Shown in pieces: positions 1 to 64,000 of a stretch of DNA of 64,000 nt. The position numbers and the translations under genes were made by a program. Origin of the DNA: an uncultured Bacteroidota bacterium (GTDB lineage: Bacteria > Bacteroidota > Bacteroidia > Flavobacteriales > Flavobacteriaceae). Below the pieces are notes generated by a model. It had not been told where the DNA came from. It made no database searches and worked only from the letters and a program-made list of their open reading frames with translations. Positions within the stretch are counted from its first letter, which is position 1, and each line of letters begins with the position of its first letter. The stretch is taken from positions 1 to 64,000 of the forward strand of contig CACNQJ010000006.1 in the NCBI GenBank assembly GCA_902622575.1, in the 5' to 3' direction.

Positions 1-2784
1 ATCACTTGCCTTATAAGTGAATGAATCCTGCCCAACGAAATTATTATTTGGGGTATAGATAAAAGAGTTTTTATCGATAGTAACAGATCCGTTTTCTGAT
101 TCTGTAATAATAATATAAGTCAAAGTATCGTTATCAATGTCAGATCCATCAAAAGATGTAGATCCACCTGTATTAAGTTTAGTAGATAAAGATACATCAG
201 CAACCGTTGGCGCATCATTCACAGGATTAATAGTAATAGTCGCTGTTGATGTATCAGAGTCATCAGACCCATCATTTGCTTTGTATGTAAAGGTATCCTC
301 ACCATTATAGTTCTCATTAGGAGTATACGTAACCTTATTTCCATCAAGAGTGACGGTACCATTTGAAGGATTATCTACTATACTATAAGTTAAATCATCA
401 CCCTCAACATCACTAGCCTCTAACGTGAAATCTAATGCATTGTCCTCATCAGTTGTGCCTGAAATATCTGAGCTAATAGGAGCTGAATTGTAGCATCCTG
501 AAGAATCAATTCGAGATATATTATCAGAGTTAAAACATTTGTCTTCAAAGTCAACTATACCATCTCCATCAGTATCTGTAATATCATAAAATCTAGGCAT
601 ATAAAATTTTCCGACTTGCCCCTTGAATCCAACAGTTTCATATCCAATTGTGGAATTAAAATATTTACTATCGTTATCGAAATAAAAATCAGTATCATCC
701 TCAAGAAAAACTTCAAATTCTGAGGAATCTCCAACTCCAATATCATATCCGACTCTTGATGAATAGTTATATCTAGTTGGTGCTAAAAAGCCAAATCTTG
801 AATAGCCAGATGTTTTTAAACCACTAATCATGTCACCCTCTTCATAAACTTTTGAAATATTTGAAATTCTACCCTCTAATCTATACTTTCTTCCTTTTAG
901 AAAAGGAAATTTTAATAAGACTAAACCTCCATCTTTAACATCTGATAAATTTCTAATATCAAGGTAATTTGATAAATCGCTTTTGGTTTTTTTATTATTT
1001 AAATAATATGCATAATGCAACTCAGCATAGGTCATCATGGAAATATTGTGTCTTTTTCTTAGTTTAACCTCAAACTCATCTATTATATTATCATTATAAA
1101 TTAACTGACATTTTATATACGTACCATTTTCATCTTCAGGTCTTAACCATGAATAATTAATTGTATTGTTTCCATCATTATTTTCAGAGATAATAGAATC
1201 ATCATTGCTGTAAACTATTCTATATTTTGTATTGTCTTGACCATGGTTAATACTTCTTAGATTTAGCGGAATTTCCTCAAAAGGTGATAAAAACCACAAG
1301 GTAGTCTGATCTTTTATTAATTTATTTTCTTCCAAAGGAATGGATGGAAATTGATTAAGTAAGTTGCTAGAAATATCAAATTTCAATACATTTTTAAAAA
1401 ATAGATACAAATTTTTATTTGCAGCATTTGATGCTGCAAATGCAAGATTTTCAAGAGCATCTTTAATTGAGGAAGTATTTTTTCTAGAGCTTAGAACTTC
1501 AAAGAAAGTCTGCAATTGAGTGCCACTTGATGAATTAGCAGCCTCAAAACCAAATGTATCAAAAATCCCATATAAAATTGAAGAAGCTGGATATGAGGGA
1601 TCGCCTTGGCCAACTTGACTTCTATTCGGATCTAATATGCCTTTATTATCCCATTTTGCCAATGAATTTAATGGATCGGCGTTTAGATCATTAATATAGG
1701 CTCTAAATAAATTTAAAAACCAAACTTTGTTGAGAATAGTTTCATTTAATTCTCTCTCATCTCCTTCTAATATTTGATCATATGCCATCATGGTCATTAC
1801 TGAAGCAAAACCTTCTGCAAATCCGCCATTCTTCTCATCGGTGTCTGGGGTGAATGGGAATGTCAATTTAGGACCAACTCCATCTCCAAAATAATTTCTG
1901 CCTAACTCATATGCAATGATTACATCTCTATTTACATTAATGTTGTATTTAAGATTAAAAAATATATTTTCAAATCCTGAAACCTCAATACCTTTTGAAC
2001 CTATCAAGCCACATCCTGATCCACACGAGGGTGTTCCAAAATAAATATTAGTTTTATAACCATAACTGCCAGCGTTAAATTTAGTGTTACCTCCACCCGG
2101 ACGAAAAGTAGTATTCCACTCATAAAATAAAATCAAATCATCAACTCTTTTTCCAATTTTTTGTATTGTTTCTAAATCTCCTAAAAGATTTAAGTCAATT
2201 TCATCATGATTTTTATCAAAGTTTAAAACAGCATAATCAGTTTCAACTAAATATACCTCTATAACATCATTAGTAAATTTTGTATAGGTATCTGATAATA
2301 TTTTAATGTTATCATAGAATCCATCATTTTGATCACAAACATTACCAATACCATCATTATTGTTATCACTCTGATCAGGATTATAAATATTCAAACAATT
2401 ATCACATACATCACCCACTCCATCATTATCTGAGTCTTTCTGATCTGCATTGTATGTTTCAGGACAGTTATCTATATCATCATCATAACCGTCATTATCA
2501 GAATCATTATTAGATTGTAACAAGGATTCATAAGCAGCTGTCTTAACAATATCTGAAACATGATTAAGATCAACTTCATCAGTTCCATAATCTGATATTG
2601 AAGAATCATCTGAATAATTATCAAAGTCCTCTAAATATGGCATAGGAGGTCCTATCATAAAATTAAAGCTACTGCTTTCAATTACCATATTATTATTCAT
2701 TGATTCGTTAAAAACAAAGCAACTTTCTTGTGAATTGTTTACTGGATGTATAAAAAATAAAAAAATAAATATTAATATGGGCAT
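1..2784 (-). CDS. Large secreted protein with TSP type 3 and Ig-like repeats (3' end outside window)
   Basis: I read 928 codons without a stop from ATG at 2784 to the window edge, so the C-terminus is missing. Residues 1-20 form a hydrophobic signal peptide. Residues about 89-150 are acidic Asp/Asn repeats with Cys-Pro and Val-Cys-Asp (NDGVGDVCD), typical calcium-binding thrombospondin type 3 repeats. The middle (about 150-450) looks like an extracellular metallopeptidase-type helical domain, but the expected HExxH is YELGR (residues 292-296), followed by FAEGFA (322-327). Residues about 769-928 are two cadherin/Ig-like repeats with TYTPNENYNGEDTFTYKAND-type ends, as in Bacteroidota adhesins. 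Such proteins are usually exported, often by type IX secretion, but the C-terminal sorting domain is not visible. Function unknown; a surface or adhesion role is inferred. Confidence 0.8.
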   Translation of the reverse strand, partial: MPILIFIFLFFIHPVNNSQESCFVFNESMNNNMVIESSSFNFMIGPPMPYLEDFDNYSDDSSISDYGTDEVDLNHVSDIVKTAAYESLLQSNNDSDNDGYDDDIDNCPETYNADQKDSDNDGVGDVCDNCLNIYNPDQSDNNNDGIGNVCDQNDGFYDNIKILSDTYTKFTNDVIEVYLVETDYAVLNFDKNHDEIDLNLLGDLETIQKIGKRVDDLILFYEWNTTFRPGGGNTKFNAGSYGYKTNIYFGTPSCGSGCGLIGSKGIEVSGFENIFFNLKYNINVNRDVIIAYELGRNYFGDGVGPKLTFPFTPDTDEKNGGFAEGFASVMTMMAYDQILEGDERELNETILNKVWFLNLFRAYINDLNADPLNSLAKWDNKGILDPNRSQVGQGDPSYPASSILYGIFDTFGFEAANSSSGTQLQTFFEVLSSRKNTSSIKDALENLAFAASNAANKNLYLFFKNVLKFDISSNLLNQFPSIPLEENKLIKDQTTLWFLSPFEEIPLNLRSINHGQDNTKYRIVYSNDDSIISENNDGNNTINYSWLRPEDENGTYIKCQLIYNDNIIDEFEVKLRKRHNISMMTYAELHYAYYLNNKKTKSDLSNYLDIRNLSDVKDGGLVLLKFPFLKGRKYRLEGRISNISKVYEEGDMISGLKTSGYSRFGFLAPTRYNYSSRVGYDIGVGDSSEFEVFLEDDTDFYFDNDSKYFNSTIGYETVGFKGQVGKFYMPRFYDITDTDGDGIVDFEDKCFNSDNISRIDSSGCYNSAPISSDISGTTDEDNALDFTLEASDVEGDDLTYSIVDNPSNGTVTLDGNKVTYTPNENYNGEDTFTYKANDGSDDSDTSTATITINPVNDAPTVADVSLSTKLNTGGSTSFDGSDIDNDTLTYIIITESENGSVTIDKNSFIYTPNNNFVGQDSFTYKASD

Positions 2785-2800
2785 ACTTAAAAATAAAAAA

Positions 2801-2822
2801 AACCCGTTTAACTAAACGGGTT
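2801..2822 (-). terminator. Rho-independent terminator of the lpxD-SPFH operon
   Basis: A perfect inverted repeat, AACCCGTTTA then AC then TAAACGGGTT, is followed on the minus strand by a run of T residues. It lies 26 bp beyond the stop of the SPFH gene (2849) and 16 bp before the start of the large surface protein (2784), so it should end the leftward envelope operon. It implies the surface protein has its own promoter or depends on read-through. Confidence 0.85.
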
Positions 2823-2848
2823 TTAATGAAAATAATTTTGATAAAAAA

Positions 2849-3667
2849 TTATTGATTTCCCAAAATGATTGGCAAACCATCTTCTCCAGATCCAATGATA
2901 ACAGTTTTTGTATTTGGAGACTCTGATAATTTTAAAGTAGCTTCTATACCCTTATCTCTTAAAATATTAGCAGTTAATGAACTATTAAGTATTCTGTTCG
3001 CATTTGCTTTACCTTCAGCATCAATCCTAAGCTTTTCTGCTTCTTGTCTAGCCTTTTCTAGCCTAAAAACATACTCTAATGCCTCTTGTTCTTGAGTTAG
3101 TTTCCTTTCAATCGCTGCTTTGATGTTAGGTGGTAAAGTTACATCTCTAACTAAAACAGAATTAATTTGAACATGCTGATCTTCTACATCTTCAACAAGT
3201 TGTTCAAAAATTTCGTTTTGAATTGCATCCCTCTTAGTAGAATATAATTGTTCAGGTGTATATTGTCCAACAACACTACGCGCAACAGCTCTTAAAGATG
3301 GAATAATTACAACATTTAAATAATTAGACCCTTTAGTCTGATGCAATAAACCAAGTTCTTCAATTTTTGGCTGATAAAGAACAGATATATCTAATGAAAT
3401 ATCCAGACCATTTGATGATAAAACCTGCATTTTACTTTCAAATACCTCTTGTTGCTTTACATTGTAGATAAAAACTTTATTCCAAGGCATTACAATATTA
3501 AGACCCTCAGGTAGTGGTGGTTCATCAGTAACAACACCTTTATCAAATGTTCTAAATAAAACACCAGCTTCACCATAACCTATATTTACAAAAGTTTTTA
3601 CAGCAAAAACAAATAATATTAAAGCACCAATTAGTGCAGGCAATCCAATTTTTGAGTATTTTTCCAT
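2849..3667 (-). CDS. SPFH/Band 7 (prohibitin-like) membrane protein
   Basis: A 272-residue protein with an N-terminal membrane anchor (about residues 7-27), then an SPFH/Band 7 domain (GEAGVLFRTFDKGV through VRDVTLPPNIKAAIERKLTQ), then an Ala/Glu-rich coiled coil (EQEALEYVFRLEKARQEAEK). The length and order match bacterial prohibitin-family proteins, which oligomerise in membranes and often organise proteases or membrane microdomains; its partner here is unknown. It is the last gene of the operon starting at lpxD, 16 bp after fabG and just before a hairpin terminator. The family call is secure; the role is inferred. Confidence 0.88.
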   Translation of the reverse strand: MEKYSKIGLPALIGALILFVFAVKTFVNIGYGEAGVLFRTFDKGVVTDEPPLPEGLNIVMPWNKVFIYNVKQQEVFESKMQVLSSNGLDISLDISVLYQPKIEELGLLHQTKGSNYLNVVIIPSLRAVARSVVGQYTPEQLYSTKRDAIQNEIFEQLVEDVEDQHVQINSVLVRDVTLPPNIKAAIERKLTQEQEALEYVFRLEKARQEAEKLRIDAEGKANANRILNSSLTANILRDKGIEATLKLSESPNTKTVIIGSGEDGLPIILGNQ

Positions 3668-3683
3668 ATATATTTTTAATTAT

Positions 3684-4430
3684 TTAAGTTAAAAGACCTC
3701 CATCAACATTGATGACCTGTCCAGTTATATAAGATGACAAATCTGATGCCAAAAACAGACATAAGTTTGCAACATCGTTCGATTCACCAGGTCTCTTCAG
3801 AGGAATATTTTCTGTCCAACTTTCAATAATTGAGTCAGACAAGTTGTCAGTCATTTCAGTTTTAATGAACCCTGGAGCAATTACGTTACATCTTATGCTT
3901 CTAGATCCAAGCTCTTGTGCTATTGATTTTGAAAAACCAATTATACCTGCTTTAGATGCTGCATAATTAGATTGTCCCGCATTTCCTTTTACCCCAACAA
4001 CAGAACTCATGTTAATGATACTTCCTTTTCGGTTTTTTAAAAAAACCCTCTGACATGCTTTAGTCATATTAAATACTGACTTAAGATTAACTTCTATAAC
4101 TTTATCAAAATCATCTTCACCCATTCTCATTAATAAATTATCCTTTGTGATTCCAGCATTATTAATTAAAACATCGATTGTTTCAAAATCATTTAAAAAT
4201 GATTCAACAAGGTTATCACATTGATCTAATTTTGAAGCATCGCTTTTGTAAGCAATACATTTTTGTGATGAGGAATTTAAATTTATAGCTATTTCATTTG
4301 CAGCTGATTCTGAGGAAGAAAATGTAAAACCAACATTAGCACCACTGTTGAAAAGAACCTCAACTATTGATTTACCTATACCTCTACTACCGCCCGTTAT
4401 CAATACATTTTTACCCACTAATAATTTCAT
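3684..4430 (-). CDS. fabG: 3-oxoacyl-[acyl-carrier-protein] reductase
   Basis: Short-chain dehydrogenase/reductase of about 248 residues that reduces 3-oxoacyl-ACP with NADPH in type II fatty acid synthesis. The N-terminal cofactor loop is TGGSRGIGKSI; NNAGITKDNLLMRM and the catalytic Ser-Tyr-Lys set (SSVVG...SNYAASKAG) follow, and the C-terminus ITGQVINVDGG is typical of FabG. I chose ATG at 4430 over an in-frame TTG at 4439, because the latter would overlap the sucD stop. It lies 2 bp after sucD in the lpxD operon, which fits a supply of hydroxyacyl chains for lipid A, although FabG homologues are numerous and another SDR substrate cannot be excluded. Confidence 0.88.
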   Translation of the reverse strand: MKLLVGKNVLITGGSRGIGKSIVEVLFNSGANVGFTFSSSESAANEIAINLNSSSQKCIAYKSDASKLDQCDNLVESFLNDFETIDVLINNAGITKDNLLMRMGEDDFDKVIEVNLKSVFNMTKACQRVFLKNRKGSIINMSSVVGVKGNAGQSNYAASKAGIIGFSKSIAQELGSRSIRCNVIAPGFIKTEMTDNLSDSIIESWTENIPLKRPGESNDVANLCLFLASDLSSYITGQVINVDGGLLT

Positions 4431-4432
4431 AG

Positions 4433-5305
4433 TTAACAAATATATTTTTTTACAAATTTACCAATATCAGCAGGAGAATCGGCAACATGTACTCCACATT
4501 CTTTTAAAATACTTTTCTTTGCAGCAGCAGTATCATTTTTGCCCCCAATTATAGCACCTGCATGTCCCATGGTTCTTCCTTTAGGGGCAGTTTCACCAGC
4601 AATGAATCCTATTACAGGCTTTTTGATTTTTGATTTTTTTATCCATTGAGCAGCATTATTCTCTAATTGACCACCGATTTCACCAATCATTACAACACAA
4701 TCAGTATCATCGTCTTCAAAAAAGAACTTAACTGCATCCTCAACTGTAGTACCAATTATTGGATCACCACCTATACCAATTGCTGTTGAAATTCCAAAAC
4801 CTTCTTTAACTATCTGATCTGCAGCTTCATATGTTAATGTGCCTGATTTAGAAACTAAACCTACTCTACCCTTTTTAAAAACAAATCCTGGCATTATACC
4901 AACTTTAGCTTCATCAGGTGTTATGATTCCAGGACAATTCGGTCCTATCAATGTACAATCCTTTTGCTTTATATAATTATAAACTTTGGTCATATCCATA
5001 ACTGGAATACCCTCAGTTATACAAACGATGACTCTTATTCCAGCATCAACTGATTCAAAAATTGCATCAGCAGCAAATCCAGCAGGAACGAATATGATTG
5101 ATGTGTTTGCTTTAGTTGCATTTACAGCATCTTCTACAGTGTTAAAAACAGGCTTATCCAAATGAATTAAACCTCCTTTTCCAGGTGTTACACCACCAAC
5201 AATGTTTGTTCCATACTCAATCATTTGTTGAGAATGAAATGTTCCTTCTGAACCTGTAAAACCTTGAACTATTATTTTTGACTCCTTATTGACTAGTATG
5301 CTCAT
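4433..5305 (-). CDS. sucD: Succinate-CoA ligase (ADP/GDP-forming) subunit alpha
   Basis: A 290-residue alpha subunit of succinyl-CoA synthetase, the substrate-level phosphorylation step of the TCA cycle. The N-terminal CoA-binding domain carries [20 protein letters not shown] and [21 protein letters not shown] lies mid-protein; the phosphohistidine loop is [13 protein letters not shown] near the C-terminus. Length is normal for the family. It sits 1 bp downstream of efp in the lpxD operon. The beta subunit gene (sucC) is not in this window. Confidence 0.96.
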
Positions 5306-5306
5306 T

Positions 5307-5873
5307 TTACTTTTTCATTCTTTCTAAATATACACCCTTATCAGTATCTACCTTTATTAAATCTCCCTCATTTATAAACAAAGGTACATTTACAGTAGCT
5401 CCTGTCTCAAGTTTAGCATTTTTAGTAGCATTTGTGGCAGTATTTCCTTTAACACCAGGTTCAGAGGAAATCACTTCTAGGACTACATTTTGGGGCATTT
5501 CAACAGATAAAATATTTGAATTTTCAGAATTTACAATAATTGTGACAATTAAACCTTCTTTCAAAAACAAGTCTGATTCTATTTGTGATTTATCAACCTC
5601 AATTTGATTATAGTCTTCATTGTTCATAAAGTGATAAGTTTCTCCGTCTTTATATAAAAATTGATATTTTCTGTTCTCAACCCTTACATCATCAATTTTA
5701 TGTCCTGCAGTAAATGTGTTATCTACCACTTTACCAGTTGAAACACTCTTTAGTTTTGTTCTTACAAAGGCTGGACCTTTTCCGGGTTTAACGTGTAAAA
5801 ACTCAATTATTTTATATATATCGTTTGAATATCTAATACACAAACCTTTTCTAATATCTGACGTTGTAATCAT
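5307..5873 (-). CDS. efp: Elongation factor P
   Basis: A 188-residue EF-P with the KOW-like N-terminal domain and two OB domains. It relieves ribosome stalling at polyproline stretches. The tip loop [10 protein letters not shown] carries Lys32, the position that is modified in several bacteria; no modification gene is evident nearby. The family signature near the C-terminus is seen as [22 protein letters not shown]. Start ATG at 5873 lies 2 bp after the lpxA stop, so it is co-transcribed with the lipid A genes, a gene order I recall from other Bacteroidota. Confidence 0.96.
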
Positions 5874-5875
5874 AA

Positions 5876-6658
5876 TTAATTTTGGATATACCCTTTCATT
5901 ATACCTCTTTGTGAGTTGCGAATAAATAACAATATTTCGTCTCTAGCAGTTGTTGCTTCTACCTCAGCCTCAATTATATTAATTGCTTGTGTATTGTTGA
6001 ATTTTTTTTGATATAAAATTCTATAAATGTTTTGAATCTCTCTAATCTTTTCAGATTCAAACCCTCTTCTTCTAAGTCCAACTGAATTGATGCCTACATA
6101 GGAAAGTGGTTCTCTAGCAGCCTTAACAAAAGGAGGTATATCTTTTCTTACTAATGATCCTCCAGCTATAAATGCATGACGACCTATATTGCAAAATTGA
6201 TGTATGGCAACCATGCCTGCTAGAATTACATAATCCTGAACGGTCACGTGTCCAGCGAGCGTTGAATTATTAGAAAATATTGAGTTGTCGCCAACCTTAC
6301 AATCATGTGCAATATGACAATAAGCCATTATCAGGCAATTTTTACCAATTTCAGTTTTTTTTCGCCAGTTGGTTCCTCTGTTTATCGTAACACATTCTCG
6401 AATAACAGTGTTATCTCCAATAACAGCAGTAGTTTCTTCACCTTTGAATTTTAAGTCTTGTGGAATTCCTGAGATAACAGCTCCAGGAAATATTGAGCAA
6501 TTCTTTCCAATTCTTGCACCTTCCATTATTGTAACATTTGAGCCTATCCAAGTACCTTCTCCGATAACAACATCTTTTGCTATGGTTGTGAAAGGCTCGA
6601 TTACTACTGTTTTTGCAATCTTGGCTGCAGGATGCACATATGATAAAGGTTGATTCAT
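5876..6658 (-). CDS. lpxA: Acyl-ACP-UDP-N-acetylglucosamine O-acyltransferase
   Basis: A 260-residue left-handed beta-helix enzyme that transfers an R-3-hydroxyacyl chain from ACP to UDP-GlcNAc, the first step of lipid A synthesis. Hexapeptide repeats (for example VVIGEGTWIGSNVTIMEGAR) fill the first two-thirds. The catalytic His is in MAYCHIAHDCKVGD, and SYVGINSVGLRRRGF marks the start of the helical C-terminal domain. It lies 3 bp downstream of the lpxC-fabZ fusion and 2 bp upstream of efp. Length is normal. Confidence 0.96.
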   Translation of the reverse strand: MNQPLSYVHPAAKIAKTVVIEPFTTIAKDVVIGEGTWIGSNVTIMEGARIGKNCSIFPGAVISGIPQDLKFKGEETTAVIGDNTVIRECVTINRGTNWRKKTEIGKNCLIMAYCHIAHDCKVGDNSIFSNNSTLAGHVTVQDYVILAGMVAIHQFCNIGRHAFIAGGSLVRKDIPPFVKAAREPLSYVGINSVGLRRRGFESEKIREIQNIYRILYQKKFNNTQAINIIEAEVEATTARDEILLFIRNSQRGIMKGYIQN

Positions 6659-6661
6659 ATT

Positions 6662-8050
6662 TTATTTTTTAATGATTTTCGCTTTCATTTCAGCCTCTGT
6701 CGTTAATTCTCCATCCACATAAGCTCTCGCTAGCATATGACTTATACCCCGTCTAATAGGAGACAAAAGTTCAAGCTCAAAAACTAAAGTATCCCCAGGC
6801 TCTACAGGTCTTTTAAATTTAGCATTTTCTATTCTTCCAAAAAAAGTTAAATAATTTTCAGGATCAGGAAATGAACTTAAAACAAGTACTCCACCAACCT
6901 GAGCCATTGCTTCAATTTGTAAAACACCAGGCATCACAGGTCTTCCTGGAAAATGTCCTTTAAAATATGGTTCATCAGGTGAAACATACTTAAGTCCCTT
7001 GATTGAATTTTCACTAATACTTAATATTTTGTCGACAAATAAAAATGGTGGTCTATGTGGTAAAATACTCATTATTTGCTCTGCATCCATAATTGTTTGA
7101 TCTTCATATTCTATTTTTTTCAATTTTAAATTTTCTTCTTTTTCAATCAGATTACTTAGTTTTTTTGCAAACTCAGTATTAATATGATGTCCTGGTTTTT
7201 TTGCAATAATTTTTCCTCTTATTCTTTTTCCAATCAATGCTAGATCTCCTAAAACATCTAAAAGTTTATGTCTTGCTGCTTCATTTTGATAATGCAATGT
7301 TAAATTATCTAATATTCCGTTAGGTTTAACCGATACTTTATTCTTATTGAATGCTTTTTTTAATTTTTCCATCGTATCGTTTGAAATTTTCTTATCAACA
7401 TACACAATTGCATTATTTAAATCCCCTCCTTTAATTAGGTTATTTTCTAATAACATTTCTATCTCGTGTAAAAAACTGAATGTTCTAGCATTTGAGAAAT
7501 TATCTTTAAATTCAGAAAGCTTTGATAACGAAGCATTTTGTGTTCCTAGTACTTTTGTATCATAATCAACCATCGCCGTGATTTGGTAGTTTTCAGCTGG
7601 TATTACCGTAATTTCACTGCCAGACTTTTCATCTTTGTATGTTATTACATTTTTAATTACATACTCTTTTCTTAAACTATTCAACTCCTTTAAGCCAGCT
7701 TTTTCCAGTGCATCGACAAAGAATTTGGATGAACCATCCATAATTGGGGGTTCCTCTGCATTAATTTCAATTAAAACATTATCAATCTCAAGACCGACTA
7801 GTGCAGCTAAAACATGTTCAATAGTCTTTAACTTAACGCCTGATTTTTCTAATGTTGTACCACGTTGAGTATTTACAACATATTTAGAAAGGGCTTCAAT
7901 GAGTGGTTTACCCTCTAAATCAACTCTTTTGAAAACATATCCAGTATCAGGTGCTGCTGGATTAAAAGTAAGTTTAACATCCTTTCCAGTGTGAATACCC
8001 ACTCCTTCAAGGGATATCGATGAATTTATTGTTGTTTGCTTATTGATCAT
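6662..8050 (-). CDS. lpxC-fabZ: Bifunctional UDP-3-O-acyl-GlcNAc deacetylase / 3-hydroxyacyl-ACP dehydratase
   Basis: A 462-residue fusion of two enzymes. Residues about 1-310 are LpxC, the committed zinc-dependent deacetylase of lipid A synthesis, with zinc-site motifs TIEHVLAALVGLEIDNV, HKLLDVLGDLALIG and GHHINTEFAK. Residues about 325-462 are the hot-dog dehydratase FabZ, with ILPHRPPFLFVDKI and the active-site helix GHFPGRPVMPGVLQIEAMAQ. The fusion is characteristic of Bacteroidota and couples the 3-hydroxyacyl-ACP branch point between lipid A and fatty acids. Its start overlaps the 3' end of lpxD by 11 bp, implying translational coupling. Confidence 0.96.
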   Translation of the reverse strand: MINKQTTINSSISLEGVGIHTGKDVKLTFNPAAPDTGYVFKRVDLEGKPLIEALSKYVVNTQRGTTLEKSGVKLKTIEHVLAALVGLEIDNVLIEINAEEPPIMDGSSKFFVDALEKAGLKELNSLRKEYVIKNVITYKDEKSGSEITVIPAENYQITAMVDYDTKVLGTQNASLSKLSEFKDNFSNARTFSFLHEIEMLLENNLIKGGDLNNAIVYVDKKISNDTMEKLKKAFNKNKVSVKPNGILDNLTLHYQNEAARHKLLDVLGDLALIGKRIRGKIIAKKPGHHINTEFAKKLSNLIEKEENLKLKKIEYEDQTIMDAEQIMSILPHRPPFLFVDKILSISENSIKGLKYVSPDEPYFKGHFPGRPVMPGVLQIEAMAQVGGVLVLSSFPDPENYLTFFGRIENAKFKRPVEPGDTLVFELELLSPIRRGISHMLARAYVDGELTTEAEMKAKIIKK

Positions 8051-9065
8051 TATATTTTTTCATCAACTTATTTATAAAGTTCATGATCTTAGGGAAATTT
8101 TTAAAATGAACATATGATTTATTATAATCTCTATAGTTGATAGCGGGATAGCCCATTATAACTGAATCGTCAACAAAGCTCTTTAAAACTCCAGATTTTG
8201 CCTGTATTTGAACTCGATCTCCGATTTTTAAATGTCCGGCAATTCCAACCTGTCCTCCGATCAGACAATCTTTTCCAATCATAGTTGAACCTGCAACGCC
8301 AACTTGAGCGGCCAAGCAACTATTGTTGCCAATCACAACATTATGAGCAATCTGAACTAAGTTGTCTATTTTTACACCAGACTTAATTAATGTAGATCCC
8401 AAAGTCGCACGGTCGATTGAACAATTCGATCCTATTTCCACATCATCCTCTATTATAACATTTCCATTATGAACAACCTTCAAATTATTACCCTTAGCAT
8501 CTTTATTAAAACCAAAACCATCCGAACCAATAACAGTTCCAGAATGAATTATACAATTATTTCCCAATATTGAGTTTCTATAAATTTTAACACCAGGATA
8601 GATAACACAATTATCACCAATTTTAACATTTTCAGAAATATGAACATGAGGGTGTATTTTGACATTGCTTCCAATTATTACACCTTCCTCAGCAACAGAA
8701 TATATTCCAAAATATAGGTTATCACCATATGTTACATTTCCTCCAATCATAGATTGCGAGTCAATTCCAGACCTATTTATTTGCTGATTATTAAAATGTT
8801 CAAGTAGCTTTGAAAAAGCTAAATTAGGATCATCAACTCTAATTAATGTTGGTTTTACATTTTTTTTAAGTTCAAGTGATTTTTTTACAATAACTATTGA
8901 AGCATTTGATTTGTACAAGAAATCATTGTATTTAGAATTTCCTAAAAAGGAAAGTGAATTATTATCACCATTTTCAATCTTTGACAATTTATTTATGGTA
9001 GAATTACTATCACCTTCAATAACACCATTAATAAGTTTAGCAACTTCAAATGCCTTTAATTCCAT
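8040..9065 (-). CDS. lpxD: UDP-3-O-(3-hydroxyacyl)glucosamine N-acyltransferase
   Basis: A 341-residue protein with an N-terminal uridine-binding domain (about residues 1-100) and a hexapeptide-repeat beta-helix. The catalytic His lies in DNLVQIAHNVVIGNN, and GSDGFGFN is a family hallmark. It adds the second hydroxyacyl chain in lipid A synthesis. It is the first gene of a seven-gene leftward operon. An exact TAnnTTTG box lies 5 bp upstream of its ATG, so its leader should be extremely short or absent. It is divergent from tsaE. Confidence 0.96.
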   Translation of the reverse strand: MELKAFEVAKLINGVIEGDSNSTINKLSKIENGDNNSLSFLGNSKYNDFLYKSNASIVIVKKSLELKKNVKPTLIRVDDPNLAFSKLLEHFNNQQINRSGIDSQSMIGGNVTYGDNLYFGIYSVAEEGVIIGSNVKIHPHVHISENVKIGDNCVIYPGVKIYRNSILGNNCIIHSGTVIGSDGFGFNKDAKGNNLKVVHNGNVIIEDDVEIGSNCSIDRATLGSTLIKSGVKIDNLVQIAHNVVIGNNSCLAAQVGVAGSTMIGKDCLIGGQVGIAGHLKIGDRVQIQAKSGVLKSFVDDSVIMGYPAINYRDYNKSYVHFKNFPKIMNFINKLMKKYNDQ

Positions 9066-9070
9066 GTCCG

Positions 9071-9078
9071 CAAAAATA
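9071..9078 (-). promoter_or_regulatory. Candidate -7 box (TATTTTTG) for lpxD
   Basis: Minus-strand TATTTTTG matches TAnnTTTG, the -7 element of the Bacteroidota primary sigma factor. It ends 5 bp before the lpxD ATG, so transcription would start at or within a few bases of the start codon. I could not see a clear TTG -33 element at the expected spacing, so support rests on the -7 match and position. Confidence 0.45.
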
Positions 9079-9143
9079 TGAAAATTAATTTATTAATCTC
9101 TGAGGAAAGTCTTTCCTTTGTAATTTAAACAAAAAAATAAATT

Positions 9144-9554
9144 ATGACTTTTTTATACAGCTTATCCGAAATAAATAAAGCTTCAAAATTTATTTTTGAT
9201 AATATTGACAGTAATATAATTTTGTTTGAAGGGGATTTAGGAACAGGAAAAACAACATTAATAAAAAATCTATGTTATGAATTAGGTTCAATTGACAATG
9301 TTTCAAGTCCAACCTTTCCAATATTAAATATCTACGATAATAAAAAAACTAAGATTTATCATGCCGATTTGTATAGAATCGAAAACATCAATGACTTAAA
9401 TGAGATTGGTTTTTTTGATATTGTTAACACCAATGATTGGCTTTTTGTTGAATGGCCAAAGAAAATTATTAATTTAATAGATAAACCTTACTCAAAAGTT
9501 AATATTAATATTGTGAATGAAAATAAAAGAACATTAGAGTTAATAAACAAATGA
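9144..9554 (+). CDS. tsaE: tRNA threonylcarbamoyladenosine synthesis ATPase TsaE
   Basis: A 136-residue P-loop ATPase of the YjeE family with Walker A GDLGTGKTTLIK and the following SSPTFPILNIY and HADLYRIE segments typical of TsaE. It acts with TsaD and TsaB to place t6A at position 37 of ANN-decoding tRNAs. TsaD begins at the right edge of this window, about 54 kb away, so the complex is not encoded at one locus. The ATGA overlap with the next gene (9551-9554) indicates coupling. Confidence 0.95.
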   Translation: MTFLYSLSEINKASKFIFDNIDSNIILFEGDLGTGKTTLIKNLCYELGSIDNVSSPTFPILNIYDNKKTKIYHADLYRIENINDLNEIGFFDIVNTNDWLFVEWPKKIINLIDKPYSKVNINIVNENKRTLELINK

Positions 9555-9901
9555 GTTTCAACAGAAGACTTATATACTATTTTTTTGGCTTATCAATTGG
9601 TTGTCTTTTAGTATTTTTTATAACAAACCAAAAAAACACCAGATTCAATTATCTTCCATATGACAGAGTTATTGGAGACTTTAAAAAGAAAAGTTGGGAA
9701 TTTGATGAATCATTTAATAATTACGATACGATAAATTTTCTTGCTAATACAAAAATCTTATTCTCTGAAAGTATTATTGGAAAAGATTCATGCAGTATGT
9801 ATAAATTGACAAAAAAAGATGATCTTAAGTCATATCAAATGTTTGCATACAATTGTGGAGAAAAAGTATACTTTAAAAATCTAAGCTTTTCTTCTGATTA
9901 G
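9551..9901 (+). CDS. Small membrane-anchored protein of unknown function
   Basis: A 116-residue protein with one N-terminal membrane segment (about residues 8-25, YYFFGLSIGCLLVFFI), then a soluble tail with two Cys (SCSMYK and YNCGEK). It resembles small proteins found beside tsaE in other flavobacteria, some of which I recall being labelled DUF4258; I am not certain of that label. Its start overlaps the tsaE stop by 4 bp, so it is translationally coupled. Its last 21 bp overlap the end of the opposing proline dehydrogenase gene. No function can be assigned. Confidence 0.7.
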   Translation: MSFNRRLIYYFFGLSIGCLLVFFITNQKNTRFNYLPYDRVIGDFKKKSWEFDESFNNYDTINFLANTKILFSESIIGKDSCSMYKLTKKDDLKSYQMFAYNCGEKVYFKNLSFSSD

Positions 9902-11050
9902 CTCCTTTCTCAATAAATTCAACTCTCTACTTGATTGTCCCTCAAAAGATGAGTTTTCTTGAGCTCTTCTAATTAAATATGGTACTAAATTTTCAACTGG
10001 ACCAAATGGCAAAATCTTTGCCACATTATAGCCTTCTTTTGCGAGATTGAATGTGATATTATCACTCATACCGTAAAGCTGACCAAACCATACTTTAAGT
10101 GATGATTTTTTAATTCCACTTTCCTTCATTAGCTGCATTACCTTATAGTTTGATCTTTCATTATGAGTGGCAACAAAAAAATCTATTTTTTTTAAATTGT
10201 CAAACATGAGCTCGACAGCATTATCAAAATTGTTGTCGGTTATAAGTTTCGTTGAACAAATTGGTGATTTATAGTGGCCTTTCTTGGCCATTAATCTTTC
10301 TTTTTCCATATAAGCTCCTCTGACTAATTTAAATCCAAAATTGAATTCTGAATTTTTATATTTATTTAATGTTTTTTTTAGATAATCAAGCCTATCCCAC
10401 CTGTAAAGCTGTATAGTGTTATATACAATTACATCATTAACATTATAATTTAACATCATCTCAATAGAAAGATCATCAATTGCATTTTGGACCTCAAACT
10501 CCTCAGCATCAATTAATATTTTGATATTCATTTTTAGTGCATGTTTACAAATTTTATGGAATCTTCTAACCACATTTGACCATTCATGATTTTGTGAATC
10601 ATTTAATTGTTTTTTAGAACTTACCAATTTAAACAAATCATACCTACCAATACTTGTAGGTTTAAAAACGGCGAAAGGAATGGCTTTATTATTTGCTACT
10701 GAATTTATAATCTCTATTTTCTTTTTACATGACCTTTCAAATGAAGCTTCATTTTTTTGACCCTCAACAGAATAATCTAATATTGAATGAACATTCATAC
10801 TATGCATATCACTTATTATTTCCATACAAGAATCCAAGTCTACTCCTCCACAGAAATGACTGTAAATAGTTCTTTTTAGAACCCATTTAATTGGTAAATT
10901 CATTTTTAACATAACTAATGTTAAATTGGTAAAAATAGTGACCAACATCTTCCTGGTAATGATATTGAATAAAAAAATTGCATTATACAAATGAAAGTTT
11001 TTTTTCATTTTAAATGCAATCTGAGTGTTGTCAAAAATGTTATTATTCAT
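9881..11050 (-). CDS. Proline dehydrogenase
   Basis: A 389-residue monofunctional, FAD-dependent proline dehydrogenase that oxidises proline to pyrroline-5-carboxylate. The TIM-barrel signature is visible as FGFKLVRGAYMEKER, followed by FFVATHNERSN and FGQLYGMSD, and DYSVEG lies in the N-terminal half. Length and N-terminal FDNTQIAFKMK match the flavobacterial form rather than the long PutA fusion. The P5C dehydrogenase partner is not in this window. It is divergent from aroB (39 bp apart), and its 3' end overlaps the small membrane protein gene. Confidence 0.93.
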   Translation of the reverse strand: MNNNIFDNTQIAFKMKKNFHLYNAIFLFNIITRKMLVTIFTNLTLVMLKMNLPIKWVLKRTIYSHFCGGVDLDSCMEIISDMHSMNVHSILDYSVEGQKNEASFERSCKKKIEIINSVANNKAIPFAVFKPTSIGRYDLFKLVSSKKQLNDSQNHEWSNVVRRFHKICKHALKMNIKILIDAEEFEVQNAIDDLSIEMMLNYNVNDVIVYNTIQLYRWDRLDYLKKTLNKYKNSEFNFGFKLVRGAYMEKERLMAKKGHYKSPICSTKLITDNNFDNAVELMFDNLKKIDFFVATHNERSNYKVMQLMKESGIKKSSLKVWFGQLYGMSDNITFNLAKEGYNVAKILPFGPVENLVPYLIRRAQENSSFEGQSSRELNLLRKELIRRKA

Positions 11051-11089
11051 CTAATAAATTAATTTCCTAATATATGTTGTTTTTTTAAA

Positions 11090-12172
11090 ATGTTGTTAAT
11101 TTGTAATCTGATTTTTAATCAATTGAATATAATTTCGACTGACACATACAAAATAAGATTTAATGATGATGGGTACACTCATTTAAATGAACTAGTTGTT
11201 AAAAACAATTACACAAAATTTTATGTTCTTGTTGATGAAAACACAAAAAAGTTATGTCTAAAGAAATTTAAGCAGAAAACCTCATTTCAATTTGAAATCA
11301 TTGAAATTAGTTCTGGAGAAGTTCATAAAAATTTAAAAACCTGCATCGATGTGTGGAACCATTTAACAAGTCAGAATGCTGATAGAAAATGTCTTATTAT
11401 TAATTTAGGTGGCGGTGTAATTACAGATATGGGAGGATTTATATCTAGCACCTATAAAAGAGGAGTTCATTTTGTAAATATTCCTACTACTCTGCTCTCA
11501 ATGGTGGATGCTTCTATAGGCAGTAAAACTGGAATTAATTTATCTTCTATAAAAAATCAAATAGGACTTTTTTCCGATCCCATAACTGTTATAATTGATG
11601 AAGAATATTTAAAAACACTTCCCAAAAGAGAAATTAATAGTGGTTATGCTGAAATTTTTAAGCACTCTATAATCTCAAATTCAGGTTTTAAAAAATTAAT
11701 AGAAAATCCAAATATCGTGTACGATGAAGATACCATAGCAAATTCTATTAAAATAAAAAATGAGATTGTAATAGAAGATAAATTTGAAAATAATGTTAGA
11801 AAATATTTAAATTTTGGACATACGATTGGGCATGCTGTTGAATCTCTTTTTATGAACAAAAAAAATAAACTATTACACGGGGAGGCTATAGCTGTTGGAA
11901 TGATTTGTGAATCATACTTGTCATCAAGATTAAAAGGATTTGAAATGAGTACAGTGAATACAATAAAAAAACATTTAAATAAATTCTTTATTAAAGTGAA
12001 CTTTTCGAAAAATGATATTTTAAAAGTGTGTAAGCTTATTAAATATGACAAAAAAAATCATTTAAATATTCCAAAGTTTGTTTTGCTTAAGGACTTAGGT
12101 TTGGTCGATATAAACGTAGATATTCATGAGAATTTAATCTTAGAATCTTTTGACTATTATTTAAGGATTTAG
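11090..12172 (+). CDS. aroB: 3-dehydroquinate synthase
   Basis: A 360-residue NAD- and metal-dependent cyclase, the second step of the shikimate pathway. Key segments are NLGGGVITDMGGFISSTYKRG, IPTTLLSMVDASIGSKTGIN and the metal-site motif FGHTIGHAVES...HGEAIAVGM. The N-terminus is about ten residues longer than usual, so the true start could lie slightly downstream; I kept ATG 11090. It is divergent from proline dehydrogenase, and its stop overlaps the ppc stop on the other strand by 4 bp. Confidence 0.95.
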   Translation: MLLICNLIFNQLNIISTDTYKIRFNDDGYTHLNELVVKNNYTKFYVLVDENTKKLCLKKFKQKTSFQFEIIEISSGEVHKNLKTCIDVWNHLTSQNADRKCLIINLGGGVITDMGGFISSTYKRGVHFVNIPTTLLSMVDASIGSKTGINLSSIKNQIGLFSDPITVIIDEEYLKTLPKREINSGYAEIFKHSIISNSGFKKLIENPNIVYDEDTIANSIKIKNEIVIEDKFENNVRKYLNFGHTIGHAVESLFMNKKNKLLHGEAIAVGMICESYLSSRLKGFEMSTVNTIKKHLNKFFIKVNFSKNDILKVCKLIKYDKKNHLNIPKFVLLKDLGLVDINVDIHENLILESFDYYLRI

Positions 12173-14748
12173 GCCGAATTTCTACTAGCATTAATACTTC
12201 CAAACAATGTTCTAGTAATTAATTTCTCACAAACTTTAATTTTATTTTTCGATTTATTTTTTTGTTTTTTTAACTGATTAAGCTTTTGTAAAGCAGATTG
12301 TTGAATGGTAATTAATGGTAAAATTATTTCCTCTCTTTTTTCAATAGAAGCCTTATTGGCAGGCTCATTCTCCATTAATTTTTTGAATCCAGATAATTTT
12401 AAAATCATTTTTTTTGTAAGCTCATATTCAGAATGAATAATATTCCATATCTCAGAAAAATCTTCATCGTCTTTTAAATAATAAGTTAAATCAAAGAAAG
12501 ACTTTTGAAGACTCATCATCGAGTTGGACAATAATGTTCTAAAAAAGGGCATTTCTTTATAAAGTTTTTCAACTTTATTAAATTCTTTGTTTTTGTAGAA
12601 AAAATTTATTGAAGAGCCCAGACCAAAGAAACCTGGAACATTCTGCTTGAGTTGGCTCCAACCACCTACGAAAGGTATAGCTCTTAGAGTTTTTATCTCA
12701 AAAAGGTCTGTCTTAGACCTTCTTTTTGAAGGTCTACTTCCAATGTTTGTCTTTGAATAATATTTTATGGTACTCATGTTTTCTAAATATTTGAGAAACT
12801 TAGGGTGATTTTTAAAGCCGTTGTAAGCATTAAAACTTAATTGTGATAACATATCCATTGTTTTTCTATTAGCTAAGCTTAAATTGTCTTTGGAGTAGTT
12901 AAATTCCTGGTTTTTGCATGCTGAACTTATTAATTGCTCTAAATTAAACTGGCATGAATCAGTTGTGCCAAAATTTGAACTAATTGTCTGACCTTGTATA
13001 GTGATCTGAATATCCTTAGTATCAATAATGCCAGCAATGGAACTATAAAATTGATGAGTGTTACCTCCTCCTCTCGCTGGCGGACCCCCTCTACCATCAA
13101 AGAACTTGAGCTTAATACCATATTTGCTGGAAACTTTTACTAAAGCTTCCTTAGATTTTAAAATATTCCAGTTTGCTGTCAAATACCCACCATCTTTTGT
13201 TCCATCTGAAAATCCTAACATTATGGTTTGCTCGTTATTTCTACTTTTTATGTGCGATCTATAGTTGTTATCGTTATAAACGTCTTCCATAACTGAAACT
13301 GAGTGTTTTAAATCATCAATGGTTTCAAAAAGAGGAACAATGTCAACGTGGGGATTTTTCCAACCAACGACCTTAAACATTTTGAAGACTTCTAAAATAT
13401 TTAGTGCTGATTGATTATGGCTTATAATATAACGATTACATCCTTTTTCACCATTTGATTTTTGAATAGTACGCATGGCAGCAATTGAACCAAGTGTCTT
13501 AATCACCTGAGTGTTTTTAAATTCATTTTTTAAATTATCAAAACTTTTCTTTGACAGAAATGTAATTTTATCATTATCAGATAACTTTTTATAATTATCA
13601 GAAATTTTTTTACCAAAAATTTCAGTCATTATATTTTCAAAAACATAGTTGTGAATACTTGAGTCTTGCCTGATATCAAGAGATGCAAAGTGATAACCAA
13701 AAATGTTAACCTTATCTATAAGATCCTGAATATCATCAAGATATAATGACTCATGCTTTAAAATAACCTCATTCTTTATGTGATTTAATTTTTTTCTAAG
13801 CTCATCTAATCCGATACTTGGATTGTCTTTTTTTTGATTTATACTTTTATAAAGTCTGTTCTCAATGTCAATTATGATTTCCTCAATATTTTTAAAGGTC
13901 AACCTCCTACGCAATCTACTCACATCTTTATAGTAATTTTTTATGACATCACTCCTTAATTTAAGCGCAGTTTTAATAGTAATTTTATTTGTAACATAAG
14001 GGTTTCCGTCTCTGTCTCCACCTGGCCAAAAACCTAATGAAACTAATTCAAAATTTTTATAATTATAATCTGCTATGTTGGACTTAATGTATTTCTGAAT
14101 ATTAGAGATAGCATTATAAAATACATTTTCAAGATACCAGGTTAAACTGACTGCCTCGTCATAAGGAGTTGGTTTTTTTTCTTTAAAAAAAGGCGTTTTC
14201 CCAAGTTGTGATAATAACTTTTTGATCTCTCCAATATCATTATGATTAATTGCCCTTGATAAGTCAGTAATAATTCCAAGAACAGATCCAGGATAAAACT
14301 GTGTAGGATGTGCAGTTAGTACAGGTCTAATTTCAATTTTTTTTAAATTCTGAATTAATTCAGGTAATTTATTAGATTTTTCACATAGGTCCTTTAGATT
14401 TCTTAATGAACCTAATCCGTCCAAATTGTGAATTTCCTTAAATGATGCGTCTTCAATTGCATCAAAAAGTACAACTTGACGTTCGATGTATTGTATAAAT
14501 CTAAATAAGATTGTATTCCTATCATTTTGAGTGAAATTCTTGCAATATTTTTCAAAAAAACCATCAACAATTTCTAATGGACTATATTTTTTTTTATAGC
14601 CGTCTAAACAATAATTAGAGAAAATTGGTAATAGTTTACCCGTATCATTGACTGATTCAAAAGGAAGTGTTAAAAAAACGTTGTTGTAAACATCGTATCT
14701 TGAAAGGACTTTCTCTTTGAACCTCTCTAGTTTTTTTAACTTTTTCAT
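12169..14748 (-). CDS. ppc: Phosphoenolpyruvate carboxylase
   Basis: An 859-residue bacterial-type PEP carboxylase that makes oxaloacetate from PEP and bicarbonate to refill the TCA cycle. The two classical active-site signatures are present: TAHPTQFYPGSVLG near residue 145, and GFSDGTKDGGY with FDGRGGPPARGGGNTHQFY in the second half. SRPSKRR and GWSQLKQNVPGFFGLG follow. Length is close to the family norm. An Lrp-type regulator lies 8 bp upstream in the same direction, which suggests co-transcription. Confidence 0.96.
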   Translation of the reverse strand: MKKLKKLERFKEKVLSRYDVYNNVFLTLPFESVNDTGKLLPIFSNYCLDGYKKKYSPLEIVDGFFEKYCKNFTQNDRNTILFRFIQYIERQVVLFDAIEDASFKEIHNLDGLGSLRNLKDLCEKSNKLPELIQNLKKIEIRPVLTAHPTQFYPGSVLGIITDLSRAINHNDIGEIKKLLSQLGKTPFFKEKKPTPYDEAVSLTWYLENVFYNAISNIQKYIKSNIADYNYKNFELVSLGFWPGGDRDGNPYVTNKITIKTALKLRSDVIKNYYKDVSRLRRRLTFKNIEEIIIDIENRLYKSINQKKDNPSIGLDELRKKLNHIKNEVILKHESLYLDDIQDLIDKVNIFGYHFASLDIRQDSSIHNYVFENIMTEIFGKKISDNYKKLSDNDKITFLSKKSFDNLKNEFKNTQVIKTLGSIAAMRTIQKSNGEKGCNRYIISHNQSALNILEVFKMFKVVGWKNPHVDIVPLFETIDDLKHSVSVMEDVYNDNNYRSHIKSRNNEQTIMLGFSDGTKDGGYLTANWNILKSKEALVKVSSKYGIKLKFFDGRGGPPARGGGNTHQFYSSIAGIIDTKDIQITIQGQTISSNFGTTDSCQFNLEQLISSACKNQEFNYSKDNLSLANRKTMDMLSQLSFNAYNGFKNHPKFLKYLENMSTIKYYSKTNIGSRPSKRRSKTDLFEIKTLRAIPFVGGWSQLKQNVPGFFGLGSSINFFYKNKEFNKVEKLYKEMPFFRTLLSNSMMSLQKSFFDLTYYLKDDEDFSEIWNIIHSEYELTKKMILKLSGFKKLMENEPANKASIEKREEIILPLITIQQSALQKLNQLKKQKNKSKNKIKVCEKLITRTLFGSINASRNSA

Positions 14749-14756
14749 TAATAAAA

Positions 14757-15236
14757 CTATTTTATTTCATTGAATATTTTATGCATTAATCTTTTTTTAT
14801 CATTGATGCTTTCCTCAAGTGATATCATGGTTTCTGTTCGAGAGACACCCTCAATGTCATCAATCATAAATATGATTTCCTTTGCATGATCAGTGTCCTT
14901 ACAACGGACCTTACAAAATATATTAAATCTTCCTGTAGTAATGTGGGCAACTGTAGCGTAAGGAATATTTTCAAGTTTTTCTAAAACATAATTTGTAAGA
15001 TGTGTTTTCTCTAAAAAAATACCAATGTAAGCTATGAAGGTATAGCCAAGTTTTTTATAATCAAGAGCAAGTGATGCACCTTTGATAATACCGAATTCTT
15101 CCATTTTTTTTACTCGAACATGTACGGTTCCTGCTGAAATAAGTAGTCTTTTAGCAATATCAGTAAAAGGAATTCTAGAATTTTCTATTAATAAATCTAA
15201 AATTTTGTGGTCCACATCGTCTAATTTGAACTTCAT
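14757..15236 (-). CDS. Lrp/AsnC family transcriptional regulator
   Basis: A 159-residue regulator with an N-terminal winged helix-turn-helix (LDDVDHKILDLLIENSRI, ISAGTVHVRVKKMEEFGIIK) and a C-terminal RAM/ligand-binding domain (HITTGRFNIFCKVRCKDTDH). Such proteins form octamers and respond to amino acids. It is directly upstream of ppc on the same strand (8 bp), so it may regulate its own unit and amino-acid-linked carbon flow; the ligand cannot be read from the sequence. Confidence 0.93.
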   Translation of the reverse strand: MKFKLDDVDHKILDLLIENSRIPFTDIAKRLLISAGTVHVRVKKMEEFGIIKGASLALDYKKLGYTFIAYIGIFLEKTHLTNYVLEKLENIPYATVAHITTGRFNIFCKVRCKDTDHAKEIIFMIDDIEGVSRTETMISLEESINDKKRLMHKIFNEIK

Positions 15237-15567
15237 TTAAGTATAATTGAATAAAATTTAACGAAAAGACTAATATATTGAATTATTTTCAAAGAAAACT
15301 CAAAAACAAAAAGAATAATATATGATAAATTCATTATTTATTAAATAATCTATAATTCTACAAGGAAATGACAGATATCATTTTTATACAATTGTCAACA
15401 TATTTTGTTAAAAAAGGAATAAAAATTTTTAAATTTTATATAAAATACTGATTTTGAGTATATAAATTATATAAAACTAAAGTACAATATTAAATATTTT
15501 TTCAAATAATAATAAATATATAATATAAAAAATATTAAAATATTTATATAAATTTACAAATGTAAAC
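15237..15567. other. AT-rich divergent intergenic region (331 bp), no gene seen
   Basis: This is the only stretch over 300 bp without a gene. It separates the divergent Lrp-type and XRE-type regulators and is almost entirely A and T, with many short runs such as AATATATAATATAAAA. I see no open frame of note, no tRNA-like fold and no G+C-rich hairpin. It should hold the promoters and operators for both regulators; the only specific element I can point to is the palindrome at 15553-15566. Confidence 0.7.
15553..15566. promoter_or_regulatory. Candidate operator: TTTACA-AA-TGTAAA palindrome
   Basis: Perfect 6-bp inverted repeat arms separated by 2 bp, ending one base before the ATG of the XRE regulator. 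Position and symmetry fit a site where a dimeric helix-turn-helix protein blocks its own transcription or translation. The surrounding sequence is very AT-rich, so short palindromes by chance are possible, but this one is bounded by G/C-containing arms. Confidence 0.45.
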
Positions 15568-15888
15568 ATGGAGGGTATTAGTAAAAGAATTGAGGAAGTA
15601 ATAAAAAATAAGAAAATTTCAGCATCTGAATTTTCAAAAAAAATTAATGTTCAAAGATCTACCCTATCACACATAATTAATGGTCGTAATAAGGCAAGCT
15701 TAGAGATTGTTACAAAAATATGTATCGCCTACCCTGACGTTACTTTGGATTGGTTAGTTTTTGGAAATAAACCAAATGAAAAACTCTCAGCTCCAAAATC
15801 ACAACTTGAACCCAAAAAAAACTCATCCGATGTTCAAAAAATTATACTACTTTTAAAAAATGGCACTTTTCAAACATTTGAGAATTAG
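15568..15888 (+). CDS. XRE family helix-turn-helix regulator
   Basis: A 106-residue protein with a Cro/C1-type helix-turn-helix in residues about 4-65 (SKRIEEVIKNKKISASEFSK, then VQRSTLSHIINGRNKASLEI) and the common DWLVFG end of the domain, followed by a short Lys/Pro-rich tail. Similar single-domain regulators are widespread in flavobacteria; their targets are mostly unknown. A perfect palindrome lies immediately upstream of its ATG, suggesting autoregulation. Its 3' end overlaps the next gene by 29 bp. Confidence 0.88.
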   Translation: MEGISKRIEEVIKNKKISASEFSKKINVQRSTLSHIINGRNKASLEIVTKICIAYPDVTLDWLVFGNKPNEKLSAPKSQLEPKKNSSDVQKIILLLKNGTFQTFEN

Positions 15889-16240
15889 TTTTTATATTAT
15901 TTTGTTTACTGTAAGCTGCTCTTTACCTGAGAAAAATTGTGAATTATTTAAAACTGGTAATTTTGAATTCAAAAGCATCATTGAAGGGAAGGAATATGTT
16001 TCAAATTTTATTAGAACAGAAAATTTAGAAGTTGAGTTTTTTCAGGGCTCTGTTGACACCTCTAGTGTAAGATGGGTTTCTGATTGTGAATTTATTTTAA
16101 AAAACATAAATCCAAATAAAAGTAAAATTTCTATTTCGATGAAAATATTAAGTACTAATGAGGACAGTTACATGTTTGAATACTCAGTTGTGGGAGATAA
16201 CAGTAATATAAAAAGAGGCAGAGCGGTTAGACTAGATTAG
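15860..16240 (+). CDS. Small lipoprotein beside parC (topoisomerase IV-labelled family, function unknown)
   Basis: A 126-residue protein with a signal peptide and lipobox FTVSC (Cys20), so a predicted lipoprotein. The body contains KTGNFEF, EFFQGSVDTSSVRWVSDCEF and MKILSTNEDSYMFEYSVVGD, which match my memory of a flavobacterial family that databases sometimes call DNA topoisomerase IV. That label probably came from its neighbour parC; a 13-kDa lipoprotein cannot be a topoisomerase. It starts inside the XRE gene (29-bp overlap), and its stop overlaps the opposing parC stop by 4 bp. Function unknown. Confidence 0.82.
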   Translation: MALFKHLRISFYIILFTVSCSLPEKNCELFKTGNFEFKSIIEGKEYVSNFIRTENLEVEFFQGSVDTSSVRWVSDCEFILKNINPNKSKISISMKILSTNEDSYMFEYSVVGDNSNIKRGRAVRLD

Positions 16241-18846
16241 AAATCCAGTTCAATTTGGTTGTTTTCGGAGCTTTCTTTTTCATTTATCGATCTATCACCT
16301 TCATCAATTTGTTCATTTGCATCTATTACCTCAATATCCTTTAACTCAACTGTCTCAGGTTCATACGGAATTGGCTCTAAAAGATTAATTTCTTTGACTT
16401 CTTTATTGGTCAACTGGTTACCAATAGCCTTAATGCCTTTTACAGAGATAAATTCAAATAAATTTAAATTGTACCTATCCACTATTTTTTTGTTTTTGAT
16501 CACAACCTCAATTAACGGTTTCCAGTCTGTGGACACAATTTCAACTACATCATCTTTCTGATTACTGATAAAGCTTTGTTTTCCTTTTAGTAGACCCAAA
16601 ATAAATCTTTTAACAAAATATTTTTTTTTCTTTTTGTTGAAGTAAGCAACTGAAATTGGCTTTGCTCTATCGGCTTTTTCCAAAATTATCATATCGTCTG
16701 GAAAGTGCATATTAAGATCAGGGGGGACAATCTTTAAATTTCCAGATTGTTGAACAACAAGTAAATCATCATCAGGCTTAAATTCACCAAGAAGATCTCC
16801 TCTTACATCCACATTTAATCTCTGAACAGTATCATCAAACCAAATTTTTCTTGGCTTAAGTGTTGATAAACCTTTCTCCTTAAAAATGACTTTATTGACA
16901 GGGTGCTTTGTAACTATATTTCCCTTGACCGATCTACCCTTGATGGTTAAATCAGCAAAATCCAAATCCCATTTTAGCTTCTTGATCGATCCCTTTTGTC
17001 TCAGCTGAATAGTGACAACCTCACCCTCACCGTTAGGATTTGCAGAAAAATGTAAGACTTTTGATTTTGGATGTTGAGAGGTGAGATTATAAAGCTTATC
17101 TCTGGTGACACCTGTTACATTAAACCTTTTTATATATGATATACCAGTTTTTCCATCTCTGTATATCATATTATATATAGTTCTTGAATCTTTCTTTTTG
17201 AAAACGGATGCAAATTTTATATGTTTTGCTACAAATTTTTTGCTTTGTATTCTAGAAACTATCATGTCACCCTTCTCTGTGAATACAATTACATCATCAA
17301 TGTCTGAACATTCCTCTACAAATTCATCTTTTCTTAATGATGTTCCAATAAATCCCTCCTCTCTGTTAACATAAAGCTTAGAATTTTTAACAACCACTTT
17401 CTTAACGTCAACATCATCAAATATTTTGATCTCGGTTTTTCTGCTTTTTCCTTTAGCATAAGTAGTTTTTAAGTTTTTAAAATATTGTATTGCGAAATCA
17501 TTGAGTTTTTCGAGATTTTCTTTAACCATAGAAATATCATCCTCGATTTGTTTAATTTTTTTACCAGCTTTATCAATATCAAACTTTGAAATCCTTTTTA
17601 TTTTTATCTCTGTCAACTTTACAATATCATCATGGGAAACATCATTTTTCAATAGACTTATATAGGGTTTCAGACCTTTTTTGATCGAGTTTAATACACC
17701 ATCCCATGTGTCCTGCTCCTCGATTAGCCTGTATATCCTATTTTCAATAAATATTTTTTCTAGGGTTAAATAATGCCACTGAGAATTAAGTTCATTAAGT
17801 TTTACTTCAAGCTCGTTTTTCAATAAATTTTTAGTGTTCTCAGTTGATTTTCTTAATATTTCTGAAACACCTATAAAAACTGGCTTATTATTTTCGATTA
17901 TACAGCTAAGTGGTGAAATTGAAACCTCACAATTAGTAAAAGCAAACAAACCATCGATTGTTTTGTCTGGGGATACACCATTTGGAAGATGAACTAAAAT
18001 TTCGACATTCGATGAAGTATTATCTTCAATTTTTTTGATCTTTATTTTTCCTTTATCATTAGCCTTCAAGATAGACTCGATAAGCGATGTACTAGTTGTT
18101 GTATATGGTATTTGAGATATAATTAATGTATTTTTATTTAGTTGATTAATTTTAGCTCTCACCTTTATTTTACCACCCCTCAAACCATCATTATAGTTGG
18201 TAACATCAATAACACCTTCTGTAGAAAAATCAGGATATAAATCAAATCTTCTGCCTCTTAAGCACTTGATTGAAGCATCTATCAACTCAACAAAATTATG
18301 TGGTAGAATCTTTGTAGATAATCCAACTGCTATACCCTCAGCACCTTGTGCAAGTAATAGTGGAAATTTTACTGGTAAGTTAATAGGCTCTTTCCTCCTA
18401 CCATCGTAAGATGATTGCCATTTTGTTATTTTTGGACTGTAAACAACCTCAAGTGCAAACCTGGATAATCTTGCTTCAATATATCTTGATGCAGCAGCAG
18501 AATCACCTGTAAGAATATTTCCCCAGTTACCTTGAGTTTCAATTAACAGGTCTTTTTGACCGATCTGTACTATTGCATCGGAAATGCTTGCATCACCATG
18601 AGGATGGTATTGCATGGTATGTCCTACAATATTTGCTACTTTGTTAAACCTGCCATCATCTAGATCTTTCATTGAATGCAAAATCCTTCTTTGAACTGGC
18701 TTAAAACCGTCTTCTATAGCAGGAACTGCTCTTTCTAAAATTACGTAAGATGCATAATCGATAAACCAATCCTTGTACATTCCTGAAATGGGAATTAAAG
18801 ACTCATCTGATTCTAGCTCATCATCTTCATTAAAATTATCATTCAT
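16237..18846 (-). CDS. parC: DNA topoisomerase IV subunit A
   Basis: An 869-residue type IIA topoisomerase A subunit that cuts and rejoins DNA to decatenate daughter chromosomes. The N-terminal breakage-reunion domain has PVQRRILHSM, HPHGDASISDAIV and the active-site Tyr in SAAASRYIEARLS. A central coiled-coil and a degenerate beta-propeller C-terminal half follow, ending in an acidic tail. It follows parE by 2 bp, which supports ParC rather than GyrA. The upstream order is ychF, parE, parC. Confidence 0.94.
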   Translation of the reverse strand: MNDNFNEDDELESDESLIPISGMYKDWFIDYASYVILERAVPAIEDGFKPVQRRILHSMKDLDDGRFNKVANIVGHTMQYHPHGDASISDAIVQIGQKDLLIETQGNWGNILTGDSAAASRYIEARLSRFALEVVYSPKITKWQSSYDGRRKEPINLPVKFPLLLAQGAEGIAVGLSTKILPHNFVELIDASIKCLRGRRFDLYPDFSTEGVIDVTNYNDGLRGGKIKVRAKINQLNKNTLIISQIPYTTTSTSLIESILKANDKGKIKIKKIEDNTSSNVEILVHLPNGVSPDKTIDGLFAFTNCEVSISPLSCIIENNKPVFIGVSEILRKSTENTKNLLKNELEVKLNELNSQWHYLTLEKIFIENRIYRLIEEQDTWDGVLNSIKKGLKPYISLLKNDVSHDDIVKLTEIKIKRISKFDIDKAGKKIKQIEDDISMVKENLEKLNDFAIQYFKNLKTTYAKGKSRKTEIKIFDDVDVKKVVVKNSKLYVNREEGFIGTSLRKDEFVEECSDIDDVIVFTEKGDMIVSRIQSKKFVAKHIKFASVFKKKDSRTIYNMIYRDGKTGISYIKRFNVTGVTRDKLYNLTSQHPKSKVLHFSANPNGEGEVVTIQLRQKGSIKKLKWDLDFADLTIKGRSVKGNIVTKHPVNKVIFKEKGLSTLKPRKIWFDDTVQRLNVDVRGDLLGEFKPDDDLLVVQQSGNLKIVPPDLNMHFPDDMIILEKADRAKPISVAYFNKKKKKYFVKRFILGLLKGKQSFISNQKDDVVEIVSTDWKPLIEVVIKNKKIVDRYNLNLFEFISVKGIKAIGNQLTNKEVKEINLLEPIPYEPETVELKDIEVIDANEQIDEGDRSINEKESSENNQIELDF

Positions 18847-18848
18847 AT

Positions 18849-20696
18849 CTAAAGATTATCTATGTCCATTTTTAAATTCTCGATAATAAAATTCTGCCTT
18901 TCAGGTGTGTTTTTACCCATGTAGAAAGATAGCATCTCGGAAACACTGGTTTCCTTGTTAATTATGACTGGATCTAATCTTATACTGTCACCAATGAAAT
19001 TTTTAAATTCATTTGGGGATATCTCACCAAGACCCTTAAATCTAGTAATCTCCGGTTTAGGAGAAAGCTTATCAATGGCTAAATCTTTTTCGCCATCATC
19101 ATAACAATAAATTGTCTCCTTCTTATTTCTAACTCGAAATAAGGGGGTTTGAAGTATAAATAAATGTCCTTCCTTTATAAGTTCAGGAAAAAATTGAAGA
19201 AAAAAAGTTATTAAAAGTAATCTAATGTGCATACCATCCACATCAGCATCCGTTGCAATTACAACTTTATTATATCTCAGTTTTTCAATACCCTCTTCAA
19301 TATTTAGGGCTGCTTGAAGAAGATTAAATTCCTCGTTCTCATAAACAATTTTCTTGGTCATTGAATAGGAATTTAAGGGTTTGCCTCTTAAACTAAAAAC
19401 AGCCTGTGTATTTACATTTCTAGATTTAGTTATTGACCCACTCGCAGAATCACCTTCCGTAATGAATAACGTAGAATCTAATCTTTGGTCCTTATTCATA
19501 TCACCTAAATGAACCCTGCAATCTCTGAGTTTTTTATTATGAAGGTTTGACTTTTTCGCTCTTTCTCTTGCCAATTTTCTTATTCCGGACAGTTCTTTTC
19601 TCTCTTTTTCTGCTTGTATAATTTTTTTTTGAATTTCTTCTTTTATTTTTTGATTTTGATGTAAGAAATTATCTAGTTTTCTTCCAACAAAATCATTTAT
19701 GTATGTTCTAACTGTAGGTAGACCGTCGCCCATTTCTGTCGAACCTAATTTAGTTTTTGTCTGTGATTCAAAAACAGGTTCCATAACCTTTATACTTATA
19801 GCGCATAAAACAGATTTTCTTATATCAGATGAGTCATATGGTTTTTTGAAATGATCGCGAATTGTTTTAACTATAGATTCTTTTAAAGCAGATAGGTGTG
19901 TTCCTCCCTGAGTTGTGTGCTGACCATTAACGAACGAATAATATTCCTCACTATACTGTTTTTTATTATGAGTCAAAGCAATCTCAATATCTTTTCCCTT
20001 TAAATGGATAACTGGGTACAAAAAATCCTCTAAATTATTATTATCCTCAAGAAGATCCTTTAAGCCGTGATCTGATTTTAATTTTTCACCATTAAAAACT
20101 ATAGTTAATCCTGGGTTCAAATAAACATAGTACTTAAGCATTTTTATTACGTATTCACTTCTATATTTATAATTTTTAAAAATTTTTGAATCTGGCTTAA
20201 AAACAACTTTAGTTCCCTTTCTCTTAGTTGATTCAACAACTGGATCATCATTACTAATCTCCCCATATTCAAATGAAACTTTTTTTAATTTTCCTTCTCG
20301 TATTGATTGAACCTCAAAGTTTGAGGATAGTGCGTTAACTGCCTTAGTACCAACTCCGTTCAAGCCTACAGATTTTTTAAATGCGCGTGTATCATACTTA
20401 CCACCTGTATTCATTTTTGATACAACATCTGTAACTTTTCCCAACGGTATTCCCCTTCCAAAATCCCTAACTTTTACAATATTTTCTTTGATTGTTATTT
20501 CTATTGTCTTTCCTGCACCCATTACAAACTCATCGATCGAATTATCTAGCACTTCTTTCAACAATATGTAAATACCATCATCATATGCGGAACCATCGCC
20601 AAGCTTTCCGATATACATCCCAGGACGCATCCTGATATGCTCTTTCCAGTCTAGCGACCTGATATTTTCTTCAGTGTATGATGAAGTCTGAGGCAT
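18849..20696 (-). CDS. parE: DNA topoisomerase IV subunit B
   Basis: A 615-residue ATPase subunit of topoisomerase IV. The GHKL fold is shown by [38 protein letters not shown] and [14 protein letters not shown]. The TOPRIM region has [12 protein letters not shown] and [15 protein letters not shown]. Length is typical of ParE and shorter than GyrB forms with an insertion. It is adjacent to parC (2 bp). The 101 bp between ychF and parE can hold a promoter; the best near-match to TAnnTTTG there is weak. Confidence 0.94.
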
Positions 20697-20797
20697 AAAT
20701 TTTTAATGATCTAAGATATAACACTAGATATACATAAAAAATCATGTAGCGATAAAATAATTAACAATTAAAATACTGAATATGTTGAAATCTCAAA

Positions 20798-21889
20798 TTA
20801 GGTATTAAATCTGAAGTTAATGATATCACCATCCATCACAATATATTCTTTGCCCTCTGTTTTAAGTTTACCAGCCTCCTTAACTTTTAATTCACTGCCA
20901 TAATTTAAATAATCTTGAAACTTAATCACCTCAGCCCTAATGAATCCCTTTTCAAAATCAGAGTGAATAATACCAGCAACAGTTGGTGCTTTTGAGCCTT
21001 TTTTAAACGTCCAAGCTCTGACCTCTTTTTTTCCAGCAGTATAGAATGTGGATAAACTTAAAAGATTGTGAGTTTCTCTAATGAGTATACTAGAGCCGGG
21101 TTCTACAAGTCCTAGATCATCTAAAAACATTTTTCTATCCTCATAATTATCTAAATCATTGATTTCCTCCTCTGTTTTTATTGCCATAGATATAACATTT
21201 GACCCAGTTTTCTTTAGGGTGCTGATGATTCTTTTTAAATCCTCACTCTTATTTTTTAAGTTATCTTCACTAATGTTACAAACAAAAAGAATAGGCTTTA
21301 GAGATAGCAAGGACATTGACTTAATAAATTCATATTCATCTGATTTAAAGTCTTCAATTTTAATTCTATTCTCATTATTTAACATCAGTAGAAGATTTTC
21401 TAAAATTCTTAATTCATTTATTGATTTTTTATCACCTGTTTTAGCAGCTCTGCTGATTTTATCTTTTCTTTTATTAATTGTCTCTACATCTTTTAATTTC
21501 AGTTCAAATTCAATGATTTCTTTATCTCTCAGCGGATCAACTGAACCCTCAACATGAGTAATATTATCATCTTTATAACACCTCAAAACATGAATGATGG
21601 CATTTGTTTCTCTGATGTTTGATAAAAATTGATTTCCTAAACCCTCACCTTTGCTAGCTCCTTTGACTAAACCTGCAATATCGACTATCTCAACTGAGTT
21701 GGGAACTATTTTTTCAGGTGATATGAGTTCAACTAAACTATTAAGCCTTTCATCTGGTATATTTACCAGGCCAATATTAGGTTCAATAGTACAAAAAGGG
21801 AAATTTGCGCTCTGAGCTTTTGTATTACTTAGACAATTAAACAATGTTGATTTACCAACATTAGGAAGACCTACAATACCTGCTTTCAT
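20798..21889 (-). CDS. ychF: Redox-regulated ATPase YchF (Obg-family)
   Basis: A 363-residue P-loop NTPase of the Obg/YchF group. Walker A is GLPNVGKSTLFNCLS and the switch region is DIAGLVKGASKGEGLGNQFL; the C-terminal TGS domain includes VRAWTFKKGSKAPTVAGIIH. YchF binds ribosomes and prefers ATP over GTP; its exact role in translation and stress is still debated. Length is standard. It is divergent from the acyl-CoA reductase gene, with 101 bp between. Confidence 0.96.
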   Translation of the reverse strand: MKAGIVGLPNVGKSTLFNCLSNTKAQSANFPFCTIEPNIGLVNIPDERLNSLVELISPEKIVPNSVEIVDIAGLVKGASKGEGLGNQFLSNIRETNAIIHVLRCYKDDNITHVEGSVDPLRDKEIIEFELKLKDVETINKRKDKISRAAKTGDKKSINELRILENLLLMLNNENRIKIEDFKSDEYEFIKSMSLLSLKPILFVCNISEDNLKNKSEDLKRIISTLKKTGSNVISMAIKTEEEINDLDNYEDRKMFLDDLGLVEPGSSILIRETHNLLSLSTFYTAGKKEVRAWTFKKGSKAPTVAGIIHSDFEKGFIRAEVIKFQDYLNYGSELKVKEAGKLKTEGKEYIVMDGDIINFRFNT

Positions 21890-21990
21890 ATTGAAATTGA
21901 AGTAAAATTATATTAATTAGCATGTAAGATTTACAGCTAAATATTAGTATAAAATTAACCAATATCTTTACAATATAAAACTGCTACGAT

Positions 21991-23025
21991 TTGAAACTAA
22001 ATCAAAGAATAAATTTATTGTGTGAATTAGGTTCTTTTTTGCAATCATATTGCGATGGTGTAAAAAAAGATGAAATAACATTGAAACTTGACTCCGCAGT
22101 ACTTGAATCTATTTCAATTAATCCATTTTTTCAAAAAGAAAATATATTATATAATCTGAATTATTGGGCAAAAACACTTAAACAAGGGAAAATAAATTCT
22201 TTTGTTTCTAAATATGATTTAAACAAAAAACAAATTAATGTTGGAATTATAATGGCTGGAAATATCCCGCTGGTTGGTTTCCACGATTTTATGTGTGTTT
22301 TTCTATCAGGAAATAAATCAATCATTAAACTTTCCAGCAAAGACAACAAGTTATTCAAGTTCATGTTCAGTTTTTTAAAAGATTTGAGTCCCTCATTTGA
22401 AAAATATATCAAAATATTAAATGATAGATTTAGGAATTTTGATGCTGTAATTGCAACAGGAACTGATTTATCTGCAAATCAATTTAAAAAATACTTTAAA
22501 AATATACCAAACATTATTAGAAATAGCAGATATTCTGTCACAATACTTGACGGAAACGAGTCAAATGAAGATTTGAAAAAACTTTCCTTCGATATATTTA
22601 TGTATTATGGTTTAGGATGTAGAAATGTATCTAAAATATTTATTCCAACAGATTATGATATTAATCATCTCATAAACAATTTTACAGAATGGAAAAATAT
22701 TATAAATAACAGCACCTATTACAATAACTACATTTATTACAAAACAATTTTTTTAATGAACAGAGACAAGTTCTTAGATACAGGGTTTTGTATTTTAAAA
22801 AAATCAACAAAAATTGGCTCACCAATTAGTTGCATTTTTTATGAACACTACTCTAGCTTAAAACAGCTCAAAAAAAATCTTAAACAAAATGCTGATAAAA
22901 TACAATGTATTGTGTCAAATAATATTGTTGAAAACTCAATTGAATTTGGATCAACTCAAAGCCCATCTATAGATGATTATGCTGATAAAATCAACACCAT
23001 GGAGTTTTTGTTGAAACTTAGTTGA
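21991..23025 (+). CDS. Acyl-CoA reductase (LuxC-like)
   Basis: A 344-residue protein resembling the LuxC/acyl-CoA reductase family, an aldehyde dehydrogenase-like fold that reduces acyl-CoA to aldehyde. Visible features are GIIMAGNIPLVGFHDFMCV, GNKSIIKLSSKDN and YYGLGCRNVSKIFIP, which contains the likely catalytic Cys. It must start at TTG 21991: the in-frame codon at 21976 is a stop and no ATG lies between. It leads a rightward run with serC and a dehydrogenase, an association I recall from other flavobacteria; the physiological substrate is unknown. Confidence 0.85.
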   Translation: MKLNQRINLLCELGSFLQSYCDGVKKDEITLKLDSAVLESISINPFFQKENILYNLNYWAKTLKQGKINSFVSKYDLNKKQINVGIIMAGNIPLVGFHDFMCVFLSGNKSIIKLSSKDNKLFKFMFSFLKDLSPSFEKYIKILNDRFRNFDAVIATGTDLSANQFKKYFKNIPNIIRNSRYSVTILDGNESNEDLKKLSFDIFMYYGLGCRNVSKIFIPTDYDINHLINNFTEWKNIINNSTYYNNYIYYKTIFLMNRDKFLDTGFCILKKSTKIGSPISCIFYEHYSSLKQLKKNLKQNADKIQCIVSNNIVENSIEFGSTQSPSIDDYADKINTMEFLLKLS

Positions 23026-23076
23026 AAATGTGAAGAAAATTACAACTTGTTTTTCGTTACTTTGCGTCTTTAAAGT

Positions 23077-24141
23077 ATGAAAAAACATAACTTTAGTGCT
23101 GGCCCTAGCATACTTTCCGAAGAAGTATTTAAAAAGGCTTCCCAATCGGTTCTAAACCTAAATGATAGTGGACTTTCATTAATAGAAATTTCACACAGAA
23201 GCAGTGACTTCGTGAAAGTAATGGAGGAAGCAAGAAATGTGAGTCTTGAACTTATGGAATTGGATAAGAATGAATACACCTCATTATTTTTGCAAGGAGG
23301 TGCAAGCACCCAATTCTTAATGCTCGCATACAATTTTCTTAAAAATAAAGCAGGCTATGTAAATACGGGTACTTGGTCAGTTAAAGCAATTAAGGAAGCT
23401 AAGCTTTTCGGCAATGTTCATGAATTAGCCTCTTCAGCTGACAGAAACTTTAATTACATTCCTAAAGAATTGGATAATCAAGAGTCCCTGGATTACGTAC
23501 ACATAACCTCAAATAATACTATTTTTGGAACTCAATTCCATCATGTTCCGAAAGCCAATACGGACCTCTTTGCTGACATGAGCTCTGATATATTCTCTAG
23601 AAAAATTGATTACTCTAAGTTTTCTCTAATTTATGCTGGAGCCCAAAAAAACCTTGGTGCAGCTGGGACAACATTAGTAATTATTAGAAAATCTATGTTA
23701 GAAAAGATATGTAGAGATGTCCCCTCGATGCTGAATTACAAAGTACACTTTGAGAAAGACAGCATGTTTAATACCCCACCTGTTTTTTCAGTTTACACAT
23801 GTTTGTTAAGCCTAAAATGGCTCATGAAAAATGGAGGAATCGCTGAAATAGAGAAAAAAAACATTGAAAAATCTAAAATTCTTTATGATGAAATTGATAG
23901 AAACTCTCAATTTAAAGGGTTTGCTAACTATGAGGATCGAAGCATTATGAATGTTACATTCAATTTAGTTGATGAATCAAAAAAAGAAATATTTGATAAA
24001 CTCTATTTAGAATCTGATATTTCAGGTATAAATGGGCATAGGTCAGTTGGTGGTTACAGAGCATCCATTTATAATGCAATGCCAATTGAATCTGTTCAGA
24101 CACTTGTAGATGTCATGAAAAAATTTGAAAATATGATATGA
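23077..24141 (+). CDS. serC: 3-phosphoserine/phosphohydroxythreonine transaminase
   Basis: A 354-residue PLP enzyme converting 3-phosphohydroxypyruvate to phosphoserine. It begins KKHNFSAGPSILSEEV; the PLP-binding Lys is in LIYAGAQKNLGAAGTT; the phosphate-binding tail is ISGINGHRSVGGYRASIYNA. A near-consensus promoter box (TTACTTTG, 23057-23064) lies 12 bp before ATG. Its stop overlaps the following dehydrogenase by 4 bp (ATGA), so the first two serine-pathway steps are coupled. Confidence 0.96.
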   Translation: MKKHNFSAGPSILSEEVFKKASQSVLNLNDSGLSLIEISHRSSDFVKVMEEARNVSLELMELDKNEYTSLFLQGGASTQFLMLAYNFLKNKAGYVNTGTWSVKAIKEAKLFGNVHELASSADRNFNYIPKELDNQESLDYVHITSNNTIFGTQFHHVPKANTDLFADMSSDIFSRKIDYSKFSLIYAGAQKNLGAAGTTLVIIRKSMLEKICRDVPSMLNYKVHFEKDSMFNTPPVFSVYTCLLSLKWLMKNGGIAEIEKKNIEKSKILYDEIDRNSQFKGFANYEDRSIMNVTFNLVDESKKEIFDKLYLESDISGINGHRSVGGYRASIYNAMPIESVQTLVDVMKKFENMI

Positions 24142-25094
24142 AAATAAAAGTACTTGCAAACGATGGGATTTCAAAATCAGGGATCGATATGCTTGAAAAT
24201 AACAATTATGATGTCATTACAGAAAACGTTTCACAACATGATTTAGTCGAGTTCATCAACAAAAATGATATATCTTGTCTTCTTGTTCGAAGTGCTACAA
24301 CAGCTAGAAAAGAATTGATTGATTCTTGTAAAAATTTAAAACTTATTGGAAGAGGTGGAGTTGGAATGGACAATATTGATGTTGAGTATGCAAGAAAGAA
24401 GGGTATTCATGTTATTAACACACCAGCAGCCTCCTCCCACTCTGTTGCTGAATTAGTTTTCTCTCACCTATTCTCATGTGTTCGTTTTCTACATGATTCT
24501 AATAGAAACATGCCGCTTGATGGTGATTCAAAATTTAAAGTTTTAAAAAAGAATTATGCGAAAGGCAATGAATTGAAAGGTAAAACTTTGGGAATAATTG
24601 GATTTGGTAGAATTGGTCAAGAAACTGCTAAAATTGCCTTAGGGATAGGGATGAATGTAATATTTTGTGACAAGTTTGTTGATGAAATAAAAATCAATCT
24701 GGATTTTGCTTTTGACAAAAATATTTCGTTCAACCTTAAGGCTAGTGAAATGTCGATTCTGTTGAAAAATTCTGATTACATTACTTTACATGTTCCAGCG
24801 CAAAAAGATTTTGTAATTGGAAAAAATGAGTTTGGTTTGATGAAAAAAGGTTCAGGTTTAATTAATGCAGCTCGAGGGGGTGTCGTTGATGAAAATAGTC
24901 TGATTGAAGCATTAGATAATGGACAACTTTCTTTTGCTGGAATAGATACATTTGAAAATGAACCGAATCCGTCAGTCAAATTACTTATGCACCCTAAAGT
25001 ATCACTAACTCCGCATATTGGTGCAGCAACAATAGAAGCTCAAGACAGAATTGGCATAGAATTAGCGAATCAAATAATATCCTTGGTTAAATAA
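24138..25094 (+). CDS. serA: D-3-phosphoglycerate dehydrogenase (2-hydroxyacid dehydrogenase family)
   Basis: A 318-residue NAD-dependent 2-hydroxyacid dehydrogenase. The Rossmann motif is GIIGFGRIGQETAK, and the catalytic Arg, Glu and His are in INAARGGVVDE, FENEPNPS and SLTPHIGAAT. It has no C-terminal ACT domain, so feedback control by serine through that domain is not expected. Coupling to serC by a 4-bp overlap makes 3-phosphoglycerate the likely substrate; another 2-hydroxyacid is less likely. Confidence 0.9.
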   Translation: MKIKVLANDGISKSGIDMLENNNYDVITENVSQHDLVEFINKNDISCLLVRSATTARKELIDSCKNLKLIGRGGVGMDNIDVEYARKKGIHVINTPAASSHSVAELVFSHLFSCVRFLHDSNRNMPLDGDSKFKVLKKNYAKGNELKGKTLGIIGFGRIGQETAKIALGIGMNVIFCDKFVDEIKINLDFAFDKNISFNLKASEMSILLKNSDYITLHVPAQKDFVIGKNEFGLMKKGSGLINAARGGVVDENSLIEALDNGQLSFAGIDTFENEPNPSVKLLMHPKVSLTPHIGAATIEAQDRIGIELANQIISLVK

Positions 25095-25096
25095 AT

Positions 25097-25393
25097 ATGT
25101 TAAATTATTTAAAAGACAAGTGGAATTTGAAATCTAATTTTCAATTATTAATAATACTTCTAGTATTTGCAATAACTGGATCAGGCTCTTTATTTGTATC
25201 TGAGCCACTTATGGATTATCTAGGTATTTCAGAGGAATCACTAAACAGTTATTTGTACTGGGCACTGAGAATAGTTATAGTTACTATTATATATCAGTTT
25301 ATTTTACTGCTTGTTGCATTTCTTTTTGGTCAATTCAATTGGTTTTGGAATTTTGAAAAAAAAATCATTAAAAAACTGGGGCTGATTAAATAG
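25097..25393 (+). CDS. DUF6787-like membrane protein
   Basis: A 98-residue protein with two predicted membrane segments (about residues 16-34 and 50-76) and a basic tail after the aromatic stretch FGQFNWFWNFEKK. The pattern matches proteins I recall as the DUF6787 family in flavobacteria; function unknown. It begins 2 bp after the serA-type gene, so it is probably co-transcribed. A 6-bp palindrome (AAATAG-TTAG-CTATTT, 25388-25403) spans its stop and that of the opposing msrA, a possible weak bidirectional terminator. Confidence 0.8.
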   Translation: MLNYLKDKWNLKSNFQLLIILLVFAITGSGSLFVSEPLMDYLGISEESLNSYLYWALRIVIVTIIYQFILLLVAFLFGQFNWFWNFEKKIIKKLGLIK

Positions 25394-25397
25394 TTAG

Positions 25398-25916
25398 CTA
25401 TTTATTTTCATTTCTAAACTTTTCAACTTTTGGTCTTACTACTACGTTACAATAACCACTAAAAGGATTTTTTTCAAAGTAATTGTGGTGATATTCTTCA
25501 GCTTCGTAGAAATGTAATCTTTTTTCAAGAGTAGTAACAATTTTAGAATTGAAAGTCTTCGATAGATTTAGTTTACTTATGTAATCCTCAAAAAATTTTA
25601 ATTCATTTTCGTTCTCATAAAAAATAACTGATCTATACTGAGTTCCAACATCATTACCTTGACGGTTTAACGTTGTCGGATCATGTGTTTTAAAAAAAAT
25701 TTCAAGTATCTTTTCTAATGATATTTCAGTATCATCATAAGTTATTTTTACAGCTTCAGCATGCCCTGTCATTCCTGAGCAAACTTTCTCGTAGGTTGGA
25801 TTTTTATCAATTCCACCTATATAGCCTGGTTTCACATCCACTACTCCATTCACATATTTATATATGGCCTCGGTACACCAAAAACAACCACTTCCTAGAA
25901 TTATATTTTTGTTCAT
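25398..25916 (-). CDS. msrA: Peptide-methionine (S)-S-oxide reductase
   Basis: A 172-residue MsrA with the catalytic GSGCFWCTEAIYKYVNGV motif, GYIGG and the conserved YEKVCSGMTGHAEAVKITYD. It repairs methionine-S-sulfoxide. It has a short C-terminus, lacks a fused MsrB domain and shows no signal peptide, so it is cytoplasmic. It converges on the DUF6787 gene (4 bp apart) and is divergent from the DUF5916 gene. Confidence 0.95.
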   Translation of the reverse strand: MNKNIILGSGCFWCTEAIYKYVNGVVDVKPGYIGGIDKNPTYEKVCSGMTGHAEAVKITYDDTEISLEKILEIFFKTHDPTTLNRQGNDVGTQYRSVIFYENENELKFFEDYISKLNLSKTFNSKIVTTLEKRLHFYEAEEYHHNYFEKNPFSGYCNVVVRPKVEKFRNENK

Positions 25917-25961
25917 ATTGGTTAATTGTAAAATTAAAATAAAATATCTGTTATTTGTAAT

Positions 25962-25969
25962 TATATTTG
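25962..25969 (+). promoter_or_regulatory. Candidate -7 box (TATATTTG) for DUF5916 gene
   Basis: An exact TAnnTTTG match ending 12 bp before ATG 25982. It overlaps an in-frame TTG that could be mistaken for the start, which is why I favour the ATG. A TTG -33 element at ideal spacing is not obvious. Confidence 0.5.
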
Positions 25970-25981
25970 CGCTACCTTAAA

Positions 25982-28438
25982 ATGAGATTTCTTTACATTT
26001 TTGTTTTATTATTTATTGTTAATATTAATTCTCAAGAAAGAAAAAGTATTGATGCATATAGATTTATTGCACCACCTGTGATTGATGGTATTTTATCTGA
26101 AAGTGAGTGGAAAAACATTAAAGCCGCAGAAGATTTTACCTTGATAATGCCCGATACTAAAGCTGGAGAAAAAATTCCTCAGGGCTTTGAATCAAAAGTT
26201 TATTTAGGATACGATAATGATGCAATTTATGTTGGTGCACAATTAAATCATCCTGATCCTGAAAAAATACCAGCTGAGTTCAGTCCTAGGGATGTTATTT
26301 TTGGAATTAATAGTGAAGCATTTTGGATTTCACTGGACACCTATGATGATAGATATAATAGTTTTGGATTTATAATTACAAGCTCTGGTGCAATTGGAGA
26401 TTCATATTCCTCAGGTGGATTCAATCAAGAAAGTTTAAACTATGATACTGTTTTTGATGCTAAAATGAATATTAATAATAAAGGATGGTCTGCTGAATTT
26501 ATTATTCCTTACAGCGCAATTCGTTTTCCAAAGAAGGAAGTTCAAGACTGGGGATTAAACTTTGGAAGATCGATGCCTGATTTAGATAACCAGGGCTATG
26601 CGTGGAACCCCGTTGATGAAAAAGTTTATGAGTATCATGAATCAAAAGGACTTTTAAAAAATATCAAAAATATTGATCCCCCTACAAGACTTTTTTTCTA
26701 TCCATATTTGCAAACATCAATTAATGCTCAAAAAGGTCTTTCTTTAAGCTCATCATATTCAGCAGGACTTGACCTTAAGTACGGAATTAATAACAGCTTT
26801 ACATTAGACATGACATTAATCCCCGATTTTGGCCAAGTATCTTTTGATGACAGAGAGCTTAACCTATCACCCTTTGAGCAACAATTTGACGAAAAAAGAG
26901 CATTTTTTACCGAAGGAGCAGATTTATTTGAAAAAGCCGATGAAATAGGTTTTAGAAGTGGTAATTTCTTTTACAGCAGAAGAATTGGTCAAGAAATTAA
27001 ATTTAATGATAATGATTATTTAAATGACGGAGATGAGATTATTAGTTATGATGAGAAAGCAGATTTAATTAATTCAATTAAAATTACAGGAACGACCGAT
27101 GGTAAACTTAGTATTGGATTTTTAAATGCTATTACTGGAAAGGCATATGCATACATTGAAAATAACAATATAACTAGGAAAGAAATTATAAGCCCTTTAA
27201 CAAATTATAACGTAATATCCTTAAGCCAACAACTAATAAATGATTATTCTTCAATTAGTTTTTTAAATGCAAATATTAATAGATCATCTGGCCAAAATAG
27301 TAATGCATATGCTTTGGTTTTTGATTTATTTGATAACAAAAGAAATTTTAATTTCAAATCAAACATATTTGGTTCACACGTACCTGGATTTTCTAAAACA
27401 AAAGGCTTCAGAGGTCAAGTTCAGCTATCCGAACTTAGAGGGAAGTTCCGATATACTTTGGGATGGACTGGGGTTGATAAATATTACAACCAGAATGAGC
27501 TAGGTTTTTATAATTCAAGAGATATACAGGGTTATAGGGCTTTTTTAAGGTATAGAATTGAAAAAGAAAACAAAGTTTTACGAAGTTATTCAAATTATCT
27601 CTCAATTAGCCAAAGATTTAGATTTCATGATTTTTTAAGAACTGGTGGAGGTTGGAGATTTGGAAATAATTTTGTAACTCAAAATCTAGTGACATTTGAA
27701 GTTGATTTTGATTACACAGGAAGTAATAGAGATTTTTATGAGCCTAGAACAGAAGACCGATATCTAATTGAACCAGCAAATTATGGTGTTAAAGCAGGGT
27801 TTCAAACAAATAACAATAATACTTTTTCCTATGGGTTCGAGTATGAGATTTCTGAGTTTAAGAACAAACAATTTGATGAAAATAAATCTCAAACACGTTT
27901 TCGCGTTGATGCAAAATATAGAATATCCAATAAATTAACATTGAGCGCAAGGTCTCAGACTGAAAATACAAATGATGACGTTGGTTTTTTACAGAAAAAA
28001 AATGGGAATATTCATTTTGGCATAAGGGATGTAAAATCATTTGAAAACACAATTGATTTAAACTACAATATTGATAATTATAAGTACCTAACTCTAAGAT
28101 TTAGAAACTTTTGGAGTTCCGCTGATTATGATGAAATACTATACAAATTACTTGACAATGGATTCAGAGAATTAACAGATTACAATTTATTATCTACTGA
28201 CCCAAATGTAAATTTTAATTTGTGGAACTTAGATTTGAAATTTGATTGGTGGTTTTCACCTGGAAGCACAATTACACTTCAGTATAAAAATCAAATTTTT
28301 AATAGAGATAATCAATCAGGACTTGACTACTATAAAAGTCTAAAAGATTTATTTGGTATGCCAATTGAACATCAATTATCTTTAAGAATTAATTATTTAA
28401 TTGATTACAACAAACTTAAAAGAAATGATAAAAGTTAA
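25982..28438 (+). CDS. DUF5916 outer-membrane protein with CBM9-like domain
   Basis: An approximately 818-residue secreted protein. A signal peptide (MRFLYIFVLLFIVNINSQ) precedes a carbohydrate-binding family 9-like domain (PPVIDGILSESEWKNI, VYLGYDNDAIYVGA). The rest is a long beta-strand-rich region with many Tyr/Phe-containing strands, as in an outer-membrane barrel, the typical DUF5916 layout. FDEKRAFFTEGADLFE is a strong family match. Start ATG 25982 is preferred over TTG 25967 because of the promoter box between them. Ligand and role are unknown; such proteins are common in flavobacteria and are not always linked to polysaccharide loci. Confidence 0.85.
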   Translation: MRFLYIFVLLFIVNINSQERKSIDAYRFIAPPVIDGILSESEWKNIKAAEDFTLIMPDTKAGEKIPQGFESKVYLGYDNDAIYVGAQLNHPDPEKIPAEFSPRDVIFGINSEAFWISLDTYDDRYNSFGFIITSSGAIGDSYSSGGFNQESLNYDTVFDAKMNINNKGWSAEFIIPYSAIRFPKKEVQDWGLNFGRSMPDLDNQGYAWNPVDEKVYEYHESKGLLKNIKNIDPPTRLFFYPYLQTSINAQKGLSLSSSYSAGLDLKYGINNSFTLDMTLIPDFGQVSFDDRELNLSPFEQQFDEKRAFFTEGADLFEKADEIGFRSGNFFYSRRIGQEIKFNDNDYLNDGDEIISYDEKADLINSIKITGTTDGKLSIGFLNAITGKAYAYIENNNITRKEIISPLTNYNVISLSQQLINDYSSISFLNANINRSSGQNSNAYALVFDLFDNKRNFNFKSNIFGSHVPGFSKTKGFRGQVQLSELRGKFRYTLGWTGVDKYYNQNELGFYNSRDIQGYRAFLRYRIEKENKVLRSYSNYLSISQRFRFHDFLRTGGGWRFGNNFVTQNLVTFEVDFDYTGSNRDFYEPRTEDRYLIEPANYGVKAGFQTNNNNTFSYGFEYEISEFKNKQFDENKSQTRFRVDAKYRISNKLTLSARSQTENTNDDVGFLQKKNGNIHFGIRDVKSFENTIDLNYNIDNYKYLTLRFRNFWSSADYDEILYKLLDNGFRELTDYNLLSTDPNVNFNLWNLDLKFDWWFSPGSTITLQYKNQIFNRDNQSGLDYYKSLKDLFGMPIEHQLSLRINYLIDYNKLKRNDKS

Positions 28439-29087
28439 GAATCTTTCAAAATCATTTAACAATCAATTGGTTTTAAATAATATATCAATTGAAATTAAAA
28501 AAGGAGAATTCATTTCAATTGTAGGTGCCTCAGGAGCAGGTAAAACTACATTTTTAAATATTTTAGGAACTTTAGAGGAATATGATAAAAATCCAAAAAC
28601 ATCCATATTATTCAACAATATAGAAATAACAAATATGGATGACAATAAACTATCTTCTTTGAGAAATAGAGAGATTGGTTTTATTTTTCAATTTCACCAA
28701 CTTTTACCTGAACTAACTGCTCAAGAAAACATTCTTTTACCATCAATGATTGGAAAAAGGAATGAAAAAGAATCAATTGAGGATTTGAATAAGCTCTCAA
28801 GCTTGCTTGAAATAAATAACATTTTAGATAAAAAGCCTGAATTTCTTTCAGGTGGTGAAAAACAAAGAGTTGCAGTTGCTAGAGCACTTATAAATTCTCC
28901 AAGTATTTTATTAGCAGACGAACCAACAGGAAATTTAGATTCTAAAAATGCTGAAAAAATTCAAAAACTTTTCAAAAAAATTAATTCACAACTTAATGTT
29001 ACAATAGTTCTTGTGACACACAACAAAGCTTTTTCTAAAATTGCTGATAAATGCTTGGTTCTTTCAGATGGTAAATGGTCTAAATAA
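28425..29087 (+). CDS. ABC transporter ATP-binding protein (LolD/MacB-like)
   Basis: An ABC ATPase of about 220 residues with Walker A GASGAGKTT, Q-loop FIFQFHQLLPELTAQENILL, signature LSGGEKQRVAVARA, Walker B ILLADEPTGNLD and switch His in VTHN. The subfamily resembles LolD/FtsE/MacB, which power lipoprotein release or extraction by a membrane partner. No permease is adjacent, so the partner must be elsewhere. I chose ATG 28425 (MIKVKNLSKSF), which overlaps the preceding gene by 14 bp. Confidence 0.92.
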   Translation: MIKVKNLSKSFNNQLVLNNISIEIKKGEFISIVGASGAGKTTFLNILGTLEEYDKNPKTSILFNNIEITNMDDNKLSSLRNREIGFIFQFHQLLPELTAQENILLPSMIGKRNEKESIEDLNKLSSLLEINNILDKKPEFLSGGEKQRVAVARALINSPSILLADEPTGNLDSKNAEKIQKLFKKINSQLNVTIVLVTHNKAFSKIADKCLVLSDGKWSK

Positions 29088-29835
29088 AGTTGATATAAAA
29101 GAATTTCTTGATGAGAAATATCAAGAATACAACAATGTTAACTTTATTGAGCAGGACCCAATCCAAATTCCACACCTATTCTCAGAAAAAAAAGATATTG
29201 AAATTGCTGGTTTTCTTACAAGTGTCATTTCGTGGGGAAATAGAAAATCCATAATAAAAAGTGCACATAAATTGATGAATATTATGGATAATAGCCCTTA
29301 TGATTTTGTTAAAAACAGCAATAATTCAGATATAAAAAAAATCCAATTTGTTCATAGAACATTCAACTCAATTGATCTTCAATTTTTCATACAATCACTA
29401 AAAAATATTTATAAAAATTATGATAGTTTAGAAGACGTTTTTATTGATAATAAAAATGATTTCATGTTTGACGGTATTACTAAATTTAGAAAAAAATTTT
29501 TCTCTGTTAATCATGAAAGAAGATCTGAGAAACACATTTCTAATCCATTAAAAAATTCATGTTGTAAAAGAATTAATATGTTTTTAAGATGGATGGTTAG
29601 AAATGATGAAAATGTTGATTTTGGAATTTGGAAAAGAATAAAAAAATCAAAGCTTTCTTGTCCACTTGATGTTCACACAGGGCGAGTTGCAAGAAAATTA
29701 GGACTCATTAAAAGAAATCAAAATGACCTGAAAAGTTTGATAGAATTAGATAATAACTTGAGAATGTTTGATAAAGATGACCCTGTAAAGTATGATTTTT
29801 CTCTATTTGGGTTGGGTATGTATGAAGGATTTTAA
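29068..29835 (+). CDS. TIGR02757 family protein
   Basis: About 255 residues matching the conserved Bacteroidota family TIGR02757: VDIKEFLDEKYQEYNNVNFI, EIAGFLTSVISWGNRKSIIK, NMFLRWMVRNDENVDFGIWK and CPLDVHTGRVARKLGL are recognisable. Biochemical function is not established. A helix-hairpin-helix DNA glycosylase-like fold has been suggested for the family, but I cannot confirm that here. ATG 29068 is chosen over TTG 29041; it overlaps the ABC ATPase by 20 bp in another frame. Confidence 0.85.
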   Translation: MVNGLNKVDIKEFLDEKYQEYNNVNFIEQDPIQIPHLFSEKKDIEIAGFLTSVISWGNRKSIIKSAHKLMNIMDNSPYDFVKNSNNSDIKKIQFVHRTFNSIDLQFFIQSLKNIYKNYDSLEDVFIDNKNDFMFDGITKFRKKFFSVNHERRSEKHISNPLKNSCCKRINMFLRWMVRNDENVDFGIWKRIKKSKLSCPLDVHTGRVARKLGLIKRNQNDLKSLIELDNNLRMFDKDDPVKYDFSLFGLGMYEGF

Positions 29836-29855
29836 TAAAATATAAAAATGATAAC

Positions 29856-29863
29856 TATATTTG
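29856..29863 (+). promoter_or_regulatory. Candidate -7 box (TATATTTG) for dihydroorotase-like gene
   Basis: An exact TAnnTTTG match 15 bp before ATG 29879. It lies in the 43-bp gap after the TIGR02757 gene, so the dihydroorotase-like gene may be transcribed separately from the preceding run. Confidence 0.5.
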
Positions 29864-29878
29864 CATGAAATTGACAAT

Positions 29879-31138
29879 ATGTCAATACTGATTAAATCTG
29901 CAAAAATCATTGATGCCAATAGCAAGTTTAATGGCAAAACCCAAGATATTTTAATAACTAACGGAAAGATTAAGGAAATAGCTACAAGTATTCCCAACTC
30001 TAAAGCTAAAGAAATCATAAATCAAAAAAACCTACATGTTTCAACTGGCTGGCTTGATTCAAGTGTATGCTTTGGAGAACCAGGCCTTGAAGAAAGAGAG
30101 ACTCTAGTTAATGGGGCTAAAACCGCTTCACTTTCTGGTTTTACTGATATTATTTTAAATGCAGTTACTGATCCATACCTAGATACAAAGGCTGATGTTA
30201 GTTACATTAAATCAAAATCCTCTGAATTTGTTATAAATATTCATCCTACTGGTTGTCTAACGAAAGAATCAAAATCAGAAAAACTTGCTGACATATATGA
30301 AATGTATCAATCTGGTGCAGTAGGATTTTATGATTTTAAAAATCCTGTGAATAACCCTAATCTCATAAAGATTGCATTACAATATGTTCAAGGCTTTGAT
30401 GGCCTAGTATTTTCATTTCCATTTGAAAAATCTATTTGCCCTGAGGGTCAAATGCATGAAGGTGAGATTAGCACTAACTATGGTCTTGAGGGTATTCCAG
30501 CCTTATCAGAAGAAATCATGCTAAAAAGAGATTTAAAACTACTTGAGTATGCTGGAGGAAAGCTCCACATACCATGCATTTCAACCAAAGAGTCAGTTGA
30601 ATTAATTAAAGAGGCAAAAAAAAATAAACTGGATGTATCCTGTAGTGTTTCTATAAATAATTTGTTCTTTAATGATAAAAAACTTAAGAACTTTGACACT
30701 AGGTTTAAAGTACTTCCACCTATTAGATCTGAAGACCACAGAAAAGCTTTAATTAAAGGAGTAAATGATGGAATAATTGACTTTGTAACGTCTGATCATA
30801 GTCCCATAGATATTGATAATAAAAAAACTGACTTTGTTAATTCATTGTTTGGTTCGACTGGACTTGAGTCCATGTTTGGAGCTTTAAATTTATTGTTTTC
30901 AACTGAAAAATCAATTGAAATTTTGACAAAGAATAAAAGTGTTTTTGGTATAAACGAAAATAAGATTGATGAGGGAGAAATTGCTAGCTTAACACTATTT
31001 GACCCTGATATTAAATACAAATTCTCTAAAGACCACATTATTTCCAAATCAAAGAACAGTTGCTTTATTGATACTGACCTTAAAGGAAAATCTTATGGAA
31101 TTATATCAAATAATTCAAAACTTATAATTGGAAACTAG
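29879..31138 (+). CDS. Dihydroorotase-like protein with altered metal site
   Basis: About 419 residues in the cyclic amidohydrolase family, similar along its length to flavobacterial dihydroorotases (pyrimidine synthesis): GKLHIPCISTKESVELI, SCSVSINNLFF, DTRFKVLPPIRSEDHRKAL and DFVTSDHSPIDID. The N-terminal metal motif, normally DxHxHxR, reads DSSVCFGEPG (residues 60-69), so both His ligands and the substrate Arg are replaced. I recall similar substitutions in other flavobacterial sequences. It may be a non-catalytic PyrC-like subunit or a divergent enzyme. ATG 29879 is preferred over TTG 29861, which lies inside the promoter box. Confidence 0.82.
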   Translation: MSILIKSAKIIDANSKFNGKTQDILITNGKIKEIATSIPNSKAKEIINQKNLHVSTGWLDSSVCFGEPGLEERETLVNGAKTASLSGFTDIILNAVTDPYLDTKADVSYIKSKSSEFVINIHPTGCLTKESKSEKLADIYEMYQSGAVGFYDFKNPVNNPNLIKIALQYVQGFDGLVFSFPFEKSICPEGQMHEGEISTNYGLEGIPALSEEIMLKRDLKLLEYAGGKLHIPCISTKESVELIKEAKKNKLDVSCSVSINNLFFNDKKLKNFDTRFKVLPPIRSEDHRKALIKGVNDGIIDFVTSDHSPIDIDNKKTDFVNSLFGSTGLESMFGALNLLFSTEKSIEILTKNKSVFGINENKIDEGEIASLTLFDPDIKYKFSKDHIISKSKNSCFIDTDLKGKSYGIISNNSKLIIGN

Positions 31139-31757
31139 TTTTTTCTATTTAATTAATAAACCAAAAAATAATACTAATAAATCACCATTAGTATTTCTTC
31201 TTCACGGGTTTGGCAGTAATGAGCAAGATCTTTTTTCGTTTTCGCCTTATTTAAATGAAGATGCGACAATTGTCTCTCTTAGAGCTCCAATCATACTTTA
31301 CCCCAACTCATATGCTTGGTATAATATATATTATTCTGGTTCAGTTAAAAGCTATGATAAAGAAGCTGCAAAATTGATAAGAGATAAATTAATTAATGAG
31401 TTGGATTATTTTATTAATAAATACGATTGTGATCCAAATAGAATTACATTGATTGGTTTTAGTCAAGGTGCAATTCTTGCTCATGCTATTGCTCAAAATT
31501 CGAATATTAAAAACTTGATTGCACTTAGTGGATATGTGGATGAAGAACTAATTTCCTTTGAAAAAACAAATAATTTATCAATATATATTTCCCATGGAAA
31601 GAATGATGAAGTTATACCTTTTGAAGAATCACTTAAAACAAATAAACTACTTGATAAAAATAATATTAAATATGAATTTAAAGCCTTTGATCAGGGACAC
31701 GGAGTTAATAGTGAAAATTTAGAATCCTTTTTGCACTGGTTAGAGGACAAGTATTAG
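31128..31757 (+). CDS. Alpha/beta hydrolase (phospholipase/carboxylesterase family)
   Basis: A 209-residue serine hydrolase. The oxyanion region is VFLLHGFGSNEQD, the nucleophile elbow GFSQGAILAHA, and the acid and base are in HGKNDEVIP and QGHGVN. The family hydrolyses carboxylic esters or lysophospholipids; the substrate here is unknown. The only suitable start is TTG 31128, which overlaps the dihydroorotase-like stop by 11 bp. Its stop overlaps the opposing MBL gene stop by 4 bp. Confidence 0.88.
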   Translation: METSFFYLINKPKNNTNKSPLVFLLHGFGSNEQDLFSFSPYLNEDATIVSLRAPIILYPNSYAWYNIYYSGSVKSYDKEAAKLIRDKLINELDYFINKYDCDPNRITLIGFSQGAILAHAIAQNSNIKNLIALSGYVDEELISFEKTNNLSIYISHGKNDEVIPFEESLKTNKLLDKNNIKYEFKAFDQGHGVNSENLESFLHWLEDKY

Positions 31758-32521
31758 TCATTTATAATTATTTCTAAACCATCAAATCCAAGTCTAACAG
31801 TTGACGGTAGCAACTTTTCTGTTTCACTATGTAAACCCATGTCTGGTGCAATGTGAGTCAAAAATGTTTTTTTGGGTTTTAACTCATTAATCAATTCTAA
31901 AGCTTGTTCTAAGTTGATATGTGAGTAATGTTCCCTGTGCCTTAGTGCATTTAAGATCAGTAAATCTAAATTTTTAAGTTTATCAAGCTCATTTTTCGAT
32001 ATCTTTTTCAAATCAGTTACGTAAGCAAAATTTTTAATTCTGAATCCATATACCTGCAATTTATGGTGCATGTAAGTAACAGGTAAAATTTCAATGCCCT
32101 CTAACACAAATTTTTTATTTTCGATTATGTTGGGAAATACGTGAGGAGATCCTGGATAATCATTTTTTACATCAAACAAATAATCAAATCTTTTACTTAG
32201 ATTTTTAATTACTCTTTCATGCGCAAAAATTGGTATTTTTCCGTGCTTAAAGGAAATTGGCCTCACATCATCCAGACCTGCTGTGTGATCAGCATGTTCG
32301 TGAGTAAATAAGATTGCATCCACTTTGGTTACACCTGTCCTTAACATTTGTTGCCTGAAATCTGGACCACAATCAATAACAATATTTTTATTTTTATACT
32401 CAACTAAAATTGAAGATCGTAGTCTGTTATCCCTCTTATCTTTACTAGAACATGATGCTCTCTCAACTCCAATTGTTGGTATTCCAGTACTAGTTCCAGT
32501 CCCTAAAAACGTAATCTTCAT
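31754..32521 (-). CDS. MBL-fold metallo-hydrolase
   Basis: A 255-residue metallo-beta-lactamase-fold hydrolase with FTHEHADHTAGLDDVRPISF (HxHxDH) and later metal-site regions YVTDLK and LTHIAPDMG. The start MKITFLGTGTSTGIPTIG is typical of the PhnP/RNase Z-like cytoplasmic subgroup. Cyclic phosphodiesterase or RNA-processing activity is possible; the substrate is unknown. It is divergent from the gene at 32597, and each has its own TAAATTTG box. Confidence 0.9.
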   Translation of the reverse strand: MKITFLGTGTSTGIPTIGVERASCSSKDKRDNRLRSSILVEYKNKNIVIDCGPDFRQQMLRTGVTKVDAILFTHEHADHTAGLDDVRPISFKHGKIPIFAHERVIKNLSKRFDYLFDVKNDYPGSPHVFPNIIENKKFVLEGIEILPVTYMHHKLQVYGFRIKNFAYVTDLKKISKNELDKLKNLDLLILNALRHREHYSHINLEQALELINELKPKKTFLTHIAPDMGLHSETEKLLPSTVRLGFDGLEIIIND

Positions 32522-32531
32522 GAATTTTCAC

Positions 32532-32539
32532 CAAATTTA
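32532..32539 (-). promoter_or_regulatory. Candidate -7 box (TAAATTTG) for MBL hydrolase gene
   Basis: Minus-strand TAAATTTG is an exact TAnnTTTG match, 10 bp before the ATG at 32521. It is paired with an identical box on the plus strand 34 bp away for the divergent gene. Confidence 0.5.
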
Positions 32540-32573
32540 AAATTTTTTCTATGCAGTTATCATGTAGAGTTAT

Positions 32574-32581
32574 TAAATTTG
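32574..32581 (+). promoter_or_regulatory. Candidate -7 box (TAAATTTG) for gene at 32597
   Basis: Plus-strand TAAATTTG, an exact TAnnTTTG match, 15 bp before ATG 32597. Together with the minus-strand box at 32532-32539 it forms a compact divergent promoter in the 75-bp gap. Confidence 0.5.
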
Positions 32582-32596
32582 TATAGAATTTAGAAA

Positions 32597-33853
32597 ATGG
32601 TTGTATCATTAAAAGGTGATAAGGAATTTGAAAAACTATTATCTACTAAGGATAAAGCTCTAAGAATTAATCTTAATGACAATATATATGGCACGTTTGC
32701 TGAGATTGGTGCCGGTCAAGAAGTAGCTAGACATTTTTTTCGGGCAGGTGGAGCATCTGGAACGATTGCTAAAACAATGAGTGCTTACGATAAAGGGTTT
32801 AGCGATGCCATCTACGGCGTTGAGCATGATGAGAGATACGTCACAAAGTCCAGACTTAATAAAATGTTAAAGCATGAAATAAAGCTTCTTGAATCTAGAG
32901 TGCCAAGAAAAAAGAATCCTGAAAAAATGTTTTTCTCCTTTGCAAACACAGTTGCAACCATTGATTTTGCTAAAAAATATAAAGGTCATGGATGGATGGG
33001 CATTAAATTCCAAACTGACAGTTCACAAAAATACAGTGAAATCCAAATGCATATTCGTTTTCATTTAAATGATGCAAAATCTCAACAAGAGGTTTTGGGC
33101 ATAATGGGAGTTAATTTAATCTATGGAGCATATTATAAACACAATAAACCAAGATCACTAATTAAGTATCTTTATGATCATATTGACCCTAAATCAATTG
33201 AAATCGATACTATCAATTTTTCAGGCCCTCTTTTCAAAAAGGTTGATAACAGATTACTTAGTTTAGATTTAATAAAAAATAACATGACCCAAGCTGTGAT
33301 GTTTGGACCTGATGGTAAAAATATTTTACCAGCAGCAGAACTTTACAAAAAGAATATTTTAACAATTAGAGGCAGCTTCAGGCCCGTGACAAAAGTCAAT
33401 GAGGATATGTATGAAAAATCTTTGAGTTTAATATTAAAGAAAAGAGGATTCAATAAAAATAATACTAGCTCAATTTTTGAAATTACTTTGTCAAACTTAG
33501 TATCCGATGGACAAGTAAACGAGCAAGATTTTCTGGACAGAGCTAAATTATTGTGCTCGATGGGGAAAACAGTCATGATAACCAATTTCCAAGAATATTA
33601 TAAACTTTCTGAATATTTCAATAAATACACTGATAAAAAAATTGTTCTAACTATGGGTGTTGACAACCTAATTCAAGTTTTTGAGGAAAATTATTATTCT
33701 GATTTGAAGGGTGGAATACTAGAGGCCTTTGGAAATTTATTTTCGAAAAATGTAACTGTATTACTGTACCCCATGAAAAAAAATGGAAAACTTATTAATA
33801 GTAATAACCTGCAAGTTGACATCAAAATGAAAAACTTATATAAGTTTTTTTAA
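32597..33853 (+). CDS. Conserved flavobacterial protein (often mislabelled TonB-dependent receptor), frame broken near C-terminus
   Basis: A 418-residue soluble protein strongly resembling a conserved Bacteroidota family of about 480 residues, sometimes labelled TonB-dependent receptor in databases; nothing here looks like a barrel or signal peptide. Recognisable blocks include GTFAEIGAGQEVARHFFRAG, SFANTVATIDFAKKYKGHGW, FSGPLFKKVDNRL and ILEAFGNLF. The frame stops just after NLYKFF in a run of seven T (33845-33851). Removing one T continues the protein for about 57 residues (DIKDYNKKLLKIFSWKVL ... KKKKLFGYK) to a stop at 34020-34022, matching the expected family end. Either a sequencing indel or a real frameshift. 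Function unknown. Confidence 0.82.
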   Translation: MVVSLKGDKEFEKLLSTKDKALRINLNDNIYGTFAEIGAGQEVARHFFRAGGASGTIAKTMSAYDKGFSDAIYGVEHDERYVTKSRLNKMLKHEIKLLESRVPRKKNPEKMFFSFANTVATIDFAKKYKGHGWMGIKFQTDSSQKYSEIQMHIRFHLNDAKSQQEVLGIMGVNLIYGAYYKHNKPRSLIKYLYDHIDPKSIEIDTINFSGPLFKKVDNRLLSLDLIKNNMTQAVMFGPDGKNILPAAELYKKNILTIRGSFRPVTKVNEDMYEKSLSLILKKRGFNKNNTSSIFEITLSNLVSDGQVNEQDFLDRAKLLCSMGKTVMITNFQEYYKLSEYFNKYTDKKIVLTMGVDNLIQVFEENYYSDLKGGILEAFGNLFSKNVTVLLYPMKKNGKLINSNNLQVDIKMKNLYKFF

Positions 33854-34004
33854 AGACAGTGAAAAAATTCTTGACATCAAAGATTACAATAAAAAATTAT
33901 TGAAAATATTTTCATGGAAAGTGCTTGAAAAAATTAAAAATGGAGATGACGATTGGGAAAATGATATTCCAATCAATGTGTCTAAATTAATCAAGAAGAA
34001 AAAA

Positions 34005-34487
34005 TTATTCGGATACAAATAAAATTATTATTCCTCCTTTAAAATTTGATCCGTTGGATTTTTTTGTATTTACCTTATCAATAACCCTTATAACGGTAGA
34101 ATTTTCATCAAAAATAAAAGTCATTCTGTGTATTCCTTCATATTCCCTACCCATAAACTTTTTTGGGCCCCATACACCAAATAACTTGACTAAATTCTTT
34201 TCGGTATCAGCTAATAAAGGGTATTGGAAACCAAACTTTTTTGAAAATTTATCCTGGGTCTCGACCTTGTCACAACTTACACCTAATATAGTGTAGCCTT
34301 TAGCAACTAAATTATCATAATTTTCTGATAAGTTACATGCCTCAGCTGTACATCCCGGTGTATTTGCTCTAGGATAGAAGAAGACTATTAATTTTTTTCC
34401 TAAAAAATCTCTACTACTAACTTTTTCACCATTATTTGCATAACATTCGAATTCTGGCATCTTATCGCCTAATTTTAAAGTATTCAT
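34005..34487 (-). CDS. bcp: Thioredoxin-dependent peroxiredoxin Bcp, frame shifted at C-terminus
   Basis: A peroxiredoxin of the BCP/PrxQ type with the peroxidatic Cys in FFYPRANTPGCTAEACNLSE and the adjacent resolving Cys; GVWGPKKFMGREYEGIHRMTF is a flavobacterial hallmark. It reduces hydroperoxides using thioredoxin. ATG 34487 (MNTLKLGDKMPEF) is the start. The tail after VNTKK is abnormal: it arises from seven T on the plus strand at 34059-34065. With six T it would read KNPTDQILKEE and stop at 34028, the expected ending. As it stands it overlaps the intact end of the opposing gene. Confidence 0.88.
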   Translation of the reverse strand: MNTLKLGDKMPEFECYANNGEKVSSRDFLGKKLIVFFYPRANTPGCTAEACNLSENYDNLVAKGYTILGVSCDKVETQDKFSKKFGFQYPLLADTEKNLVKLFGVWGPKKFMGREYEGIHRMTFIFDENSTVIRVIDKVNTKKSNGSNFKGGIIILFVSE

Positions 34488-34500
34488 TAATAAAAATTTT

Positions 34501-35163
34501 ATGAGTAAATTTAGTAAAATGAATAAACCTGAAAAAATTAAATTTATCATTAAAGTTTTGGAGGATTTATTCCCTAAGATTGAAATACCTCTTGATCACA
34601 AAGATCCATATACATTACTCATCGCTGTACTTTTGTCAGCACAAAGCACTGATGCAGGTGTAAACAAAATAACTCCAATTCTGTTTTCCAAAGCAGACAA
34701 CCCATATGATATGGTTAAATTAACAGTAAATCAGATAAGGGAGATAATTAAGCCAGTTGGTTTGTCGCCAATGAAATCAAAAGGCATACATGGTCTTTCT
34801 AAAATTTTAATAGAAAAATATGACGGAAAAGTACCAAAAAGCTTTGAAGCTTTGGAAAGTCTTCCTGCTGTTGGGCATAAGACAGCAAGCGTAGTCATGT
34901 CTCAAGCTTTTGGCGTAGATGCCTTCCCTGTTGACACTCATATACATCGTTTAATGTATAGATGGGGTCTTTCAAATGGAAAAAGTGTAAAAAAAACAGA
35001 GGAGGATGCTAAAAGGCTTTTTCCTAAAAACCTATGGAACAAACTTCACATTCAAATAATACTTTATGGCAGAAAATTTTCACCGGCAAGAGGCTGGAAA
35101 ATAAAAGATGATATAATCATGCTAAAAGTAGGTAGAAAGTCAATAATTAAAAAAATGATTTAA
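34501..35163 (+). CDS. nth: Endonuclease III-type DNA glycosylase without iron-sulfur cluster
   Basis: A 220-residue helix-hairpin-helix DNA glycosylase/AP lyase that removes oxidised pyrimidines. The HhH segment is LPAVGHKTASVVMSQAFG with the catalytic Lys in GHKTA, and the catalytic Asp is in FPVDTHIHR. The protein contains no Cys at all, so the C-terminal 4Fe-4S cluster of classical Nth is absent; SPARGWKIKDD occupies that place. The start at 34501 is 13 bp from the bcp start on the other strand; an alternative ATG is 34519. Its stop overlaps the nuclease stop by 4 bp. Confidence 0.9.
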   Translation: MSKFSKMNKPEKIKFIIKVLEDLFPKIEIPLDHKDPYTLLIAVLLSAQSTDAGVNKITPILFSKADNPYDMVKLTVNQIREIIKPVGLSPMKSKGIHGLSKILIEKYDGKVPKSFEALESLPAVGHKTASVVMSQAFGVDAFPVDTHIHRLMYRWGLSNGKSVKKTEEDAKRLFPKNLWNKLHIQIILYGRKFSPARGWKIKDDIIMLKVGRKSIIKKMI

Positions 35164-35771
35164 TTGCAGACTATTTCATGCTCTGTCCAATCTTTATCAG
35201 TAGACAAATTATCAAAATAAAAACACATCTTTCTATTATCAGAAAAGGTCAAATACTTGAAAAATCCATCTGGGACCGTAGCTCCCGTATTCAAAACCTT
35301 ACTGTCACTAGAAAACTTTAATTCAATTCTTACACTAACAGTACCCTGGTCACGCGCCCATTCTCTCACTTGCTCCTCAAGCTCTCTCCACTCCCCCCTA
35401 TTTAAACTATCTTTTTGTAGTGCACAGTTTACAAAAGAGAAAGTTTTAGCTAGATTAGACCATGAATCTGTGAATGATCCAGCTGGAGCCATATGACCTT
35501 TGTCCCACTCATTTTTATAATAATCATTATCATCTGATGTCCAAATATCACCAACAGTGTAGAAGTCCATATTTCCACGATCAGCAACTTTGACAAAATC
35601 CCGCACATCGTACTCAATCCAGTTAGGTTGTTCTTTGGTTTCGTTATAAGATATTCTAAATACGGAATTTTCAACCATAACTTCCTCCCTGAGTACAATC
35701 TCAGGGTTTAATGAGTTATCATTGCTGCAGGAGAAAAACAGAATTAATAGCAATGTAAATAATCTATTCAT
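35160..35771 (-). CDS. DNA/RNA non-specific endonuclease, lipoprotein
   Basis: A 203-residue protein of the NucA/NUC1 family. A signal peptide with lipobox LFFSC (Cys15) precedes the beta-beta-alpha-metal nuclease. The catalytic motif is DKGHMAPAGSF, where the usual form is DRGH, so the Arg is replaced by Lys. FSFVNCALQKDSLNRGEWRE contains the Asn that helps bind Mg. The C-terminus is shorter than in most homologues. It probably digests external nucleic acids at the cell surface for nutrients. It follows the DUF488-like gene with a 1-bp overlap. Confidence 0.85.
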   Translation of the reverse strand: MNRLFTLLLILFFSCSNDNSLNPEIVLREEVMVENSVFRISYNETKEQPNWIEYDVRDFVKVADRGNMDFYTVGDIWTSDDNDYYKNEWDKGHMAPAGSFTDSWSNLAKTFSFVNCALQKDSLNRGEWRELEEQVREWARDQGTVSVRIELKFSSDSKVLNTGATVPDGFFKYLTFSDNRKMCFYFDNLSTDKDWTEHEIVCN

Positions 35772-36190
35772 TAAAAAAGGGTTGGGTTTTCAATTTTTTT
35801 CATGTAACCATTTTTTCTTGAGACCTTTCCAACTTTGTATTCCTCGATTTCCAAATTGAGGTTATTTTCTAACCAATTTGCCACCAAATGTCTATGACAA
35901 AATTTTTTCTTCGTTCCATTAGTCATTAAAATTGGCTCAAATCCAGAAACCATAGTTTGTAAATCTTCAAAAACCATTGATGGATTAAGTGAATCAAGTT
36001 GTTCATTGTAGGTCTGAACGAATTTTTCTTCCGTAATTTTTTTAGATTTTAAATTCTCAAACAACTTCCAATTTGGAGCTAAGGACTTATATTCATGTTT
36101 AACAAAATCATTATTTGACGGATATAACGATATAGAAATAAAGCCATTATTTTTTTCATCCTCTATATTTTTAAAACAGCCTGTTTTCAT
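35771..36190 (-). CDS. DUF488-like protein
   Basis: A 139-residue protein. The N-terminal half has ISISLYPSNNDFVKHEYKSL, and the C-terminal half has KKKFCHRHLVANWLENNLNL, which resembles the CHRxLVAxWL motif of DUF488 proteins. Function is unknown. It reads directly into the nuclease gene (shared base at 35771), so the two are probably one transcript. No signal peptide is seen. It is divergent from susC; the 164 bp between them should hold both promoters. Confidence 0.65.
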   Translation of the reverse strand: MKTGCFKNIEDEKNNGFISISLYPSNNDFVKHEYKSLAPNWKLFENLKSKKITEEKFVQTYNEQLDSLNPSMVFEDLQTMVSGFEPILMTNGTKKKFCHRHLVANWLENNLNLEIEEYKVGKVSRKNGYMKKIENPTLF

Positions 36191-36354
36191 TTAAAATATT
36201 TAATATTTGTCAAAATTAACTTATCCTTAAAATTAAATATATTTTTCAATGAATAAGAAATTTAATTTTACCCCATAAAACTTTAACAATAAAAACTTGT
36301 TTTCTTAACAAAATTTTAACATATTTACTTCTTAAACTAAAAAATATTAATTAA

Positions 36355-39300
36355 ATGAAAAAATTAGTAAAATTATTTTCCTTGTTTTTTATACTTACAG
36401 GGCTCATAGGTTTTGCGCAGAATACAGTTTCAGGAACAGTTTCTGACACTGAGGGATTGCCTTTACCTGGTGCCACTGTTGTAGTTCAAGGAACTTCGAT
36501 TGGAGTAACATCAGATTTTGATGGAAACTACTCCATTTCAGCCTCTCAAGGTGATGTTCTAGTTTTTAGTTATGTTGGTTATGCAAGTCAATCTATCGAA
36601 GTAGGTTCATCTTCCGTTCTCAACGTCGCACTACAATCTAGTACACAACTTGATGAAGTTGTTTTAACTGGTATTACCTCCAGGGACAGAAAAAGATTAA
36701 CATCTGGTTCTGTTGTTGTTGGTTCTGAGTTAATTGAAGGTGTTGCAGTTTCTTCTCCGGAACAAGCCCTAATGGGAAGAGTTTCTGGTTTAAGAATTAC
36801 TGCAATCTCTGGAACACCAGGATCCGCTCAACAAATTAGAATTAGAGGTGAAGGTTCTTTAACAGGTGGTAATGCTCCAGCATTCGTAATCGACGGTCAA
36901 CTTATTGCAAGTGGAGCTGTTAACGGTAGAACTGGTCTAGACATGGGTGTTTTATCTATGATCAACCCTAATGATATAGAAAGTATTACTGTTTTAAAAG
37001 ATGCTGCTTCTCTAGCTGCTTATGGTGCTCGTGGATCAAATGGAGTAATTGTAATTACTACTAAAAAAGGTTCTGCTGGAAAAGTATCATACAGTGTTAG
37101 CTCATCATATGGTTTCCAAAATTATGCGATGCAAGAAAATGAGATGATGACCGGTACTGAAAGGATTCAAGTAGGTGCTGACATGCTTATCAACGACTAT
37201 AATTACACTCGTGAAGCTGCAGAAGCTTGGGCAGTAAGAAATTTCCCAGGTGCAGCAGCATGGGATGCTAATGGTAGAGTTGATGGAAATTGGGAAGAAC
37301 TAATTAAAGTTGAAGATGCTGTTTATCAAAAATATGATATCTCTGCTCAAGGTGGAACAGCTGAGGACAACTTTAGAATGTCTCTTGGATACACTAATCA
37401 AGAAGGTACATCTGTTGGAACTGGATTTGAAAGTGTAACAGGTTCCTTTGCTTATACAAAGAAAGCTGGAAGAGTTACACTTCAAACTAGTAACCGTGTT
37501 GCAAACTCAATTCAACATGGACAATTTGAAGGTGGATCTTATTTTGCAGCTCCTCAGATGACAAGAGTCTTTATGTCACCTATGATGCAACCACAAAATC
37601 CTGATGGATCTTGGAAGTTAGATAATCCAACTTCTATCTTCAACACTTTATATCTAGCTGATAATAATATTAACAGAAATGAAGCTACAAGAGCAATTTC
37701 TAATAGTCAGTTTTCATATCAAATTATGGATGGTTTAAAGTTTAGAACAACTTTTGGTATTGACTACATAAATGCAAACGTTCATTCATATGAAAGTCCT
37801 GAGCACGGTGGAGGTTTAGCAGAAAACGGTACGTCTTACATGACTAACTCTAGAACTTTTAACTGGACAACTCAAAACAACTTAGAATATGATCTAACTC
37901 TTGGTGACAATGAGCATTTCATCTCTGTACTTTTGAGTCAAAGATTCCAAAAAAATAAGTTTTTAACAAACTATTCTTACGGTGAAAATGTTGCTGCAAT
38001 GGGCCTTATTTATCCAAGTAGTTTTGGTACAAATCAAGAGTCAGCGGGTAGTTTTTCAGACTGGAAAGCTCTCTCATACTTAGCTCTTGTAAACTATTCA
38101 TATAAAGATAAATACATTGTTGATTTATCTTACAGAAATGATGGTTCATCAAGATTTGCTGCAGACTATAGGTTTGGTAATTTTTACTCAGCTGGTGTTG
38201 CTTGGAATATGTCTAACGAAAATTTCCTAGCAGAAAGTGATGTTGTTGACAATTTGAAATTAAGAGCATCATATGGTGAATCTGGGAACAATGCTGTTGG
38301 ATTAAACCAATATCAAGCATTATTCTCATATAGTGGATCATATGATGATAATGGAACAATTGTTCCTTCATCGTTTTCTAACCCAATTATTTCATGGGAA
38401 ACAGCTAAACTAACTGACGTTGGTGTAGATTTTGGTTTATTTGGCAACAGACTTTCTGGAGCAGTAAACTACTATATCAAAGACACTGAAGGCTTACTTC
38501 AGAGTGTACCACTATCACTTACAACTGGACATGGTTCATATACAATGAACGTTGGAAAAGTAAGGAATCAAGGTATTGAGGTTGAATTTGATGCTACAGT
38601 TGCTAAAATCGGTGATTTTAGTTTTGACCTTTATGGAAACTACGCAACTAATGATAATGAAATTTTAGAACTTGCACAAGATGCTCAAGGTAATGATATT
38701 AACCTTGATGGCGGATATAACGCAAGTAGAGTTGGTAGATCAATCGGATCTTGGTTCTTAAGAACTTGGGGTGGTGTTGATTCAGCAGATGGTAGACCAT
38801 ACTACATAAAAGGTGGGGATGAAACACCAGAACAAGGTTATTCTGATGAGGTTGTATACAGCCTTACATCGGCACTGCAATCTTGGCAAGGTGAAAGAAT
38901 TCCAACTTACTCTGGAGGACTAGGTACTAGACTTAAGTATAAAAACTTTAGTATAGACGCTAACTTCTATTTCACAGGTGGTCACAAAGTTTACGAAAGA
39001 TGGGCTTGGTACTACCTACATTCAGGAAGATACTCAGTTCAGTATTATGCAGCTAGTAAAAGACTTCTTGACAGATGGCAGCAACCAGGTGATGTAACAG
39101 ACGTTCCAAAAATGCGTTACACATTTAGTACTGCTACTGCGGGTTCTGGAAACTCTTCAAGATTTTTATATGATGGTGATTTTGTTAGATTACGTGATTT
39201 AACAGTTAATTACAATCTTCCAAAAAGTTTACTAGGAAACTCTGGACTCGATGGAGTAAATGTCTTTGTAAAAGGACTTAACTTACTCACATGGACTAAG

Positions 39301-39405
39301 GATAAAGATCTACCATTTGATCCTGAAATTAGGATGGGTGGTTCTTGGGAAATTTACACACCAATCCTAAAGTCAGTTTCAGTTGGTGCTAACATTAAAT
39401 TTTAA
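36355..39405 (+). CDS. SusC/RagA family TonB-linked outer membrane transporter
   Basis: A 1016-residue TonB-dependent transporter. A signal peptide (residues 1-22) is followed by a carboxypeptidase D regulatory-like domain (VSGTVSDTEGLPLPGATVVV, about 25-100), the plug (ISGTPGSAQQIRIRGEGSLT, NPNDIESITVLKDAASLAAY), and a 22-strand barrel ending in VSVGANIKF. It imports glycans or peptides with the SusD partner 5 bp downstream. Its codon use looks richer in G and C than its neighbours, consistent with high expression. No enzyme defining a polysaccharide lies nearby, so the substrate is unknown. The upstream 164 bp contains a TTG and TATTTAC pair at promoter-like spacing, a weak candidate. Confidence 0.96.
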   Translation: MKKLVKLFSLFFILTGLIGFAQNTVSGTVSDTEGLPLPGATVVVQGTSIGVTSDFDGNYSISASQGDVLVFSYVGYASQSIEVGSSSVLNVALQSSTQLDEVVLTGITSRDRKRLTSGSVVVGSELIEGVAVSSPEQALMGRVSGLRITAISGTPGSAQQIRIRGEGSLTGGNAPAFVIDGQLIASGAVNGRTGLDMGVLSMINPNDIESITVLKDAASLAAYGARGSNGVIVITTKKGSAGKVSYSVSSSYGFQNYAMQENEMMTGTERIQVGADMLINDYNYTREAAEAWAVRNFPGAAAWDANGRVDGNWEELIKVEDAVYQKYDISAQGGTAEDNFRMSLGYTNQEGTSVGTGFESVTGSFAYTKKAGRVTLQTSNRVANSIQHGQFEGGSYFAAPQMTRVFMSPMMQPQNPDGSWKLDNPTSIFNTLYLADNNINRNEATRAISNSQFSYQIMDGLKFRTTFGIDYINANVHSYESPEHGGGLAENGTSYMTNSRTFNWTTQNNLEYDLTLGDNEHFISVLLSQRFQKNKFLTNYSYGENVAAMGLIYPSSFGTNQESAGSFSDWKALSYLALVNYSYKDKYIVDLSYRNDGSSRFAADYRFGNFYSAGVAWNMSNENFLAESDVVDNLKLRASYGESGNNAVGLNQYQALFSYSGSYDDNGTIVPSSFSNPIISWETAKLTDVGVDFGLFGNRLSGAVNYYIKDTEGLLQSVPLSLTTGHGSYTMNVGKVRNQGIEVEFDATVAKIGDFSFDLYGNYATNDNEILELAQDAQGNDINLDGGYNASRVGRSIGSWFLRTWGGVDSADGRPYYIKGGDETPEQGYSDEVVYSLTSALQSWQGERIPTYSGGLGTRLKYKNFSIDANFYFTGGHKVYERWAWYYLHSGRYSVQYYAASKRLLDRWQQPGDVTDVPKMRYTFSTATAGSGNSSRFLYDGDFVRLRDLTVNYNLPKSLLGNSGLDGVNVFVKGLNLLTWTKDKDLPFDPEIRMGGSWEIYTPILKSVSVGANIKF

Positions 39406-39410
39406 ATATT

Positions 39411-40844
39411 ATGAAAAATTTATATAACAAAATACTTATATTTTCAGCGATGTTTCTAATCTTTTCCTGCGGAAATGATGACTTAGAGCCAACGCTTGCA
39501 ATGTCAAAAAGTTCCGAAACTGGGATCAATAACTCTGCGGATCTAGCATCTGTATTAAATGGTGCTTATGATAGGATGACTTCTTCTGCTTATTATGGAA
39601 GAAATATGATTATCAATGGCGCTACAAGATCGGATAATTTTTACCCTGCATCAACATCAGGAAGAAATTATGCGTCAAGTATGGACTACAGTCCTAATGG
39701 TTACGGTCCATGGGGAACAATTTATGGCGTAATTGCCATTTGTAATATTGTAATTCAGGCAGATCATGCTAGTCTTGAAGGTAGCCAAGCCGATATTAAT
39801 CAAACAGTAGGTGAAGCTCATGCTCTGAGGGCTCTAGCACATTTTGATCTTTTACGTGAATATGGACAACATTTCGTTACTGGTCAGGGTGGCAAGTCAT
39901 CTCTAGGTGTCCCTTATGTAAAAACATATAGAGACCCAGCGAATCTTACGCCGGCGAGAGATACTGTCGAATCAAACGTTAATGATATCGTTGCAGACCT
40001 TCAAACTGGTATAAGTCTAATGAGCACATCCGAAGTTAATTCACAATATATGAATGTTGGTGCTGCATATGCAATATTAGCAAGAGCTGCTCTTTATTAT
40101 GGTTCTGTAGATAATAGCTATTACGCTGCTGCCGGATCAGCTGCTAAATGGGTACTTGATAACTGGACTGCAAAAGCTGCTGTAGGTCCTGCGGGATATA
40201 TGGCCTCATGGTACACAGATCAAGCTGTTAATTCTCTTTTTGAATTAGCTGCTAGTGGTACAGATAACCCAGGTATTAATGGTGTTGCAAATACTTACAG
40301 AGGTCCAACTTATGGAGACATCAGAATTGTTGAGGATGACTCAGGAACTGGATCAGCTGACGTTCATGATATTTATGAGGCGTCAGATATTAGGTATACT
40401 TCCAGAGGCATGATTGGTGTAGCTCAGGGAAAGCTTTCTTTACTAGGAAAGTGGCCATCAATGGACTTCACTGATAACAATAAAGTTATTAGAGTTGAGG
40501 AAATGCATTTAATTTATGCAGAAGCTCTACTTAGAGCTGGAAACTCAACAGGTGCTCTATCTTATCTTAATAATGTTCCTGCAATCAGAGGTGCTTCCGC
40601 ATATACCGAAGCAACCATTGATAACATAATGTTAGAAAGAAGAAAAGAGTTTTTTGGTGAAGGTTTAAGATTTTATGATTTATCTAGAGGTGGTAAAGAT
40701 ATGCCACTTGTTGATTCGTTTAAGCAATCTTATGATGACCTAACCGGTACGCCTCCTGCTTTTGGTAGCTATAGATATGCATATCCAATTTCATTATCTG
40801 AAAGAAATGCTAATCCTAATATAGTTCAAAATGCAGGTTACTAA
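39411..40844 (+). CDS. SusD/RagB family nutrient-binding outer membrane lipoprotein
   Basis: A 477-residue lipoprotein with lipobox FLIFSC (Cys20). The TPR-rich SusD fold is indicated by GEAHALRALAHFDLLREYGQ, VNDIVADLQTGISLM, VEEMHLIYAEALLRAGN and the C-terminal ERRKEFFGEGLRFYDLSRGG. It forms the lid over the SusC transporter encoded 5 bp upstream. A strong terminator follows at 40867. The ligand cannot be told from sequence alone. Confidence 0.95.
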   Translation: MKNLYNKILIFSAMFLIFSCGNDDLEPTLAMSKSSETGINNSADLASVLNGAYDRMTSSAYYGRNMIINGATRSDNFYPASTSGRNYASSMDYSPNGYGPWGTIYGVIAICNIVIQADHASLEGSQADINQTVGEAHALRALAHFDLLREYGQHFVTGQGGKSSLGVPYVKTYRDPANLTPARDTVESNVNDIVADLQTGISLMSTSEVNSQYMNVGAAYAILARAALYYGSVDNSYYAAAGSAAKWVLDNWTAKAAVGPAGYMASWYTDQAVNSLFELAASGTDNPGINGVANTYRGPTYGDIRIVEDDSGTGSADVHDIYEASDIRYTSRGMIGVAQGKLSLLGKWPSMDFTDNNKVIRVEEMHLIYAEALLRAGNSTGALSYLNNVPAIRGASAYTEATIDNIMLERRKEFFGEGLRFYDLSRGGKDMPLVDSFKQSYDDLTGTPPAFGSYRYAYPISLSERNANPNIVQNAGY

Positions 40845-40866
40845 TACCTAATTTTTATTTAATTTA

Positions 40867-40892
40867 AAAACCCGCCTACTTTGGCGGGTTTT
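40867..40892 (+). terminator. Rho-independent terminator of susC-susD
   Basis: AAAACCCGCC, a TACTTT loop and GGCGGGTTTT form a 10-bp perfect stem whose distal arm ends in T residues (TTTTTTG). It lies 23 bp after the SusD stop and separates the pair from the penicillin acylase gene. This is the most stable hairpin I saw in the window. Confidence 0.92.
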
Positions 40893-40908
40893 TTGTTTAA
40901 ATATTTTT

Positions 40909-42972
40909 GTGATCAGAAATATTTACATAATAATTATTTTTTTTGTCTCTTTTGAAATAATAGGACAGGACATCAATTCTAAAAATATTGAAATCATTAG
41001 GGATGATTTTGGCGTTCCACATATATATGCCAAGACTGATAAAGAACTTGCTTATGGTTTAGCTTGGGCACACTCTGAAGATGATTTTAAAACAATACAA
41101 GAAGCATACTTAGCTGGTAACTCCTTGTTGAGTAAACATATTGGTCTTAAAGGTGCACCTGTTGATTTCTTATCTCAACTTATACAGTCAGAAGAAGTAA
41201 TTGATAGTCTATACAATACCATTGATAACAATTTTTTAAAAGTAGTTGAAGGTTACGCAGAAGGAGTTAATCGATATGCTAAATTAAATCCGAATGAAGT
41301 ATTAGTGAAAAAACTCTTCCCTTTGACTCCAAAAAAAATGTTGAAATATTCATTTCTACAATTATTTATCTCAAGTGAAGGTGATAGAGCTGTGAGAGCA
41401 ATATTTGAAAATGACTTTGAAAGTTTAAGTTTTCAGAGAAGGAATGAACTTGGTTCTAATTTATTTTCGTTTAGTACAAAAAGGACAAAAAATGGTGAAA
41501 CTTACATGGCAGTAAATACTCATCAACCCCTTGATGGACCAACATCTTGGTACGAAGTTCATCTAGAGAGTGAGGAAGGAACTAGCATAATTGGAGCAAC
41601 ATTTGCAGGCGCACCGTGCATTCTGACTGGAAGTAATAGAAACCTAGCATGGACGCACACTGTTAATAGACCAGATAAAACCGATATATTTCAGCTTGAA
41701 ATGGTTAATAACAGCAAAAGAAAATACTATTTTGATGATAAAATATTAAAACTAAAAAAATACAGGGGAAAAGCATTTATTAAAATTTTGGGAATTCCAA
41801 TAAGGGTCAGTAAGAAATACTATTCTAGTGTATATGGACCAACACTTAAAAACAAAACTGGTTATTTCTCAGTTAGAACTGGTTCCTTATTTAAAGTTAG
41901 AGCATTGGAACAATGGTGGAAAATGAATAAAGCAAAAAACTTTGAGGAGTTTTATAATATTTTGGAAATGAACGAGCTTCCTGGTTATAATATTGGTTAT
42001 GCTGATAAAGATGATAATATATTTTACATCTCTAATGGATTAATACCAATAAGAGACGAAAAATATAAATGGACAGAAGTCCTCCCAGGTAATACTAGTG
42101 AAACCTTGTGGACAGAATATTATAAAACTAGTGATCTTCCTCAAGTGATAAATCCAGCGTCTGGATACATATACAATGCAAATCACTCCCCTTTCAAATC
42201 TAGCTCAATTGATGAAAATCCAAATCCAGATGATTTTGAATCCAATATGGGATTTGAGAAATTTGATAACAACAGGAGCACACGTATTTTTGAACTGATT
42301 GAGTCACATGAGGCAATAGACTATGAGATTTTTAAAAAAATTAAATACGATAACAAGTTTCCTACCCCATTCAATTATAATTTTATGAATGTTAACAAAA
42401 TTTTTGAAATGAAACCTGATGACTACCCTGAAATAAGTGATCTCTTAAGAAAAATTCAGGAATGGGATAAAGCTACAGATGTAAACTCACTTGGTGCAGG
42501 TACATATGCAATGTTTTATTACACTCTTGCTGATAAGTATTTTTACAAAAGCTATTATGATAGAAACTTTAGCAAATCATTAATTGAAGACTGCCTCAAA
42601 GAAGTTAAAAGAAGAATGCTAAAGCACTTTAAAACAACAGATGTAAGATTGGGTGATTTTCAAAAACTAGTCAGAGGCAATAAAGAAATTCCAATTTTTG
42701 GCATGCCAGATGTAATTACTGCAATGAATGGTACAAAATATAAAGATGGTAAAATTCAAATTACTCACGGAGAATCTTATATACAGTTAGTTAAATTTAG
42801 TGCAAAAGGTACAGAAATAGAATCAGCAATATCCTACGGAAGCAGTGATCACAAAGATTCTCAACACTACAGTGATCAGATGGAAATGTATTCTAAATTT
42901 AAAACCAAAAAAATGAGTTTTGATAAGGATTATATTTTGAGTAAAGCATCCAAAATTTATAATCCTGAATAA
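40909..42972 (+). CDS. Penicillin acylase-family N-terminal nucleophile hydrolase
   Basis: A 687-residue secreted enzyme of the penicillin/acylhomoserine lactone acylase family, which hydrolyses amide bonds after self-cleavage. Signal peptide residues 1-20; alpha-chain motif RDDFGVPHIYAKTDKELAYG; predicted nucleophile Ser183 in NELGSNLFSF, where the beta chain would begin; then TGSNRNLAWTHTVNRPD. The start is GTG 40909, with no better ATG. A TATTTTTG box (40902-40909) overlaps this start codon. The substrate could be an acylated amino acid, lactone or peptide; the adjacent SusC/SusD pair may be functionally linked but is separated by a terminator. Confidence 0.88.
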   Translation: MIRNIYIIIIFFVSFEIIGQDINSKNIEIIRDDFGVPHIYAKTDKELAYGLAWAHSEDDFKTIQEAYLAGNSLLSKHIGLKGAPVDFLSQLIQSEEVIDSLYNTIDNNFLKVVEGYAEGVNRYAKLNPNEVLVKKLFPLTPKKMLKYSFLQLFISSEGDRAVRAIFENDFESLSFQRRNELGSNLFSFSTKRTKNGETYMAVNTHQPLDGPTSWYEVHLESEEGTSIIGATFAGAPCILTGSNRNLAWTHTVNRPDKTDIFQLEMVNNSKRKYYFDDKILKLKKYRGKAFIKILGIPIRVSKKYYSSVYGPTLKNKTGYFSVRTGSLFKVRALEQWWKMNKAKNFEEFYNILEMNELPGYNIGYADKDDNIFYISNGLIPIRDEKYKWTEVLPGNTSETLWTEYYKTSDLPQVINPASGYIYNANHSPFKSSSIDENPNPDDFESNMGFEKFDNNRSTRIFELIESHEAIDYEIFKKIKYDNKFPTPFNYNFMNVNKIFEMKPDDYPEISDLLRKIQEWDKATDVNSLGAGTYAMFYYTLADKYFYKSYYDRNFSKSLIEDCLKEVKRRMLKHFKTTDVRLGDFQKLVRGNKEIPIFGMPDVITAMNGTKYKDGKIQITHGESYIQLVKFSAKGTEIESAISYGSSDHKDSQHYSDQMEMYSKFKTKKMSFDKDYILSKASKIYNPE

Positions 42973-42975
42973 AAG

Positions 42976-44082
42976 TTAAGATAGTAGCTTTCTATATTGC
43001 TCCTCGTACAGAGGAACAACATCATTTATGTCGTACTTTTTAGATTCATTATAAGCATTTACCTTAAATTTTTCCAATAAAGTATCGTCTTTAAGAAGTT
43101 TTTCTATGGATGACACAAATCCCTGAATATTATTATAATCACACGTAAAACCTGTTATGTTATCTAAATTTAATTCAGGTAAACCTCCACTGTTTGATGA
43201 AACTATAGCATTTTTAGAAGCCATGGCTTCAAGTGCAGCAAGTCCAAAACTTTCAGTTTTCGATGGTAAAATAAATATATCTGAGTGGCATAAAACTTTT
43301 TCAACCTCATTTGTATTTCCTAAAAAGTAAATATTTTTAATCTGTAAATCTTCAGACATTGATCTCGCAATTTCTAGCTCTGGACCTTCTCCTATTAAAT
43401 TAAATCTACAATCAAATTTTCCTGAAAGAATAGAAAAAATTTTAATCAATGTTCTAATATTTTTAACTGGTCGAAAATTACTTACATGAGTTATTGTCAT
43501 TTTACTGTCTTGACTGGAGCATTTTTGTAACTGATTATCAAATTTTTTAATATCTACAAAGTTTGGGATAACTTCAATTTCTTTCTGAGTATCAAAAAAC
43601 TCATGTGTATCATTTTTTAGACTTTGTGAAACAGAAGTTACAATATTCGATTTTTCAATTGAGAATTTAACAGCACTTTTATAAAATGGGTGCTTTCCGA
43701 CAAGTGTGATATCAGTACCGTGTAAAGTTGTAATAATTGGTAAATTAATACTATTCATCTTAAGCATTTTTTGAGCCATATATGCAGCATAAGCGTGTGG
43801 AATAGCATAGTGAACGTGTATTAAATCTACAGAATTTTTTTTGGCAACATCAACAATTTTGGTGGATAGAGCCAGTTCGTAAGGCTGAAAGTTAAATAAA
43901 GGATAAAAAGGGACATTTACTTTGTGATAAAAAATAGTCTCATCGTTATCTTTTAGTCTTACAGGTTTTTCATAAGCAATAAAATGAACGGAATGTCCGT
44001 TTGCAGCTAACTGATGTCCTAATTCAGTTGCAAGAACTCCACTCCCACCGAAGGTTGGATAGCAAACAATTATTATTTTCAT
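42976..44082 (-). CDS. bshA: N-acetyl-alpha-D-glucosaminyl L-malate synthase
   Basis: A 368-residue GT4 glycosyltransferase that makes GlcNAc-malate, the first step of bacillithiol synthesis. CYPTFGGSGVLATELGHQLA and FIAYEKPVRL at the N-terminus are characteristic, HVSNFRPVKNIRTLI begins the second Rossmann domain, and TESFGLAALEAMASKNAIVS is the nucleotide-sugar motif. It lies immediately after the GH3/beta-lactamase gene (no gap), a neighbourhood I recall in other flavobacteria. Bacillithiol acts as the low-molecular-weight thiol in this phylum. bshB and bshC are not in this window. Confidence 0.93.
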   Translation of the reverse strand: MKIIIVCYPTFGGSGVLATELGHQLAANGHSVHFIAYEKPVRLKDNDETIFYHKVNVPFYPLFNFQPYELALSTKIVDVAKKNSVDLIHVHYAIPHAYAAYMAQKMLKMNSINLPIITTLHGTDITLVGKHPFYKSAVKFSIEKSNIVTSVSQSLKNDTHEFFDTQKEIEVIPNFVDIKKFDNQLQKCSSQDSKMTITHVSNFRPVKNIRTLIKIFSILSGKFDCRFNLIGEGPELEIARSMSEDLQIKNIYFLGNTNEVEKVLCHSDIFILPSKTESFGLAALEAMASKNAIVSSNSGGLPELNLDNITGFTCDYNNIQGFVSSIEKLLKDDTLLEKFKVNAYNESKKYDINDVVPLYEEQYRKLLS

Positions 44083-45186
44083 TTAATTAAAAATTATTTT
44101 TTTTATCTCCGTTCTAATATTATTCTCAATCAATTTTTTATTTTCCATGGTTGGAAATGTTCTATTCGACAAAAAAACGTAAACAATGTTACTTTTAGGA
44201 TCTGCCCAAGCATATGTACCAGTGAAACCTGAGTGACCAAAACTTTCTCTAGAAACGCAATCTGGAGAGGTAGTTTCATTGTTATCTATCTCAGGTTTAT
44301 CAAATCCTATGCCTCTTCTAACATTCTCATTGCAAAAGTGACATTGATTAAATAAATCAAAAGTATTAGCAGAAAAGAATTTAAAATCATCATAATCGCC
44401 TTTCTGCAGATATAATTGCATTAATTTTGCTACATCAAGAGAATTACCAAAGAGACCTGCATGGCCTCCAATTCCACCCTGCATTGCTGCTCCCATGTCA
44501 TGAACAAAACCTTTAACTATCCCATATCTAAAATATGTGTCAATTTCAGATGGTACAATCAAATGTTTTTGCATAATTTGATATGGATTGTATGTGAGAG
44601 AACTTGCACCAATCTTATAAAATAGATAATTTTTTATCATTGAATCTAAATTTGATGAATATTTATTTTCAAGGTATTTTTTTAATAAATAATAGGGTAA
44701 ATCACTGTATTTGTATTCTTTTTTCTCAAGTAACTTTGAATTAATTATCCTGTTAAAAATTGTATCATTCCAGGATTTCATAAATAATCCCTCTCTAACT
44801 TGAATATTGAATGTTTCTGTTTTATTATATGAGTATTGATCTTCTAATTGTTTGTTGGTAACTGAATCCAATGTTTCCTTGTAAAATGGAATCCATGGTG
44901 TTAATCGAGCATTATGCGATAAAATTTCATCCAATTTCAGATTTTTTTTATCATATAACTCAAAATCTTTAAAAAGATCCTTTAATTTGGTGTTAAGGCT
45001 TAAATTATTTTTTTCGAATTCCCTAATAATTAGTGGTACAGTAACGAGAATTTTAGTAAGAGATGCTAAATCATAAATATCATCGTTATTTACTTTTCGA
45101 ATTTTTTCATAAGTATGGTATCCAAATGATTTTTGATAAATAACACTGCCCTCCTTAGCTATTAGAACCTGTGCCCCAGGTGTCAT
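44083..45186 (-). CDS. Serine beta-lactamase-type domain, C-terminal part of a split GH3 fusion
   Basis: A 367-residue class C beta-lactamase/penicillin-binding-protein-like domain with SxxK in DLASLTKIL, a YxD-type second motif (YSDLPYYLL) and HSG in ESFGHSGFTGTYAWAD. It has no signal peptide, and the frame stays open upstream of its ATG through SRLKKIDSIVNYAIKNK back into the poly-T tract at 45282-45291. There a single-base change would fuse it to the GH3 gene, as in full-length Bacteroidota homologues of roughly 960-1000 residues. I regard it as the C-terminal half of that gene. Likely role: peptidoglycan or D-amino-acid peptide processing. Confidence 0.85.
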   Translation of the reverse strand: MTPGAQVLIAKEGSVIYQKSFGYHTYEKIRKVNNDDIYDLASLTKILVTVPLIIREFEKNNLSLNTKLKDLFKDFELYDKKNLKLDEILSHNARLTPWIPFYKETLDSVTNKQLEDQYSYNKTETFNIQVREGLFMKSWNDTIFNRIINSKLLEKKEYKYSDLPYYLLKKYLENKYSSNLDSMIKNYLFYKIGASSLTYNPYQIMQKHLIVPSEIDTYFRYGIVKGFVHDMGAAMQGGIGGHAGLFGNSLDVAKLMQLYLQKGDYDDFKFFSANTFDLFNQCHFCNENVRRGIGFDKPEIDNNETTSPDCVSRESFGHSGFTGTYAWADPKSNIVYVFLSNRTFPTMENKKLIENNIRTEIKKIIFN

Positions 45187-45272
45187 TTTATTTTTTATTG
45201 CATAATTGACTATAGAGTCTATCTTTTTTAATCTTGAGCTACTAAAATCTTTGTTTAGGTGATGTTCAAAAC

Positions 45273-46967
45273 CTAAAAGTCTTTTTTTTTTAGTATGATT
45301 GAAGTATTAACGGGAATATCCTTATTAATCGATACTGGTAATACACCCTTTACATTAATAGCTCCAAATAGGGCTTGTGCAGCTTTAGTTTGAAATACTT
45401 TAGAGTTTTGGTATGAAATAAGTATAGATTCTATCCCCCTTACATCCAGATCTAACATTGAGTAAGGTTTAGCAAAAACAACAATGGTAAGATTAGTTTT
45501 TGATTTTATTTTATCAATAAAGGATATTTCATCAGCTGAAAATTTATAATCTGCAAATGGAGAATCATCTGTTTTGTGTAATCCAATAATTATTTTATCA
45601 TAAGCTATGGATTTTTCAAATAAAGAATCGCTATTGGATTTATTTATGTGAGATACCTTTTTGTAATTATTTAAATATTTAAAAAATGTATCGTGCGAAT
45701 CATCCCCAAATTTTATATACCCTATCGATTCATCATTAGAAGTAGTGAAAGGTAAATTATCTATGTCATTTTTAACAAGAGTTATTGACTCCTCTGCTAA
45801 TTTATCTAGCAAGGCATAGTCTTCATCCTGATTCATATCTTCAACAATATTTTCAATTTCAATAGGTTTGAAGTTATTCACGCCAGACTTGTATTTAGCC
45901 AATAGTAGTTTTTTTACTGCTTTTTCTAATCTTTGGGATGAGATTTTTTTCCTCTGAAGGCCTTTTTTTATTTCTTTTATACTTTTTGCTATATCTGTTG
46001 GCATCAATAACAAATCATTTCCTGCATTTAATGCACTAACGTCAGGATAATTACCCTTACTAAAATCAACAATAGCCTTCATGTCTAGTGCATCTGTAAT
46101 AACTAGCCCCTCAAATCCTAAATCTTCAATCAAGAGTCCATTAATAATTTTATCGGACAATGTTGATATTTCATTTTTATCAAGATTAGGTATGTTAAGA
46201 TGAGCTGTCATAACACCATCAAGATTATTGTCAATTAATTGCCTAAAAGGATATAACTCAACATTATTAATTCTTTCTTTGGAAAAACTAATCGAAGGAA
46301 GAGTTAAGTGTGAATCAGTTTCAGTATCACCATGTCCTGGAAAATGTTTTGCTGCACCCATGATACCATAATGATGCATACCCTTCAGGTAATTAATAGC
46401 TTTTCGACTTACGTTAAATTTATCCTCTCCAAATGATCTACTTCCAATTATTGGGTTTCTAGGATTTGTATTAATATCAACTACAGGTGCAAAATTTATA
46501 TGAACACCCAATCGTTTTGCGTGATATCCAATACGTTTTCCGACTTCGAAAACTAAACTATCATTTTTAATAGCTCCCAATGTCATATTATATGGGAAAG
46601 AAAAGGCGTCATCTAGCCTCATGCCAACACCCCATTCAGCATCCATTGATATAAGTAAAGGAACTTTTGATATTTTTTGAAAATGATTAATGGCTTTACC
46701 CTGATCCTTAATATTACCCAAAGAAAAAATAAGACCTCCTAAATGATGTTCTTTAATCAAATTGGATATATGATTAATTTCATCAGATCCATATTTTGTT
46801 GCAACCCACACAGTGAACAATTGGCCTATTTTTTCATCAATTGTTAAACTACTATATACACTGTCTACCCACTTTTTTTGTTCATTGTAATCATTAGAAA
46901 TTAGTGGACCTTGAGAATGGTTATAGGTAAATACGAAAAAAAGGAGGGTTATTAATATTTTTTTCAT
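45273..46967 (-). CDS. Glycoside hydrolase family 3 beta-N-acetylhexosaminidase-type, N-terminal part of split fusion
   Basis: A 564-residue GH3 enzyme with signal peptide. NagZ-type features include GSRSFGEDKFNVSRKA, the His/Asp general acid loop KHFPGHGDTETDSHLTLPSI, and the nucleophile Asp in VITDALDMKAI. The C-terminal (alpha/beta) domain ends LPVSINKDIPVNTSIIL and then stops after KKKDF in a run of ten A (minus strand). One more A would continue into the beta-lactamase-like frame. The intact fusion likely works in the periplasm on muropeptides, removing GlcNAc. Its ATG overlaps the upstream gene by 4 bp. Confidence 0.9.
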   Translation of the reverse strand: MKKILITLLFFVFTYNHSQGPLISNDYNEQKKWVDSVYSSLTIDEKIGQLFTVWVATKYGSDEINHISNLIKEHHLGGLIFSLGNIKDQGKAINHFQKISKVPLLISMDAEWGVGMRLDDAFSFPYNMTLGAIKNDSLVFEVGKRIGYHAKRLGVHINFAPVVDINTNPRNPIIGSRSFGEDKFNVSRKAINYLKGMHHYGIMGAAKHFPGHGDTETDSHLTLPSISFSKERINNVELYPFRQLIDNNLDGVMTAHLNIPNLDKNEISTLSDKIINGLLIEDLGFEGLVITDALDMKAIVDFSKGNYPDVSALNAGNDLLLMPTDIAKSIKEIKKGLQRKKISSQRLEKAVKKLLLAKYKSGVNNFKPIEIENIVEDMNQDEDYALLDKLAEESITLVKNDIDNLPFTTSNDESIGYIKFGDDSHDTFFKYLNNYKKVSHINKSNSDSLFEKSIAYDKIIIGLHKTDDSPFADYKFSADEISFIDKIKSKTNLTIVVFAKPYSMLDLDVRGIESILISYQNSKVFQTKAAQALFGAINVKGVLPVSINKDIPVNTSIILKKKDF

Positions 46968-47449
46968 TTTATAAGTTGTTTATGCCAACTGTTAGAAATA
47001 GGTGTTTTCCAGTTACCAGTCAAATCACTTTTTATCTCAATTAAGTTATTAAAAACGATTGTATTCTCATCGATTTTTTTAAGTAAAATTTTGTTTTTAA
47101 ATTCTTCCAATCTATCGACATATATGTTGTCGTCAACCATATATGCAATGTCTAATCTGTCCAATAAGCGAAGAGAAAATTGATCCTCAATATTTTTCAT
47201 AAAATTTACCAATTTATCAATTGAACACCCCGTTGCACTTGATTTATTTTGATCTAAAGCTATGAAAATAAACATTCTATATTCAATCTTAAAAGATGCA
47301 TTTAGTTTACTTCCATGGGCTGTCCATGATGTCAAGAAAATATTTAATTGGGTAACTAAATGTTCAATTTCATCATCTTTGAATTTTCGATTTGACTGAA
47401 ATATCCAAATTCTAGAGCGGTTATCAATTTTTTCAAAGTTGAGTATCAT
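46964..47449 (-). CDS. Conserved small protein (database label ABC transporter ATPase unsupported)
   Basis: A 161-residue cytoplasmic protein with RIWIFQSNRKFKDDEIEHLV, TSWTAHGSKLNASFKIEYR, ATGCSIDKLVNFMKNIE and TIVFNNLIEIK. It matches a Bacteroidota family that I recall being labelled ABC transporter ATPase, but there is no Walker A, signature or Walker B motif, so that label is not supported. The TGCSID block with its Cys and the SWTAHG block are the most distinctive. It overlaps the GH3 start by 4 bp. Function unknown. Confidence 0.82.
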   Translation of the reverse strand: MILNFEKIDNRSRIWIFQSNRKFKDDEIEHLVTQLNIFLTSWTAHGSKLNASFKIEYRMFIFIALDQNKSSATGCSIDKLVNFMKNIEDQFSLRLLDRLDIAYMVDDNIYVDRLEEFKNKILLKKIDENTIVFNNLIEIKSDLTGNWKTPISNSWHKQLIK

Positions 47450-47490
47450 AATTATAAGTAATCACAATACAAAAATAATATTAATTAAAA

Positions 47491-48666
47491 TTAAAATGCA
47501 GAAATACCAGTAATACTCCTCCCTGTAATTAATGTGTGAATCTCTTCTGTTCCCTGGTAAGTTTTTAGTACCTCTAAGTTTAATATATGTCTCATTACAG
47601 GGTATTCAGCAGTTACACCCATACCACCAAGAATAGATCGAGCTTTTATAGCTACGTTGCTTGACATGTCTACACTTGACCTTTTTGCCATAGAAATTTG
47701 ATCATATGTTGCTGAGCCATCATTCATCAAAACACCTAATCTCCAAACTAAAATTTGTGTTTTAGTTATCTCAGTTATCATATCTACAAGTTTCTTTTGA
47801 ATTAATTGAAATGATGCTATTTTTTTTCCAAATTGTATTCTTTCTGAAGCATATTTTAAAGCACAATCATAACAATCCATTGCAATTCCTAGAGCTCCCC
47901 AGGCCACTGCATATCTACCTAAATTTAAACACTTGAGCATTTCACCAACATCTTTAGTTTTAAACAAAAGACTCTCTTCATTCAATTCCATGTTATTAAA
48001 AATCAGCTCACCAGTTTCTGAACCTCTAAACCCCCACTTGTTTTTAATTTTACTTGTTTCAAAACCTTTAGTTTCTCTGTCAACGAGAAAAAGACCAAAT
48101 TCATTATGATCATTTTTACACCAAAAAACTGCCACATTACATATAGGAGCCTGACCTATCCATAATTTTGATCCATTAATTACATATTTATTGCCCTTTT
48201 TCGTGAATCTTGTTAACATTGAAGAAGGATCTGAACCATGATTTGGCTCACTCATACCAAAACTACCTATCATGTCACCTTTTGAAAGAGGAATTAAATA
48301 TTTTAACTTTTGTTGTTCAGAGGCATGATCAAATATTAATTTCATAACAAGTCCAGATTGAATTGAACTCAAAACACGTAAAGATGAATCGCCCCTTTCT
48401 AACTCTTGCATCATTATTCCATATGAGATTAAGTCAATTTCAGCCCCTCCATACTTTTCTGGCAAGAAAGGTCCGAAACCTCCAATCTCAGAAATTCCCT
48501 TTACAAATTTGACTGGAAATTCATCATTTTGAACAGCATTTTCAATAATTGGGGATACATTAATTTTCACCCAATCTCTGGTTATATTTCTAATTAAAAT
48601 ATTTTCCTCGCTTAATAACTTATCAACAGCGTAATGGTCAGGTGAATTAAAATTATCTTTTCTCAT
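47491..48666 (-). CDS. Acyl-CoA dehydrogenase (glutaryl-CoA dehydrogenase-like)
   Basis: A 391-residue FAD-dependent acyl-CoA dehydrogenase. Characteristic stretches are GSFGMSEPNHGSDPSSMLTR, NGSKLWIGQAP, FGKKIASFQLIQKKLVDM and LGGMGVTAEYPVMRHILNLE; the catalytic Glu is in TYQGTEEIHTLITGR. The C-terminal form and length resemble glutaryl-CoA dehydrogenase (lysine and tryptophan breakdown). It is the last gene of a leftward unit with the HAD protein (2 bp upstream), MlaD-type protein and amidase. Confidence 0.9.
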   Translation of the reverse strand: MRKDNFNSPDHYAVDKLLSEENILIRNITRDWVKINVSPIIENAVQNDEFPVKFVKGISEIGGFGPFLPEKYGGAEIDLISYGIMMQELERGDSSLRVLSSIQSGLVMKLIFDHASEQQKLKYLIPLSKGDMIGSFGMSEPNHGSDPSSMLTRFTKKGNKYVINGSKLWIGQAPICNVAVFWCKNDHNEFGLFLVDRETKGFETSKIKNKWGFRGSETGELIFNNMELNEESLLFKTKDVGEMLKCLNLGRYAVAWGALGIAMDCYDCALKYASERIQFGKKIASFQLIQKKLVDMITEITKTQILVWRLGVLMNDGSATYDQISMAKRSSVDMSSNVAIKARSILGGMGVTAEYPVMRHILNLEVLKTYQGTEEIHTLITGRSITGISAF

Positions 48667-48668
48667 AA

Positions 48669-49109
48669 TTATTTATGATCATCAAAAACTTCAATTTTCA
48701 CATCTTTTTGAACTAGATCTGTAAATTTTCCATTATATCTTGTGGCCCTTACAAGATGATTATCAATCCAATGATAATTACCGCCTCTGGGTTTTCCCAT
48801 CAAAAGAGAATGATATTTAAAACCATTCTTTTTAAGCCAATTCTCGGTGACCTTTCTATGTTCCTCTGTTCTTGAGGTAAAAAAACATATAATATGTCCT
48901 TGATCATACCATTTATTTAAAGTAATTAAAGCATCTGGATATAACTTGGCAGTTACCATTCTTTCAGGTTCCTCATTAGGAATGTCATCACAAATAGTTC
49001 CATCAATATCAATTAAATAATTTTTAATTCCAGGCTTTAGTACTGGACTAATTTTTATACCATCTACACTCAGATTATCTAATTTATTATTTGTGTCAGA
49101 ATTACTCAT
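48669..49109 (-). CDS. HAD-superfamily phosphatase-like protein
   Basis: A 146-residue protein with HAD motif I in YLIDIDGTICDD (first Asp the nucleophile), motif II CFFTSRTEEHRKVTENWL, the conserved MGKPRGGNYHWIDNH and a late Asp. Similar proteins are sometimes labelled phosphoheptose isomerase, which the motifs do not support. It has a 30-residue N-terminal extension of low complexity. The substrate is unknown. It is sandwiched between acyl-CoA dehydrogenase and mlaD-type genes with 2 and 8 bp gaps. Confidence 0.82.
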   Translation of the reverse strand: MSNSDTNNKLDNLSVDGIKISPVLKPGIKNYLIDIDGTICDDIPNEEPERMVTAKLYPDALITLNKWYDQGHIICFFTSRTEEHRKVTENWLKKNGFKYHSLLMGKPRGGNYHWIDNHLVRATRYNGKFTDLVQKDVKIEVFDDHK

Positions 49110-49117
49110 ATTAAGTA

Positions 49118-50032
49118 TTATTTGTCGTTTTTTTCAGTGTATGGTACATTCTTTTTTCCAAATAGAGAAAAATGAACATATCTTTTGGGATTTAACCTCA
49201 GATCTTTAATTAAGAGGTTTATATTTTTACTTGCATCATCAAGAGAATTTATCAAATCATCCTCAAATATCAGTTTATTTAACGAACCATCACCGTTTGA
49301 GATTTCATTTATAATTTTTTCGATACTGTTTGATGATTGAGTCAAATTATCAACTACAACAGATAAGTTTGATAATTCATTTGAAGTTTCATTAACATTT
49401 GATATTATATTATTGATATGGCTTTTGTTAGTGTCTAGCATTTCATCCAGGGTACTAGCTGAACTTTTGAGGTCAGCAACAGTTGTAGAAAAGTTCTTTA
49501 TACTAGACTGAATCTCTTGTTTTGCCTCTGTATTCAAGACTGAATTTAAACTTATAAGAACAGAATCAGCGCTTACAACCATAGATTCAATTTTTTCTTG
49601 TAAAGGAGATAACTTATCATTAACTAACTCAGTTAACCCAGGCGCAATAGAAGATTTTAGAGTGTCTCCAGACTTGGCTAATTGCTCTCCATATTTGGGA
49701 ATTACCGAAAGAGCCTTTCCTCCTATAAGACCAGTTTCATATATTTGTGCAATACTGTTTTTAGAAAACAAAAAATCATTTTCTACTCTAAATTTCAATA
49801 ATAATTTTGAGGTATTTTTATAAAACTTAATATCTTGAACACTTCCAACATTAAATCCACTGATAGTAACAGGTGTTCCTTTACTCACCCCCTCAACGTC
49901 ATCATAAACTGCATAAAATATTCTATCAGAAACAAAAACATCATTCGATTTTAAATAACTAAAACCAATTATAAAAAGAGTAATTCCCGTAAGAACTAGT
50001 ATAGCAGTTTTTATTTCATAAGACAATTTCAA
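49118..50032 (-). CDS. MlaD/MCE family lipid-transport protein
   Basis: A 304-residue protein with one N-terminal membrane anchor (AILVLTGITLFIIGFSYLKS) and an MCE domain (residues about 38-115: YAVYDDVEGVSKGTPVTISG, YETGLIGGKALSVIPKYG). A long helical region rich in Ser/Asn/Leu heptads follows. It is the substrate-binding component of a Mla-type phospholipid transporter between the membranes; the MlaE/MlaF partners are not here. The start codon is TTG 50032, since no ATG gives the family N-terminus. It is 37 bp downstream of the amidase gene. Confidence 0.92.
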   Translation of the reverse strand: MKLSYEIKTAILVLTGITLFIIGFSYLKSNDVFVSDRIFYAVYDDVEGVSKGTPVTISGFNVGSVQDIKFYKNTSKLLLKFRVENDFLFSKNSIAQIYETGLIGGKALSVIPKYGEQLAKSGDTLKSSIAPGLTELVNDKLSPLQEKIESMVVSADSVLISLNSVLNTEAKQEIQSSIKNFSTTVADLKSSASTLDEMLDTNKSHINNIISNVNETSNELSNLSVVVDNLTQSSNSIEKIINEISNGDGSLNKLIFEDDLINSLDDASKNINLLIKDLRLNPKRYVHFSLFGKKNVPYTEKNDK

Positions 50033-50069
50033 CGTTTTCTTTTTTCAAATTTATAAATAAGTGTAGTGA

Positions 50070-51137
50070 TTATTCAAATTCAGCTAAGTATTTTTTTAAA
50101 CTGTAAGGCTTACCATCTTTAAAAACTGTAACAAATGATGACTTGAATCCAGCATTTATTGCTGTTTTTAACAGAATCTTAGCCTGATTGTAACTATTTG
50201 TATAACCATAATAATACTTGTACAAACCATTATTATTTTTAGTTTTTGATATAGAAGAAAGCCCTTTGAAATTATAAGGCTTTAGTTCTAATGATTTAGA
50301 GCTTGCAGAAATTTGAACTTTAAATAAATATTTTATTTTCTCGGGTGTAGGTTTTGTGTCAATTTTTAATTCGACTCTATTATTATCCAACGATCTCAAA
50401 TATTTAAGAATTGCTTTGGAAATGGAACTTGAGATTTCTTTTTGTCCCTTTGCGGAATTCAAATATTTTCCCTCAGTTTTGTTTGTTAGAAAACCCGCCT
50501 CAATAAGGACACTTGGCATATATGTATTTCTTAACACTAAAAAACCTGCTTGTTTAACTTTCCTGTCTCTCCTATTTAAGTCTTTAACGAAAAATTCTTG
50601 TATATAATTGGCTGCTAAAATACTTTGTTCTAAATATTCTTCTTGCATCAAAACTAAACTAATAACGGACTCTGGATTATTGGGGTCAAAACCATCATAT
50701 TTTTGTTCGTAATTTTCCTCCATGTAAATAACCGAATTTTCTTTTTGTGCGATTTTAAAATTTCTTTCGTTAGCATGTAAACCTAAGACAAATGTTCCAG
50801 CACCATAGGCATTAGAATTGTGAGCGTCACAATGAATAGAAATAAATAAATCAGCATTAGCATCATTAGCAATTTGAGCTCTTCGAAAAAGATCTACAAA
50901 CACATCCTTTTTTCTAGTGTAAACAACTTTTACTTTATTTTTTGACAGAATTTCTCCAACATTGAGAGCTATTTTAAGTGCAATATTTTTTTCAAAATAA
51001 CCATTACCTCTGTTACCAGGATCTTTACCACCATGACCTGCATCTACTACAACTACAAATTCATTTTTTAACGATTGAGCATCATTTTTAAAACTTAGGA
51101 GAAAAAAAATTAAAAAAAATAGTTTTAAAATTCGCAT
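50070..51137 (-). CDS. N-acetylmuramoyl-L-alanine amidase with SPOR-like C-terminus
   Basis: About 355 residues with a signal peptide (MRILKLFFLIFFLLSF). The zinc amidase 3 domain carries VVDAGHGGKDPGNRG, FEKNIALKIA, LFISIHCDAHNSNAYGAGTF and SVLIEAGFLTN, giving the His/Glu/His zinc ligands and catalytic Glu. The last about 80 residues (YLFKVQISASSKS...) resemble a SPOR domain that binds denuded septal glycan. It therefore probably cleaves peptidoglycan at division. ATG 51137 is used; an upstream in-frame start at 51209 would add a 24-residue non-signal leader. It is divergent from lptD, 51 bp apart. Confidence 0.92.
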   Translation of the reverse strand: MRILKLFFLIFFLLSFKNDAQSLKNEFVVVVDAGHGGKDPGNRGNGYFEKNIALKIALNVGEILSKNKVKVVYTRKKDVFVDLFRRAQIANDANADLFISIHCDAHNSNAYGAGTFVLGLHANERNFKIAQKENSVIYMEENYEQKYDGFDPNNPESVISLVLMQEEYLEQSILAANYIQEFFVKDLNRRDRKVKQAGFLVLRNTYMPSVLIEAGFLTNKTEGKYLNSAKGQKEISSSISKAILKYLRSLDNNRVELKIDTKPTPEKIKYLFKVQISASSKSLELKPYNFKGLSSISKTKNNNGLYKYYYGYTNSYNQAKILLKTAINAGFKSSFVTVFKDGKPYSLKKYLAEFE

Positions 51138-51188
51138 AACAATTCCTCTAATAAAATTATCATTAATTTTATTAAATCTTATATCGAT

Positions 51189-53789
51189 TTGTATATTAAT
51201 AAAAAACATATAAAACTTCTATCCATAGCGTTATGTTTTTTTTATGGTTTTATCAACATTAAAGTATTAAATGCTCAAGTCTCGGAAAATGATACTATTA
51301 GTCTTGATACTTTAAAAACGAGTGTCATATTAGATGATGTCCGAAGAAAAGCTAAGGGATACATCAAGATTAATAATAAGCAAAAGATTATAACATTATA
51401 CGATAATGCAGAGCTGTATTATATGGACATTGAGCTTAAGTCAGGGATTATTAAATTCAATTGGGAAAACAATGTAGTTTCAGCTGGTAGAATAAAAGAT
51501 TCGTTAGGCAACTACACCCAAGCTCCCGTTTTTAAACAAGGTGGAGATGAAATAAATCCCGACTCTCTAAGATATAATTTCGACTCGAAAAAAGCTTTAA
51601 TTTGGAATTCAAGGACAAAACAAAACGAAATGAATGTTTTTTCTTTAGCCACTAAAAAAGAGAATGATTCAATTTACTTTATAAAAGAAGCTAAAGTAAC
51701 AACATCTAAAAACCTTGATGATCCTGAATACTACATAAGGGTTAGATCTGGGAAATTTATTCCGAAAAATAAAATTATAGCCGGTCCAAGTAATCTATAC
51801 ATTTATGATGTACCCACCCCCATCTTTTTACCATTTGCTTATTTCCCACTAACTGAGGATAGGAATTCAGGATTTATTTTTCCAACAATTGGTCAAAACA
51901 ATAGAAGAGGATATTTTTTTCAAAATGGTGGTTATTATTTGGCTCCCTCTGAATATTTTGACTTAACTCTTCTTGGAGATTATTATACAAATGGGAGCTA
52001 TGGAATGAGGGTTGAATCTTCATACAGAAAAAGGTATGCATTTAATGGCAGATTGAGCCTAAGATTTGAAAACCTTATTGATGGAGAAAGAGGATTGCCA
52101 GGCTACTCTAAATCAAATATATACAACATTAGATGGTCTCATTCTCAAGATTCTAAAGCAAATCCATACAACAGATTTTCAGCATCAGTAAACCTAGGTA
52201 GCAGTAACTATTTCAGAGAATCTTTAAACCAAATTAATACACCTAATTTTTTAAATAACACACTAAATTCCTCTGTTTCATTTTCCAAAACATTTAGAGG
52301 GTATCCATCAGTTAATATTTCATTAACAGCTTCTCATTCACAAAACACTAGATCAAAAACGGTTAACTTAGTTCTACCTACTTTTCAAGGAAATGTTGAA
52401 CGAGTTTACCCATTTGTTAAAAAAAATGGTCAAAAAAAAGGTTTTATAAAAAATATAAATTTCCAATATTCATTTAGAGGTGAAAATAGAATAAACACAA
52501 CTGATTCTTTATTTTTTAAAAAAGGGATGTTTGATGATGCTAAGTATGGGATGAAACATACAATTCCTGTTAGTACAAACTTTAAAGTTCTCAAACATTT
52601 TAGTGTAAGTATGAATGGAAATTTTGATGAAATATGGACTGGTAATACAACAAAAAGAAATGACTTCAATTCTAACACTCAACAACAAGGTGAAAAGATA
52701 AATATTAAAGGATTTGACAGGTACAACCAGTATGATTTTGGAATGAGTGTAGGAACAACTATTTATGGACTTTTCAATTTTAAAGAAAGTAGTAAAGTTC
52801 AATCAATTCGTCACGTGATAAGGCCCTCCCTCTCTTATAATATTAGACCAAGCTTTAAAAAATACTATGATACATATATAATTGATGCAAATGGTAATAC
52901 AGCTGAATACACTAGATTTGAGGAAAATTTCTTTGGCAGACCATCAAAGACATATTCAAGTTCAATTGGAATTCAAATTAGTAATAACATAGAAGCGAAA
53001 GTTAAAGAGAAGGATAGTTTAGTAACAGAACCAAAAAAAGTAACAATATTAAATAACTTGAATATTTCCACCAATTATAACTTAGCAGCCGATTCTTTAA
53101 AACTGTCTCCAATAAGGATGTCAACAGGGACTAATCTTTTTAACAATAAACTCAACATTAATCTTTCAGCAACCTTTGATGCATACGCATTAAACGATAA
53201 TGGTATTAGAATAAATAAACTAAATCTTTCAGAGGGTGGCGGTTTACTTAGGATGACAAGTGCTAATATGAACATGAATTTTTCAATTAATAGTAAATCA
53301 TTAAAGTCAAAATCCAGAGATGAAAACAGCGAAAACCTAACTGGTGGTGGAAGGACAGATGACTTATTTGGTTCTAGTCAAGATTTAACAAAAAGCACTT
53401 TTGATGATGAGGAAAATGATGAAAAAAGAAAAGAAAATCTAAAAGAATATCTTAATGATATTGGTTGGGATTTTAGATTTGCTCACTCTTTAACATATTT
53501 AAACAACAGAAAACAACGTTCAATTGGTAATAATTCATTAATGTTCTCAGGAAATATAATACTTTCAAAAAAATGGAAAATTGGAGGCTCATCCGGATAT
53601 GATTTCAAAAATAAAGGATTTACCTACACTCAACTTCGTTTTGAGAGAGATTTGGATAGTTGGAAAATGAATTTTAGTTGGGTACCTTTCAGTGTAAGAG
53701 AATCCTGGTACTTCTTTATAGGAATTAAGTCAGGGTTTTTGAGTGATTTAAAATATGATAAAAGAAAAGAACCAGATAAAAGACTTTAA
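51189..53789 (+). CDS. lptD: LPS-assembly outer membrane protein LptD (Bacteroidota type)
   Basis: An 866-residue protein. The signal peptide begins at TTG 51189 (LLSIALCFFYGFINIKVLNAQ). An OstA-like beta-jellyroll follows (GYIKINNKQKIITLYDNAEL, SGKFIPKNKIIAGPSNLYIY), then a large barrel rich in alternating aromatic strands. DVPTPIFLPFAYFPL is a family landmark. It inserts LPS into the outer leaflet and complements the lipid A genes at 2.8-9.1 kb. No ATG gives the signal peptide, and the upstream in-frame stop is at 51126, so TTG is the best start. ridA follows 12 bp downstream. Confidence 0.9.
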   Translation: MYINKKHIKLLSIALCFFYGFINIKVLNAQVSENDTISLDTLKTSVILDDVRRKAKGYIKINNKQKIITLYDNAELYYMDIELKSGIIKFNWENNVVSAGRIKDSLGNYTQAPVFKQGGDEINPDSLRYNFDSKKALIWNSRTKQNEMNVFSLATKKENDSIYFIKEAKVTTSKNLDDPEYYIRVRSGKFIPKNKIIAGPSNLYIYDVPTPIFLPFAYFPLTEDRNSGFIFPTIGQNNRRGYFFQNGGYYLAPSEYFDLTLLGDYYTNGSYGMRVESSYRKRYAFNGRLSLRFENLIDGERGLPGYSKSNIYNIRWSHSQDSKANPYNRFSASVNLGSSNYFRESLNQINTPNFLNNTLNSSVSFSKTFRGYPSVNISLTASHSQNTRSKTVNLVLPTFQGNVERVYPFVKKNGQKKGFIKNINFQYSFRGENRINTTDSLFFKKGMFDDAKYGMKHTIPVSTNFKVLKHFSVSMNGNFDEIWTGNTTKRNDFNSNTQQQGEKINIKGFDRYNQYDFGMSVGTTIYGLFNFKESSKVQSIRHVIRPSLSYNIRPSFKKYYDTYIIDANGNTAEYTRFEENFFGRPSKTYSSSIGIQISNNIEAKVKEKDSLVTEPKKVTILNNLNISTNYNLAADSLKLSPIRMSTGTNLFNNKLNINLSATFDAYALNDNGIRINKLNLSEGGGLLRMTSANMNMNFSINSKSLKSKSRDENSENLTGGGRTDDLFGSSQDLTKSTFDDEENDEKRKENLKEYLNDIGWDFRFAHSLTYLNNRKQRSIGNNSLMFSGNIILSKKWKIGGSSGYDFKNKGFTYTQLRFERDLDSWKMNFSWVPFSVRESWYFFIGIKSGFLSDLKYDKRKEPDKRL

Positions 53790-53801
53790 AAATTATAGTT
53801 T

Positions 53802-54182
53802 ATGAAAAAAATAATCAATACAAAAAAAGCTCCATTACCTGTTGGACCATACAGTCAAGCTATTATGGTGAATAATACTCTTTATATTTCGGGACAAGTT
53901 GCATTAAATCCTGAAAAAAATGAGTTAATTGAGGGCTCTATTGAGAAAGAAAGTTATCAAATAATGGAAAATATTAAATCTATTTTAAATGAATCAGGTT
54001 TAAGTTTCAAAAATGTTGTTAGATCAAAAATATATCTTACAGACATGAATAATTTCTCAAAAGTTAATCAAGTTTATGGATCCTATTTCGAAAAAGGACA
54101 AGAACCAGCCAGAACTACAATTGAAGTTAGTGGTCTTCCACTCGGCGTTGGTGTTGAAATTGATATGATTGCGGTTGTCTAA
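53802..54182 (+). CDS. ridA: RidA family enamine/imine deaminase
   Basis: A 126-residue RidA/YjgF protein that hydrolyses reactive enamine intermediates such as 2-aminoacrylate, protecting PLP enzymes. KAPLPVGPYSQAIMVNNTLY, SGQVALNPE and the C-terminal PARTTIEVSGLPLGVGVEID with the active-site Arg match the family. It is 12 bp after lptD on the same strand, probably sharing its transcript. Its stop overlaps the opposing kinase gene stop by 4 bp. Confidence 0.95.
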   Translation: MKKIINTKKAPLPVGPYSQAIMVNNTLYISGQVALNPEKNELIEGSIEKESYQIMENIKSILNESGLSFKNVVRSKIYLTDMNNFSKVNQVYGSYFEKGQEPARTTIEVSGLPLGVGVEIDMIAVV

Positions 54183-55030
54183 ACTCTTTTAATATGGTGA
54201 CTAACCAAACCGTCTATAGGTTTTCTTAGTACTCTACCAATCCTCATGTCTTTTGAAATAAGGATTTCCTTTAGCTCATCCTTTAGATAAAATGCAATTG
54301 ATCCAATAAAATGTAAAGGAACACTTTTACAATCAGAAAATTGTTCTATTTGGTTGGTTATGAATAAATTAAATCCCTTTTTAATTAATTTTTTAAAATA
54401 TGCTTCGTCCTTGTTATCAATAACAAATCTTCCAAATTTTGCTAAATAAGTATTAGGGTTTTCTCGCTTATAAATATTGTCCTTTATAGTATTTGATTTC
54501 ATATCAAAGCTCTCACTCATCAATTTTTGAACTGAGAGTGGCATTTTATTAAAATAATAATCTCTAATCAATTGTTTTCCAAAATAATTTCCGCTCGCAT
54601 CGTCCATTATCACATATCCAAGAGAATCAACTTTCTGTATAATGTTTTTTCCATCAAAATATGTGCAATTAGAGCCAGTACCCAATATGGAGGTTATTGA
54701 CTTTTGACCAAACTCACATGTAGCGTATACTGCAGCATAAGTATCTTCTTTTATATCTAAAGCTGAATTAATAAAAATCTTTTCGAAAACTTTTTTGATT
54801 AGTTGCCTGGGGAGTTCTGTGCCACATCCAGCACCATAAAAGTGTAGATGAGATATTTTTTTTCTATTTTGATATAAATCATAGTTATTAATAACTCTTT
54901 CTTCTATTATTTGTTCGGTTAAAACTTGAGGATTGAGACCTTTTGTTTGAGTATCAAATAATGTTTTACCATTATCATTTATACAAATCCAGTCAGTTTT
55001 AGTGGAGCCACTATCAACGATTAATCTCAT
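54179..55030 (-). CDS. BadF/BadG/BcrA/BcrD ATPase-family N-acetylglucosamine kinase-like protein
   Basis: A 283-residue actin-fold ATPase. The N-terminal phosphate loop is LIVDSGSTKTDWICIND; FYGAGC, SILGTGSNCTYFDG and YVIMDDASGNYFGKQLIRDY complete the fold. Homologues include GlcNAc/glucosamine kinases. It is the third gene after pfkA and gapA (6-bp gap), so a sugar-phosphorylating role feeding glycolysis is plausible; the substrate is not proven. Confidence 0.87.
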   Translation of the reverse strand: MRLIVDSGSTKTDWICINDNGKTLFDTQTKGLNPQVLTEQIIEERVINNYDLYQNRKKISHLHFYGAGCGTELPRQLIKKVFEKIFINSALDIKEDTYAAVYATCEFGQKSITSILGTGSNCTYFDGKNIIQKVDSLGYVIMDDASGNYFGKQLIRDYYFNKMPLSVQKLMSESFDMKSNTIKDNIYKRENPNTYLAKFGRFVIDNKDEAYFKKLIKKGFNLFITNQIEQFSDCKSVPLHFIGSIAFYLKDELKEILISKDMRIGRVLRKPIDGLVSHHIKRV

Positions 55031-55036
55031 CTAATA

Positions 55037-56035
55037 CTATTTGCAAAATTCTACAGCTAGATCTAAAAGTTTACTTGAGTAACCGGCTTCATTGTCATAC
55101 CAGGTTATTAGTTTATAAAATTTAGAATTTAGTTCAATTCCAGCTTTTGAGTCGATTATTGAGGTACGCACGTCACCAATAAAATCTTGAGAAACGACAT
55201 CATCAGACGAAAATCCTAAAATATTCTTCAATTCATTTTTAGAAGCACTCTCCATTTTTTTCATTATTTCATCATAAGATGTATCAGTTTTTAATTTTAC
55301 TGTTAAGTCTACAACAGAAACATTTGCAGTTGGTACTCTAAAGGCCATTCCTGTTATTTTTCCATCAAGAGATGGGATTACTTTTGTAACAGCCTTTGCA
55401 GCACCTGTAGATGCAGGTATAATATTTAATAGAGAGCTTCTGCCGGCTCTGTAATCTTTTTTTGATGGACCATCAACAGTAAACTGAGTGGCAGTTACAG
55501 CATGAACTGTTGTCATTAATGCTTCATCAACACCAAAATTATCGTTTAAAACTTTGATTGGGGGAGCTAAACAATTTGTTGTACAACTCGCATTAGAAAT
55601 AATTAAATCATTTTTATTGAGACTCTTGTGATTTACGCCCATGACATACATTGGAGCATCTTTGGAGGGGGCAGAAATGACAACCTTTGGCGCACCACCA
55701 TCGATATGAAGCTTTGCAGTTTCAAGGGTGGTAAAAATACCTGTACATTCTAAAACAACATCAACGTTCATTTTATCCCACATTATATTACTTGGGTCTC
55801 TTTCAGCTGTGATATGAATTTTACTCTTTCCCACTGATAAAATATTTCCATCAAAGGAAACATCAGAATTTACTTTCCCGTGGACAGAATCGTATTTGAG
55901 GAGATATGCCAAATGCTTTATATCTAATAAGTCATTTATCGCAACAATCTCTACGTCATTTCTCAAATGAGATAGCCTTAGTACCATTCTACCAATTCTG
56001 CCAAATCCATTTATACCAATCTTGATCTTTTCCAT
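55037..56035 (-). CDS. gapA: Type I glyceraldehyde-3-phosphate dehydrogenase
   Basis: A 332-residue glycolytic enzyme. The NAD motif is [14 protein letters not shown], the catalytic Cys is in [14 protein letters not shown], and [20 protein letters not shown] plus [15 protein letters not shown] are standard. Asp at NDLLD suggests NAD rather than NADP preference. It lies between pfkA (9 bp) and the sugar kinase-like gene (6 bp), forming a small glycolysis operon. Confidence 0.97.
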
Positions 56036-56044
56036 TTTATTTTT

Positions 56045-57019
56045 TTATGTGTTCATAATTTTAGACATCCTTAACAATTCTTTGTTAATCTTAGTTTTCC
56101 CTTTTATTGCTTTATTTAAGGGAGTAAAAGTTATTTTACCGCTATTTATACCTATCATTAAGCCATGATTATTTTCAATCAAGCTTTCTACTGCCCTGAC
56201 TCCAAGTTGAGTACCAAGCACTCTGTCAAAACAAGTTGGTGATCCTCCCCTTTGAATATGACCTAATACAGATACTCTTGTTTCGTATCTAGGTAAAGTA
56301 TCTTCAATTTTTGATGCTAAGTCAAAAACGTTTTTTCCAGTCTTATCACCTTCTGCAACTACAATGATACTTGATGTTTTTCCAGATTTTTTGCTAGTTT
56401 TTAAAGAATTAATCAAATTATCAAAGCTCATATTTACCTCTGGAATCAATATTTCTTGTGCACCAATAGCAAGGCCAGAATTTAAAGCTATATAGCCTGC
56501 ATCAGCACCCATTACCTCAACTAAAAATAATCTATGGTGGGATATTGCTGTATCTCTTATTTTATCAATAGCATCCATAACTGTATTTAATGCGGTATCA
56601 TAACCTAACGTATGAGTCGTACCAAATAAATCATTGTCAATAGTACCTGGAATGCCCACAACTGGAAAACCAAATTCTTTTTCTAATAACATAGCTCCAG
56701 TAAACGATCCATCACCACCAATTACAATCAAACCATCAATTTCTGCCTTTTTTAAGTTTTCATGGGCTTGACTTCTACCTGCTTTTGTTTTAAATTCCTC
56801 ACATCTCGCTGAATATAGAAATGTACCACCTCTATTGATTATACCTCTTACACTTCTTGTATTTAAAATTTTAGTATTATTCTCAATAAGTCCTGAAAAT
56901 CCCCTCACAATTCCAATACACTTCTTATCATAATGTGCACAAGTTCTTACAACCGATCTAATTGCCGAATTCATTCCTGGTGAATCACCACCAGACGTTA
57001 AAACTCCAATAGTTTTCAT
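56045..57019 (-). CDS. pfkA: ATP-dependent 6-phosphofructokinase
   Basis: About 324 residues. ATP-site GGDSPGMNSAIR and GGDGSFTGAMLL, the catalytic Asp in GIPGTIDNDLFGT, and the fructose-6-phosphate site in FLVEVMGADAGY and VLGHIQRGGSPTCFDR identify it. The Gly in GGDG fits the ATP-type enzyme. ATG 57019 is preferred over an in-frame TTG at 57031 that lies in the promoter box. It is the first gene of the pfkA-gapA-kinase unit. Confidence 0.96.
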   Translation of the reverse strand: MKTIGVLTSGGDSPGMNSAIRSVVRTCAHYDKKCIGIVRGFSGLIENNTKILNTRSVRGIINRGGTFLYSARCEEFKTKAGRSQAHENLKKAEIDGLIVIGGDGSFTGAMLLEKEFGFPVVGIPGTIDNDLFGTTHTLGYDTALNTVMDAIDKIRDTAISHHRLFLVEVMGADAGYIALNSGLAIGAQEILIPEVNMSFDNLINSLKTSKKSGKTSSIIVVAEGDKTGKNVFDLASKIEDTLPRYETRVSVLGHIQRGGSPTCFDRVLGTQLGVRAVESLIENNHGLMIGINSGKITFTPLNKAIKGKTKINKELLRMSKIMNT

Positions 57020-57028
57020 ATCAACACG

Positions 57029-57036
57029 CAAAATTA
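57029..57036 (-). promoter_or_regulatory. Candidate -7 box (TAATTTTG) for pfkA operon
   Basis: Minus-strand TAATTTTG, an exact TAnnTTTG match, 9 bp before the pfkA ATG. The 45-bp gap to the upstream oxidoreductase gene leaves room for only this promoter. No clear TTG -33 element is seen. Confidence 0.5.
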
Positions 57037-57064
57037 CGTTATATTTTTAAATTGGGGTAAAATA

Positions 57065-58207
57065 CTAAGAATCTAGTTCCACCCAAATGTTGCCGTTTTT
57101 ATTCGATTTAACAGCCTTTTCAATAAATTCCATACCTCTTACCCCCTCTTGGATTGTGGGAAATTCGCCTTTTTCATTTTTTTCAAGTCTTATTGCCCTA
57201 GCTACTCCCCTATATATGTTACCCATTGCATCAAAAATACCCTCAGGATGCCCTGCAGGTAATTTAGTCCCGTCGAGTGATAGATTTGTATTATATGCAT
57301 GCCCTGGTTTTAAAACTTGTAATGGTTTATCGCTTGTGTAGTGATAGAGATAATTAGGATTTTCTTGTTCCCATGCTAATGAGCCTTTAGATCCATAAAC
57401 ACTAATACTTAAACTATTTTCAAGTCCAGTCGCAATTTGAGTAGATCTAATTGTTCCTTTGCACCCATTTTCCATTCTAACCAAAACACTAACATCAATA
57501 TCAAGTGGATTATCGTCATATAAATTATTTAAGTCAGCAAGTATTTTTTTTACTTTCATACCGCATACCAATTCAAGCATATTGAAAGCATGAGTACCTA
57601 TATCAGCGAGACAAGAGCTTATACCACTAACCTCAGGGTTCAGCCTCCAAGTTGACTTTCTTTGATCCTTATCATGAATAATATCATTAATCCAACCTTG
57701 AAAATAGGTTGAATCAACTCTTTGAATTTCACCAATTACATCTTCAGAAATCATTTTAGTCATTTGTCTTACCATTGGATAACCAGTATAGGTATGAGTA
57801 ACTGCAAAAACCAAATTATTGGATTCCTTGATATCTCTTAACTCCAGAGCCTCATTTAATGTTATAGACAAAGGCTTTTCGCATATTACATGAAAACCAT
57901 TTTTGAGAAAAGTTTTTGCCATAGGAAAGTGTAAAAAATTTGGAGTTAAAATACATACTGCCTCAATTTTCTTTTCTGAATCAAGACCAGATTCAACTTT
58001 AGCCATTTCCTCATAATCATTATATACTCTAGAAAGATCCAAGCCCAAATCTATGGCAGTAGCTTTATTTATTTCTTGATTTGAGCTAAACACACCCCCA
58101 ATAATTTGATAACGATCAAACATAACTGCAGCTACTTTGTGCAATACACCTATTAGTGAATCATTACCTCCTCCTATGAAACCAAGTCTAATTTTTTTAC
58201 TAGGCAT
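57065..58207 (-). CDS. Gfo/Idh/MocA family oxidoreductase
   Basis: A 380-residue NAD(P)-dependent sugar oxidoreductase. The Rossmann loop LGFIGGGNDSLIGVLHKVAA is followed by LTPNFLHFPMAK and the catalytic-region Lys in HVICEKPLSITLNEALEL; DIGTHAFNMLELVCG contains the active-site His. It starts 8 bp inside the 3' end of the MFS transporter gene, so uptake and oxidation of a sugar, inositol or related polyol are probably coupled. The actual substrate is unknown. Confidence 0.9.
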   Translation of the reverse strand: MPSKKIRLGFIGGGNDSLIGVLHKVAAVMFDRYQIIGGVFSSNQEINKATAIDLGLDLSRVYNDYEEMAKVESGLDSEKKIEAVCILTPNFLHFPMAKTFLKNGFHVICEKPLSITLNEALELRDIKESNNLVFAVTHTYTGYPMVRQMTKMISEDVIGEIQRVDSTYFQGWINDIIHDKDQRKSTWRLNPEVSGISSCLADIGTHAFNMLELVCGMKVKKILADLNNLYDDNPLDIDVSVLVRMENGCKGTIRSTQIATGLENSLSISVYGSKGSLAWEQENPNYLYHYTSDKPLQVLKPGHAYNTNLSLDGTKLPAGHPEGIFDAMGNIYRGVARAIRLEKNEKGEFPTIQEGVRGMEFIEKAVKSNKNGNIWVELDS

Positions 58208-59420
58208 TGTTATATCTAATTTTTTCTAATTTTTTTCTATTTAAGTACAGTATTCCAAAGAATAAAATTAATATTAGGGGGAAGAAAGTAATATTTCCAA
58301 GAGTAGCTTTTCCTGCTGCTATTTCCGCAAGATCCTGCGATAATCCCGAATCAATAGCAAGTTGTGTATTTTCATCAATCCATGACCCTATTACGGGTTG
58401 CCATATTCCAGTAGCAAACATACCCATCCCACCTACTAGCGACATACCTAAAGCACCTGTTTTTGGAAGATATTCAGAAACAAAACCAATCATGGTTGGC
58501 CAGAAATAACAAACACCAAAAGCAAATAATATCGCTACAAAGTATAAGGACGTACCGTCAACTACGGACATTAAGTAAATAGCTATTGTCGATACTATTG
58601 CAGACATGAAGAGAACTCCCACTGGATTTAATTTATGAACAATTGGGCCCGCAAAATATCTTCCAACAGCCATTACGCCTGTAACCATTGCCAAAATTAG
58701 CATAGGGCTAGCTCCAGATTTGTCCAAAAGTGGGACTAACCACTGTTGTGTTCCCAGTTCTGTTACTGCTGTTAATGTCATACAAGCCGCAATAAAAATA
58801 AACAAAGGGGTAAATAATGATTTTATATTTAAACCTGTATCGGTTTCAATATTTTCTGATTCAGGAAATAAAGATTTGTAAAACATATAGCCATAAATCA
58901 ATGTTGGAATTATCATGGTAGCAATTTTCAACTGCCATCCCATCGACATTATGTTTAATAATTCAACAGTAAGGGAACCTACTACGATACCACCTGGAAA
59001 CCAAACATGAAATTTATTTAACATTGTTGTTCTGTTATTTGAATACATATCAGCAATAAGGGGATTACAAGCTGCCTCAACAGATCCATTCGCAAAACCA
59101 ATCAAAAATGATGAAATTAAAAGTGTTGTGAAACCATCCGCGTATATCGTCATAACTAAGCCAACCAAGTGAGAGAGAAAAGCTGCAACTAATAATTTCT
59201 TTGGCCCAAAATAATTATATAAGAGTCCGCCGAAAATTGTTGCTACTGGAAAACCCCAAAATGCCATCAAATTAATCCAACCTAATTCTTTATTATTCAA
59301 CCCAAAATCTACACCTAGTTCAACAAGAATACCTGCCCTTATAGCAAATGTCATGGCTGTTACAGTGAGTGCAATACATGAAGCATTAAATAATGCCTTT
59401 TTTGAAATATTTATCTCCAT
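58200..59420 (-). CDS. MFS sugar transporter
   Basis: A 406-residue major facilitator protein with about twelve hydrophobic helices, for example MAFWGFPVATIFGGLLYNYF and VLFMSAIVSTIAIYLM. It has a family-typical Gly-rich loop (GFANGSVEAACNPLIADM) resembling FHS-type sugar:proton symporters. It is coupled to the downstream Gfo/Idh/MocA oxidoreductase by an 8-bp overlap, which suggests its substrate is oxidised by that enzyme. It lies 39 bp after tamB on the same strand. Substrate unknown. Confidence 0.88.
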   Translation of the reverse strand: MEINISKKALFNASCIALTVTAMTFAIRAGILVELGVDFGLNNKELGWINLMAFWGFPVATIFGGLLYNYFGPKKLLVAAFLSHLVGLVMTIYADGFTTLLISSFLIGFANGSVEAACNPLIADMYSNNRTTMLNKFHVWFPGGIVVGSLTVELLNIMSMGWQLKIATMIIPTLIYGYMFYKSLFPESENIETDTGLNIKSLFTPLFIFIAACMTLTAVTELGTQQWLVPLLDKSGASPMLILAMVTGVMAVGRYFAGPIVHKLNPVGVLFMSAIVSTIAIYLMSVVDGTSLYFVAILFAFGVCYFWPTMIGFVSEYLPKTGALGMSLVGGMGMFATGIWQPVIGSWIDENTQLAIDSGLSQDLAEIAAGKATLGNITFFPLILILFFGILYLNRKKLEKIRYNNA

Positions 59421-59459
59421 TATTTTATTTGATTTAGTTGTTATTTCTAAAGATATAAA

Positions 59460-62400
59460 TTATTTCTTTTTATTTTTTTTAATTTTTTGAATTAACTCAG
59501 AAAAAGAGTCGAATTCAACATCATATGAAATACCAATTCCTTGAGTATAACCTATCTCATCACCAAAAAACTGATACTCATTTTCTTTATTAAAAATTCT
59601 TGCTTTTAAGTTTCCCAAATCATTTAATAAGAATTCAATTTGAACATCACCTAAAATTACATTTTCTTCTGTACCACTAACTGGAACACCAATTTTTCCA
59701 TTAATTAAAATCCTGTCACTTATTTCACTTTGGAGTGAAAGGCCAATTCTATCTCTGTTCAATAAGCTAGATGATGAAAACCTATCCCCTTGTGAATAGT
59801 TAACCCCAATATTCATTTTATCGTCCGGATTAGTAAAAATCTCATCGATTATTCCCGATGCCCTCTGAAAAAGATTATTAGTTATGGTTTGAGATGAAAC
59901 TAATGAATTTGATCCTCCGCTAGTAAAAAAACCTTGACTGATTAATGAAATTGCTTGAGTTTGCTTCTTTTCATAATCATTTAAATAATAATCTAATTCT
60001 GATTTAATTGAACCTCTCGTATTTGGAAAAATAATTTCAAACTTAGGTGTTTGTAAGTTTGATAACTCACCTGTCAATAATACATTTACATATGTTGGTA
60101 TTTTTCTATTAAATGATGCATTTTGAATCAATGGTGCAGGGTTAGCTCCACCAGGTACCTCATAAATAGCCTCAGCATTTATTACACCCTTATACGGGTT
60201 TCCATCCCATATAATATTTGCACCTTTTTTTATTTCAAAAATTCTTTCAACAAATCCAAAATTTTTATAATGATATTTTCCGAAATCAGTAGTGAACTCA
60301 CCTTTTATATTAAAATTTCCTGAATAATCAGAGTTTAATAAAAAGTCACCTTCACCCCTACCAGATAATTTTGACCCGCTGTCCTCATCAAAAATTATGT
60401 CCAATTCAGCGTTATTATTAACATTTAGATTGATAAAAACTTCTAGTCCCTGATTGGCATCAGAAATATTAATAGTATTATCATTAGAGGAAAATTTTAA
60501 ATATGACAGGCTTCCAACTCCATCATCGTATTTGATTGGTATAGTAATTTTAGTATCCTTATTAGTTGATCCAGTAATGTTAATGTCTAAGTTTTTTCCA
60601 GGTCCATAGAACACTGCATCTCCATTAAACATACCCAAACCAAAATAAATGTCATTATCATCAACTGTAGTATTGATTGCTAAAAGATTGTCAGAATCAA
60701 TTTTGAAGTCCAAAAACCAATCTTTGAGCCTCTTATGGTTAATACTTCCCTCCAAAATACCAGTTGTATTTTTAAAAACGTCTTGTATTGTAAAATTTTC
60801 CATCTTTATAGACATTTTATCAAGTTTAAATGAAGGATTTTCAGGAAATTTATATCTAACACCCAAGTATGGAACATCAAAGCTTGAGTTCACGGCTTTT
60901 ATATATCCATAAAAATATGGTTCTTTAAAGGATCCCGTTACAGTAAATTTAGAATCAAAGTATCCCTCAAAATTTTGCAATACATTTTCACCAATAGCAG
61001 AGAAAGGCTTAATTTCAAAATTCTTAGAACTAACATTTAAAGCAATTGGGTAATCTTCGCTGTCGATTTGAAAAGAACCATCTGCATTAAAAATATTTGC
61101 ACCATTATTACTTATTTTTATATCCAAATCATACTTATCACGTAAAACAGAATTATCAATCTTTACAAAAGCATCTCCTAACAAGTACCCATTAGCAGAG
61201 AAATCGTTAATTATAATTCCAGATTGTCCTGTATAAAAATCACCCACTTTGTTTAGTATAATTTTCCCATTTATTAAGCCTTCATACAAAATATTTTTAG
61301 GCTTGGGGATTAGAGATGAAAAACCAACATTTTCAAAAATTGATTCAAAATCAAATTGATCTTTGTTATTTAAATATCTAAATTCAATGACTTGATTTTC
61401 GGACCTTAACTTAGTTGATTTCAATTCAATGTAGTTATTGCTAACTATGAACTTATTTTTTTCAGATGAAAATGACTTATCTAGTTCCCATTTGTTATTA
61501 TTATAATCAAATGAGATTTTGGAAAAAGAAAATAATGATCTCTGGTTTTTATCGATTGTATGTCTAAAGTTGATATGGTTTGCACCATTTTTTGAATTAA
61601 AATTTATATCAAAATCTGTATTATCGTTTTTAAAAGAGGTAATGATCATTAGATCTTTACCATCAAAAAAATTAGATTGGAAGTCACTAGATTTAAAATA
61701 ACCTGTATTGTCATTAATTTTTACATTAATATTTTTAAGACTAAACTCTTTTGCTTTTAAAAAAGGACTAGTTAAAATAAACTCATATGATTTATCTTCA
61801 TTGAAATTTCCTCTGACGAATGTGTTCTCATCAATCAATATTTCACTATTCAAAACACTAGCTATTTTAGGTTTTAAATTTAAGTTAAAACTCACTTCAT
61901 CATAAGAATAATAACTGCTATCAAAGTTTTTATAATTTGCCAAAACATGTTTTGCTAAAATATCTGGAAGTTGCAGGAAATTTAAGTCACCAATAATTAT
62001 TCCACTAAGAGCATCCGGAGAGTTTATACTGTAAAATCTTTTATCATTGTTAATCCTAGATTGAGCCAGTAACTCATCAAAGTTATATGTATTAGCACCT
62101 GAAAAATATTTAAAATCACTAAATGAAATATCTCCAATTAAATCTTTGATATTACTTCCTCTCATTTTAGTTGTTATATTTCCTGATAATGTATTGTTTT
62201 CTACAGAGGTCAAACCAAGCATACCAATATTGGCTTTTATAATATTTGTTGAAAAATCAAAGTCAATTAATTCATCAGAGTAGTCAATAAGACCGGTGAA
62301 ATCCATTTCAAGATTTTCATCTACAACATTCAAAGTTCCATTAAAAATATTATCAGATACATCACCTAATACATTAATGTCACTGTAATTATAATTGTTA

Positions 62401-63698
62401 ATACTCAAATCTTGTATGTTTCCCTCCAAACTGGAGTTTAGCAATTCAGGTGTAAATCCTTTACCATCAATACTAAATTGAAATGTAGACTTACCTAAAA
62501 ATGGTAATGTTATAAAACTAGATAGCTCAACATTATCACCTTTAAAAGTACCTACATAGCTAGCATTATCTATATTTTGAAAATCATAAATATCTAAGTC
62601 AGAATAAATTTTGCCACCCTTGTTTTCTAAGTATATATTAGATTTAATTCTCTCTGATTTATAAATTAAATCACCTTTTAAAACGAATTCACCCATCGAT
62701 TGCAAAGAGGAAGGCAAAATTGTACCAAAAATATTCGGGTAGATATCCTGAAGTTCATATGATGATGATTTTAGTTCTTTAAAATTTAACAGGATATTCG
62801 ATAATTTCCCCTCTTTAGGAAAATCAAATTCTAAAGTTGAATTCAAAGTTGTTTTAGAATTAGATAATTTAAATTCGGAGAATAGCACTTTTTTAATACC
62901 ACCTCTAAATTTTGCATTAATAATAAATTCATTGTTTTTTGAACCTGAAATGAAATCGACTGTGTTAATGTTAGAATTAAGTATGGTGCCCTCATATTTT
63001 AGACTATCAATATTTTCAATTTTACTTAATTCTATATTTGAGTTAAATGAGGAATTATCAACTAGAAAATTTAATTTTTCTAGTTGTATTGAATTATTTT
63101 GCAATGTAAAATTTAAATTGATTTTTTCGAGTTTTTTATAATCGAACAAATCCATTTTTGATTCAAAAACAGAAAATTTTAAAGAATCCTTGATAAATTT
63201 TAAATCTTTGATGTTTAAATCAAGTTTATTTTCATTATTATTTTTTAAAAAATTAAAATCTCTAATAGCTAGGTTTCTTATTATTATGTTGTTATTACTG
63301 GTCGAATTATTTATTAATAAATCAATGTTTTCGTAGTTATCTAAAAAAAATACACCATCATTAATTGATACATTTTCAAAATCAAAATTATTATTTACAA
63401 GTGCATTTTGTACACTTTTAGGGTTAACAATGATTTTTGGTGAATAAAAAAGAGTATCATTTGAGGAATTAAAAACTATAATATTATCAAATGATAAATT
63501 GCCAGAAAAATTAAAATCAACATCTTCAAGTTCAATTTTGTAATTACTTTTTTTTGAAAATTCATTGGAAATAATATTCTGGAGATTATTTTCTACATAT
63601 GAAAAAATAACTGAGAACAGTATTATAACAAAAAAGATAAAAATTAAAATATTTCTTTTTTTATTATTTGAAAAAATATTTTTGATATTTGATAACAT
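59460..63698 (-). CDS. Translocation and assembly module TamB-like protein
   Basis: About 1412 residues. An N-terminal membrane helix (ILIFIFFVIILFSVIFSYV) is followed by AsmA-like beta-rich repeats over most of the length, and the C-terminal DUF490/TamB domain contains GRGEGDFLLNSDYSGNFNIK, YEVPGGANPAPLIQNASF and KFEIIFPNTRGSIKSELDYY. TamB-type proteins bridge the periplasm and move lipids or aid outer-membrane protein assembly. ATG 63698 is chosen over TTG 63716. It is divergent from tsaD (23 bp between starts). Confidence 0.9.
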   Translation of the reverse strand: MLSNIKNIFSNNKKRNILIFIFFVIILFSVIFSYVENNLQNIISNEFSKKSNYKIELEDVDFNFSGNLSFDNIIVFNSSNDTLFYSPKIIVNPKSVQNALVNNNFDFENVSINDGVFFLDNYENIDLLINNSTSNNNIIIRNLAIRDFNFLKNNNENKLDLNIKDLKFIKDSLKFSVFESKMDLFDYKKLEKINLNFTLQNNSIQLEKLNFLVDNSSFNSNIELSKIENIDSLKYEGTILNSNINTVDFISGSKNNEFIINAKFRGGIKKVLFSEFKLSNSKTTLNSTLEFDFPKEGKLSNILLNFKELKSSSYELQDIYPNIFGTILPSSLQSMGEFVLKGDLIYKSERIKSNIYLENKGGKIYSDLDIYDFQNIDNASYVGTFKGDNVELSSFITLPFLGKSTFQFSIDGKGFTPELLNSSLEGNIQDLSINNYNYSDINVLGDVSDNIFNGTLNVVDENLEMDFTGLIDYSDELIDFDFSTNIIKANIGMLGLTSVENNTLSGNITTKMRGSNIKDLIGDISFSDFKYFSGANTYNFDELLAQSRINNDKRFYSINSPDALSGIIIGDLNFLQLPDILAKHVLANYKNFDSSYYSYDEVSFNLNLKPKIASVLNSEILIDENTFVRGNFNEDKSYEFILTSPFLKAKEFSLKNINVKINDNTGYFKSSDFQSNFFDGKDLMIITSFKNDNTDFDINFNSKNGANHINFRHTIDKNQRSLFSFSKISFDYNNNKWELDKSFSSEKNKFIVSNNYIELKSTKLRSENQVIEFRYLNNKDQFDFESIFENVGFSSLIPKPKNILYEGLINGKIILNKVGDFYTGQSGIIINDFSANGYLLGDAFVKIDNSVLRDKYDLDIKISNNGANIFNADGSFQIDSEDYPIALNVSSKNFEIKPFSAIGENVLQNFEGYFDSKFTVTGSFKEPYFYGYIKAVNSSFDVPYLGVRYKFPENPSFKLDKMSIKMENFTIQDVFKNTTGILEGSINHKRLKDWFLDFKIDSDNLLAINTTVDDNDIYFGLGMFNGDAVFYGPGKNLDINITGSTNKDTKITIPIKYDDGVGSLSYLKFSSNDNTINISDANQGLEVFINLNVNNNAELDIIFDEDSGSKLSGRGEGDFLLNSDYSGNFNIKGEFTTDFGKYHYKNFGFVERIFEIKKGANIIWDGNPYKGVINAEAIYEVPGGANPAPLIQNASFNRKIPTYVNVLLTGELSNLQTPKFEIIFPNTRGSIKSELDYYLNDYEKKQTQAISLISQGFFTSGGSNSLVSSQTITNNLFQRASGIIDEIFTNPDDKMNIGVNYSQGDRFSSSSLLNRDRIGLSLQSEISDRILINGKIGVPVSGTEENVILGDVQIEFLLNDLGNLKARIFNKENEYQFFGDEIGYTQGIGISYDVEFDSFSELIQKIKKNKKK

Positions 63699-63721
63699 TA
63701 TATTTATAAAAAACAAAGATT

Positions 63722-64000
63722 GTGCCTGTAACTATATTAGGAATTGAGTCATCTTGCGATGAAACTTCTGCAGCAATAATTAGAGATAATCAGATATTAT
63801 CAAATATTATAGCCAATCAAGAAGTTCATAAAAAATATGGTGGTGTTGTCCCTGAGTTAGCCTCCAGAGCACACCAAAAAAATATTATTCCTGTCGTTGA
63901 TTTAGCACTCTCTAAAGCAAATATCGAAAAAAATCAGCTAGATGCCATAGCTTATACAAGGGGGCCTGGACTTTTAGGTTCATTATTAGTAGGATCTTCA
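63722..64000 (+). CDS. tsaD: tRNA N6-adenosine threonylcarbamoyltransferase (3' end outside window)
   Basis: The first 93 codons are present and the gene runs off the right edge. [40 protein letters not shown] and [17 protein letters not shown] are the N-terminal landmarks of TsaD, the metal-containing catalytic subunit that attaches threonylcarbamoyl to A37 of tRNA. The start is GTG 63722; the in-frame stop at 63707-63709 rules out an upstream ATG. TsaE, its partner, is at 9144-9554. Confidence 0.95.

Follow-up and report, generated by a model that had tools for sequence, protein, structure and literature searches.

A probable private homopolymer frameshift in a conserved Flavobacteriaceae gene, and a recurrently out-of-frame GH3-beta-lactamase gene in the same genomic window

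A gene conserved among Flavobacteriaceae carries, in the genome of one uncultured member of this family, a one-base frameshift in its 3' part, located in a run of seven T and followed in the next frame by the usual C-terminus of the protein. This arrangement is very probably a single-base homopolymer frameshift private to this genome, resulting either from a recent mutation or from a technical event. The break was identified in a window of 64,000 nucleotides, part of contig C6 of the genome (G000). The window also contains a second gene, a fusion of GH3 and beta-lactamase-family domains, whose frame is interrupted at long A tracts in several species of the genus and which is a better candidate for slippage.

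Results and discussion

Organization of the interrupted gene

The frame opening at 32597 ends with NLYKFF and meets a TAA directly after the T7 tract (Table 1), in agreement with the first-pass annotation, made from the sequence without database searches. That annotation also proposed an extension of about 57 codons in the next frame; its closing stop was correctly placed and its length is 56 codons instead, without any stop between 33852 and 34019, encoding KDSEKILDIKDYNKKLLKIFSWKVLEKIKNGDDDWENDIPINVSKLIKKKKLFGYK. At the junction the genome reads AAG TTTTTTT AAA GAC against AAG TTT TTC AAA GAC in the five nearest relatives, so that overlapping UUU codons precede the stop and the UAA has A as its next base. 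The gene is flanked upstream by a gene resembling MBL-fold-type hydrolases, a similar gene adjoining the homologue in G023, G064 and G134, and downstream by a Bcp-type peroxiredoxin ORF, which overlaps the final bases of the tail and is also found beside homologues in relatives.

The gene is present as a single copy in this draft (1.27 Mb, 32 contigs, 82% complete). A second, intact copy elsewhere in the genome was considered and rejected, only one match being found at this completeness. Separate translation of the tail was likewise set aside on account of the lack of any ATG/Met codon in it, although a TTG start remains conceivable.

Table 1. Features of the window discussed in the text, with their positions and strands
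Feature	Position	Strand	Remarks
Upstream neighbour, MBL-fold-type hydrolase	31754..32521	-	Named by resemblance
Truncated ORF	32597..33853	+	418 aa; CinA-like domain (~residues 12-186) and most of a NadD/NMNAT-like domain (from ~residue 251)
T7 tract at the frame break	33845..33851	+	TTT TTC AAA at this place in the five nearest relatives
Premature TAA resulting from the frame change	33851..33853	+	Read in the sequence
56-codon tail in the +1 frame, with TAA 34020-34022	33852..34022	+	Usual C-terminus, comprising the final helices of the NadD-like domain
Downstream neighbour, Bcp-type peroxiredoxin, convergent	34005..34550	-	Named by resemblance
Fusion gene of GH3 and beta-lactamase family, out of frame with itself	44083..46967	-	Frame comparison, Pfam
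T10 on the + strand (A10 when read in the coding direction), where the GH3 and beta-lactamase parts join	45282..45291	-	GH3 frame meets a stop two codons further on

Integrity of the gene among relatives

The junction was read in 124 loci of relatives (109 distinct, 15 genomes having been fetched by two routes), and every one of them continues in a single frame for at least 56 residues beyond it. Close homologues ending naturally at NLYKFF, which the first-pass annotation had named as the observation that would contradict it, are absent from these 124 loci. On sequence comparison the break is therefore private to this genome among the relatives read. Within the genus, 17 of the 23 genomes searched (including the present one) possess the gene, with an open frame of 419 here versus 475-484 in the 16 others; the six genomes without a match are drafts, 56-84% complete. 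All 16 of these same-genus relatives and 28 further members of the family are unbroken, bearing out the annotation's description of a conserved flavobacterial gene interrupted in a T7 tract, its C-terminus being readable in the adjacent frame. At 56 residues the tail is exactly as long as the corresponding part of the five nearest relatives, and it carries the usual residue in 11 of the 12 tail columns conserved at 90% or above among 49 relatives, which exceeds chance agreement. Both features characteristic of a private homopolymer frameshift, unbroken relatives and a break located inside a homopolymer, are thus found here.

In the family sample, the gene was matched in 195 of 199 genomes (160 of 164 of good quality), and among the family matches listed every copy but the present one has an open frame of at least 478. 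The absence of a match in 4 of the 164 good-quality genomes indicates that the gene is conserved, yet not indispensable. Six family genomes have shorter frames from other causes, namely internal breaks, gaps or fragments: the copy of G023 is broken near residue 368 and that of G134 near residue 250, the latter in an assembly rich in N, the copy of G064 contains undetermined bases in its run-in, and those of G080, G138 and G168 are partial. None of these six was seen to break at the T7 site, G023, G134 and G064 being the three whose sequence was read. The gene is duplicated in places, with three full-length copies in G053 and two in G122.

At the scale of the phylum, a match was obtained in 79 of the 392 genomes sampled, the present one included. 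In seven of these 79 the homologue aligns only to residue 432-438, which still lies 14-20 residues beyond the break at 418; judging from these alignments, the last ~36 residues are not universal across the phylum. The proposal that the extension represents the normal family ending consequently stands for the Flavobacteriaceae read and does not extend to these seven genomes.

Constraint on the tail and age of the break

Between this genome and its five nearest relatives, the tail displays pN values of 0.118-0.144 and pS values of 0.59-0.76, and the last 56 codons of the head pN values of 0.106-0.135 and pS values of 0.69-1.02. Unbroken pairs of similar distance (L053 versus L054-L057) have a tail pN of 0.094-0.122, the value of 0.144 obtained between the present genome and L053 being somewhat above them. 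The resemblance of pN/pS between the tail and the last head codons implies that selection acted on the tail during most of the divergence time. As far as substitution patterns tell, the break is recent or technical because the tail is still constrained, which agrees with what the first-pass annotation had drawn from the stop-free extension, and an old pseudogene is ruled out by this constraint.

A further slight hint of relaxed constraint is residue 421, which is S in this genome and N in all 81 relatives tested. The genome thereby violates one of the six invariant columns of the tail and none of the 130 of the head; when each of the 81 relatives was left out in turn, 1 of 487 invariant columns was violated in the tail and 27 of 10557 in the head. 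This change at an otherwise invariant tail residue speaks weakly against an artefact and for a real mutation that has already aged slightly, being a single residue noticed after the fact.

Predicted folds and consequences for the protein

An AlphaFold2 model of the intact protein of the nearest relative, G008, was obtained with a mean pLDDT of 86.4. Its residues 251-473 superpose on 1nup_A (best Z 16.2, rmsd 3.4, 199 aligned of 213), and the match of residues ~251-473 to NMN/NaMN adenylyltransferases covers these enzymes almost from end to end (best Foldseek E 7.3e-07). Residues 12-181 superpose on the CinA-type 5vu3_E (Z 14.1, rmsd 3.1, 146 aligned). Both a nucleotidyltransferase fold and a CinA C-terminal-type fold are thus recognized in the predicted model, according to which the family may consist of two-domain proteins, CinA-like then NadD/NMNAT-like, whose function may differ from those of their structural counterparts. 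In a profile comparison with the NadD of the same genome, the tail (LLKIFSWKVL...IPKKVSALIKKKKLF) aligns to the NadD C-terminus (VMKISSREIR...VPSQVHKFILDKNLY) with a low probability (15.7%), at the position expected.

The likeness to NadD/NMNAT and CinA/PncC concerns the predicted folds, whereas the signature motifs are altered and Pfam matches are lacking. Of GxFxPx(H/T)xxH and ISSTxxR, the NadD/NMNAT signatures, the first is replaced in the family by GSFRPVT.VN and the second keeps one S at 90%; in place of the AESCTGG-type active-site motif of CinA/PncC, the family has EIGAGQE at an apparently comparable place. Given these altered motifs, we claim the folds and not the activities. Neither a convincing Pfam model nor a CinA match was obtained among 49 family members, Pfam and NCBIfam searches with the protein returned only sub-threshold matches to unrelated models, and a sequence search of the PDB gave one chance-level match (E 1.2) and no other. 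Plasmid records yielded no useful result, and among the publications listed by our literature search none joins CinA-like and NMNAT-like domains in its title or the start of its abstract.

In the model, the break falls inside the helix formed by residues 409-420, and the closing helices that it eliminates are among the confidently predicted parts. Ordinary decoding would yield a protein of 418 residues retaining the CinA-like N-terminal domain; the 56 lost residues would complete the NadD/NMNAT-like C-terminal domain, which is probably non-functional in this truncated form. The tail would not be expected as a separate product, and the full-length protein would be present at trace level at most. 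The genome also encodes an ordinary nadD (C2:50232-50786) and an ordinary cinA (C15), so that loss of the gene need not stop NAD synthesis.

Origin of the frameshift

Runs of at least seven A or T account for 1.6-1.8% of this genome's comparable coding sequence, a scarcity such that a break inside one of them points to homopolymer slippage. In a survey of frame breaks comparing contigs C6 and C3 with G008:C2 and G003:C1, two credible breaks were found in ~155 kb of comparable coding sequence, both on C6 and in A/T runs of at least seven. Stretches of C1 and C2 gave no best match from the ORFs of G008:C2 or G003:C1, and the survey consequently concerns C6 and C3. Two other apparent breaks were discarded: one near 63710, in a gene TamB-like by resemblance, appeared in the first version of the test only and looks like an effect of the N-terminal start codon, and one near 5305 corresponds to a weak match of a 110-residue ORF and was left uncounted. 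Of 59 T7 runs within the compared genes, a single one sits at a break, hence a T7 run is no signal by itself.

Homopolymer slippage would have made the tract T7, through a replication slip in the recent ancestry of the organism or during amplification, sequencing or assembly. We infer, within the frameshift explanation, that a real recent mutation is somewhat the better supported of the two, a technical origin retaining a smaller but substantial share. A purely technical event, in which a base was gained in whole-genome amplification, sequencing or assembly while the gene of the living organism is intact, is overall a serious though less probable possibility: the assembly is an incomplete draft in many contigs, and homology-validated singleton frameshifts are expected to be sequencing errors according to Antonov et al. 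2013 (PMC3711429). Besides the change at residue 421, the count of just one affected T7 run and the absence of any break in ~153 kb of the two relatives compared weigh against it, as does the statement in the same paper that breaks near the 3' end are likelier than others to be true indels. The present case shares with the singleton homopolymer frameshifts described there for prokaryotic assemblies its restriction to one genome, its intact homologues and its position near the 3' end; no essential difference from them is apparent, the tail being here almost undecayed.

Also on the side of a technical origin, of the 16 same-genus relatives possessing the gene 10 bear AG- names, used for single-cell genomes (several of them are titled MAG), and 5 are named MAGs.

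Recoding and short-form alternatives

A functional recoding site would likewise leave the tail nearly undecayed, and two kinds of recoding were weighed, which even together appear improbable at the T7 tract. A programmed +1 ribosomal frameshift at UUU UUU UAA, producing a short and a long protein in the manner of prfB, is very unlikely. On paper, tRNA-Phe on UUU can re-pair perfectly on the overlapping UUU, and the prfB of this genome (G000:C3, ~136436-137449) has a standard programmed +1 site, AGGAGG followed by CTTTGAC, implying that +1 shifting presumably exists in this organism. In addition, 21 genomes with poly-T/Phe slippery prfB sites are reported in PMC12421855; they resemble the T7 site in that a Phe codon lies within a T run ahead of a stop and in the +1 direction, but retain the SD-like element and the UGA. 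The T7 site has no AGGAGG-like element upstream, its stop is UAA-A instead of the weak UGA-C, both of these prfB features being present in the organism's own prfB, and neither the slippery site nor the frame offset is conserved in any of the 124 relatives. Moreover, according to the same study, Flavobacterium johnsoniae shifts inefficiently even at the prfB motif.

Transcriptional slippage at the tract, the first-pass annotation's alternative of a poly-U tract yielding two products, would create a mixture of mRNAs from which some full-length protein is made, the frameshift being tolerated or rescued as proposed in Blochmannia. The window is AT-rich (GC 0.31), such a rescue of homopolymer frameshifts has been proposed for reduced genomes (PMC3017870), and the GH3-beta-lactamase gene of the same window, with its longer tract, looks like such a case. 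The Blochmannia and Buchnera poly-A/T frameshifts of that source likewise concern AT-rich reduced genomes and otherwise intact genes broken in A/T tracts; they include, however, an 11-A tract and some frameshifts conserved between species, two properties that the T7 gene lacks, and the GH3-beta-lactamase gene fits their pattern better. The break occurs in this genome only, and restoring the frame requires the loss of one base or the gain of two, whereas insertions dominate in A/T runs of E. coli and Buchnera transcripts (of 57 deletions in Buchnera, only 16 fell in homopolymers), the rate rises exponentially with tract length, for which seven is short, and no frame-restoring transcription error was found in Buchnera (PMC5574713). 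The bacterial cases considered for comparison use tracts of 9 (Thermus dnaX) and 11 (tssM), and the long A/T tract at a conserved place that typifies programmed slippage is here replaced by a T7 in one genome. In tssM of Citrobacter rodentium, too, a stop directly follows the homopolymer and the C-terminal domain lies in the +1 frame, but an A is added to an A11 tract there (PMC4256274), whereas the shorter T7 would need a deletion. Slippage at T7 is accordingly disfavoured and we hold it to be quite unlikely. Least probable of all is a newly evolved, adaptive short protein of 418 residues: the seven distant homologues with shortened alignments and the four family genomes without the gene suggest that the C-terminus, or even the gene, is dispensable somewhere, but the cut falls within a predicted helix, removes more than the short homologues lack, and the tail is kept by every same-genus relative that has the gene.

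A recurrent frame break in the GH3-beta-lactamase gene

The second break of the window affects a gene in which a GH3 domain (PF00933, E 1.3e-78) is followed by a beta-lactamase-family domain (PF00144, E 8.7e-26). Among the family matches listed, its open frames span 966-1051 residues, with one of 868 that starts at a contig edge. Elsewhere on the same contig, outside the window, an A11 tract at G000:C6:93951 is crossed by a frame that remains open. The gene is out of frame in 7 of 15 genomes of the genus possessing it, each time at a long A tract (A9-A14) at one of two sites. At site 1, the domain junction, these are the present genome, G013 and G021 (A10 each) and G019 (A9), and in all four the GH3 frame stops a few codons past the tract; at site 2, ~60 residues further, they are G017 (A14), G001 and G005 (A10 each). 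G008 has an A14 at site 1 and is in frame, and the other seven genomes, likewise in frame, have tracts no longer than A8 at that site, the only one to which this figure applies. G001 and G005 are named MAGs, and G013, G019 and G021 carry AG- names, used for single-cell genomes; the occurrence of breaks in both types makes the pattern independent of one method. Constraint downstream of the break is strong among out-of-frame genomes: between G013, G021 and G019, pN/pS is 0.13-0.15 after the break and 0.07-0.17 before it, the downstream value being similar to that of in-frame pairs (0.10-0.18).

One added A would rejoin the frames in six of the seven cases, G019 being the exception, and added bases correspond to the favoured direction of slippage in A/T runs (PMC5574713). 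The same domain architecture is known from RmNag3 of Rhodothermus marinus (PMC6987092). From these sequence patterns, the odds are slightly in favour of transcriptional slippage at the A9-A14 tracts, through which the gene would produce a GH3-only protein together with the fusion; by analogy with tssM (PMC4256274), this reading is the favoured one. Otherwise, DNA slippage may cause phase variation here, or breaks may have arisen recently and repeatedly. Owing to shared ancestry, fewer independent events can be counted in favour of transcriptional slippage, A10-A11 tracts also occur within frames that stay open, and the Buchnera transcripts revealed no frame-restoring slip (PMC5574713). Publications on slippage in marine flavobacteria were searched for, and none was found among the matches listed.

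Conclusions

The T7 break is most probably an ordinary private homopolymer frameshift. Programmed recoding at this place is unlikely because the site is unconserved, the tract is short, with only seven T, the direction is unfavoured for transcriptional slippage and prfB-like signals are missing. Annotations of the gene should record a frameshift and not a shorter natural protein, a curation flag being the best use of this observation. Predicted folds are now assigned to a family that is conserved in Bacteroidota and lacks a Pfam match. It is the GH3-beta-lactamase gene, and not the T7 gene, that represents the candidate for slippage: it is broken repeatedly, in different species, while both halves are under constraint, making it worth a slippage experiment. 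A broader picture would be that coding A/T tracts act as leaky frame switches in this low-GC marine genus, the GH3-beta-lactamase gene being the recurrent case and the T7 gene a newborn, weaker one still yielding some full-length protein; we regard it as a long shot.
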